A stretch of DNA of 33,397 nucleotides from a virus: the IMG/VR virus record IMGVR_UViG_3300003322_000890, positions 1 through 33,397 of that record, one strand, 5' to 3'. Of this stretch, positions 1-33,397 are shown piece by piece. Position numbers and translations under genes: made by a program. The notes beneath the pieces are model-generated. The model was not told where the DNA came from. It did no database searches and saw only the letters and a program-made list of their open reading frames with translations. Position 1 is the first letter of the stretch, and each line of letters starts with the position of its first letter.

Positions 1-920
1 GTGATGGCCTGTGTGAATGGGATGGTGTAGCTACCCAGTGCACTTGGTGGTGCACCGATCGTGGTAGTCGAGTTCACCCCAATGTTGACCCAATTCGAGG
101 CGGTACCACCAGCATTGGCATTGCCAGAGATGTCACACTTGGCACACCTGATTTCACCGCCTGTGCTTGTCTTGATAGTCCAAGCTGCCAGGAGCGTGTT
201 GGCATCAGACATGATGATGGTCGGAAACTCCAGCAGGTTGCCGTTATCGCCGGCTGCATCATCAAGGATCACTGAGACACCAACCACACGCGCAATGCTG
301 GTGATGTTGTTCGCGCCATCACGTGTGATGCTATAGCGTCGGTAGATAATGCCGCCGTCTGATGGGTTGGTGGTAACAATCAAGCCGTGGAAGCAATCAC
401 GAGCAGCATCATAGACAATATCGCCGCGCACCAAGAAGCCTTCACCGCCAACAATCCCGGTATTGTCCTGCCACGTTTGGCCTTGGTCATTCGAGAAGAC
501 AAAGTAGCACTGGCGTGTGTTGCCGTTATAGCGCTGGGCATAGATCACAACCTTGCCGTACTGATCGACGACACACGCACCTTTGACCGCTGCCCAGCTA
601 AAGCCATCAGGTGATAGATCATTCGTGACTGTGGTGTTGAAGTTGGCAACAGTCGCTGTGCCGAGCTGTGGATTGCTTGGAGCACCACCCACAATGACAA
701 TCGGGATTGGCGTACCACCAGCAACCGGGCCAGACCCATACACAACAGGCACAGGCACGTTGCCTTGGGTTGGTCGACCATCGCTCACCACAACCACAGG
801 CTGACATGGACCGGCTAGCGTTGGACGGCCATCACTCACAATGGTTACACGCAGCGCTGGCCCGCCATCAGGCGGCGCGCTGCTGTTCGCTATCGGTTGT
901 GCTGGCCCACCTTGGGTCAT
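1..920 (-). CDS. Asp-box (sialidase/BNR-like) tail or receptor-binding protein, 3' end cut off by window edge
   Basis: An open frame starts at the ATG at 918-920 and runs off the left edge without a stop (at least 306 residues). Its ATG overlaps the stop of the upstream gene as ATGA, which supports translational coupling. The N-terminus has two copies of a VSDGRPT segment (about residues 32-53), rich in Pro, Gly and Val. A globular part follows with an Asp-box SNDQGQTW (encoded at 471-494), the signature of BNR/sialidase beta-propeller blades. Asp-box propellers occur in phage tail fibres and glycan-binding virion proteins. Its place at the distal end of the late operon, next to glycosyltransferases, fits a surface-exposed adsorption or glycan-binding role, but that role is inferred. 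Only one Asp-box is visible, so enzymatic sialidase activity is not claimed. Confidence 0.7.
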   Translation of the reverse strand, partial: MTQGGPAQPIANSSAPPDGGPALRVTIVSDGRPTLAGPCQPVVVVSDGRPTQGNVPVPVVYGSGPVAGGTPIPIVIVGGAPSNPQLGTATVANFNTTVTNDLSPDGFSWAAVKGACVVDQYGKVVIYAQRYNGNTRQCYFVFSNDQGQTWQDNTGIVGGEGFLVRGDIVYDAARDCFHGLIVTTNPSDGGIIYRRYSITRDGANNITSIARVVGVSVILDDAAGDNGNLLEFPTIIMSDANTLLAAWTIKTSTGGEIRCAKCDISGNANAGGTASNWVNIGVNSTTTIGAPPSALGSYTIPFTQAI

Positions 921-1216
921 CGCTTTTGCTCCCAACGCCGGATAAGCACGGTTACACTCGATAAGGCTGGCCACAAGAGCGGTATCAGCCACGGTTCAAT
1001 GGGGCCAAACAGACCAACCAGCACCGCAACAGGAAAGGCTATCCACATCGACACACAGAAGATGCACTGAATGCCTTCACGCAGGTTGCTGCCTTCTGGT
1101 GTACTCTCACGCAGTCGAGTAAACATCTTAAATGGCCCGGTTTCCTCGGCAATCATCTTGGCGAGACGGTATACAGCCAGTGCTGCAATTGCAAATATGA
1201 ACCACATAATCACCAC
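917..1216 (-). CDS. DUF1360-like small membrane protein
   Basis: This 99-residue protein has a hydrophobic N-terminal segment (about residues 4-16), a central stretch with GPF, LRE and a CIFC cysteine pair, and a C-terminal hydrophobic region with one or two possible membrane spans. The pattern hydrophobic-YRLAKMI-GPF-R-CxxC-xxW resembles the DUF1360 family of phage and Bacillus membrane proteins. The function of that family is unknown to me. The start is uncertain: GTG at 1216, GTG at 1213 (overlapping the upstream stop as GTGA) and ATG at 1207 are all possible. It lies between a glycosyltransferase and the Asp-box protein with short overlaps, so it is part of the late operon. Confidence 0.7.
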   Translation of the reverse strand: MVIMWFIFAIAALAVYRLAKMIAEETGPFKMFTRLRESTPEGSNLREGIQCIFCVSMWIAFPVAVLVGLFGPIEPWLIPLLWPALSSVTVLIRRWEQKR

Positions 1217-2025
1217 GTCTTATGCGCAAATAAAATAACTTCATCACCGACCGTTGCCGTGTTGTGCATGCCCCAACCATCGAATGGCGGGCCTGGATAG
1301 CCCCAATGACCGTGGGTGTGAAACGTCTGCGGTAGCACCACGCGCTCAAAACCTTCATTGATGCATAAATTCAATGTCCACTGCTGCACAGCTATGTGGG
1401 CAAACATTGGAGCGGTATCGAGCCAGCGCTTGAGATAGGCCATCCAGAGCTTAATCCACGTTGCCTTGGTAGCTACCACACAGCCGGCATTACCAATAGG
1501 CGCCTTGTGCTCTTGCCCAAAGTAGGCAAGCGTATCCTCGTGGCTGAGCAGCGGGTGAATGCGCACCAGCTCATTGCCCATCGAATCGCCGCCAAGCTTT
1601 GGCTCGTTCGGTCCTATGCCTACCTGTCCATCCTGCCAATCCTGTAGCCACTGCCATTCATCAGGCGTAAAGCCTCGCTGCATCTTGACATCACCATCGA
1701 TACAGATAATCACTGCATCGTCTGGGCAGTCGAAATATGGCAGCCAGTTGCCGTGCTGAATGCAGCCATTGCCTGGATTGCCAAGGCCACGATCAAGCAT
1801 ACCTTTGGGTATGGTGTAGCACTCAACTCCTTCAATCTCAGCACACGCACCAACCAGGCCAAGCGCCACACAAGCGGATCCAGCATTCCGCTTGAGATAG
1901 TCAAGCGTGCCAATCTCCGCAAGCCGCGCCAGATAGTTCTGGGTCGCTATGGTTGTGATGATGACCGGACGAACACGAGTCCTTGTCTCTGACTGAACAC
2001 GTGTTCGCCGTTGGCTCTGACCCAT
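1210..2025 (-). CDS. GT-A-type glycosyltransferase-like protein
   Basis: This protein has 271 residues from the ATG at 2025. That start has an AGAGG ribosome binding site 8 bases upstream and is preferred over longer upstream frames, which would run deep into the methyltransferase gene. IICIDGDVKM carries a DxD-like metal and nucleotide-sugar motif, typical of GT-A glycosyltransferases. Downstream motifs (GNAGC, HTHGHWGYPGPPFDGWGMHN) suggest a compact single-domain enzyme. The start overlaps the end of the methyltransferase gene by about 79 bases in another frame. It belongs to a cluster of three glycosyltransferases and one methyltransferase, so a role in glycosylating virion proteins or host surface glycans is plausible. 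The substrate is unknown. Confidence 0.7.
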   Translation of the reverse strand: MGQSQRRTRVQSETRTRVRPVIITTIATQNYLARLAEIGTLDYLKRNAGSACVALGLVGACAEIEGVECYTIPKGMLDRGLGNPGNGCIQHGNWLPYFDCPDDAVIICIDGDVKMQRGFTPDEWQWLQDWQDGQVGIGPNEPKLGGDSMGNELVRIHPLLSHEDTLAYFGQEHKAPIGNAGCVVATKATWIKLWMAYLKRWLDTAPMFAHIAVQQWTLNLCINEGFERVVLPQTFHTHGHWGYPGPPFDGWGMHNTATVGDEVILFAHKTW

Positions 2026-2516
2026 TGCGTTGCCTCTGTATCTAAGACCCAACCACGAAGACCCAACAGATTGACCCAATACGCTTGTGGCTGACAATTA
2101 ACGTGATGATGACCAGGAAAGCCAGGCGGCGCGGCTGTTAAGAACAGCACGCGACCGCCGTCAAAGGTCGCAAGGTAGTTATCCTGATAGTCAGCCTCAA
2201 CATGCTCAACAAACTCAGTGCACCAGATAAGATCGAACGCTTCAGCAATCAGCGGTTCTTTGGTGTAATCGTGGGTATAAATAACGCCTTCAACGGCAAC
2301 ATATGGATCGCCATCGATGCCGAGCACCTCAAGCCCCCACTCTTGCGCCAGTCGCACCATGCCACCAGGCCCACAGCCGACATCAAGCATTGAGCGAACA
2401 TTGAACCGCCTAATCAGATAGAGCAGTGTTTGAGCATCCATGTTGGTGTTCCCGAAATGTCCACCAAGATGCTCAGGTAGTGTTCGCTCTTCTGCTGTCA
2501 GTGGTTGGTCGGTCAC
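1947..2516 (-). CDS. class I SAM-dependent methyltransferase
   Basis: MLDVGCGPGG is a standard SAM-binding motif I. It is followed by an acidic residue at the end of strand 2 (VLGIDGDPY) and the motif IV-like FDLIWCTEFVEHV, which is typical of UbiE/Methyltransf_11-type small-molecule or sugar methyltransferases. I place the start at GTG 2516, where GGAG sits 8 bases upstream, giving 189 residues. A longer ATG start at 2555 exists but has a weaker ribosome binding site and overlaps the preceding small gene more. Among glycosyltransferases in the late operon, it may cap or modify sugars. The substrate cannot be read from the sequence. Confidence 0.82.
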   Translation of the reverse strand: MTDQPLTAEERTLPEHLGGHFGNTNMDAQTLLYLIRRFNVRSMLDVGCGPGGMVRLAQEWGLEVLGIDGDPYVAVEGVIYTHDYTKEPLIAEAFDLIWCTEFVEHVEADYQDNYLATFDGGRVLFLTAAPPGFPGHHHVNCQPQAYWVNLLGLRGWVLDTEATQWVRANGEHVFSQRQGLVFVRSSSQP

Positions 2517-2646
2517 GTAGTTTTCTCCGATGCTTGCGGGCTGCGATGGCGCCACGTGTTTGGCTGAGTGGTTTGGTCTGGTACTCTCTATCGCGTTTTC
2601 GCTGTTGTGCTAGCCGCCACTGAAGCCGCTGTTGCTGGCTGGCCAT
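2473..2646 (-). CDS. small basic hypothetical protein
   Basis: This is a 57-residue, very Arg/Gln/Lys-rich peptide with an ATG at 2646 and an AAAGG ribosome binding site 6-7 bases upstream. It is mostly predicted helix and looks nucleic-acid-binding or structural, but I recognise no family. It overlaps the start of the methyltransferase gene by 44 bases. Its first codons sit in the DNA that also carries the left copy of the RKAHGWP-coding repeat, so part of this frame may have arisen when the HNH gene was inserted. It may not be a real gene. Confidence 0.4.
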   Translation of the reverse strand: MASQQQRLQWRLAQQRKRDREYQTKPLSQTRGAIAARKHRRKLRDRPTTDSRRANTT

Positions 2647-2669
2647 CCGTGCGCCTTTCGTTGCATAAA
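2641..2669. repeat. left copy of imperfect direct repeat flanking the HNH gene
   Basis: GGCCATCCGTGCGCC and the following bases resemble 3198-3228 at the other side of the HNH gene. On the minus strand both copies can encode the same peptide, RKAHGWP, with synonymous differences. The right copy is the present C-terminus of the glycosyltransferase. The left copy looks like the pre-insertion end of that gene. Confidence 0.5.
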
Positions 2670-2673
2670 ACCG

Positions 2674-2702
2674 TTGATTTTGGCTTCCCAATGCGATATA
2701 AT
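2674..2702 (+). promoter_or_regulatory. sigma70-type promoter of the HNH/AP2 gene
   Basis: TTGATT (2674-2679), a 17-base spacer and a perfect TATAAT (2697-2702). It faces the HNH gene and is opposite to late-operon transcription, so the inserted gene carries its own promoter. Confidence 0.75.
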
Positions 2703-2720
2703 ACACATAAGGAGAATGCC

Positions 2721-3194
2721 ATGATTACGATTTCAGCTACTCGCGGTATTACTGTTTTGCTTGACGATTGTGATGCTGACTTGCTCGATCGGAGCTGGCA
2801 CGCTACGGCTAAAGGATATATCGCAGCTCGTGCAAAGCCTCGAAAACTTGGAACTGTATATATGCATCGCATCATCTTGGCTCGTATCCTTGGCCGTGAA
2901 CTACTGCCGTCTGAGCAAGTAGATCACATCGATCTGAATAAGAGCAATAACCAGCGTTCCAACTTACGTCTTGCAACCGCTTCTCAAAACCAGCAAAACC
3001 AACTTGTTGATGCTCGATCCAGTACCGGCTATAAAGGTGTTCAGTATCGCAAAGATGTTGGACGCTATCGTGCTCGATTAGACAAGCAACACCTTGGATA
3101 CTTTGAAAGTCCTATCGCCGCCGCACTTGCCTATAATCGCGCCGCTATCGCTGCCTATGGTGAGTTTGCTCAACTAAACAATGTTTCCGAATAA
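2721..3194 (+). CDS. HNH endonuclease with AP2-like DNA-binding domain (free-standing homing type)
   Basis: This protein has 157 residues from the ATG at 2721, with AAGGAGA 6-9 bases upstream. The central part (QVDHIDLNKSNNQRSNLRLAT) is a classic HNH_3 core with the D-H pair and the N-x-R-x-x-NLR helix. The C-terminal part (STGYKGVQYRKDVGRYRARL...HLGYFESPIAAALAYNRAA) matches an AP2 DNA-binding domain. Such HNH-AP2 proteins are mobile homing endonucleases common in phages. It lies on the strand opposite the late operon, has its own promoter and lower GC than its neighbours, and is flanked by an imperfect direct repeat. Its 3' end overlaps the 3' end of the glycosyltransferase gene by 25 bases. 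All of this points to a recent insertion. Confidence 0.92.
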   Translation: MITISATRGITVLLDDCDADLLDRSWHATAKGYIAARAKPRKLGTVYMHRIILARILGRELLPSEQVDHIDLNKSNNQRSNLRLATASQNQQNQLVDARSSTGYKGVQYRKDVGRYRARLDKQHLGYFESPIAAALAYNRAAIAAYGEFAQLNNVSE

Positions 3195-3832
3195 GGCGGC
3201 CATCCATGCGCTTTGCGCCATTCATAAATCTGATGATCACGATCTGCGCGCTGGCGTCCTTCCTGATAAACCTGATCGTCAACTCCTCCAAAATATGGGT
3301 GATCATGGTAAAGAGTGGCCCATGGAGCCTTCACGTAAACACCATCCTGGATTGCGCGTTGACACAATTCTGTGTCCCCATAGTTGTGATCGTAAATTGT
3401 CGGCCAGCCACCATACCGCTCAAGCAAGCCACGATGGATCAAAAAGTGACAGCTATGCCCAGTCTCGTGATGGCCATCGTTGAAGCCAACCATGCCTATG
3501 CCGTCGCCAAAGGTTTCCTGGTAGGCTGCCACTGCTCTGGCTAGCCAATGCTGGCCAGGCAGTAAGTCATTGGCGAGATTGACGATGAGCGGTGTATCAC
3601 GCTCTACCATCGACATTGCCAGAGCATTCCAATACGTCATGCGATCGGTTTCAAAGCCAATACACGCCACTCGCGTTGGGTCAAGATGTTGAGCAATGGG
3701 GCGAATATCTTGCCGCGTCCCAACACAGATCATTGCCCAATCCTGATAGCCGGCCGTGCCAAGCAATCGCTTCACATTGCGTGCTGTCTGCTCTGGCCGG
3801 CCTCGACATGGCATGATGGCTACAACGTTCAC
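3170..3832 (-). CDS. glycosyltransferase-like protein (GT2/GT-A fold)
   Basis: The protein has 220 residues. The N-terminus (VVAIMPCRGRPEQTARNVKRLL) has the GT-A start pattern for nucleotide binding. NLANDLLPG replaces the usual DxD with ND, and YDHNYGDTELCQRA resembles the acceptor-side ED motif. Late-operon phage glycosyltransferases of this type are common, but substrate and target are unknown. The C-terminal residues after RKAHGWP are encoded inside the inserted HNH cassette, so this protein's tail was probably rewritten by the insertion. It overlaps the upstream gene by 4 bases. Confidence 0.7.
   Translation of the reverse strand: MNVVAIMPCRGRPEQTARNVKRLLGTAGYQDWAMICVGTRQDIRPIAQHLDPTRVACIGFETDRMTYWNALAMSMVERDTPLIVNLANDLLPGQHWLARAVAAYQETFGDGIGMVGFNDGHHETGHSCHFLIHRGLLERYGGWPTIYDHNYGDTELCQRAIQDGVYVKAPWATLYHDHPYFGGVDDQVYQEGRQRADRDHQIYEWRKAHGWPPYSETLFS
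3198..3228. repeat. right copy of imperfect direct repeat flanking the HNH gene
   Basis: Partner of 2641-2669. It encodes RKAHGWP near the present C-terminus of the glycosyltransferase. Both copies also share a TTTATG block on the minus strand just upstream. Confidence 0.5.
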
Positions 3833-4125
3833 AGCTTCACCAGCACGCCAGTGTTGATATCACGCCAACGCCCATCTTTATCCTGATGCACATAGCGCAC
3901 ACTTGTATTGGCTGGGCCTGTTGCCTCTTCAATGGCCTTCAAAATGCGCTCAGTTGACCAGGTGCTGACAATGCCTCTCTGGCCTAGATGCGCATCATTT
4001 GCAAGCGGTGTTAAAACAATCTGCGTGCCGTCTGCTTGGTCGCCTAGATGGGCAAGCTCATCGTGCCAAAAAGCAGCATGACCTTCCTTTGTGGCAACCT
4101 TGATGAGTATTCGTTCTCGATACAT
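3829..4125 (-). CDS. hypothetical phage protein
   Basis: A 98-residue protein not assigned to a family. It looks alpha/beta, with a hydrophilic middle (EGHAAFWHDELAHLGDQADG) and a C-terminal RYVHQDKDGRWRD strand. It overlaps the downstream gene by 4 bases and shares the A of its start with the stop of the upstream glycosyltransferase. It is clearly co-translated within the decoration-gene cluster. No function can be proposed beyond that context. Confidence 0.6.
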   Translation of the reverse strand: MYRERILIKVATKEGHAAFWHDELAHLGDQADGTQIVLTPLANDAHLGQRGIVSTWSTERILKAIEEATGPANTSVRYVHQDKDGRWRDINTGVLVKL

Positions 4126-5180
4126 CAGGCTGCCGCCCTTCCGCGTGGCCTCAGCACCTTGGCTGGTGCATCAGGCGTAAGCACGTCGGTTGCCTGCACA
4201 ATCGGCAGCGGCGCCGGCGGTGGCAGTGCTGGGTCAAGCTTTGGCACAATCCGAATCTCGGCACCGATGCTCAGCAGCCAATCAGCCTGTGCTGGTGTGA
4301 CATCGGCATAGCGCCGGCTGGCCGTATTCCCGAGTCGAATGAGCGTGCCAGGTCCAAGGTCATACGGTACCGATGCCTCTTGACCGATGTACTGCACTCG
4401 CACGAGGCCACCAATATCAACCGCCTCGGGTGCTGGCGCGCCTGCGACTGCGATGCCAGCAATCTGGGCTAAGGTTGCATCACCTCCACAACAGCTTGCC
4501 ATTCTGATTACTCCTGTGTCATCGATATACCGTCGCCTGACGATGGCCATCAGCTCGGGATCGCCGCCATAGAAGCGGGTCATCCGATCGCCTTCATAGA
4601 CGCGGTAGACAAAGATCGGTTGGTCGGTGCGATAGCCGCAGATGCCAGCCTTGGCCAGTCGAATATGGAACGCCCAATCTTCCCAAGCATCGCCTTCTTC
4701 GTCGAGGCCACCAACAGCCTTCACCTGGTGCGCTGGTATCAGCGTGGTGATGACGTGCAGGTTGTACTTGGCCATATCGACCTGTACATAGTCTGGCGCA
4801 CCTCTGAGCATCAGCGAGCCGTCACGCTCCTTGGTGTAGGCATTGCCATAGATGTAGCCATACTGGCCTGTGCTGTAGGCTCTCAGCAAGTGCTCAAGGC
4901 CACGTGGCAGCAGGTAATCATCAGCATCAAGGAAGGTAATAAAGTAGCCACTGGCCAGCGCCACGCCGCGGTTGCGCGCGGCAGCTGGGCCGAGCCGCTC
5001 ACCTGTCGACTGCAAGACCGTCACACCAGGCATTGGCGCGATCTGGGCATCCCCATCACCAACCACGATGGTTTCAATTGGCCCAACGCTCTGCCACTTG
5101 GTTGAAGCTGCTGCCACACGGCAATGCTCAGCGTGGCGTGGTCCTACGGGTATGATGACTGAGACAAGTGGCTGGGTCAT
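4125..5180 (-). CDS. family 2 glycosyltransferase fused to a C-terminal phage domain
   Basis: The protein has 351 residues. Residues 1-220 form a family 2 glycosyltransferase: VSVIIPV at the N-terminus, GPAAARNRG, the FLDADD metal-binding motif at 84-88, and EDW at 167-169 as the likely catalytic base region. From about residue 227 the sequence changes to MASCCGG and a second domain ending in Pro/Ala-rich linkers. The second domain begins with a Met and resembles a stand-alone small phage protein, so a gene fusion is likely. The second domain could anchor the enzyme to, or be a part of, the virion. The domain boundary is visible; the anchoring role is inference. Confidence 0.82.
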   Translation of the reverse strand: MTQPLVSVIIPVGPRHAEHCRVAAASTKWQSVGPIETIVVGDGDAQIAPMPGVTVLQSTGERLGPAAARNRGVALASGYFITFLDADDYLLPRGLEHLLRAYSTGQYGYIYGNAYTKERDGSLMLRGAPDYVQVDMAKYNLHVITTLIPAHQVKAVGGLDEEGDAWEDWAFHIRLAKAGICGYRTDQPIFVYRVYEGDRMTRFYGGDPELMAIVRRRYIDDTGVIRMASCCGGDATLAQIAGIAVAGAPAPEAVDIGGLVRVQYIGQEASVPYDLGPGTLIRLGNTASRRYADVTPAQADWLLSIGAEIRIVPKLDPALPPPAPLPIVQATDVLTPDAPAKVLRPRGRAAA

Positions 5181-5608
5181 CGCATCACCGCCTGCCAGAT
5201 GCCATAGGCCGAGAGCGTGAGCATGAACAGAAGGCCAAGCGCTAAGCCAATGGCTATCTGAGCAATGATTGGCAGATTATTTGATGCTCGGCTACTCTCA
5301 AGCTCAAATATGCGCTTACTGAGATCGGAAGTGCGAGCCAGAACATTCTGACGTTCTTGCATCACCCACTCATAGGTCACCAGCCATTGGCCATTCATGA
5401 AGTAGACTGGCCAATTGGGTAGTGTGCGCTCAGTCAGGAGTCGATCGACCTCTTTGCGAACATAAATGCGCACATCGTCAGGCACTTCAGGAAAAGTTTC
5501 AGCATCGATTACGGTTTCATCAGGCTCAGGAATGAACATACCCCCATACATCTTGTATGGTTCAAGGTCTGGAAGCCTGTCACCAGGTCGATAAAAACCT
5601 TCTGACAT
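5177..5608 (-). CDS. coiled-coil protein with C-terminal membrane anchor
   Basis: The protein has 143 residues. An acidic, Pro-rich N-terminal half is followed by a predicted coiled coil (about residues 83-108, EWVMQERQNVLARTSDLSKRIFELES is the core region). A single hydrophobic span follows near the C-terminus (IIAQIAIGLALGLLFMLTL), then a short basic tail. The start overlaps the previous stop as TAATG, and the end overlaps the glycosyltransferase start. The layout coiled coil plus C-terminal anchor could suit a spanin-like or membrane-tethering role, but no lysis gene is recognisable beside it. I leave the function open. Confidence 0.6.
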   Translation of the reverse strand: MSEGFYRPGDRLPDLEPYKMYGGMFIPEPDETVIDAETFPEVPDDVRIYVRKEVDRLLTERTLPNWPVYFMNGQWLVTYEWVMQERQNVLARTSDLSKRIFELESSRASNNLPIIAQIAIGLALGLLFMLTLSAYGIWQAVMR

Positions 5609-5913
5609 TACCGGCCTGCCTTTCCGCGCCCAACGGGCACGACTGGTAAGCCTTGGTCGATGCGCTGCTGCTGGCTCTGCTGGAAGGTGTTAACCCGAGT
5701 GATGGCCTCAAGCTCCTCACGCTGCAAGCGCTCCATGTTTTCTCGGGCTGTGCCGGTGATGCGCTCCCAGTAAACTTCAGTGCCGACTAGCCAGCGAACA
5801 AAGGTATGCCCGTAATCGTCTTCTGCGATCTGCTTAATGTCGGCTGACTGAATGACCAACGTGCGGTCTTCTGGTGTACCTTTTCTCGGTTTAATTGTGA
5901 AGGTGCATAACAT
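5608..5913 (-). CDS. hypothetical protein downstream of RNA element 1
   Basis: The protein has 101 residues from the ATG at 5913, with GGAGAG 5 bases upstream. The N-terminus is beta-rich (CTFTIKPRKG, RTLVIQSADIKQIAED), and the C-terminal third is a charged helix that ends in a basic, Gly-rich tail. No family is recognised. It is the first gene after the capsid gene. The gap between them holds a conserved structured RNA whose loop can pair with this gene's ribosome binding site region, so its expression is probably set apart from that of the capsid. Confidence 0.6.
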   Translation of the reverse strand: MLCTFTIKPRKGTPEDRTLVIQSADIKQIAEDDYGHTFVRWLVGTEVYWERITGTARENMERLQREELEAITRVNTFQQSQQQRIDQGLPVVPVGRGKAGR

Positions 5914-5918
5914 TGCTG

Positions 5919-6008
5919 CTCTCCTTTACAGCCTCCAGTAAATTGGTCAGATGTGGAGCGTTGCGGCTGGAGAGTCCGCTGTTCGGTTGCAAGCCTAGCC
6001 CCACATCT
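5919..6008 (-). ncRNA. structured RNA element 1 (candidate cis-regulator, shared with 12721-12809)
   Basis: Read on the minus strand, stem P1 is an 11-bp helix (6008-5998 with 5959-5949, one G-U). Inside it are the conserved UAGGCUUGCAACCGAA and stem P2 (GCGG/CCGC) with a loop containing CUCUCCAG. Downstream, 5942-5925 forms a second hairpin (UUUAC/GUAAA) with loop UGGAGGCU, directly followed by the GGAGAG ribosome binding site (5924-5919). CUCCAG in the P2 loop can pair with CUGGAG of the second hairpin, and CUCUCC with the GGAGAG itself. The element starts 14 bases after the capsid stop codon. The same architecture recurs at 12721-12809. I recognise no known RNA family. Confidence 0.7.
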
Positions 6009-6021
6009 CTGCGTAATCCGC

Positions 6022-7434
6022 CTAATTGCCTCGACTATTTGGATAGAAGTACGGCAGTGGCGTATTGACAAGACCACCATTAACGAAGTAGGTCTCATCA
6101 GGTAGCGCATCGCGCTCGTGAATGCTGATGGTGTAGCGCAGGTTCTGCATCTTGGCAGCCAGGAACGGTGTCATCAGAATGAGCCGCGGCCGCTCGATAA
6201 TCTCTACGCTGACACAGGTGTGGGTTGGGCTCTGTCGAACCTGAAGGAACCGGCCATTTTGCAGCACTGAGAAGTAGCCGCTCGGTGCCATCTTGGCTGC
6301 CGCTGCAATGGCCTGCTCATTAAAGCTGAAGTACTCCCAGAACAGCGTGGGCTCACCATTCGCGGTTAGCGGCAGGAAGTACACATCACTCTGGTAGTTG
6401 CCAACCACACCGCCGGCTGCTGGTGTCTCGGTGATCATGTCGTCGACAATCACTTCGTACCGCTTGCCTTCGATGAGCAGGTACTTGCCTTGGCGCATGT
6501 CATCGCGCATCTTGGTCGCTTCCTCAAGCGACTGCGTGCGGATAACCGTGTTGACACCACAGCCCGATGTGGCGTACACACACGGCCAGATGTTGGTCAT
6601 TGCCCAGAAGGCGCCATAGCGCATCGTCAGTGCCCACTTGACCTCAAAGCCAAGCTGCTCGGCAAGCCGCTCAAGGTTCGTGACGATGTTGGCAATCACG
6701 CTGTAGACAGTTGACCCGCTGGTGGTGACATTCGTACCGTTGAAGTCGTACACAATGCTGTCAGCCGCTGGGCAAAGCGTGCCAGTCACAGCATCGCGCT
6801 TGCCAGTCGACACAAGCAGATCCAGACCGCGGTACTGCATCCAGCCTTGGCTGCCAGCTGTCACCTGTGGGTTGCCGGTATAGATGTAGCGGCTGTAGTC
6901 TCGGAAATATCCGGTGTACAGCTCGGCCATCTTCTTTTCGGCTTCGGTCTGAAGCGCGCGGCCCCAGTCAATGGGCGCGGGCGCGTTGTTCTGACCCATA
7001 TCCGGGTTGCCAAACAACACGTTGTCAGTGAACTCACCACGGTTGATGATCTGGCCGGCATACTTGATGTTGAGCACCTGGCTCTCACGACCTTGCTGCC
7101 CAAACGGGTGCTGCTGTCGGCAGGCCTTGAACTGTCCAACCACTGGCCACGACGCACAGGCGGCTGTTGGCTCGCTACCAGTCGAGGATGTGAGGCCAGT
7201 CAGAATGGCAAAGATCTCATTGGTATCAATCGACGGCCGTACCGGAATGCGACCCGACAGGCCGCGCGGCATGATCGTCGCGTTGACAACCTGCTTATTG
7301 AGGCCAGGCGTAGCCAGTAGGCCACCAGGCCCGTGGAGTTGGGCGCCCGCTGTTGTGCCAGCGTCCTTAAAGCTGGCGGCCATCAGATTCAGCATCTGCA
7401 TAGCTTGCGGGGTCAGTGACAAGGTTGGTTCCAT
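6022..7434 (-). CDS. major capsid protein
   Basis: The protein has 470 residues. It directly follows the protease-scaffold gene, is long, and has the mixed beta-rich composition of HK97-fold capsid proteins. Its C-terminus (FVNGGLVNTPLPYFYPN) resembles the P-domain end of phage coat proteins that follow fused protease-scaffold genes. The N-terminal 33 residues form a helix-rich extension ending at the peptide HGPGGLLATPGL (residues 34-45). That exact peptide also occurs at residues 43-54 of the protease-scaffold protein, which suggests a maturation or binding site. Assignment rests on gene order and the C-terminal pattern, not on a database search. Confidence 0.85.
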   Translation of the reverse strand: MEPTLSLTPQAMQMLNLMAASFKDAGTTAGAQLHGPGGLLATPGLNKQVVNATIMPRGLSGRIPVRPSIDTNEIFAILTGLTSSTGSEPTAACASWPVVGQFKACRQQHPFGQQGRESQVLNIKYAGQIINRGEFTDNVLFGNPDMGQNNAPAPIDWGRALQTEAEKKMAELYTGYFRDYSRYIYTGNPQVTAGSQGWMQYRGLDLLVSTGKRDAVTGTLCPAADSIVYDFNGTNVTTSGSTVYSVIANIVTNLERLAEQLGFEVKWALTMRYGAFWAMTNIWPCVYATSGCGVNTVIRTQSLEEATKMRDDMRQGKYLLIEGKRYEVIVDDMITETPAAGGVVGNYQSDVYFLPLTANGEPTLFWEYFSFNEQAIAAAAKMAPSGYFSVLQNGRFLQVRQSPTHTCVSVEIIERPRLILMTPFLAAKMQNLRYTISIHERDALPDETYFVNGGLVNTPLPYFYPNSRGN

Positions 7435-7446
7435 CGTGCAAGCTCC

Positions 7447-9933
7447 TTAGTTTGCTGGCCGCTGCTGCCAGCCATTTGCGCCGTCGTAATACAGCTCTGG
7501 AATAATCGCGGCTGTGGCTGCCGCCATAGGCCGGCTGGGATCGTTCGGGATCTGCGGTTTGGTCGGATTGGCATCGGCTGGCACCGTTGGACCGGCACTC
7601 TTGAGCGCCGCCGCAACATCACCAGGCAGAATGGTTGCCGGCTGCTGGCCTTCGATCTGTGCGATCCTATTTGCAAGCGCAATCTGCTGCTCTTTGAGTG
7701 TGGCCAGCTCCTTGGCGCGGGCATCATCCTTGGTCGTAGCGCCGCTGTACATGGACTTGAGCTCACCATGGATATCACCCATGGATTTGAGCATGTCCTG
7801 AAGCTTGAGCACAGGTGCGAGGCGCTCATCAAGCATGGCAAAGAACTCATCAGGAGTCATGTTGCCAAGCACGTTGGCGTCCATCTCGTCTTCAGGTTCT
7901 GCCATCTCATCAGTGACAACCTCGTCGAGCATCGGATCGGCTTTCGTCTCCTCAACGGCCATCACCTCGTCTGTGGCTGGTTCAGGCGGTGGTGCGGCCT
8001 TGAGCGCGACAAACATGCCGTCTTGGATAATGCCTTGTGTGCCATCAGGCGCGGTATACACCGGCTGTGCATCGGTGCTCTTGAAGGCAATGCCTTGGGA
8101 CTGGGCAGCCTTCTCAGTCGCAACCAGCTGCTGGCTGAGTGCTGTGGCCTGATCGGGTGTGAGACTTAATTCAGTAATCGCCGCCTTAAAGCGGCGCTCC
8201 ATCTCTTCTGGGGTCATACGAGACTCCTTGACCGTGAATCCTGTGAACAGGTTTGAAGCACGCGCATGCCTGGTTGGCACCAAGCTGCGCTCAAACGTGC
8301 GTATATCGGTAAACACCCCATCAATTGGCTGGATATCGGGGTGAAAAAAGCCGGGAGACATTTCGAGTTGATCGGCAATCGCGGCAACCTGCTCAGCAAT
8401 TTGCTCGCTCTTGAAGGTGCCACTCTCGACTCGCGTGCGACCAATCACTATCGAGTAGTCACACCAACCGAGATCGATACCAGGCCCCCACGGAGCATCA
8501 CTGCTGAACTCATCTGGCTTACCGACATGCCACCACCGCAATGGCCCAAACTGCTTGGTAGCCATCATGCGCTGGCTGTCCTGATCAAGCGTGGCCTCAG
8601 CAATAATCTCTTGGTCGCGGTCCTTATAGGCGGTTGTGGTGCGGCTGAGCCAGCGGCGATTGCCGGTTGCGTCCTTGTAGGTCGTAAAGCTCTTGACCGC
8701 TCGCACACCGCGCGTAAGCTTTTCCATTCGAGCATCGTGCTCAGCTTGGCGGCGCGCATCAGTCTCAGCTTGTCGCTTGGCGCGTTCGGCTTCACTGTTG
8801 GCTCGCCTGGCTTCATTCGCGGTACGGCGCTGCTCGACATCAGACCGGCGCTGCTGTGCTGCCTGCTCGCGGCTCATGCGGTTCTGTGCATCTTGAACAG
8901 CTGCTCGATAGCCTGCAACATCACCACGCTCAAGTGCAGTCAGTGCCCGCCTGCCTTGGTCGGTTGCCAGGCCATCACCAGAATCTGAAACCAAGCCAAG
9001 CGCGGCTAATTGCTTGGGTGCAGGTGTCTCACTTGGTGCGTTACCTTCTGCTGCCGCACGTAGTGAATCAACTGCATCTCCTGAGAGTCCAACCTTGCTT
9101 GCCGTATCGCGTGCTGTCTGCACCTTCTTGGCGTCTGCCTGCTGCTTCTTTTCATCGTCAGCTGGCTTAGCTGGCTTTGCACTGCCACCACCCCCGCCTT
9201 TTTTGGGTGTTTCAGCCTTTGGCTGCTTAGCTGCTGTCTCTCGTGCCTTGCTCAGCGCGGCATTCATCCGGCCAGCATCACCACGCATTGCGCTATCAAC
9301 CACGCTAAAAGCGGCTGGCGTCAATTCATACTTTCCATCAGCTCCCAACTTGGCCAGGCCCATTGCTGCCATCTTCTCGCCATTGGCCGGTGTAATGGTG
9401 TTGCCGTCTCTCGCATCGACCAATGCACCTTGGGTATTGGCATCAATCCCCGCTTCAGTCAGGAGCCGATCACGAGTCGCGCGCTGCTCGGCTTGCGCCG
9501 CCTCGCGCTTTGCCTGCTGCTCTCGCTGGCGCTGCTCAGGTGTTTTGGCTGGCTTCTTGGCTGCCGGTGCTCGCTTGCCACGGCCTTTAGGCTGCTTGAG
9601 CGGCTTCACTTCTGGTAACGTATCTGTGCGCTTGGGTGTGCGACCTTTGGCCGGCGTACCTGTACTTGAACCACCAGCACCGCCCGCCTGAAACTTGCCG
9701 TTATCACCTCGATAGAGGTTGCCAACAATCTGCTTAGCCTTGAGGCGCTTGCCCCATCGCTTGCGGCTGCCAAGTCCTGGTGTTGCCAACAGACCACCAG
9801 GCCCATGCGCTGGTGCTGCTTCTTCCTTGGCAGCGGGTAGGCTGGCATATGGCGTCATATGCGACCATCGCCGCGCAAACGGCTGGCCTGTTGCATACAT
9901 CCATCGCCACTGTTTTTTGCTTCTTGCCGGCAA
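7447..9933 (-). CDS. prohead protease-scaffold polyprotein with long N-terminal extension
   Basis: The protein has 828 residues from a TTG at 9933, with AAAAGG 8 bases upstream. Residues 1-30 (MPARSKKQWRWMYATGQPFARRW) form a basic motif seen at the start of many phage head proteins. HGPGGLLATPGL is at 43-54. Two related domains lie at about 157-235 and 275-350, followed by a charged, coiled-coil-like stretch to about 410. Residues about 416-570 are a serine protease domain with the WWHVGKP histidine (H469) and FERSLVP serine (S550), matching the His-Ser layout of HK97-type (U35/S78) prohead proteases. Residues 573-828 are acidic and helical (ELKSMYS, KELATLKEQQIALANRIAQIEG) and fit a scaffold. 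It should act inside the procapsid and cleave itself and the coat. Confidence 0.85.
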   Translation of the reverse strand: MPARSKKQWRWMYATGQPFARRWSHMTPYASLPAAKEEAAPAHGPGGLLATPGLGSRKRWGKRLKAKQIVGNLYRGDNGKFQAGGAGGSSTGTPAKGRTPKRTDTLPEVKPLKQPKGRGKRAPAAKKPAKTPEQRQREQQAKREAAQAEQRATRDRLLTEAGIDANTQGALVDARDGNTITPANGEKMAAMGLAKLGADGKYELTPAAFSVVDSAMRGDAGRMNAALSKARETAAKQPKAETPKKGGGGGSAKPAKPADDEKKQQADAKKVQTARDTASKVGLSGDAVDSLRAAAEGNAPSETPAPKQLAALGLVSDSGDGLATDQGRRALTALERGDVAGYRAAVQDAQNRMSREQAAQQRRSDVEQRRTANEARRANSEAERAKRQAETDARRQAEHDARMEKLTRGVRAVKSFTTYKDATGNRRWLSRTTTAYKDRDQEIIAEATLDQDSQRMMATKQFGPLRWWHVGKPDEFSSDAPWGPGIDLGWCDYSIVIGRTRVESGTFKSEQIAEQVAAIADQLEMSPGFFHPDIQPIDGVFTDIRTFERSLVPTRHARASNLFTGFTVKESRMTPEEMERRFKAAITELSLTPDQATALSQQLVATEKAAQSQGIAFKSTDAQPVYTAPDGTQGIIQDGMFVALKAAPPPEPATDEVMAVEETKADPMLDEVVTDEMAEPEDEMDANVLGNMTPDEFFAMLDERLAPVLKLQDMLKSMGDIHGELKSMYSGATTKDDARAKELATLKEQQIALANRIAQIEGQQPATILPGDVAAALKSAGPTVPADANPTKPQIPNDPSRPMAAATAAIIPELYYDGANGWQQRPAN

Positions 9934-9951
9934 AGTAGATGCCTTTTAGGT

Positions 9952-9998
9952 CAAAACAAAAGCGGCGTGCCACTCCCCGTAGGAAGCAACACGCCGCT
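9952..9998 (-). terminator. intrinsic terminator or attenuator upstream of the protease-scaffold gene
   Basis: On the minus strand AGCGGCGTG (9998-9990) pairs with CACGCCGCT (9969-9961). An inner helix CUUCC/GGGAG is capped by a UACG tetraloop of the stable UNCG class, and the hairpin is followed by UUUGUUUU (9960-9952). It lies between two co-oriented late genes, 19-65 bases before the TTG start, so it probably reduces rather than ends transcription. Confidence 0.75.
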
Positions 9999-10024
9999 GG
10001 CTTTTCAGCGAAAGGCGCGATCGG

Positions 10025-10228
10025 TTATTGGTTATCGCTATTTAGTATAGCATGCAATGCAATAGTGCTATGGGTAGATTCTCGGCGCTCTTCACGACTG
10101 ACAATCGGACAAGGTTTGCCAAGTGCACGAGCGAGCGCACGCACGGTGCCAATAGCCTGACGGTAGGCATCTTCAAGGTTCTTGCGCTCCTCTGCGGTTA
10201 GAATAGGTTGTAGTGCTGTGTCGCTCAC
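10025..10228 (-). CDS. small hypothetical protein
   Basis: The protein has 67 residues from a GTG at 10228 that overlaps the previous stop as GTGA. The first half is a predicted amphipathic helix (TAEERKNLEDAYRQAIGTVRALARAL) and the C-terminus is hydrophilic. No family is recognised. It is the last gene before the terminator-like hairpin that precedes the protease-scaffold gene. Confidence 0.6.
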   Translation of the reverse strand: MSDTALQPILTAEERKNLEDAYRQAIGTVRALARALGKPCPIVSREERRESTHSTIALHAILNSDNQ

Positions 10229-10587
10229 AACATCACCTTCAAGGTTGCTCGACTATGTGCACGGTCCCATGCCCACGTTACCCGCTGCTCATCGTTGGGT
10301 ACAACACTCTCAGCGGCCAAGCGTGAAAGCTGCATCTGCTTGGCCAGCCACGCACCAGGATCGGGCCAGGTTGGGCGTAGCGCACTCAACAGCAATTGGA
10401 GCAAGATGCCATTGCGCTGAGCGATGCCAAACTGATCAGGAGGAAACAGCGCTACTGCTTCGACCCGATCAGACCAGATGTCAATCACAAAGCCGGCACT
10501 GACACCTATGGTGCGCTGGCCATCTTCACTCTTTGACCAGGTGAATGATGCTGGTGGCTTTGAAAAGAGATCAATTAACTGCTGCAT
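10225..10587 (-). CDS. hypothetical protein of the head-completion gene group
   Basis: The protein has 120 residues and starts 17 bases inside the end of the gp10-like gene. It is alpha/beta, with a strand pair (GQRTIGVSAGFVIDIWSD) and a C-terminal helix. Its position between a gp10-like head-tail protein and the protease gene is where connector or tail-terminator proteins can occur. The sequence itself gives no family match that I can name. Confidence 0.6.
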   Translation of the reverse strand: MQQLIDLFSKPPASFTWSKSEDGQRTIGVSAGFVIDIWSDRVEAVALFPPDQFGIAQRNGILLQLLLSALRPTWPDPGAWLAKQMQLSRLAAESVVPNDEQRVTWAWDRAHSRATLKVML

Positions 10588-11044
10588 CTATCGCTCGCTG
10601 CATAATGCCGCCGGCCAACCGTCGCCACTTCTTTGCTATGGCCTTGTCCCAATTGCGTGCCTCAGTGCCAGGATGGTTCACACCTCGGCTGAATACCTCG
10701 TTATTGCCAATGCTGCCTGCGCCTGAGCTAATCGAGTTTGGCCGTGTCTTGGCTCTGAATGGTGTATTGAACCGTAACACACCACCATTCCTTGGCAAAA
10801 TGCGATGTGGCTGCGTGCCTCTATTGAGCATCGAATAAATCTCATCGCCGGTTGATATGATGCGTACCCAGATGCTTGGCGCTTCAATTGTGAAGCTGGC
10901 TGGATCATCCCACGTCTGTACGGTCACCTCAAAGTCTATTTTCATCGACTGAGCAATACCGTTCATCTGGTTGGTCATCACCTGTGCCATCTTGCGCGGA
11001 TCGCTCGGCAGACTCTTGGGTATGATGGCTCGTGACTTACCCAT
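10571..11044 (-). CDS. HK97 gp10-like head-tail joining / tail completion protein
   Basis: The protein has 157 residues. The centre (LNRGTQPHRILPRNGGVLRF) and the later FSRGVNHPGTEARNWDKAIAKKW...IMQRAIDAA match the pattern of HK97 gp10-like proteins: a short W/GT-H motif, a beta hairpin, then v-HPGt followed by a C-terminal helix. Such proteins sit at the neck or tail end and complete head-tail joining. The location downstream of portal and head morphogenesis genes is consistent. The start is ATG 11044, overlapping the preceding small membrane gene by 8 bases. Confidence 0.72.
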   Translation of the reverse strand: MGKSRAIIPKSLPSDPRKMAQVMTNQMNGIAQSMKIDFEVTVQTWDDPASFTIEAPSIWVRIISTGDEIYSMLNRGTQPHRILPRNGGVLRFNTPFRAKTRPNSISSGAGSIGNNEVFSRGVNHPGTEARNWDKAIAKKWRRLAGGIMQRAIDAAVN

Positions 11045-11210
11045 GGTCTATTCGATAGGCTGCATAGATGCAGGATGCAACAACCGCAAGCGATAGGCCA
11101 ATATTAAACCACCGTGCACTAGGCGTAATATTATTGCGGAATAGATTCGAGCCCACTGAAAGACCGGCAAAGGCAGCCAGCACAATCAAGCCGATGATTT
11201 GCGTGCTCAT
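11037..11210 (-). CDS. small two-span membrane protein
   Basis: The protein has 57 residues from the ATG at 11210, which overlaps the stop of the head morphogenesis gene as ATGA. Two hydrophobic segments (about residues 4-20 and 34-50) are joined by a short hydrophilic loop (FRNNITPSARW). The size and two-span layout resemble small class II holins, but there is no endolysin nearby and small membrane proteins are common in this operon (see 16189-16290). The function stays open. Confidence 0.6.
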   Translation of the reverse strand: MSTQIIGLIVLAAFAGLSVGSNLFRNNITPSARWFNIGLSLAVVASCIYAAYRIDHG

Positions 11211-11764
11211 ACCTGCAACACTCCATCTCTGATCCGCACTGGTGACCAACTCATCTCACGCTGCACACATGTTTGGCACGAGTCAGTAGCACCACGCCGC
11301 CAATACGCATCATAGTTGTTATCACCGTCGAGCTCTACCACTTCCCACTGACACTTGCAGTTGGTCAGACACTGTGTGCCTTCCGCCGGCATAGCTGGTA
11401 GTGGCAGCAGTTTGGTAGCACCTCTCCAGTATGGCACCTGGATCGACCTGGCATACATCGCTGCTCTGGCCTTCCAACCTGCCATGAACTGGCCAGCCTC
11501 TTGTATCTCGATACCAAACCGCTCCAAGTACTTGAGCTGCACCCGTAGGTCTTCGGTGACTGACGTGCGCATGGTCGGTGTCAGTTGATCGGTATCAGCT
11601 CCTGTCAGCATCGCGGCCGAGTGGTAGCGCGCCAGTTGCCTCGATAGCTCTTGCTCCCAGGCCTGCACACCATCTGGGTACTGTGTCTCAAGCGCCTCTG
11701 TTGCGGCTTCTATGAGCCGCACGAGGCGCTGTATCAGCCAGTTGAGTGGGTCAGTGCTGGGCAT
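11207..11764 (-). CDS. phage head morphogenesis / minor head protein
   Basis: The protein has 185 residues. The N-terminal half is helical. The C-terminal half has PAMPAEGTQCLTNCKCQWEV and DSCQTCVQREMSWSPVRIRDGVLQ, a cysteine-rich signature seen in phage minor head proteins of the Mu F / SPP1 gp7 type, where the Cys residues may bind metal. It lies directly downstream of the portal and ParB-like genes, the usual place for this family. It starts 1 base before the ParB-like gene stop region ends, so it is tightly coupled. Confidence 0.78.
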   Translation of the reverse strand: MPSTDPLNWLIQRLVRLIEAATEALETQYPDGVQAWEQELSRQLARYHSAAMLTGADTDQLTPTMRTSVTEDLRVQLKYLERFGIEIQEAGQFMAGWKARAAMYARSIQVPYWRGATKLLPLPAMPAEGTQCLTNCKCQWEVVELDGDNNYDAYWRRGATDSCQTCVQREMSWSPVRIRDGVLQV

Positions 11765-12721
11765 TTATTGCCACCATTGCGCCATATCTGCTGGCACTCC
11801 ATGTATCCTCAACACTGAACGGGGATCGGATACTTTTGGCTGCTTCATTGCACGACCTTCCATGTAGGCATTAAAGCATCCTGCAATATAACGAGCACTG
11901 TATGCTATTGAAACAATATCCCCCGTAGCATCAGTAACCGATGATATGACCGATGCAGTCATTAAATGGCGATTCACAAACTTGCGAGGATCGCCAACCT
12001 GGATACCATCATCGAAAGCTGCCCCGCGCCAAAAATCAATAACCGATGGCTCTTTGCGTACCTTTGCCAATGGGTCTGCGAATCGTAATGTCAGCAATGC
12101 CATGCTCAGTGTTGATGACCTAAAAAGACTCCTGTTTAGGTGACGATCCGACTTTTCCATGAGCTTGAAATAATCTCTGGCATATGGAGCATATAGGCGT
12201 ATCCACCGTACCATGTCGTCTTTATGAAGAGCCTGAGAGCTATTTGGGTTGCGTAGGCAACCAGTGCTCATAAAGTTAATGGCACCGCTGAGATATCGAA
12301 TCTGCGTTTTTGTGCAGCCGATTTCAACATCAAGCTCCATTGCCCCAAGCAAATGTGCCCCGGTTCTTCGCATGCCAATATCAGTGTTGCCATATATCCA
12401 GGCAATCTCTTCCTTTCTTGCAACATGAGTAGTCAACACTGTGAACTGCTGCTTGGTTTCTGAGAGAATTACCGCCCATAAACGGTGTTGACCATCAACG
12501 ATTGAATGCTTGCCATCACAAACAACAACGTGTATTTGCGTGCCTTGAATAAACCGACCCCGCCGCATCTCTTCAGCCAAAAACTCAACATGCTCTTGGC
12601 GAACATTCCGTTGATGCTCGTATTGCATCGTTTCCAGCCAAAACGTTGCCATTGCCGGTGTCATTTCCTGAGTGACGACCTTGCCAACACTTCGTGCGGC
12701 TGCAAATACTTGGGAATCCAT
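11765..12721 (-). CDS. ParB-like DGQHR-domain protein in the head operon
   Basis: The protein has 318 residues from the ATG at 12721, with AGGAGG 8 bases upstream. A longer in-frame ATG eight codons upstream lacks a ribosome binding site. IVDGQHRLWAVI is the core motif of ParB/Srx-fold DGQHR proteins, preceded by EMRRGRFIQGTQIHVVV and followed by a long helical domain (about residues 120-318) typical of phage-borne DGQHR proteins. Some ParB-fold proteins are CTPases or nucleases, but the role of this one is unknown. Base composition is more AT-rich than in portal and TerL. It is inserted between portal and head morphogenesis with its own RNA element upstream, so it looks like an added cargo gene. 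Confidence 0.78.
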   Translation of the reverse strand: MDSQVFAAARSVGKVVTQEMTPAMATFWLETMQYEHQRNVRQEHVEFLAEEMRRGRFIQGTQIHVVVCDGKHSIVDGQHRLWAVILSETKQQFTVLTTHVARKEEIAWIYGNTDIGMRRTGAHLLGAMELDVEIGCTKTQIRYLSGAINFMSTGCLRNPNSSQALHKDDMVRWIRLYAPYARDYFKLMEKSDRHLNRSLFRSSTLSMALLTLRFADPLAKVRKEPSVIDFWRGAAFDDGIQVGDPRKFVNRHLMTASVISSVTDATGDIVSIAYSARYIAGCFNAYMEGRAMKQPKVSDPRSVLRIHGVPADMAQWWQ

Positions 12722-12809
12722 CACACGCCTCCTGTGTGACCTCACTTATAAGCGCACGGCAAGCGGTGGAGGTTAATACCGCTTTTCGGTTGCAAGCCTA
12801 GCCGTGCGC
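12721..12809 (-). ncRNA. structured RNA element 2 (candidate cis-regulator of the ParB-like gene)
   Basis: On the minus strand P1 is GCGCACGGC (12809-12801) with GCCGUGCGC (12760-12752), nine perfect pairs that share no sequence with element 1 except the inner GGC. Inside is the same UAGGCUUGCAACCGAA, then P2 AAGCGGU/ACCGCUU with loop AUUAACCUCC. Downstream, 12739-12721 forms a 6-bp hairpin UCACAC/GUGUGA whose 7-base loop is AGGAGGC, the ribosome binding site itself; the last stem base is the A of the AUG. CCUCC of the P2 loop is complementary to GGAGG of this loop. The portal stop codon is 9 bases upstream. Confidence 0.75.
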
Positions 12810-12817
12810 TGGATACA

Positions 12818-14473
12818 CTACTGTTGGTGCGCCTTCTTACTTAGATTTTGCGCCCACTTCAGCTCCTCATCTAGTAGATCGTCAACTGCATCTTTGGTGG
12901 TAACGATTGATCCTAGTTGTGGAATGATTACTTCAGGCGAGTCAGAGCCAACTACATATGGCTTATTGGCGTCTATAACACCACCACGCGGCCAATCCTT
13001 CGTGGCTACACCTTGCTGCTGTTGTTTGGGCGGCGTTGTGGGCGCTCCTTGCAGAAGCGACAGGATAGCCGGGTTGACACGCAGCGTGTCTGAACTAATC
13101 TTCTCATCGTCGCTAATCTGGCCGTTGGCGGTCGCATCATCGGCAATCATCTCGCGTGGTAGGTCTTCGCTATCAACAGCCAGCTGGCGAGCCATCGCCG
13201 GGCTAATCTCACCTGACTGGATTTGTGCGGCGCGTGTCTCAGCGCGCATCTTCTGCACTTCCGCCTTGGCCTTCTGATCGCGCATGTCGTTTTCGTCGGT
13301 GAACTCAAGCTCAGTTGTCTGAGGCAGCACCCGATCGCTAACGGTCTGCTCCCACCACTTGATGAAGGCGGCAATACCGATGCCTTGTGACTGGTCCTGA
13401 AGTATCTCAGTCTGCTTGCCGGTGCCGAGCCCTTGGCCGCTCAGCGGCTGAATATCCTGCACTGGTACACCAATCGCATTGGCGTAGATGAGATAGGCGT
13501 TATCGCGCTCCTCTTTCGGGTTGAAGCCGTCGAGCATCTCTTTAAGCCTGACTTCAACCGAACTAATCGGCGTATCGCTTGGGATAGCGCCAAGAATTGT
13601 GCCCAGATAGTACAACCAGCCTTTGACCTGTGCGGCATTCTGGCCTGACTGAATGATGCCTTGCAGCGTCTGATCACTGATACCTTGCAGGAATGCGAGC
13701 TTATTAGCCCCGCCACCCGTAATGGCCTCAAACCCAAGCTGCTCCATCGCTGCTATCTTGGCAATGGTCTTATAGGCACGGTCAGCAGCCGAACGCCCGA
13801 CGCCGAATAGTTCGGCGCGCGGGCTAGGCTGATCTGCATACATTAGCACTTGGTCCCAGCGTAGGATCTGCCACTCACCATTGACCGCCATAAAGCGCAC
13901 AGGATAAGCCAGGTTGCCGGTCCTGGTGCATCGTAGGCTGTCGAGGTGATAGAGTCCAGTTATCTTGCTGCCTGGTGGCGAGAGTGTCACGGCCGCTTCA
14001 TCAAATGTCTGCTTCTCACCACCGGCTATGGTCTCTTGTGAGGCCTTGAGCTTGAGCTTGTGAACTTCCTCACCTTGGCGGCGAATACGGATAAACACAC
14101 CATTGTCTGGCAGCAGCAGATCCTGCACAATCTTGAGCGCGAATGGCACCCAGCCTTCACCACCATTGGCCCGCTTCATCAGCTCTTGGCTGGCTGCAAC
14201 CTTACGTGAGCTATCCTGGCTGTCCTTGATGATAAAGCCGTGGGCAGCAAACTTGGTTGCGGTGCGAGCAACAGCCGCTGCCCACATCGACTCCTTCTCA
14301 ATGGTTGCACACAACTGCCAATCCCGCCGCGGGCTCCAATATGCTGACAGATCGGTATAGCTCGGCACATTCATCATATATGGCATGATGAACTGCAATA
14401 GCGCGCCTGAGCTTGGATATGGCAGCGTGTTACCAGCAATCGCTGATGGTGGTTCGTGTGTGCCGTTGGTCAT
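12818..14473 (-). CDS. portal protein
   Basis: The protein has 551 residues, a normal length for portals. It overlaps the TerL stop by 4 bases and follows TerS-TerL. RDWQLCATIEKESMWAAAVARTATKFAAHGF at residues 49-80 and the later ELFGVGRSAADRAYKTIAKI...PVQDIQPLSGQGLGTGKQTEILQDQS are typical of phage portal proteins (clip/stem region). The C-terminal 100 residues are hydrophilic with a KQQQQ tract. The portal forms the dodecameric DNA channel at one capsid vertex and docks the terminase. The gene ends 9 bases before the second structured RNA element. Confidence 0.88.
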   Translation of the reverse strand: MTNGTHEPPSAIAGNTLPYPSSGALLQFIMPYMMNVPSYTDLSAYWSPRRDWQLCATIEKESMWAAAVARTATKFAAHGFIIKDSQDSSRKVAASQELMKRANGGEGWVPFALKIVQDLLLPDNGVFIRIRRQGEEVHKLKLKASQETIAGGEKQTFDEAAVTLSPPGSKITGLYHLDSLRCTRTGNLAYPVRFMAVNGEWQILRWDQVLMYADQPSPRAELFGVGRSAADRAYKTIAKIAAMEQLGFEAITGGGANKLAFLQGISDQTLQGIIQSGQNAAQVKGWLYYLGTILGAIPSDTPISSVEVRLKEMLDGFNPKEERDNAYLIYANAIGVPVQDIQPLSGQGLGTGKQTEILQDQSQGIGIAAFIKWWEQTVSDRVLPQTTELEFTDENDMRDQKAKAEVQKMRAETRAAQIQSGEISPAMARQLAVDSEDLPREMIADDATANGQISDDEKISSDTLRVNPAILSLLQGAPTTPPKQQQQGVATKDWPRGGVIDANKPYVVGSDSPEVIIPQLGSIVTTKDAVDDLLDEELKWAQNLSKKAHQQ

Positions 14474-15792
14474 TGCTCAAACCTTTGCGACCAAGCGCCA
14501 TAGCGTAGCGCGTCTATCGAATGGTCAAATGCTTTGATAATCTTGCCGTTGACATCACGGCGATAGCTGCCCATCTCAGCTCTGAGGTTCTTGCATCGTG
14601 GGTGCACGCGAATACGCCGCCGGTTGTTGCTGTCGAGCGCCAATCCACGGCGTAGCTCTTTGATGCTTTCCTCCACATCGGCCGGCCCATTCCGCGTATA
14701 AATGCTCGCTGCATGCAGGCGTCCTTTCAGCTCGGCTGCACTCTTGTCGACCACGGCATAGTCTGGCGCTGCGTATGGCAGCGCCAGCACTTCAGCGACA
14801 TGGGCATCACTCAGCACGCCTGCCTGGTCACTCTCGGCAAAGATGTTGAGCGTGCCATCGTGGCGTAGCTGTACGAGCAGGAACACCCGCGGGTGACTGG
14901 TTGCCGTCCAATGGCCGGTCTGTGGGTCTCGCTGTCCAACATACCCATCATCGACAAACCAGAGCACCGGGCCACCATCAGTCACATACTCTGCATCTTC
15001 GGTGACATTGCCATCAGGCGGCCCATCACTCCACACGCCAAAGATAATGCCAGTTGCCTGCACCCAAAGACCTTTGCGCAGCCTAAAGTATTCAGTACCT
15101 TCAAGCTCACCAGTCTCAGGATTGCGGTAGCCGAGCTTATCAAGCCGGTCAATATATATCCGGCCTTCTTCGGTCTGCTCTCCAGTCCTTGGGTCGAACA
15201 GCCGCGGGTTGTCTTCGTGCCGACTGTGGTACATCACCAGGCGGTCTGTCTGTGCTCGCAGCCACAGCCAGTGTGTTGGTGCATCTGGGTTGCAATCAGC
15301 AATAAGCTGCTGATATGGCATCACACCATTGCGCAGTCGAGTGGTGAGCGCCAGCCAGTCAACTTCATCGAGCTCAACAGCCTCTTGCACATAAATCATA
15401 TCGAACTCGGTTGACATGATCTTGCCTGGCTTGTCGAGGCCACCTACCACAATCTGGCTACCGTTCGGATAGGTGTACACCTGTCGATAGTTGCGCTTTG
15501 GTCCTTGCCCGATCGAGCTATTCGCCGGCAGTACCTTGTCTTCATAGGTCACCAGCGCTGCCTCAGAGAGTGCTTCACGAGTCTTGCGGATAATCAGGCC
15601 ACGCATCTTGGGATACTTCAGCGCACAGATATGGAGCTTCTCTAAGCACGCTCGGCTCTTGCCGGTACCAGCTGGCCCGCTCAGCACAACTTCACCGCTC
15701 TTGTCATAGAGCAAGTCAAGCGCCACGCCATACGGTTGATAGGCGCGCTGCTCAGGCGTTGGGCTATACTTTGTCTGGGTCGAAGCCAGCAT
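14470..15792 (-). CDS. terL: terminase large subunit
   Basis: The protein has 440 residues. Walker A is GPAGTGKS at 39-46, Walker B with catalytic glutamate is DMIYVQEA at 131-138, and a coupling motif LIADCNP lies at 163-169. The C-terminal nuclease domain shows acidic residues D281-D282, D349 and the D423/D427 pair in AFDHSIDALRYG. The enzyme packages DNA into the procapsid by ATP-driven translocation and cuts concatemers. It starts 29 bases inside the TerS gene. Confidence 0.95.
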   Translation of the reverse strand: MLASTQTKYSPTPEQRAYQPYGVALDLLYDKSGEVVLSGPAGTGKSRACLEKLHICALKYPKMRGLIIRKTREALSEAALVTYEDKVLPANSSIGQGPKRNYRQVYTYPNGSQIVVGGLDKPGKIMSTEFDMIYVQEAVELDEVDWLALTTRLRNGVMPYQQLIADCNPDAPTHWLWLRAQTDRLVMYHSRHEDNPRLFDPRTGEQTEEGRIYIDRLDKLGYRNPETGELEGTEYFRLRKGLWVQATGIIFGVWSDGPPDGNVTEDAEYVTDGGPVLWFVDDGYVGQRDPQTGHWTATSHPRVFLLVQLRHDGTLNIFAESDQAGVLSDAHVAEVLALPYAAPDYAVVDKSAAELKGRLHAASIYTRNGPADVEESIKELRRGLALDSNNRRRIRVHPRCKNLRAEMGSYRRDVNGKIIKAFDHSIDALRYGAWSQRFEQ

Positions 15793-16192
15793 AAACCTTG
15801 ACTACCTCACCAGTGTGCTCGATGGACTGCTTCTCACGCCACTTCTCAGGCCGGTGAGCTGAGAGAATGCGCAATAGAATACTATCGCTATATTCTTTGA
15901 TGGTCGTAATCACACCATCTTGGTCTTTGCCAACGCGACCGATCAGCGGCTTATCAGTTCCTTCAACAGCTCTGCGCCACGCCTCACGCTCGGCTGTATC
16001 GATCGCCGTGTCAACCGCCTCTTTCCAGGCCGCTGCAAAGTCGGCGTCTTCTTCTTTCCATTTGTAGACGGTTGCTCGACCAACATTCGCTATTTTGCAG
16101 GCATCAGCAACAATACCGCGCCTGGTCAGTTCTTTGAGGAACTTTTCCCGCGCGCGTTGCCGCGTCTCATCTGTCCAGGCTCTATCACTCAT
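15764..16192 (-). CDS. terS: terminase small subunit
   Basis: The protein has 142 residues from the ATG at 16192, whose ATGA overlaps the stop of the 33-aa membrane peptide gene. The N-terminal domain (FLKELTRRGIVADACKIANVGRATVYKWKEEDADFAAAW) is a helix-turn-helix of the terminase small-subunit/homeodomain type. The later YSDSILLRILSAHRPEKWREK is a recurring TerS motif. It recognises the packaging site and loads TerL. A longer start at 16207 exists but would overlap the membrane peptide more. Confidence 0.92.
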   Translation of the reverse strand: MSDRAWTDETRQRAREKFLKELTRRGIVADACKIANVGRATVYKWKEEDADFAAAWKEAVDTAIDTAEREAWRRAVEGTDKPLIGRVGKDQDGVITTIKEYSDSILLRILSAHRPEKWREKQSIEHTGEVVKVYAGFDPDKV

Positions 16193-16290
16193 TGCATTGC
16201 CAACCATGTACCTAACACCATACCAACCACAAACCCCAGCACCATGGCTACAGCAAAGGCAGCAGCAAAAGCACTACGGGTCTCTTTCAC
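16189..16290 (-). CDS. 33-residue single-span membrane peptide
   Basis: The gene starts at GTG 16290 and stops with TGA at 16189-16191. Both ends are coupled: the GTG overlaps the upstream stop as GTGA, and its own stop overlaps the TerS start as ATGA. GGGGAG lies 8-10 bases upstream. The peptide has a short charged N-terminus (VKETR) and one long hydrophobic helix (SAFAAAFAVAMVLGFVVGMV) ending in TWLAMQ. It is too short for ordinary gene calling. I know no family; the overlaps on both sides are the main evidence that it is translated. Confidence 0.65.
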   Translation of the reverse strand: MKETRSAFAAAFAVAMVLGFVVGMVLGTWLAMQ

Positions 16291-16691
16291 GTTCGTGTCT
16301 CCCCACGTATCCAGGCCGCGCCTGCGGCCAAGAAGGCCGCGGCGCTTGTCCACAGACTGCGATTGACCGAGGCCTCGATATGCGTGATGCGCCGCTCAAG
16401 CGCCTGACGATAGTGATCCGTCTCAGCAATGCGTAGCCGGCGCTCTTCATCCTCCGCTTTGGCCCGGTCCTTCACCCACGTTTCTAGTTCAACCAACCGC
16501 TGCTGTGTACCCATGGTCGCTTTGAGATTTGCCATTGGCGGGCCATAGTCGCGTAGCAGTTGCTGAGCAAGTGCATCTGCATCTGGCCCGGTTGCAATGT
16601 GAACCTCGACACCGGCCGAAAACGTCCCCGAGAGCACAGGCGCTGCTGCACCACCGTCGATGTCAGTCTGATTGCTGGCTGAGTCGCTCAT
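16287..16691 (-). CDS. coiled-coil protein with C-terminal hydrophobic segment
   Basis: The protein has 134 residues. A Ser/Ala-rich N-terminus is followed by a long charged helix (about residues 60-108, ETWVKDRAKAEDEERRLRIAETD is the core) and a C-terminal hydrophobic stretch (SLWTSAAAFLAAGAAWI). This organisation resembles small phage proteins of haemolysin-XhlA/holin-accessory type (coiled coil plus tail anchor), but the similarity is structural only. It overlaps the downstream membrane peptide by 4 bases, and the two may act together at the membrane. Confidence 0.6.
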   Translation of the reverse strand: MSDSASNQTDIDGGAAAPVLSGTFSAGVEVHIATGPDADALAQQLLRDYGPPMANLKATMGTQQRLVELETWVKDRAKAEDEERRLRIAETDHYRQALERRITHIEASVNRSLWTSAAAFLAAGAAWIRGETRT

Positions 16692-17085
16692 CGATTCGAT
16701 CTTCCATCTCCAACGCCTGGTTCAGCACGATGGCTGTAACTCGGTTGATGACTGCTCGGTCTGCATCATCAAGCTTGTCGCAATAGACATCGTTGCCTTC
16801 ATGGAGCTCTATCCGGTACAGCTCAAGCTTCTCACGATGTTCAGGCCACATCTTGATGGCCGTATCAATCTGGAGGTTAATCCAGTCGAGGCGCCCGCGG
16901 CGCCGGCTGTTCTGTGCTTCAGCCAGGTCGGTATCAACAGATTGCCGAGTTATCTTGCGCACACGTGGCATAAGGAACTCCACCAGGTTCATCAAGGCCC
17001 AAACTGCTTTGCGGAGCAAAACAAGCTCAACAGTTGGATCAAGCTCAGTCTGCCCGCGTGAAGTCCACATAGAACTCAGCACCAA
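16663..17085 (-). CDS. helical hypothetical protein
   Basis: Up to 140 residues from the ATG at 17085. The true start may be internal, because the first 14 residues overlap the upstream gene by 41 bases and there is no clear ribosome binding site. The sequence is mostly helical and charged (TIKM-like LQIDTAIKMWPEHREKLELYRIELHEGNDVYCDKL). It ends with IDERLSQQSD overlapping the next start by 29 bases. No family is recognised. It lies just ahead of the terminase genes. Confidence 0.55.
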   Translation of the reverse strand: MVLSSMWTSRGQTELDPTVELVLLRKAVWALMNLVEFLMPRVRKITRQSVDTDLAEAQNSRRRGRLDWINLQIDTAIKMWPEHREKLELYRIELHEGNDVYCDKLDDADRAVINRVTAIVLNQALEMEDRIDERLSQQSD

Positions 17086-17326
17086 GATCGAACTGAGCAG
17101 CAGCGGCCTGGTTGATTGTGCCTAGCTTGATCTCACCACTCGGGCTTGCCTGCCAGAACTTGGTGTTCTCATGCTCAGGATCGCCATTGCCATAGACCGG
17201 GCTTAGCACGATTGTCTGAAGCTCAGCAGGAACATAGCGAGGCCGGCCATTCTCATCCTTGCCGTCCTGCCTGCTGCCTTCCATCCGCTCTATCTTTATT
17301 ACCTTGAACTTTGCTCTGACCGTCAT
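17045..17326 (-). CDS. conserved small phage protein (beta-rich)
   Basis: The protein has 93 residues from the ATG at 17326, with AAGGAGAG 6-8 bases upstream. A longer frame extends into the upstream gene and is rejected. The pattern MTVRAKFKVIKIER...LSPVYGNGDPEHENTKFWQASPSGEIKLGTIN...FDLGAEFYVDFT matches a small beta-rich protein found in many bacterial and algal viruses. Its function is not known to me. It is the second gene of the late operon. Confidence 0.72.
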   Translation of the reverse strand: MTVRAKFKVIKIERMEGSRQDGKDENGRPRYVPAELQTIVLSPVYGNGDPEHENTKFWQASPSGEIKLGTINQAAAAQFDLGAEFYVDFTRAD

Positions 17327-17336
17327 GTCTCTCTCC

Positions 17337-17651
17337 TTACAGCGGATATCCCGCCGGCGTTCTCTCCACCTCGCACCACTCAAGCGCAGCGTACACAGGT
17401 GTCTTGATGCTCTGCCACAATCCTCCAGGCCGCTTGAAGCCCACCACACGCAGCCAAGCGCTGCTCACGCGCGCAGGCTGCGGAGTCGTCGGGTCATCAT
17501 AGCCAGTTCGCATGGGCTGGTTTGCATCGTCAACAAGCAGATCAGTTTGGAGCAAGGTGTCACGAGGCACACGATAGAGCACCGCAATCTGCTCGCTGGT
17601 GCCTGGCTTGATGCGTAGCCTCAGTGTGTCTGCTTGTACGCGGTAGATCAA
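17337..17651 (-). CDS. hypothetical protein, first gene of the late operon
   Basis: The protein has 104 residues from a TTG at 17651 with GGGAGG 8 bases upstream; there is no ATG or GTG nearby in this frame. It is beta-rich with several basic residues (RVQADTLRLRIKPGTSEQIAVLYRVP). No family is recognised. The ribosome binding site lies in the 3' arm of a leader hairpin (17658-17693), so translation is probably limited by that structure. Confidence 0.6.
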   Translation of the reverse strand: MIYRVQADTLRLRIKPGTSEQIAVLYRVPRDTLLQTDLLVDDANQPMRTGYDDPTTPQPARVSSAWLRVVGFKRPGGLWQSIKTPVYAALEWCEVERTPAGYPL

Positions 17652-17657
17652 AGGAAA

Positions 17658-17693
17658 AGCCTCCCAACCAGCACGGTACTGGCTCAGGAGGCT
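17658..17693 (-). promoter_or_regulatory. 5'-leader hairpin sequestering the first late-gene ribosome binding site
   Basis: On the minus strand AGCCUCC (17693-17687) pairs with GGAGGCU (17664-17658), with an inner helix CCAG/CUGG and a 7-base loop. The ribosome binding site GGAGG is inside the 3' arm. UUUUCCUUU follows, so the hairpin could also act as a weak terminator. Confidence 0.65.
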
Positions 17694-17705
17694 GTAGCGC
17701 TTATT

Positions 17706-17714
17706 AGTATACCA
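17706..17714 (-). promoter_or_regulatory. extended -10 element, candidate late-operon promoter
   Basis: TGGTATACT on the minus strand is an extended -10 (TGn-TATACT). No good -35 is visible, as expected for an extended -10 or activator-dependent promoter. The predicted start near 17699 would make the leader hairpin almost the whole 5' untranslated region. Confidence 0.45.
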
Positions 17715-17767
17715 CGCAGATCAATACCACTAGATAGAGGATGCGGAGTGTGGTAGGATACAAAGTC

Positions 17768-17824
17768 AGACCCGGCAAAGCTCAGGCAGGCTGTAGCAAG
17801 CACCTAGAGCTGGTAGCCGGGTCT
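17768..17824. repeat. large hairpin downstream of the secreted-protein gene
   Basis: AGACCCGGC (17768-17776) pairs perfectly with GCCGGGTCT (17816-17824). An inner helix (AGCTCAGG with CCTAGAGCT, one bulge) extends it. It lies 15 bases beyond the stop of the gene at 17839-18423. There is no clear U-tract on either strand, so it is a weak terminator or a processing/structured RNA. Confidence 0.5.
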
Positions 17825-17838
17825 TCTGCGTAAATAGG

Positions 17839-18423
17839 TTATTCTGGTAAACTCCCCACCCAACACGATACGAGCGCACCAGGTGTTGCCATCATTGCCT
17901 GGATACCAACCTCACGACCATTGATAGTCTCTTTGGTGGTATAAATCTCATCCTTCTTCATTGCTGACTTGAACTCGGTGATATGTGATCGGCACCAGCT
18001 GGCAAGCTCTGGATCACCTATTGCCTCAGTCACTGGCCCAAGATATTTATCACCCATAGCCGGCCCAACAGCATCGAGCGTCTTTGCATCAAAAGACAGG
18101 AAGATGTATACCAGCCCATCATCAGGCCCAACCAGCTCGGCTGCATCAAGAGAGCGTGGCTTGCTACCTTGTGTTCGCTTTAATCCTTGAAGGTCGCTGC
18201 CAGCCTTGAACTGCATCCCCGACTTAGAAAGGAGCGTTTGAATATTCTCTCGGGTCACACCCAAGCCAGATCCAGAAGCAGCCATGGTTGGAAGTGCGGT
18301 TGATACTTGAACATCTGTAGTAGTTGGCCCACGAAACGAATTGCCGATCATGATGTAACCAACAATCGCAATCGTTATTATTGCCAGCACTGCTGAAATG
18401 AGCAATCTACGGACCCGCGCCAT
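17839..18423 (-). CDS. exported or membrane-anchored hypothetical protein
   Basis: The protein has 194 residues. MARVRRLL followed by a strongly hydrophobic stretch (ISAVLAIITIAIVGYIMI) is a signal anchor or signal peptide without a lipobox. The rest is a soluble extracytoplasmic domain with one conserved-looking cysteine pair (SWCRSH and SCWVG). It sits alone, with AAGGTG 8 bases before its ATG, between the immunity region and the late operon. That position is typical for lysogenic-conversion or superinfection-exclusion genes, but this role is inference only. Confidence 0.62.
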   Translation of the reverse strand: MARVRRLLISAVLAIITIAIVGYIMIGNSFRGPTTTDVQVSTALPTMAASGSGLGVTRENIQTLLSKSGMQFKAGSDLQGLKRTQGSKPRSLDAAELVGPDDGLVYIFLSFDAKTLDAVGPAMGDKYLGPVTEAIGDPELASWCRSHITEFKSAMKKDEIYTTKETINGREVGIQAMMATPGALVSCWVGSLPE

Positions 18424-18519
18424 ACCCCAACACCTTTACACGATTCTGCCAACGATTGTCATTTTTAGAACGCCAGATTGCCGACAGGTTACAGATCCAA
18501 CTATCCACCGTCTATCCAC

Positions 18520-18547
18520 TTGACTCGCACCCATTGCATGGTAAGAT
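18520..18547 (+). promoter_or_regulatory. sigma70-type promoter
   Basis: TTGACT (18520-18525), 16-base spacer, TAAGAT (18542-18547), 37 bases before the ATG of the gene at 18584. It diverges from the secreted-protein gene. Confidence 0.6.
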
Positions 18548-18583
18548 TTGCGTCCGGTCAAAAATTAGCACAAAGGTTCTTCT

Positions 18584-18817
18584 ATGTCAGCTGATCTCGA
18601 TAGTCAGATCGCTATATTGTCATCTCTGATAGCAGCGAGCCGAGAGCGTCAGGAGCAGGCAGAGCAGCGTAGGACATTAACAAAATGTCATAACGGCTTG
18701 GCTAGACAAGAAGATGGCAAAGTGCTATCTTCTACGAAACCTGCCTTTACGTCTTTTCCTGACAACCTCGCTCACAATCCTGACACTCCGCCTCTCTTGG
18801 CTGCCACCAAGAACTAA
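18584..18817 (+). CDS. small hypothetical protein
   Basis: The protein has 77 residues from the ATG at 18584, preceded by AAAGGTTCTTCT. The N-terminal half is a charged helix (DSQIAILSSLIAASRERQEQAEQRR); the rest is hydrophilic and probably disordered. No family is recognised. It is followed by the small membrane gene at 18843 with a similar leader spacing, so the two are likely co-transcribed from the promoter at 18520. Confidence 0.5.
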   Translation: MSADLDSQIAILSSLIAASRERQEQAEQRRTLTKCHNGLARQEDGKVLSSTKPAFTSFPDNLAHNPDTPPLLAATKN

Positions 18818-18842
18818 CCTGTTACCATCAGAAGGACGTTCT

Positions 18843-19109
18843 ATGGATCGGCTCGCATGGGCTGGCACTATTGGTGTAATTGCCATCGCCTTAATCTTGT
18901 TCAGTAACGGCTCACTTATTCAGTACGCTGCTGGCGTCGCTTTGCTTGCGGGTGCCAGGCCGTTCTATCGAGCCATCAAGGATGCAGCTGAAAAGAGTTT
19001 CTGGGCACAGGCCAGAAGTATCATTGCCGCATCTGCTCAGCAACCGCAAGAAGAGCAGCCTTCTGTGCAGGCGTCAAGCTCTCCAGATATGCCCGCTGCT
19101 CAGGAGTAA
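18843..19109 (+). CDS. small membrane protein convergent with the repressor
   Basis: The protein has 88 residues from the ATG at 18843, with AGAAGGACG upstream; a longer frame overlaps the previous gene and is not used. Two hydrophobic segments (about residues 5-20 and 26-41) are separated by a short turn, followed by a soluble Gln/Ser/Pro-rich tail. Its last 89 bases overlap the 3' end of the repressor gene on the other strand, which is unusual and means transcripts of both would be complementary. Function unknown. Confidence 0.5.
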   Translation: MDRLAWAGTIGVIAIALILFSNGSLIQYAAGVALLAGARPFYRAIKDAAEKSFWAQARSIIAASAQQPQEEQPSVQASSSPDMPAAQE

Positions 19110-19374
19110 AACCAATATCGCCAGACCTGCGTTTCTTGGCAAGAGATAATGCATCCTCGGTCTTTGCATCTTTACGCATCAAGACCGTTATGTCATCCCA
19201 TACACCACCAAGGTACTGTACAAGCTCATAAAGCTGTTCAACTCTTGGTTGGTGCTGATTCTTTTCCCAAGCTGAAATAATCCGGTCGGACATGCCGATA
19301 GCCTTACCGGCATCCTCTTGCGATATGCCTTGATCCTCTCGCAAGTATTTAATGTATATGCCAACAGCAACCAT
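19021..19374 (-). CDS. XRE-family immunity repressor (cI-like)
   Basis: The protein has 117 residues from the ATG at 19374, where GGAG is 8 bases upstream. Residues 8-45 (KYLREDQGISQEDAGKAIGMSDRIISAWEKNQHQP) form an XRE/HTH_3 helix-turn-helix. The C-terminal half is helical (TPEQRAYLESLTPAQKAALLAVAEQ) and lacks a LexA/S24 peptidase domain, so induction by RecA-stimulated self-cleavage is not expected. It is divergent from a Cro-like gene, with four CGAA-N6-TTCG sites in and around the two promoters. One site overlaps the predicted start of its own transcript, which suggests negative autoregulation. Confidence 0.88.
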   Translation of the reverse strand: MVAVGIYIKYLREDQGISQEDAGKAIGMSDRIISAWEKNQHQPRVEQLYELVQYLGGVWDDITVLMRKDAKTEDALSLAKKRRSGDIGFTPEQRAYLESLTPAQKAALLAVAEQMRQ

Positions 19375-19397
19375 AGTCATATCTCCAGTGTAGTACA

Positions 19398-19413
19398 GCG
19401 AACCTTTTTTCGC
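19398..19413. promoter_or_regulatory. operator Oa (GCGAA-N6-TTCGC)
   Basis: A 16-base inverted repeat, the first of four CGAA-N6-TTCG sites. It overlaps the expected transcription start of the repressor promoter. Confidence 0.65.
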
Positions 19414-19419
19414 TACGTC

Positions 19420-19447
19420 AGAATACTTCGATCCCATGCCTTGACAA
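19420..19447 (-). promoter_or_regulatory. repressor promoter (PRM-like)
   Basis: On the minus strand TTGTCA (19447-19442), 16-base spacer, TATTCT (19425-19420). Its -35 overlaps the -35 of the divergent promoter at 19441, so polymerase binding at the two is mutually exclusive. Confidence 0.6.
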
Positions 19448-19469
19448 ACGAAGTTTTCTTCGGTAAACT
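19441..19469 (+). promoter_or_regulatory. early promoter P1 with operator Ob in its spacer
   Basis: TTGACA (19441-19446), 17-base spacer, TAAACT (19464-19469). The operator CGAAGTTTTCTTCG fills the spacer at 19449-19462, so bound repressor should block the promoter. Confidence 0.8.
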
Positions 19470-19508
19470 ATACCGATACCACTTGAAAACTTCGGAGGCA
19501 TGTCAGCA

Positions 19509-19712
19509 ATGCTTACAAATTTTTTTGCCGCGATTGATCGCCTCGGTTCAACAAATGATGAGCGCGCCAAGCGCTTGCAGATGAGCGCTCGCTCACTTGA
19601 GAAGTGGAAAAGCGGCAAGATCCCGCGCATCCTTCGCATCCTCGCAAGTGACCCAGAGTTGCTATCAGCCATAGCAGCAGACGCACAAAACTCCTCGAAA
19701 AAAAGTCCATAA
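19509..19712 (+). CDS. Cro-like small helix-turn-helix protein
   Basis: The protein has 67 residues from the ATG at 19509, chosen because GGAGG lies 10 bases upstream. A first ATG at 19500 is only 1 base from that GGAGG. NDERAKRLQMSARSLEKWKSGKIPRI is a compact helix-turn-helix with a Cro/XRE-like turn. The protein is small and basic. It is divergent from the repressor and its promoter carries an operator, so it is the probable lytic-switch partner. Confidence 0.72.
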   Translation: MLTNFFAAIDRLGSTNDERAKRLQMSARSLEKWKSGKIPRILRILASDPELLSAIAADAQNSSKKSP

Positions 19713-19717
19713 CACGC

Positions 19718-19746
19718 TTGACAACCGAAGTTTTCTTCGCTATAAT
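19718..19746 (+). promoter_or_regulatory. early promoter P2 (consensus) with operator Oc
   Basis: TTGACA (19718-19723), 17-base spacer, TATAAT (19741-19746). It is a perfect consensus promoter, with CGAAGTTTTCTTCG at 19726-19739 in the spacer, identical to Ob. It should drive the plus-strand early and replication genes. Confidence 0.88.
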
Positions 19747-19749
19747 AAG

Positions 19750-19763
19750 CGAAGTTTAGTTCG
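19750..19763. promoter_or_regulatory. operator Od (CGAA-N6-TTCG)
   Basis: CGAAGTTTAGTTCG lies 3 bases after the -10 of P2, over the transcription start. Together with Oc it would allow cooperative repression. Confidence 0.7.
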
Positions 19764-19794
19764 GTATTACACAACCCGGCCAGCATACCCCGCA

Positions 19795-19825
19795 AACAAA
19801 AAAGCCGCTCTCTGCCAAGAGCGGC
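19795..19825 (-). terminator. intrinsic terminator on the minus strand in the early leader
   Basis: GCCGCTCT (19804-19811) pairs with AGAGCGGC (19818-19825), with a 6-base loop. The A-run before it gives UUUUUU on the minus strand. It would stop antisense transcripts heading for the immunity region; on the plus strand it is only a leader hairpin. Confidence 0.55.
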
Positions 19826-19843
19826 CCAACCAGGAGAGATGAG

Positions 19844-20122
19844 ATGGTCAAACTGCTTGCACTCGATAGTGATCTTGCTCTGGCAATAGTTGCCTACTAC
19901 AAATCGTTGCGCGATGAGACGCCATTCCTTGAGGTTGTCATGCCAGCAACGTGGGCAAGTGTTTATGCTGCGGGGAATCTGCCGCTTTGGCACGTCATCT
20001 ATCACGCCGCCCACGAAGCACTGTGGGGTACACCAAAGCAGGAACCCGAGGCGCCAAGCATTCTCAACCTGAGATCGACTCTCGGTTGGCTGATCAATAG
20101 CAAAGACAGTTCGTGGTTCTAA
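19844..20122 (+). CDS. hypothetical early protein
   Basis: The protein has 92 residues and is the first gene after the consensus promoter P2. Its leader, CAACCAGGAGAGATGAG directly before the ATG, is repeated identically before the next gene. The protein is alpha-helical in the first half (LALDSDLALAIVAYYKSLRDETPF) and has several tryptophans. No family is recognised. Confidence 0.6.
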   Translation: MVKLLALDSDLALAIVAYYKSLRDETPFLEVVMPATWASVYAAGNLPLWHVIYHAAHEALWGTPKQEPEAPSILNLRSTLGWLINSKDSSWF

Positions 20123-20149
20123 GCTAGCTACACAACCAGGAGAGATGAG

Positions 20150-20482
20150 ATGACCACCACCACCGAGCCAACCTACACCAAAGGCATCATCTGGAATCCA
20201 GTCACCAAGGACTATGACCTGTTCTTGGGTCTTGAGTTCGTTGGCTCGGCTGTCAACTACGTCGATGGTGAGAACGTTCTTGACCAGATCATTGCAGACC
20301 GCAAGCCACAGCCACCAACACCAGCTGCCCAGATGAGCGCACTGCTTAACCAGTACACCACAGCAAAGGCTGAGAACCGCTTGGACGATGCCAAGCAGAT
20401 CAAGCTTCTGGCTGTTGCACTGGAGGTAGAGCATCCTGGCACTACCGATCTGGTGAAGGCTGAACGGTCGAAAGCGGCCTAA
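20150..20482 (+). CDS. hypothetical early protein
   Basis: The protein has 110 residues with the same duplicated ribosome binding leader as the previous gene. The N-terminal part (GIIWNPVTKDYDLFLGLEFVGSAVNYVDGENVLDQII) is alpha/beta and the C-terminal half is a charged helix (ALLNQYTTAKAENRLDDAKQIK). The N-terminal pattern, a short substrate-like strand followed by a helix, is seen in small phage and plasmid proteins of unknown function. No role can be assigned. Confidence 0.6.
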   Translation: MTTTTEPTYTKGIIWNPVTKDYDLFLGLEFVGSAVNYVDGENVLDQIIADRKPQPPTPAAQMSALLNQYTTAKAENRLDDAKQIKLLAVALEVEHPGTTDLVKAERSKAA

Positions 20483-20555
20483 GAGGAACGCGGGCCACGT
20501 CGCTGAGGCGTAGCCATTCTACAGCCTGTAGTAGAGATTGTCAAACGAGGTATCT

Positions 20556-20993
20556 ATGGCGCCACGACTCGATCCGAATTTTTGGAACAACGTCAATGTC
20601 GGCACTCCTGATGAGTGTTGGACCTGGAAACGCGGGGCATGTCCAAACGGCTATGGGCAAATCGTTCGGGACAAGAAACGGCTTTATCCACATCGTGAAG
20701 CCTATGAGCTGGCGAAAGGCAAAATCCCCGCTGGATTTTACGTCTGCCACTCATGCGACAACAAACTCTGCTGCAACCCGAATCACCTCTTTCTCGGCAC
20801 ACAGGCCGAAAACATACGTGATGCAGCAATTAAAGGACTAATGAAAAGAAAGCTGACAAATGAGGAGGTTCGCACCATTCGGCGCTTAGATCACGAAGGA
20901 ATAACCCAGACAGTCATTGCCGAGCGCTTTGGCGTGTGCCAACAAACTATCAGCAACATCGTGCGTCGGGCTGGCTGGCAGCACGTGGAATAA
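20556..20993 (+). CDS. HNH endonuclease with C-terminal helix-turn-helix
   Basis: The protein has 145 residues from the ATG at 20556, with GAGG 7 bases upstream. CWTWKRGACPNGYGQI, then HREAYELAKGKIPAGFYVCHSCDNKLCCNPNHLFLGTQAENIRDAAIKG form the zinc-containing HNH_3 nuclease core. The C-terminal 45 residues (LTNEEVRTIRRLDHEGITQTVIAERFGVCQQTISNIVRRAGW) form a helix-turn-helix that should give DNA specificity. Such genes are mobile homing endonucleases common in phages. Unlike the gene at 2721 it lies with the direction of its operon. Confidence 0.9.
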   Translation: MAPRLDPNFWNNVNVGTPDECWTWKRGACPNGYGQIVRDKKRLYPHREAYELAKGKIPAGFYVCHSCDNKLCCNPNHLFLGTQAENIRDAAIKGLMKRKLTNEEVRTIRRLDHEGITQTVIAERFGVCQQTISNIVRRAGWQHVE

Positions 20994-21019
20994 CTACAAG
21001 TACGTAAAGGTCAAATGAT

Positions 21020-21439
21020 ATGACAACGCTTGAAGCCTGGATTGCGAAGCGTGACGAGCTCCGCAGCATTGACAACATCACTGCTCAAGAGGATTACGAC
21101 GACATTGGCCAGCAGTTGGCTGAGTGTGATCGAGCGATCGCACAACTGCAAAAGAGGCCGCAACCAAGCAATCTGATTGACACCATCCGCGAACTGTTGC
21201 AGGTGGCAGAGTGGCATCAGACGCTCTACAACGACATCCGCGCTATTGCTCCTGAATACTTCGAGCGCCATCCCGATCTGAACGCTGTGAACTATCTCGA
21301 AATCGAAGCAGCAACCATCCAGCAGCGAGCACAAGACATCTTGGCAGTGTGGGAAGGCGAACCGGAAAGCGAGCCGGAACTCGAATGGTACAACGCCGAT
21401 GATGACAATTCAGAGCGCCTAATTGCTTGGTACGGATAG
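21020..21439 (+). CDS. hypothetical helical acidic protein
   Basis: The protein has 139 residues with AAAGG upstream of the ATG. It is almost entirely helical, with a coiled-coil-like start (RDELRSIDNITAQEDYDDIGQQLAECDRAIAQL), and its C-terminal 30 residues are very acidic (WEGEPESEPELEWYNADDDNSE). An acidic tail of this kind suggests DNA mimicry or interaction with a basic protein, but that is a guess. No family is recognised. Confidence 0.6.
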   Translation: MTTLEAWIAKRDELRSIDNITAQEDYDDIGQQLAECDRAIAQLQKRPQPSNLIDTIRELLQVAEWHQTLYNDIRAIAPEYFERHPDLNAVNYLEIEAATIQQRAQDILAVWEGEPESEPELEWYNADDDNSERLIAWYG

Positions 21440-21482
21440 ACAGCGCAGCGACTGATACCGCTGGCCAAACCCGCAAACCGCC

Positions 21483-21549
21483 GATGGGTGCAAACGTTGA
21501 GAGTGACGGCGGCGGCGCCCCAAGCCGGATAACGTAACCGGCACCCATC
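21483..21549. repeat. long-range inverted repeat in the 227-base intergenic stretch
   Basis: GATGGGTGC (21483-21491) and GCACCCATC (21541-21549) are perfect complements closing a 49-base interior. The interior has a second possible pairing (ACGTT with AACGT) and a GGCGGCGGCG run. It could be the closing stem of a structured leader RNA. No known riboswitch core was recognised. Confidence 0.5.
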
Positions 21550-21557
21550 ACAGCCGA

Positions 21558-21568
21558 GAGGAGGTGAT
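21558..21568 (+). promoter_or_regulatory. very strong Shine-Dalgarno match without a normal gene
   Basis: GAGGAGGTGAT is a near-complete match to the complement of the 16S rRNA 3' end. The only ATG next to it (21567) opens a 5-codon frame (MHRTG) that stops at once. It may be a ribosome standby or leader-peptide site. Confidence 0.45.
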
Positions 21569-21607
21569 GCACAGAACGGGTTGACAGACTCATAGAGACA
21601 GCTCGTG

Positions 21608-21645
21608 AGTGGCTTGAGGTACACACTGTCCTGGCTCAAGCCACT
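21608..21645 (+). promoter_or_regulatory. strong hairpin just upstream of the 21667 gene
   Basis: AGTGGCTTGAG (21608-21618) pairs perfectly with CTCAAGCCACT (21635-21645), with a 16-base loop. It ends 21 bases before the ATG and leaves the GAAGGA ribosome binding site free. No U-tract follows, so it is a leader structure rather than a terminator. Confidence 0.55.
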
Positions 21646-21666
21646 GCACTACAGAAGGATACAGCG

Positions 21667-22047
21667 ATGACTATCCACATAGCAGGAACCAACCAAGAGA
21701 TTTTTGACCGCGTGTGCGCACACCTCGCACAGCAAGGCAAGCGGGCCACAGACGGCCGGCGGTGCATGATGCAAACCCCAGATGGGCTACGTTGCGCCAT
21801 TGGTGGCTTGCTACCAGACAATGCCGACTTTGCAGAGCTTGATCGGCCTCGGCTCGACATACGTGGGTTGATCGACAAATTCTATATCTCATTCGATGCA
21901 AACAAAGAACTACTTGAAGAACTCCAGGCCATCCACGACTGCGATGAAACGTCTGTTGCCGATCTTCGGGATTGGTTGCGTGAAACTGCTCTTGGACTTG
22001 ATCTCAAACCTGACGCCGCCGATCAGATCACCCACTGGGAGGCTTAG
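21667..22047 (+). CDS. conserved phage protein of unknown function
   Basis: The protein has 126 residues. The pattern IFDRVCAHLAQQGKRATDGRRCMMQTPDGLRCAIGGLLPDN...LLEELQAIHD is that of a small family common in phages and prophages, with a conserved DGLRCAIGGLLPD core followed by helices. Its function is unknown to me. It is preceded by the structured leader at 21483-21645. Confidence 0.68.
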   Translation: MTIHIAGTNQEIFDRVCAHLAQQGKRATDGRRCMMQTPDGLRCAIGGLLPDNADFAELDRPRLDIRGLIDKFYISFDANKELLEELQAIHDCDETSVADLRDWLRETALGLDLKPDAADQITHWEA

Positions 22048-22050
22048 CCA

Positions 22051-22212
22051 ATGACAACCATGCAGCTGTTTCAGACCTACACCTTAGCCGAGCTGCTCAA
22101 TATGCGCCAATCACTCTGGAATGATATCGACGCCAAAGGCCGGATGAAAGACCCAGAGATGTTCTACAAGGTCGGAATCGCTATCAACTGGCACAACAGC
22201 ACGAGAGGCTGA
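22051..22212 (+). CDS. 53-residue hypothetical protein
   Basis: This short frame starts 4 bases after the previous stop (ATG at 22051) and encodes a small helical protein (MQLFQTYTLAELLNMRQSLW...) that fills the space to the next gene. GGGAGG lies upstream, within the end of the preceding gene. No family is recognised. Dense packing and a clear ribosome binding site support it. Confidence 0.55.
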   Translation: MTTMQLFQTYTLAELLNMRQSLWNDIDAKGRMKDPEMFYKVGIAINWHNSTRG

Positions 22213-22217
22213 CGCCT

Positions 22218-22397
22218 ATGGGCAAAGAACGCCTGAACAAAGTGGAGCGCCGCAAGGCCAAGAATCGCAAGGCACAACAGCAATTTGAGGAGCGCTTAGC
22301 CGCTCAGATGGCACGAGAGAACGTACCAGCCACGCCGGCTGAGCTCAAGCGCTACGTGAAGGCACTCAGAAGCCAGTACGGCTTAGAAGGAAAGTAG
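22218..22397 (+). CDS. 59-residue basic hypothetical protein
   Basis: ATG at 22218 to TAG at 22395-22397, 2 bases before the RecT-like gene. The sequence is Lys/Arg/Gln-rich and helical (GKERLNKVERRKAKNRKAQQ at the N-terminus), ending in LKRYVKALRSQYGLEGK. A role in nucleic-acid binding is plausible from charge alone. It fills the gap between two coupled genes. Confidence 0.55.
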   Translation: MGKERLNKVERRKAKNRKAQQQFEERLAAQMARENVPATPAELKRYVKALRSQYGLEGK

Positions 22398-22399
22398 CA

Positions 22400-23209
22400 A
22401 TGTCAACCGCACTCGCCACAACCAACGGCACCAGCCAAGACTACGCCATTATTGAGCGGGTCGCTATCCTTGGTGACTTGAGCCCGCTGAGCCCACCAGA
22501 GCGGGTGCAGTACTACACGGCACTCTGCAGAAGCCTCAACTTGAATCCGCTCACCAAACCATTTGAGTATCTTCAGCTTGATAACAAGCTGGTGCTCTAT
22601 GCCACGCGCGGCGCCACTGACCAGCTACGAGAGGCCAAGCACGTCAGTGTGCGGCCGGTCAAGCGAGACACGGATCAGGCGCTCGGCATTCATACAGTCG
22701 AGGTTGAAGCCAGCACACCTGATGGGCGTGTGGACTTTGCCAGTGGCATTGTGACCATTCTCAAAGAGCGCGGCGATTGGAAGACCAGCCAAAACGGTAA
22801 GCGCTACTTTTCTGGCACTGGTGAGTATGACCTGATGCGCAGTACCGATCTAGCCAACGCCATGATGAAGGCTGAAACCAAGGCCAAGCGGCGTGCCACA
22901 CTCAGCATCTGTGGTCTTGGTTGGATGGACGAATCAGAGGTTGGTGATATCCCACAGGCACGGCGGATTGTGGTTGATAGCGATACAGGCGAGGTGCTAG
23001 ACGAAGAGCGCCAGCGACTGGTAGATGAGCTGAGGAGCTTGGCCCAGACGGCGCGCGGCCTTGGCCTTAATCCAGAGCTTGGAGCGCCAAGAGACCTGAC
23101 CAATAAGGACTTAGCCAAGGCGATCGAAACCGTCAAGGCAATGATCGACTCGGAGTACAGCCAGATTGAAGCATCTGAGCAATCAGGCCAAAAACCATTA
23201 GATAACTAG
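22400..23209 (+). CDS. RecT-like phage recombination / single-strand annealing protein (candidate)
   Basis: The protein has 269 residues. The pattern YTALCRSLNLNPLTKPFEYLQLDNKLVLYATRGATDQLRE, a central beta region (VEASTPDGRVDFASGIVTI), and NAMMKAETKAKRRATLSICGLGWMDESEV match phage proteins whose NAMMKAETKAKRR-LS-G helix resembles the conserved C-terminal core of RecT-type annealing proteins. The C-terminal 80 residues are helical and hydrophilic. It is followed by a nuclease-like gene, and RecT proteins usually pair with an exonuclease, which fits. I did not verify the family by search. Confidence 0.6.
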   Translation: MSTALATTNGTSQDYAIIERVAILGDLSPLSPPERVQYYTALCRSLNLNPLTKPFEYLQLDNKLVLYATRGATDQLREAKHVSVRPVKRDTDQALGIHTVEVEASTPDGRVDFASGIVTILKERGDWKTSQNGKRYFSGTGEYDLMRSTDLANAMMKAETKAKRRATLSICGLGWMDESEVGDIPQARRIVVDSDTGEVLDEERQRLVDELRSLAQTARGLGLNPELGAPRDLTNKDLAKAIETVKAMIDSEYSQIEASEQSGQKPLDN

Positions 23210-23262
23210 CCCATCTACGGTGTTACAGGAGTATGGAAGCCATACAACCGAAAGCTTGACCA

Positions 23263-23649
23263 ATGACACCAGCCGCGCGCCATCCACAGTATGTCAGCAC
23301 CAGCAAGTTCATGCACTGGTTGCGGGTACAGCAATCACTGGCTGTGAGCAACGGCTTTACAGCCAGTGACCTGGATTGTGTGTGGCAGGACTACCGGCGC
23401 AAGATGGTGATGATTATCGAATGCAAATGCCGGATGGCTCGGCCTGGCACTGGCCAGCGTAAGACACTCCAAGAGTTGGATCGGGCACTCAGAGCCGGTA
23501 TACCAACTATCGGTTGGACGTACCACGGCACACACCTGATCCAATTCGAGCGTGAAAGCCCAACCGATGGGCGAATCTATATCGACGGCAAAGAGACCGA
23601 CCAGGCAGGCCTGCTGAAGTTTCTCAGCTTTGAAAGCGAAGCGCTATGA
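23263..23649 (+). CDS. PD-(D/E)XK-like nuclease candidate
   Basis: The protein has 128 residues. DLDCVWQDYRRKMVMIIECKCRMARPGTGQ has the spacing of a PD-(D/E)XK core: an acidic residue in a first strand, then ExK (ECK) in the next, followed by a Gln/Gly-rich stretch as in many phage-encoded nucleases. An eight-codon frame (MEAIQPKA) with its own CAGGAG site ends just before this ATG and may couple translation. It follows the RecT-like gene and overlaps the RNase H start by 4 bases. Confidence 0.6.
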   Translation: MTPAARHPQYVSTSKFMHWLRVQQSLAVSNGFTASDLDCVWQDYRRKMVMIIECKCRMARPGTGQRKTLQELDRALRAGIPTIGWTYHGTHLIQFERESPTDGRIYIDGKETDQAGLLKFLSFESEAL

Positions 23650-24083
23650 ACACACCGGTTGTTGTCTATTTTGATGCAGCAGTTGAGCCAATCAACCCCG
23701 GTGGGTATGGCTGTTGGGCGTGGGTCGCACTGGCACAGGACGGCACAGAAGTCATGTATGACTATGGCTGTGATGGCAAGCACCCCGACATCACCAACAA
23801 TGTGATGGAGTACAAGGCGCTTATCAAGGCGCTCACTTGGCTCAAAGAAAACGACATCACCGGCATTGTGGTGCGAGGTGATAGCCAGCTGGTAGTGCAG
23901 CAAGTCAACGGCTCATGGGCCTGCCGATCGCCCAACCTACAGCCGCTTTGCCATCAGGCTGATGAGCTGGTGGCTGAGCTTGGTGCACGCCTCCAGTGGG
24001 TACCACGCGAGAAGAACATGCGCGCCGATGGCTACACCCGTCAGGCCTATGCACAGGCACGAGGTAGCCGCCATGCCGCTTGA
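23646..24083 (+). CDS. rnhA: ribonuclease HI-like protein
   Basis: The protein has 145 residues. The RNase H catalytic set is complete: D10 in VVYFDAAV, E55 in NNVMEYKAL, D79 in VVRGDSQLV and D128 in MRADGYTR. The Gly-rich GGYGCWAWV turn and the length match bacterial and viral type I RNase H domains. It should remove RNA from RNA:DNA hybrids, such as primers made by the neighbouring primase. The end overlaps the primase-helicase start by 11 bases. Confidence 0.92.
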   Translation: MNTPVVVYFDAAVEPINPGGYGCWAWVALAQDGTEVMYDYGCDGKHPDITNNVMEYKALIKALTWLKENDITGIVVRGDSQLVVQQVNGSWACRSPNLQPLCHQADELVAELGARLQWVPREKNMRADGYTRQAYAQARGSRHAA

Positions 24084-26415
24084 TGACACTACCACAACCT
24101 TGCTTGATATGCTGCATCGCGGCGGCACCTTTGGGTACTGGTGGACTTCTGAGAACAAGCAGTCTACCTGGTGGATGGTTGATGCACGTGAGCCACTGCC
24201 AAGCGACAAGCACAATATCTACTTTGGTGTGCACCCGACCACCACTATTCCTGAAACCAACCCGCGTGGCGAGCCGGCCGAGTCGCGCTATGTGCGTGCG
24301 CAGCTTGGTGTGATCGCTGCGGTGAATTGCCTCTATACCGAGTTTGATGCTAAGGACTTTGGCGGCGACAAAAGCGCCGCCAAGTCCAAGGCTGAATCTC
24401 TTGTACCGCCGCCTTCTGTCATGATTGACAGCGGCGGCGGGTATCACCTGTACTGGCTGTTTGAAGAGCCCTGGATACTGAAAGGAGAGAAGAGCCGCGC
24501 ACACGCCAAGAAGCTCCAAGCGGCGTGGGTCGCCTATGCCGGCGGCGATGCAGCGGCTAAAGACTTGGCGCGGGTGCTGCGTGTGCCAGGCACACACAAC
24601 TATAAGTACAAGCCCGCTCCGGTCGTCACAGTTGTTCTTGCGGATTTCGATCGATTGTACAGCCCTGCCGAGCTGGCGGCGCACTGCCGGGATGAGCTTG
24701 ACGCTCTAGACGTACCCGCATCAGGCGGTCAGAACGGATTGTCTACCACTAACGGCACGTCCCACTACGCAGCGACGGGTGACGCCCGCGTTGATCGGTA
24801 TGTTCGTGCGGCTCTGGATGGTGAGGTTGGAGAGGTCTTGCGAGCTCCAGCCGGCATGAAACACGATGTTATACGCAACTCAGCTGTGAAGCTCGGCACG
24901 CTGGTAGCGCGTGGCCTCTTGGATGAGCAACAAGCATTCCGAGAGCTAGCCAATGCCGCAAGCCTCCACCGCAACGATGTGCGCGATACCGAGCGCACGA
25001 TCCTTGATGGTCTGGCCTATGGCAAGCAGCACCCACGCGACATACCAGAACCACACTACACGGCAAGCATCCCAACACGGTTTGTAGCCGATAGTGACCA
25101 GCCCGTGGAAGAACAGGCCAAAACTCTTCCAACTCTTCTCCGAGCGGATGCCTTGCACCAGATTCCGCCGGCAGAAGCAATCATAGCCAATCTGCTCTAT
25201 ATCAACACACTGCATCAATGGTTCGGTGCTCCTGGGAGCGGCAAGTCATACCTGGCGCTTGATGTTGCGGCAACACTCGCCGCACTCGGCAAGCGGGTTA
25301 TCTATGTCGCTGCTGAAGCTATCGAGGATTACGAAGCCCGGCTTGATGCCTGGCAGTCTCACCACAAGCAACAGGCCACAGAACTGTACTTCTGGTGTCA
25401 GCCGCTCATTCTGGCCAATCCCAAGGACGTACAAACGTTCCTGGCAGCCATTCACGATCTGAAGCCTGAGCTGATTGTCTTCGACCCGCTTGCAGACTGC
25501 ATGACCGGACTCGATGAGAGCAGCGCCAAGGATATGTCGATCGCGACCCACGCACTGCACACCATCAGGCGTGCAACCCGCGCGGCGCTGCTGGTGCTCC
25601 ATCACACCGGTTGGAGCACCGATCACGAGCGTGGCCACTCTATTCTACGTGGTACCTGCCGCGTGGTTGTACGGATTGAAGCCAGAGAAGATGGCCTGAT
25701 CCGCATGACCTGTGAGAAGAAAAACCACGGCCGGAAGTTTGACCCGCGCTCATTCCGGCTTGTCGAGGCTGGCACCAAAGGCAACGTAACACCACTGCCT
25801 GCCTATATGGTGATGGCCGGCCGGCTACGGCTCACAGAGAACCTGCTACGCATTCTGGAGGCGCTTACCACAGAGCCGCTGCGCAATGGCGCAACCCATA
25901 CCGACCTGAAGAACGATACCAACATGACAGCGGGCACACTGAACCGAGCGCTGACAGCACTCTCTGAGGCTGGCTACATCTACGCGGAAGAGAAAAACCG
26001 AAGCCAAAAGTACAAGCTCTCGCGGCAAGGCCGAGATGTCTTGGATCTGGCACTGGAAGAGCAGAATGGCAGTTGGAAGAACAGTGGAAGAACGTTGGAA
26101 GAGAGTGGAAGAGCTTGGAATTGGCAAATAGCTTCTTCCACGGTTTTAGGTGATACTGATGCGGTTCTTCCAAACTCTTCCAATTCTCTTCCACCACCCT
26201 CTGAATATATATATCCTACGGATATATATTCAGAGGTGGACTTAGACGGCAAAAACTCTTCCACAAGCTTTCGGGATATCAGCTGGTTTGATGCCGAGGA
26301 CGCATCAGCCGACGATGACCCGCTGTTTCCAGAGCCAAACCTTGAGCCGACAGCACCAGACGCACCCGGCTTGATTGGCAGGCTGCGAGCCCGTCAGGAA
26401 GGCGAGACAGCCTGA
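24073..26415 (+). CDS. primase-helicase fusion (prim-pol plus RepA/AAA_25-type helicase)
   Basis: The protein has 780 residues from the ATG at 24073; the longer frame upstream overlaps RNase H and has no ribosome binding site. Residues 85-180 form a RepB/archaeo-eukaryotic primase-like core with FDAKD (D92, D95) and SGGGYHLYW (H125). Residues 375-540 are a RepA-like ATPase: Walker A GAPGSGKS at 385-392, Walker B ELIVFD at 466-471, and the sensor region VLHHTGW. A winged-helix domain lies near 600-650. Residues about 661-731 are a Ser/Asn/Glu-rich linker encoded by the iteron-palindrome DNA (candidate origin). It should open and prime the phage origin. Confidence 0.9.
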   Translation: MPLDDTTTTLLDMLHRGGTFGYWWTSENKQSTWWMVDAREPLPSDKHNIYFGVHPTTTIPETNPRGEPAESRYVRAQLGVIAAVNCLYTEFDAKDFGGDKSAAKSKAESLVPPPSVMIDSGGGYHLYWLFEEPWILKGEKSRAHAKKLQAAWVAYAGGDAAAKDLARVLRVPGTHNYKYKPAPVVTVVLADFDRLYSPAELAAHCRDELDALDVPASGGQNGLSTTNGTSHYAATGDARVDRYVRAALDGEVGEVLRAPAGMKHDVIRNSAVKLGTLVARGLLDEQQAFRELANAASLHRNDVRDTERTILDGLAYGKQHPRDIPEPHYTASIPTRFVADSDQPVEEQAKTLPTLLRADALHQIPPAEAIIANLLYINTLHQWFGAPGSGKSYLALDVAATLAALGKRVIYVAAEAIEDYEARLDAWQSHHKQQATELYFWCQPLILANPKDVQTFLAAIHDLKPELIVFDPLADCMTGLDESSAKDMSIATHALHTIRRATRAALLVLHHTGWSTDHERGHSILRGTCRVVVRIEAREDGLIRMTCEKKNHGRKFDPRSFRLVEAGTKGNVTPLPAYMVMAGRLRLTENLLRILEALTTEPLRNGATHTDLKNDTNMTAGTLNRALTALSEAGYIYAEEKNRSQKYKLSRQGRDVLDLALEEQNGSWKNSGRTLEESGRAWNWQIASSTVLGDTDAVLPNSSNSLPPPSEYIYPTDIYSEVDLDGKNSSTSFRDISWFDAEDASADDDPLFPEPNLEPTAPDAPGLIGRLRARQEGETA
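26054..26263. other. candidate replication origin: iterons and AT-rich palindrome inside the primase-helicase gene
   Basis: Five direct TGGAAGA copies (26054, 26074, 26085, 26096, 26106) precede five inverted copies, TCTTCCA (26134, 26166, 26176, 26187, 26257), many spaced 10-11 bases. Between the last two inverted copies lies a palindrome at 26194-26239 with an ATATATAT core. An origin inside the initiator gene is a known arrangement (phage lambda O). The function here is inferred. Confidence 0.72.
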
Positions 26416-26660
26416 TGGCCACACACGATGCGCAGTGGACATACACCAAGGACGCATCTGGCGACTGGCGCGGTGTGTCGAATGATGGGCAGTACCGCAC
26501 ACGACTGAAAGGCTCGCTGGTTTGGGCCAAGCGTGATGTGAATATCAACCGGCTTCAGTATCGCCGTGGTGATGTGTGGGTTGATGAGATAGACGGCAAG
26601 CAGCACCGGTACACGATGCCAGCAGAGCCAATGCCAAGCGAGCAAATGAAAGCAGCATAG
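26415..26660 (+). CDS. hypothetical protein after the primase-helicase
   Basis: The protein has 81 residues. Its start overlaps the primase-helicase stop as TGATG. It is beta-rich with many aromatic residues (QWTYTKDASGDWRGVSNDGQYRTRLKGSLVWAKRD), perhaps a small OB-like or SH3-like fold. No family is recognised. Translational coupling to the replication genes suggests a role in DNA metabolism. Confidence 0.58.
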   Translation: MATHDAQWTYTKDASGDWRGVSNDGQYRTRLKGSLVWAKRDVNINRLQYRRGDVWVDEIDGKQHRYTMPAEPMPSEQMKAA

Positions 26661-26680
26661 CACGAAAGGAACGAACCACC

Positions 26681-27832
26681 ATGAAACTTGCGTTGCTCCA
26701 AGAGAATCTAGCCAAGGCGCTAGCTGCTGTGCTGCCAAGCGTTGGCAAAAGCATGCAGCCTATTCTGGAAACCATCAAGCTAGTAGCTGATGGCAATGAG
26801 CTCAGGCTGACAGGCACCAACCTGGAAACGACCATCACGGCCAAGTGCGGCGCCAAGGTTGAAGTACCTGGCAGCACCTGTGTACCGGCCAAGCTGCTGA
26901 ATGAGCTGATTGCTGGCTTTCCCAACGATCGGGTGACTATCGAGCTCTTAGATCGCACCTTGCACTTTCGGGTAGCTCGCTATGAAACCACACTCCACAC
27001 CTTAGATCCAATTGACTTTCCAATCACGCCGGCCATTGTGCGGCGCGCTGAGATGCCACTGCCTGTCATCCGCTCAGCTGCTGTCAAGGTCGCACCGATG
27101 GCTGCTAAGGACGATACGCGGCCGGTGCTATCAGGTGTGCGGCTTTGCTTGAACGGCATTGCACAACTTGAGTCGGCTGATGGCTACCGTGCCACGCAGC
27201 TTGAGCAGATGCTAGAAGGCTCGGTTGACCCGCCGATCGATGTGGTTATCCCGGCTAAGTGTTTCTTGGCTGCTGCTAAGGCTTTCAAGGCTGTGAAGGA
27301 AGATGATATACCGATCCAGATTGGCACCACACCAGGCATAGACTCAGCACTTGGCGGTACACCTGCACAACTGCTTTTTGATAGTGGCGACATTCAGGTT
27401 ATCACTCGGCTGATTGAAGGTGAGTTTCCTGATGTGTCGCGGGTGTTTCCAACTATCTACAAGTGCCGAATCGTAGTCGAGCAGCGCGAACTGCTTCAAG
27501 CGGTTGAAGTAGCCAGTATCTATGCTGAGCGTGCTGGCTCGGCCGGCAATATCAAGCTAGTCGCACAAGATGGTGAAATGCTCTCACCAGGTAAATTGAC
27601 GCTTTCAGCCAATGCTAGCTTTGTTGGTGATGCGGTGCTCTTCCTTGATGGCATGATTGATGGCTCTGGACAGGTTGCGGTCAATGCTGGTTTCCTTACT
27701 GACGCATTGAATGCTATCACCACACCACAGGTTGCTATCGAGATCCAAGGCCCAAACAATCCATTGGTTATTAGGCCGGTTGGGCAAGATGGCTATATCC
27801 ACGTAATTATGCCAATGACAGTCAGGAACTAG
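26681..27832 (+). CDS. dnaN: DNA polymerase III beta subunit (sliding clamp)
   Basis: The protein has 383 residues, the usual clamp length, with AAAGGA upstream. The three-domain clamp layout is visible: NLAKALAAVLPSVGKSMQPILETIKL and TGTNLETTI in domain 1, DDTRPVLSGVRL with ESADGYRATQL in domain 2, and the C-terminal VRPVGQDGYIHVIMPMTVRN, matching the DnaN C-terminus that includes the partner-binding site. The clamp holds DNA polymerase on DNA. No phage polymerase is present, so it probably works with the host replicase. A phage-borne clamp is uncommon. Confidence 0.95.
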   Translation: MKLALLQENLAKALAAVLPSVGKSMQPILETIKLVADGNELRLTGTNLETTITAKCGAKVEVPGSTCVPAKLLNELIAGFPNDRVTIELLDRTLHFRVARYETTLHTLDPIDFPITPAIVRRAEMPLPVIRSAAVKVAPMAAKDDTRPVLSGVRLCLNGIAQLESADGYRATQLEQMLEGSVDPPIDVVIPAKCFLAAAKAFKAVKEDDIPIQIGTTPGIDSALGGTPAQLLFDSGDIQVITRLIEGEFPDVSRVFPTIYKCRIVVEQRELLQAVEVASIYAERAGSAGNIKLVAQDGEMLSPGKLTLSANASFVGDAVLFLDGMIDGSGQVAVNAGFLTDALNAITTPQVAIEIQGPNNPLVIRPVGQDGYIHVIMPMTVRN

Positions 27833-27834
27833 CC

Positions 27835-28290
27835 ATGACCATCAAGATACTCGCGCTTGATATGTCGTCATCGACCATCGGCCTGTGCTATGACGGCCAG
27901 CAGTTTGAAACCTTCCACCTGACTGGCGACATTGCGGCGCGGTGCCGTCAGGCGCAAGCGCTGATTAAAGGCCAGCTCTGGCTGTTCGCTGATGTCGACC
28001 TGGTTGTTATCGAATCGCCGGTTGCACGCTTTGCCAAGGCTGTCATACCTCAAGCGCGGGTGTCTGGCGCGGTGCTGGCACTCCTGAGCACTTCAGAAGT
28101 TGCCTGGTGCGAGGTCACACCACAAGACGGCAAGATGGCACTCTGCAACAAAGGCAACGCCAGCAAGATGGACATGATCGAAGCGTTCCGAAAGAAGACC
28201 AACCAGCCTGTATGGGATGAGCACAGAGCAGACGCTTTTGGATTGTGGTTGCACGCCAGCAAACTGAAGGTAGAGAAGGTGGCAGCTTGA
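27835..28290 (+). CDS. RuvC-like Holliday junction resolvase
   Basis: The protein has 151 residues. ILALDMSSSTIGLCY (D9), VVIESPV (E60), and EHRADAFGLWLH (H130, D133) match the RuvC nuclease set of four acidic/basic catalytic positions, and the length equals bacterial RuvC. It should resolve branched DNA before packaging. It follows dnaN by 2 bases and overlaps the methylase start. Confidence 0.87.
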   Translation: MTIKILALDMSSSTIGLCYDGQQFETFHLTGDIAARCRQAQALIKGQLWLFADVDLVVIESPVARFAKAVIPQARVSGAVLALLSTSEVAWCEVTPQDGKMALCNKGNASKMDMIEAFRKKTNQPVWDEHRADAFGLWLHASKLKVEKVAA

Positions 28291-29783
28291 GCACTTCACT
28301 ACGCAGCCCATACCCATACTTTGGTGGTAAGCGAACCATCACGCCTCTTGTATGGGAGCGCTTTGGCGATGTGCGCAACTTCGTGGATCCGTTCTTCGGT
28401 TCAGGTGCACCATTGCTTGGAGCTCCATGGCCAGCCGATAGAACAGAGACCGTGAATGATATAGATGGCCTGCTTTGCAACTTCTGGCGCGCTCTCCAGG
28501 CCGATCCTGAAGCCGTTGCACACCACGCTGATTGGCCAGTGTCAGAGCTTGATCTACACGCTCGGCACCGATGGTTGGTCGATCGCCGTGCTGATACTGA
28601 GCAGCTTCTAGCCAATCCAGAGTATTACGATGCCAAGGCTGCTGGTTGGTGGGTGTGGGGTATTTCTCAGTGGATTGGTTCAGGTTGGTGCCCGCCGCAT
28701 GGTGCGGCATCTGAGAAGATGCCGCACGTTGGCGATGCAGGAATGGGCGTTCATCGGAGGATGAACGCCCATGCAAACCTCTGGAAAGCTCGGCCCGATC
28801 TAAGCAGCAACGGGCGCGGCGATGCCGCGCCCAGACTGGCACACAAGCGGCCACACCTTGGAGGAACCAACACCAACGCTGATGGCACGCCGGGGAAAGC
28901 GGGCGGAAAAGGAATTTTCCGCCCGCGCCTCTCTCAGCAAATGCCGCATCTTGGTGGTGATAGAGACGCGGGGCGCGGCGTGCATCGTAAGAGCCTCAGC
29001 CAGAAGATACCAAAGATTGGTGCCAATGGACACGGTGCAGACAGTATGAGCAGCGGTGTGATGCGCCAAGAGCTGCGAGAGAGCAGCAACCTGCTCGAAT
29101 ACTTCTATGCTTTGGCCGATCGCTTGCGTCGGGTGCGTGTCATCTGTGGTGATTGGTCGCGAGTGCTTGGCCCATCAGTGACGTGGCGCCATGGTCTCAC
29201 GGCCGTGTTTTTGGATCCGCCATACGTGCAAGCCGGCCGCGCTGATGTCTACGGCTTTGAAAGCCGGGTGTTTGACCTGGTGCGAGCATGGGCGCTTGAG
29301 AATGGTGATAACCCGCTGCTCAGGATAGCCATTTGTGGCTACGACTTTGAGATGCCAGAAGGTTGGGAGCTTGTACGCTGGAAGGCTGCAGGCGGCTACA
29401 GCGGCCAAGGTGAAGGCCGAGGCCGCGAAAATGCACACAAAGAGTGCATATGGTTCTCGCCACACTGCATCAATCTAAAAGAGCATGCTTTCGCACAATT
29501 CAATCAGCCGATCAAGGTTGCTGAGACTGCCGACTATGGCCCGCTCTTCGACCTACCAGCCACACCACAACCACCCGCCGCTCTCGCCTCACGCCTTGCG
29601 GCTGTCGGCTGCGAGCTCCATCACGACCCACACAATGACTATGGCTACCACTCAGAGTGGCGCCTAGATGGCCTCAAGGATGGTCCGGCGCTGTTTGGGA
29701 GCTTGGAAGATGTTGAGGAGTGGCTAGAGCCTCGCAAGAAGCGTGCAGAGCCTGCTGAGCAGCTTGAGGAGATGGCAGCGTGA
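28287..29783 (+). CDS. D12-class DNA adenine methylase with hairpin-rich insert
   Basis: The protein has 498 residues from a TTG at 28287 that overlaps the RuvC stop, with GAAGGTGG upstream. PYPYFGGKRT near residues 8-17 and the DPFFGSGA SAM motif are followed, far downstream, by VFLDPPYVQ (about residues 306-314), the D12/Dam-type DPPY catalytic motif. Between them, about residues 135-260 form a repeat-like insert (MPHVGDAGMGVHR, RPHLGG, QMPHLGGDRDAGRGVHR, KIPKIGANGHG). The DNA of the insert carries four perfect hairpins. It should methylate adenines to protect phage DNA; its target site is unknown. Confidence 0.9.
   Translation: MSTSLRSPYPYFGGKRTITPLVWERFGDVRNFVDPFFGSGAPLLGAPWPADRTETVNDIDGLLCNFWRALQADPEAVAHHADWPVSELDLHARHRWLVDRRADTEQLLANPEYYDAKAAGWWVWGISQWIGSGWCPPHGAASEKMPHVGDAGMGVHRRMNAHANLWKARPDLSSNGRGDAAPRLAHKRPHLGGTNTNADGTPGKAGGKGIFRPRLSQQMPHLGGDRDAGRGVHRKSLSQKIPKIGANGHGADSMSSGVMRQELRESSNLLEYFYALADRLRRVRVICGDWSRVLGPSVTWRHGLTAVFLDPPYVQAGRADVYGFESRVFDLVRAWALENGDNPLLRIAICGYDFEMPEGWELVRWKAAGGYSGQGEGRGRENAHKECIWFSPHCINLKEHAFAQFNQPIKVAETADYGPLFDLPATPQPPAALASRLAAVGCELHHDPHNDYGYHSEWRLDGLKDGPALFGSLEDVEEWLEPRKKRAEPAEQLEEMAA
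28702..28926. repeat. cluster of four perfect hairpins inside the methylase gene
   Basis: Stem and loop sizes: 28702-28727 (10 bp, loop TGAGAA), 28743-28772 (13 bp, loop GGAG), 28812-28832 (9 bp, loop GAT), 28899-28926 (12 bp, loop GGAA). All four stems are perfect. They fall in the repeat-like insert of the coding sequence, one per repeat unit. Confidence 0.85.
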
Positions 29784-29935
29784 AAAGCACCATTACCTGT
29801 GTGATGTACTGCCGTGCCTGCCAGGCTGAGCGCAAATGCCGGATGACGCTTGGTGGTAGGTGGGCATGTATGCGCTGCGAGGAGCTTACAGACAAGCTGT
29901 TCAAGACAATTGCCGCGCTTTGGAGATCGTTATGA
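29780..29935 (+). CDS. 51-residue zinc-ribbon-like protein
   Basis: GTG at 29780 overlaps the methylase stop as GTGA, and the stop TGA overlaps the next start as ATGA. The protein has two CxxC pairs (YCRAC and WACMRC) about 18 residues apart, a zinc-ribbon pattern, followed by a short helix. Tight coupling on both sides supports it despite its small size. Function unknown; zinc ribbons of this size often bind nucleic acid or protein. Confidence 0.6.
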   Translation: MKSTITCVMYCRACQAERKCRMTLGGRWACMRCEELTDKLFKTIAALWRSL

Positions 29936-30195
29936 GCCTAGAGCAGCTTGCACTGTGGGATCTGTCACTGCCAATCGACCTGGCCACCACAGGTTGGAAG
30001 CGCCACACCGCCAAGCCAGAATGGCTGGTACATCAGCGCCACGAAGGCGATCCAACCATCGTGACCACAGGCGCAACCTTGGAAGAGACGATCGGCAATG
30101 CTCGGCACTTCAACCAGCTTTTTGCTGAAGCCGACGCAAGGAAGGCTGAAGCGGAGGCCAACAAGCACACCAAACGAAAGAAGGTAGCAGCATGA
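29932..30195 (+). CDS. hypothetical protein
   Basis: The protein has 87 residues from the ATG at 29932, which overlaps the zinc-ribbon gene stop; the longer frame that starts at 29860 is not needed. The core (WKRHTAKPEWLVHQRHEGDPTIVTTGATLEETIGNARHFN) is alpha/beta with a C-terminal charged, Lys/Ala-rich helix. No family is recognised. It ends overlapping the next gene by 4 bases. Confidence 0.58.
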   Translation: MSLEQLALWDLSLPIDLATTGWKRHTAKPEWLVHQRHEGDPTIVTTGATLEETIGNARHFNQLFAEADARKAEAEANKHTKRKKVAA

Positions 30196-30482
30196 CAACC
30201 CAACTCTACACACTTCGCAGCAGGCCACTCAGCGAGATGGAGCGGCTTGAGCTTGACCTACGACGGGCATCAGATGTGCTCAGGTTTACCAAGGAAGATA
30301 ACCGTGTACTGAAGCTCGCCAATAAAAGCTTGGCGCGGATGACATCTCCTGAAGTGACCGATCTGATCGATGCTGTGAAGGCTTGGCGCTCAGCTATCGA
30401 CCCAGGTAGGCCTGATGGTGTGCACGCCGCTGAGCAGCGGCTATTGGCCGCGCTCGCGGCTGTGGAAGAGAGGCAGGAATAA
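30192..30482 (+). CDS. hypothetical coiled-coil protein
   Basis: The protein has 96 residues. It is almost entirely helical, with heptad-like patterns (MERLELDLRRASDVLRFTKEDNRVLKLANKSLARM) typical of a short coiled coil. Start and stop overlap neighbours by 4 and 1 bases. It may be a dimeric accessory protein, but no family is recognised. Confidence 0.58.
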   Translation: MTTQLYTLRSRPLSEMERLELDLRRASDVLRFTKEDNRVLKLANKSLARMTSPEVTDLIDAVKAWRSAIDPGRPDGVHAAEQRLLAALAAVEERQE

Positions 30483-30685
30483 TGCAGGTACGCTTGATCG
30501 GTACCAACAGTGCTGGTGCGTGCTATGAGCAGCTATGGAGCGCTACAGAGCTTGCAGAGCGGTGTGAGCGCTTCACGGCACCACGAATGAAGCTCTTTGT
30601 TGCATGGCTGCGGAGCGCGCCGATAGGCGCGCGATATTCGATGATGACCTTTACCGCTGAGATAGTGGAAGAGAGGCAGGAGTGA
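30482..30685 (+). CDS. small hypothetical protein
   Basis: The protein has 67 residues, beta-rich at the ends (VRLIGTNSAGACYEQLWSA and RYSMMTFTAEIVEERQE) with a short helix between. It overlaps the previous stop by 1 base and the next start by 4. It ends with the same EERQE as the preceding protein, caused by a shared short DNA segment at the overlaps. No family is recognised. Confidence 0.55.
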   Translation: MQVRLIGTNSAGACYEQLWSATELAERCERFTAPRMKLFVAWLRSAPIGARYSMMTFTAEIVEERQE

Positions 30686-31143
30686 GCTACGATTCAAAAG
30701 CAGATACACTTACCCATATTCACCGGGTCAACAGCCTGTTGCTACTTGCCGTGCTGAACCTGCAAACCCGCGCGGTACTGCACGATGAGAGCAAGCTACT
30801 TGAGCCTGAAAAGGCGCTCTTTGATGAGTTTACGCCAAAGCTGAAGGCCAGCACCTACGGCTCAGAGGAGTATAAGGTATTCCTGAAAGAGATGGGTGTG
30901 GCACTTCAGCACCACTACCAGCACAACAGCCACCACCCAGAGCACTATGAGAATGGCATCAACGGCATGAGCTTGCTTGATCTCATAGAGATGCTGTGTG
31001 ATTGGAAAGCAGCGACTGAACGCCACGCTGATGGGTCACTGGCCAAGAGCCTCACTATCAATGCTGAGCGTTTTGGTATCAGCCCACAACTAGCTGAGAT
31101 ACTTGAGAATACAGCCCGCGAAATGGGGTGGATTGATGGATAA
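30682..31143 (+). CDS. DUF5662-like protein
   Basis: The protein has 153 residues from a GTG at 30682. The run VLHDESKLLEPEKALFDEF, then HHYQHNSHHPEHYENGINGMSLLDLIEMLCDWKAATERH matches the DUF5662 family seen in phages and clostridia, whose clustered His and Asp residues suggest a metal-binding, HD-like site. The biochemical role is unknown to me. It overlaps the Xis-like gene start by 8 bases. Confidence 0.75.
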   Translation: MSYDSKADTLTHIHRVNSLLLLAVLNLQTRAVLHDESKLLEPEKALFDEFTPKLKASTYGSEEYKVFLKEMGVALQHHYQHNSHHPEHYENGINGMSLLDLIEMLCDWKAATERHADGSLAKSLTINAERFGISPQLAEILENTAREMGWIDG

Positions 31144-31510
31144 CGACCTGACACAGCGCGCGGCCGAGTTTGCGAGAGATGGGCGTGAGCAAATGACTGA
31201 TACAATCGGCGTGGTGTCACTAGACAAGGCTTGTAAGCTTCTCGGAGGCGACAAGCCTATCTCTCGCGCCACGCTGTACCGGATGATTCGAGCGGGCGTA
31301 CTAGATGCGCGTGGTGATGGGCGGTTGCGTCGTGTGACACTCGAAAGTATCCGCCGCTATAACACAGGAGAGGTCACATGGCACAGAGACGAAAGCGTGG
31401 TACAGGTACGATCCAACACGACACCACGCGGGGTGACTTCATCGCGCGCACGTCGTGTCGATCGCGCACCGGTCGTTTTGCTACCAGGAAAGATGCCGAA
31501 AAGGCGCTAA
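31136..31510 (+). CDS. excisionase-like helix-turn-helix protein
   Basis: The protein has 124 residues from the ATG at 31136 (GGGTGG upstream). VVSLDKACKLLGGDKPISRATLYRMIRAGVLDARGDGRLRRVTLESIRRY is a MerR/HTH_17-type excisionase domain. The gene's last 133 bases overlap the integrase gene in another frame and encode a basic tail (RARRVDRAPVVLLPGKMPKRR). Because the helix-turn-helix directly precedes Int and the overlap is long, this is the likely Xis or integrase regulator. Confidence 0.72.
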   Translation: MDNDLTQRAAEFARDGREQMTDTIGVVSLDKACKLLGGDKPISRATLYRMIRAGVLDARGDGRLRRVTLESIRRYNTGEVTWHRDESVVQVRSNTTPRGVTSSRARRVDRAPVVLLPGKMPKRR

Positions 31511-32457
31511 CAGCCTGGAATGCAGCCATTGCGGCAGGTATGAATCTGGGCGGCTCACGCCAAACCATTCAATACTTTGTGTCGGTTTGGCTGGCTGAGG
31601 TCGCAAAGAATCGTGTCAGTCCGAGCACCTATGAGTTCTATGAACGGCACCTCAATTACATCATTCCCCACATTGGTACAATCGCTGTTGGTGATCTGAC
31701 CGCTGAGCATGTGCAGCGCATGCTGAATGCACTGGCTGAAGCAGGCCTCAGCCCACGGTCGATCGCTCACGTGCGTGCCGTCCTGCGCAACGCACTCAAG
31801 ACCGCTATCAAGTGGCGCTACGTCACTGAGAATGCTGCAAGCCTCGCAGACGCACCACACGTGCCTGAGATGGGCGATCGGACACTTGAGCCTACTGAGA
31901 TGGACGCGCTGTTGTCTATTCTGCCTGGCCATCGTTGGGGTGTGTTCTTTGAGACAATGGCCATTCTCGGCCCGCGTCCAATCGAGCTGATAGAACTGCA
32001 TTGGGCTGATGTTGATCTTGAGGCTGCCACCATCTCTGTTGTAGATAGCAAGACGCCAAGCGGCCGGCGCGGTATACCGCTGCCGCCGCGCCTGGCTGAG
32101 CGCTGGCTATGGCACTGGAAGAATCAGCAGGAAGAGCGATCGGTGCTCGGTGTAAATTGGAAAGAGCATGGCCTTGTCTTTCCATCAGGAGTAGGCACAC
32201 CGATGGGCGAAGACAACCTACGCCGCACTTTCAAGAAGCTGCTGAAGCGCGCCAAGCTGCCAGCTGATATCCAGATCTACGATCTCAGGCGCACTGCTAT
32301 CAGCTGGTGGATTGAAACCGGCGCCGATCCAAGAGCCGCTCAGACGCTGGCCGGCCATTCCACACCTGATGTGACACTTGGTATCTACTCACGCTCTCGC
32401 CTGGAGGCGCAGCGGGTTATGGTGACAGAAGCCGAGCGCCGACGCAAAAGCGGTTGA
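31378..32457 (+). CDS. int: tyrosine-family integrase
   Basis: The protein has 359 residues from an ATG with AGGAGAGG upstream. Residues about 1-60 form an arm-site binding domain, about 65-160 a core-binding SAM-like domain, and 170-350 the catalytic domain with R200 (GPRPIELIEL), K225, R304 (YDLRRT), H327 (LAGHST) and the nucleophile Y337 (GIYSRS). The His of box II is replaced by Tyr301 (YDLRRT instead of HDLRHT), as in some phage integrases. It inserts the phage into a tRNA-Arg gene at the attP 270 bases downstream. Confidence 0.96.
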   Translation: MAQRRKRGTGTIQHDTTRGDFIARTSCRSRTGRFATRKDAEKALTAWNAAIAAGMNLGGSRQTIQYFVSVWLAEVAKNRVSPSTYEFYERHLNYIIPHIGTIAVGDLTAEHVQRMLNALAEAGLSPRSIAHVRAVLRNALKTAIKWRYVTENAASLADAPHVPEMGDRTLEPTEMDALLSILPGHRWGVFFETMAILGPRPIELIELHWADVDLEAATISVVDSKTPSGRRGIPLPPRLAERWLWHWKNQQEERSVLGVNWKEHGLVFPSGVGTPMGEDNLRRTFKKLLKRAKLPADIQIYDLRRTAISWWIETGADPRAAQTLAGHSTPDVTLGIYSRSRLEAQRVMVTEAERRRKSG

Positions 32458-32482
32458 CACCATAGCCCGATGGTGATACAAT
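32454..32482 (+). promoter_or_regulatory. promoter of the ribbon-helix-helix gene
   Basis: TTGACA (32454-32459), 17-base spacer, TACAAT (32477-32482). The -35 lies inside the integrase stop region and includes a TGACACC motif (32455-32461) shared with attP. Direct repeats TATGACAAGGTATGAC follow at about 32486-32501 and may be an operator. Confidence 0.75.
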
Positions 32483-32512
32483 CTGTATGACAAGGTATGA
32501 CGAAAGCACACA

Positions 32513-32716
32513 ATGAGCAAGCGTACAAGCATCCGTATACCAGATGATTTATATGCTCAGCTGGTTGCGCAAGCACAGCGAGAGCGGCGCACGGTAAGCA
32601 ATCTCATTGTGGCACTTTTGGCGGATAGTGTCACCAATAGTGACACCAAGCCCAAAGCAGCACTTGACACCGCGTCAGATATCAGGCAAAATGCCGCATC
32701 AGAAACAGGTAAATAG
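32513..32716 (+). CDS. ribbon-helix-helix (CopG/Arc-type) regulator
   Basis: The protein has 67 residues. SKRTSIRIPDDLYAQLVAQAQRERRTVSNLIVALLADSV is a ribbon-helix-helix domain (strand RTSIRIP, helix, turn, NLIVALL helix). The C-terminal part is disordered. The gene lies between int and attP with its own promoter. It may regulate integration or autoregulate via the direct repeats in its leader. Its 3' end contains the left attP arm repeat. Confidence 0.82.
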   Translation: MSKRTSIRIPDDLYAQLVAQAQRERRTVSNLIVALLADSVTNSDTKPKAALDTASDIRQNAASETGK

Positions 32717-32823
32717 GTCGATGAGCCCCCGTAGCTCAGTGGATAGAGCGACGGTTTCCTAAACCCGCTCTCCGCTCAATCTGGGCAATTCCAACCTATT
32801 CCGAACGCATTCTGATGCGGCAT
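32691..32823. other. attP: tRNA-derived core with symmetric arms
   Basis: A 14-base inverted repeat, ATGCCGCATCAGAA (32691-32704) and TTCTGATGCGGCAT (32810-32823), flanks the 5' half of a tRNA-Arg gene and is centred near 32757, in the anticodon loop. TGACACC copies at 32455, 32641, 32665 and 32871 could be integrase arm-type sites. The integrase gene lies directly upstream. Confidence 0.75.
32725..32765 (+). pseudogene. 5' half of a tRNA-Arg(CCT) gene (attachment core)
   Basis: Acceptor strand GCCCCCG, TA, D-arm GCTC-AGTGGATA-GAGC, then anticodon stem ACGGT, loop TTCCTAA with anticodon CCT, and ACC. From 32766 on, the stem no longer pairs, and no T-arm or acceptor 3' strand follows. It is not a functional tRNA; it is the region of identity with the host target gene. 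Confidence 0.88.
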
Positions 32824-32891
32824 ACACTCATCGTAGTGGTGCCGTGTTTTGCTTTCTGCGTCTGCGATAGTGACACCAGTAAGGACACCAA

Positions 32892-33051
32892 ATGAGCCTC
32901 AAAATTGGCGACAAAGTACGTAAAAGTACGTATCGGCGCATCGCAGCGGACAGGTGTGATTGAGGCGATTGGCCTCCGGGACATCTTCGTCAGGTTGGAG
33001 AACGGCCGGCTCTAGGCTTTCCAGCCGCAGTATGTACGGAAGGTGGGGTAA
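32892..33051 (+). pseudogene. broken KOW/SH3-like small gene
   Basis: The ATG at 32892 starts MSLKIGDKVR, then a 10-base tandem duplication (AAAGTACGTA at 32913-32922 and 32923-32932) shifts the frame to an early stop. Removing one copy restores a frame that continues as IGASQRTGVIEAIGLRDIFV, then RLENGRL, a TAG at 33013-33015, then AFQPQYVRKVG and TAA at 33049. The TAG stands where Trp (LWAFQPQY) would be expected. The intact protein would be a small beta-barrel of KOW type (GxxGxI-V...F.NG..W.F.P..V). Two independent lesions indicate decay. Confidence 0.7.
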
Positions 33052-33054
33052 GCC

Positions 33055-33397
33055 ATGATCAACCTCAAAACGATGCGCACACATGTGTGCGCAGCCACCT
33101 GCCCATCGAAATGGAAGACAGGCGAGCCACAACCACATAGCGAAGTCTGTAACGCACTGCAATCAATCCACCCCGAGGTGTGGGCTTTTGTCGGGCTGAT
33201 GGAAGAACGACTGTGGGCCAATGCCCACAAGCCCGGTTGGAAGCAAGACTATGCCAGCGTTCTGCTCAAGCGCCTGCGAGAAGAGACAGAAGAGCTTGAC
33301 GATGCACTGCTGCCTGATGGAAGCCCAGAGCTGATTGGGCGTGAAGCAGCCGACGTGGCCAATTTTGCAATGATGATCGCCGATGTGTGTGGCGCAT
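33055..33397 (+). CDS. MazG-like nucleotide pyrophosphohydrolase family protein, 3' end cut off by window
   Basis: The first 114 residues are visible. A Cys-containing N-terminus (CAATCPSKW) is followed by a MazG-like helical core: ERLWANAHKPGWKQ, LKRLREETEELDDAL and REAADVANFAMMIADVCG. The EExxE and ExxD acidic positions that bind magnesium in MazG/dUTPase-like NTP pyrophosphohydrolases are present. Such enzymes hydrolyse non-canonical dNTPs or (p)ppGpp-like alarmones in phages. AAGGTGGGG lies upstream of the ATG. It is the first intact gene after attP. Confidence 0.82.
   Translation, partial: MINLKTMRTHVCAATCPSKWKTGEPQPHSEVCNALQSIHPEVWAFVGLMEERLWANAHKPGWKQDYASVLLKRLREETEELDDALLPDGSPELIGREAADVANFAMMIADVCGA

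Follow-up and report, generated by a model that had tools for sequence, protein, structure and literature searches.

A putative int-alpA leader RNA with a loop complementary to the Shine-Dalgarno site of an exchangeable phage gene

Introduction

RNase P processes the C4 RNA of phages P1 and P7 (Rfam RF01695), which has a role in immunity (PMC5320573). In the P1 record, the c4 RNA is followed immediately by its target sites and icd, and the loop of its stem P3, CACTAAC, fits the b2/Shine-Dalgarno (SD) site GTTAGTG. Another RNA, IsrK of the Gifsy-1 prophage, is reported to exist alone and as part of an mRNA (PMC4825925). For the Rfam family int-alpA (RF02996), the database gives the type sRNA and lists the function as unknown; our literature search found the family merely listed, without a description of function. 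Here, we analyze two elements of this kind in a viral contig of 33,397 nucleotides (IMG/VR record IMGVR_UViG_3300003322_000890; the whole stretch is called the window below), together with about 200 relatives.

Results

Structure of the two copies

An earlier note, made from the letters of the window, had placed two copies of an unassigned structured RNA on the minus strand. Both were confirmed at the positions given there, with structured cores at 5949..6008 (copy 1, supported by the identical core, a match to our covariance model R1 and orthologues) and 12751..12810 (copy 2, supported by matches to RF02996 and R1). The two share an identical core of 23 bases, and CTAGGCTTGCAACCGAAnAGCGG occurs exactly twice in the window, compared with a mean of 0.00 in 100 shuffles of it. 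The distances from the upstream stop codon are 13 and 7 bases; the first is within the previously given range of 9 to 14, the second is not. Also as described before, the outer stems are unrelated in sequence, yet pair perfectly or nearly so in each copy: P1 of copy 1 is formed by AGATGTGGGGC and GCTCCACATCT (6008-5998 with 5959-5949, minus strand; 11 base pairs including one G-U) and that of copy 2 by AGCGCACGGC and GCCGTGCGCT (12810-12801 with 12760-12751, minus strand; 10 base pairs). On the same strand, P2 is closed by G5995-C5985 in copy 1 and by G12798-C12788 in copy 2, while P3 pairs 5979-5976 with 5966-5963 and 12782-12779 with 12766-12763, respectively. The P3 loops, L3, are ACTCTCCAG (5975-5967) and TATTAACCTCCA (12778-12767).

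The folding z-scores of the cores are -3.17 and -3.15. For copy 1 alone, the minimum-energy fold (-24.8 kcal/mol, versus -22.3 kcal/mol for the family fold) retains P1 and pairs the interior otherwise; P2 and P3 of copy 1 therefore rest on comparison. The core of copy 1 is also off consensus at otherwise conserved positions, with a GAACA joint and with AAC in place of CU. Model R1 gives 38 bits for copy 1 and 56.6 bits for copy 2, both being among the model's own sequences.

By eye, no promoter of their own is evident for the window copies. Among the elements, -10-like sites are present just upstream in 25%, versus 2-7% in controls, and a dedicated promoter was rejected as a rule, given that only this quarter has such a site. 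Elsewhere on the minus strand of the window, at 17766-17828, a 9-bp outer stem (AGACCCGGC/GCCGGGTCT) around CTA..TG resembles P1; it does not enclose the GAAAAGCGG core, scores 9.1 bits with R1 and is possibly a decayed copy of the element or a terminator.

Family membership and spread

The earlier note had recognised no known family in these RNAs. This did not hold for copy 2, as cmscan matches 12740-12808 to RF02996 int-alpA at 44.6 bits, where the curated cut-off is 35.8. Copy 1 (5932-6005) scores only 14.5 bits, under the same cut-off; by its identical core and its orthologues we take it to be an int-alpA relative, though not a member by Rfam's rule. RF02996 scored above the cut-off in all 11 further loci tested. 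The P1/P2/P3 junction with its CUAG, CGAAAAG and CUG joints is present, copy 1 deviating in two of the joints. A self-cleaving ribozyme with a hammerhead-like junction was rejected by eye, as the core does not contain the catalytic bases.

Pattern scans yielded at least 120 matches in viral contigs and 103 stretches in species genomes, the latter mostly from Pseudomonadota and Planctomycetota, with some from Nitrospirota, Acidobacteria and others; counts drawn from these pattern-selected sequences are not a census. Of 49 records, 45 contain one element and four contain two, and a regulon of many copies per phage was rejected because of this predominance of single-copy records. One deltaproteobacterial contig (L157) has two family elements on the minus strand, at offsets 3661 and 4340, about 680 bases apart, and their L3 loops differ from each other. 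A phage carrying int-alpA (L012) also contains, at 2653-2735, Proteo-phage-1 (RF03044), an Rfam RNA without known function.

Covariation of the helices

An alignment of 60 sequences bears out the earlier view of a conserved structured RNA with covarying helices, and homologues with covarying P1, for which that note had proposed a search in related phages, were found. Nine of the ten P1 pairs change on both sides, and two of the three P2 pairs covary. P3 had seemed invariant because the first search pattern contained it. This apparent invariance was discarded as an artefact of the pattern, since it disappeared in a set in which P3 was left unconstrained: P3 is fully paired, with four pairs, in 77% of 31 elements, compared with 10.5% when the arms were dealt anew, and the pair type varies at positions 2, 3 and 4. 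The joints UA, GAAAA and CU form the conserved part and are nearly invariant, partly because they are fixed by the search patterns.

In related phages (L291, L295, L297/L298 and L300), orthologues of copy 1 likewise come directly after the putative capsid gene. In four of these loci (L291, L295, L297 and L300), the sequences of P1, P3 and P4 (the SD hairpin described below) have all changed. P3 reads GATAG/CTATC, GGTGG/CTACC, GGTAG/CTACC or GCAG/CTGC, and in four to five orthologous copies both sides of the P4 stem change around a constant AAGGAGA loop. These changes make up what we regard as the strongest local evidence for the two predicted hairpins.

Two loop-complementary sites and an SD hairpin before the start codon

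Whereas the earlier note had the core right, its element was incomplete in extent, for the unit goes past P1. On comparison, the element appears to reach to the start codon of the following gene and to include two downstream sites, an SD hairpin and the start codon itself. In most elements, L3 is complementary to a site A just after P1, starting 14-20 bases after P3, and to a site B, which overlaps the SD of the next gene and mostly ends 7-11 bases before its start codon. L3 matched two distinct sites, each of 5 bp or more, in 55 of 81 dereplicated elements (68%), versus 4.9% with the loops swapped between elements, a control that keeps SD content and takes shared ancestry into account only in part, and 1.5% with the downstream sequence shuffled. 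In loci fetched later by other searches, the values are 45% versus 2.3% swapped (n=40), and in the P3-unconstrained subset, which overlaps the former, 58% versus 2.6% (n=26). About 20% of elements do not have two clear sites, even at 4 bp. Mean L3 duplex energies, which take no account of tertiary context, are -6.4 kcal/mol for A and -7.6 kcal/mol for B, against -2.7 and -4.8 kcal/mol with swapped loops. Since anti-SD-like sequences are common among the loops, B pairs strongly even with swapped loops, and it is the excess over that level that matters.

The position of the start codon is steady, the middle half lying 40-47 bases after P3, with an ORF at the expected start in 153 of 156 elements. 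Hairpins (P4) with stems of at least 4 bp were found in 113 of the 153 elements examined for them, versus about 47 in shuffles, and site B is located inside the P4 loop in 89.

Both window copies have this arrangement on the minus strand. In copy 1, ACTCTCCAG fits site A, CTGGAG (5933..5938; duplex -10.1 kcal/mol), and site B, GGAGAG (5924-5919; -10.8 kcal/mol), which is the SD and is in the loop of a P4 hairpin (5915..5932) made by GCTG and CAGC, 5932-5929 with 5918-5915. In copy 2, the AACCTCC stretch of L3 fits GAGGT at site A (12739..12743; -7.1 kcal/mol) and GGAGG, the SD, at site B (12732-12728; -9.6 kcal/mol); P4 (12722..12738) pairs CACAC, 12738-12734, with GTGTG, 12726-12722, directly before the ATG, and it forms in the minimum-energy fold. 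The A and B duplex energies are comparable, as in a poised switch, and the two pairings should exclude each other, as they use the same L3 bases.

A slot for one exchangeable gene

The genes that follow 149 leaders encode proteins of 113 clusters, among them HNH, GIY-YIG and endonuclease VII proteins, methylases, DUF1376/primosomal proteins, pRha, integrase and many unknowns. Such genes have no common pathway, unlike those behind metabolite riboswitches, which makes it improbable, in our judgement, that the conserved junction binds a small molecule deciding between L3-A and L3-B pairing. Riboswitches commonly act through alternative pairing onto the SD, the element is spread over hosts of several phyla and the unpaired joints of its compact junction are near-invariant (in part through the search patterns); conserved joints could, however, serve folding or a protein instead.

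We compared 80 pairs of loci in which both the upstream region and the leader are homologous. In 36 of them, homology breaks off behind the leader (for example L082/L092, L021/L026 and L027/L112), and these come from 10 phage groups, one of which is the window family. The break lies a median of 80 bases past CTAG, where P4 ends; homology resumes downstream in 32 of the 36 pairs, and the variable stretch has a median length of about 910 bases. On this comparison, the leader forms the fixed 5' border of a slot that takes different single genes; one gene per variable stretch is read from ORF lengths in the listed groups, and some stretches exceed the first ORF. The sharp end of sequence identity at the end of the leader, with the gene behind it swapped, would also suit a DNA-level recombination site that acquires genes through an attC-like single-strand fold, its complementarity to the SD being incidental. 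We give this very little credence, as the positions of site B and P4 are tied to the start codon and SD, and homologous recombination in the conserved flanks accounts for the swaps.

The antirepressors AntA, pRha and P22_AR occur behind the same leader type (L307/L319 and L348/L378). Matches to PADLOC defence models among the cargo are few, mostly to generic nucleases and methylases, and defence cargo as a rule was rejected on this count. The cargo proteins of four loci (L079, L095, L124 and L147), otherwise different, seem to have an N-terminal stretch 'WLxxExAxxWLxxLT' in common, which may be a common regulatory domain.

Genes around the window copies

Copy 1 precedes a gene for a 101-residue protein without assigned function (5608..5913, minus strand, start codon at 5913). 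In L291, L297 and L300, the gene behind the leader encodes a homologue, while an unrelated 66-residue ORF takes this position in L295 and L322. Behind copy 2 is a gene for a ParB-like protein of 318 residues (11765..12721, minus strand, start codon at 12721; PHROG 5931 and 1033), for which no match was found in 14 related phage loci, no relatives by pattern scan of viral contigs and no match in a PDB sequence search. Copy 2 and this gene fill exactly 12817-11765. In relatives, the structural genes on either side abut or overlap, and the stretch 11765..12817 (minus strand) is absent. The simplest account is that RNA and gene were inserted into the window's phage as one cassette.

The names capsid and portal, which the earlier note had given to the structural genes upstream of the two copies, are consistent with the gene order beside the terminase; Pfam or PHROG matches are absent for both. 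The terminase itself matches Pfam Terminase_3, and its best matches among isolate phages reach 51% identity across half of the protein or 33% across nearly its full length. At 1210-5180, the window has glycosyltransferase-like genes (with a PHROG match for 4125-5180) and, by eye, a methyltransferase; these come after the structural genes here, as they do in most relatives.

Discussion

The comparison supports the predicted helices, the two complementary sites, their position on the SD, the P4 hairpin and the gene exchange. In our view, the element is probably a 5' leader controlling translation of the following gene through pairing of the loop with the SD, a reusable part with an exchanged cargo gene. 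The three-way junction of P1, P2 and P3 would present L3 as an anti-SD strand. On site B, the SD in the P4 loop, L3 would block the ribosome start; on site A, or otherwise occupied, it would leave the SD free, and some signal would shift the balance. We infer that pairing at B represses, pairing at A relieves and the signal tips this balance. Leader and flanks would stay, while recombination exchanges the single gene behind them.

The likeness in layout to C4 makes a trans-acting antisense role a serious rival, though the element is not a C4 member. The core would be excised, as C4 is by RNase P, accumulate in the lysogen and, when related phages come in, block the SD in their copies of the same leader, site A masking L3 in the uncut transcript. 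As in C4, RNA core, a site just after P1, an SD site and the start codon follow each other; L3 varies around a constant core, as a specificity loop would, and antirepressors are among the cargo of one leader type. The sRNA class in Rfam would suggest action in trans and counts against a cis-acting leader. Against this reading, a relation to C4 is undetectable (R1 scores the P1 c4 region at 4.8 bits), most cargo is other than antirepressor, the window RNA is inside a late operon, and C4 has two strands for its two targets, where here a single loop fits both sites, so that one molecule cannot hold both. We regard an immunity RNA of this type as possible but doubtful; our estimates for it and for the cis-acting leader overlap, because a C4-type RNA would also work via loop-SD pairing.

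Returning to the leader that we favour, the chances seem about even that it represents a widespread phage module in which any incoming gene is put under one RNA lock, with a decoy copy of the SD as the key, possibly read out by a common infection signal or a trans-acting RNA. If so, phages could trade cargo genes without re-evolving their regulation, and, if one trigger serves all, phages of many hosts would read a common signal. An Rfam family without known function would gain a concrete mechanism and target, and the exchangeable slot would explain its occurrence beside unrelated genes. The leader may also help to locate phage cargo slots by sequence; the genes in these slots (nucleases, methylases, antirepressors and many unknowns) are otherwise hard to find.

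Comparison with known systems

In the defence hotspots of P2 and P4 phages, too, the genes vary within conserved flanks although the phages are otherwise alike; these hotspots are often larger stretches beside cos (PMC9122126), whereas here one gene lies behind a structured leader. Unlike in those hotspots, few int-alpA cargo genes match defence models. IsrK, a prophage RNA, belongs to a different RNA family (PMC4825925).

C4 is nearer. It also has three stems, with a tetraloop-capped P2, a P3 loop complementary to the following gene's SD (as int-alpA was found to have), a target site just after P1 and a position in the leader of its target operon. In our analysis, int-alpA resembles C4 in layout, without detectable homology: covariance models detected none in either direction, and the C4 model had no match in the window or in 11 int-alpA loci, while the control, P1 c4, scored 68.8 bits. 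C4 uses separate strands, a' and b', where int-alpA has one loop for both sites; a separate a' strand is absent in int-alpA, the joint between P3 and P1 being only 2-3 bases long. C4 also has additional upstream a1/b1 targets.

The int-alpA model of Rfam has the same junction and core as the window element. As printed by cmscan, it ends near site A, with the loop pairing and the SD hairpin unmarked; the extension to the start codon, the loop pairing and the 5' boundary of the slot are new relative to it.
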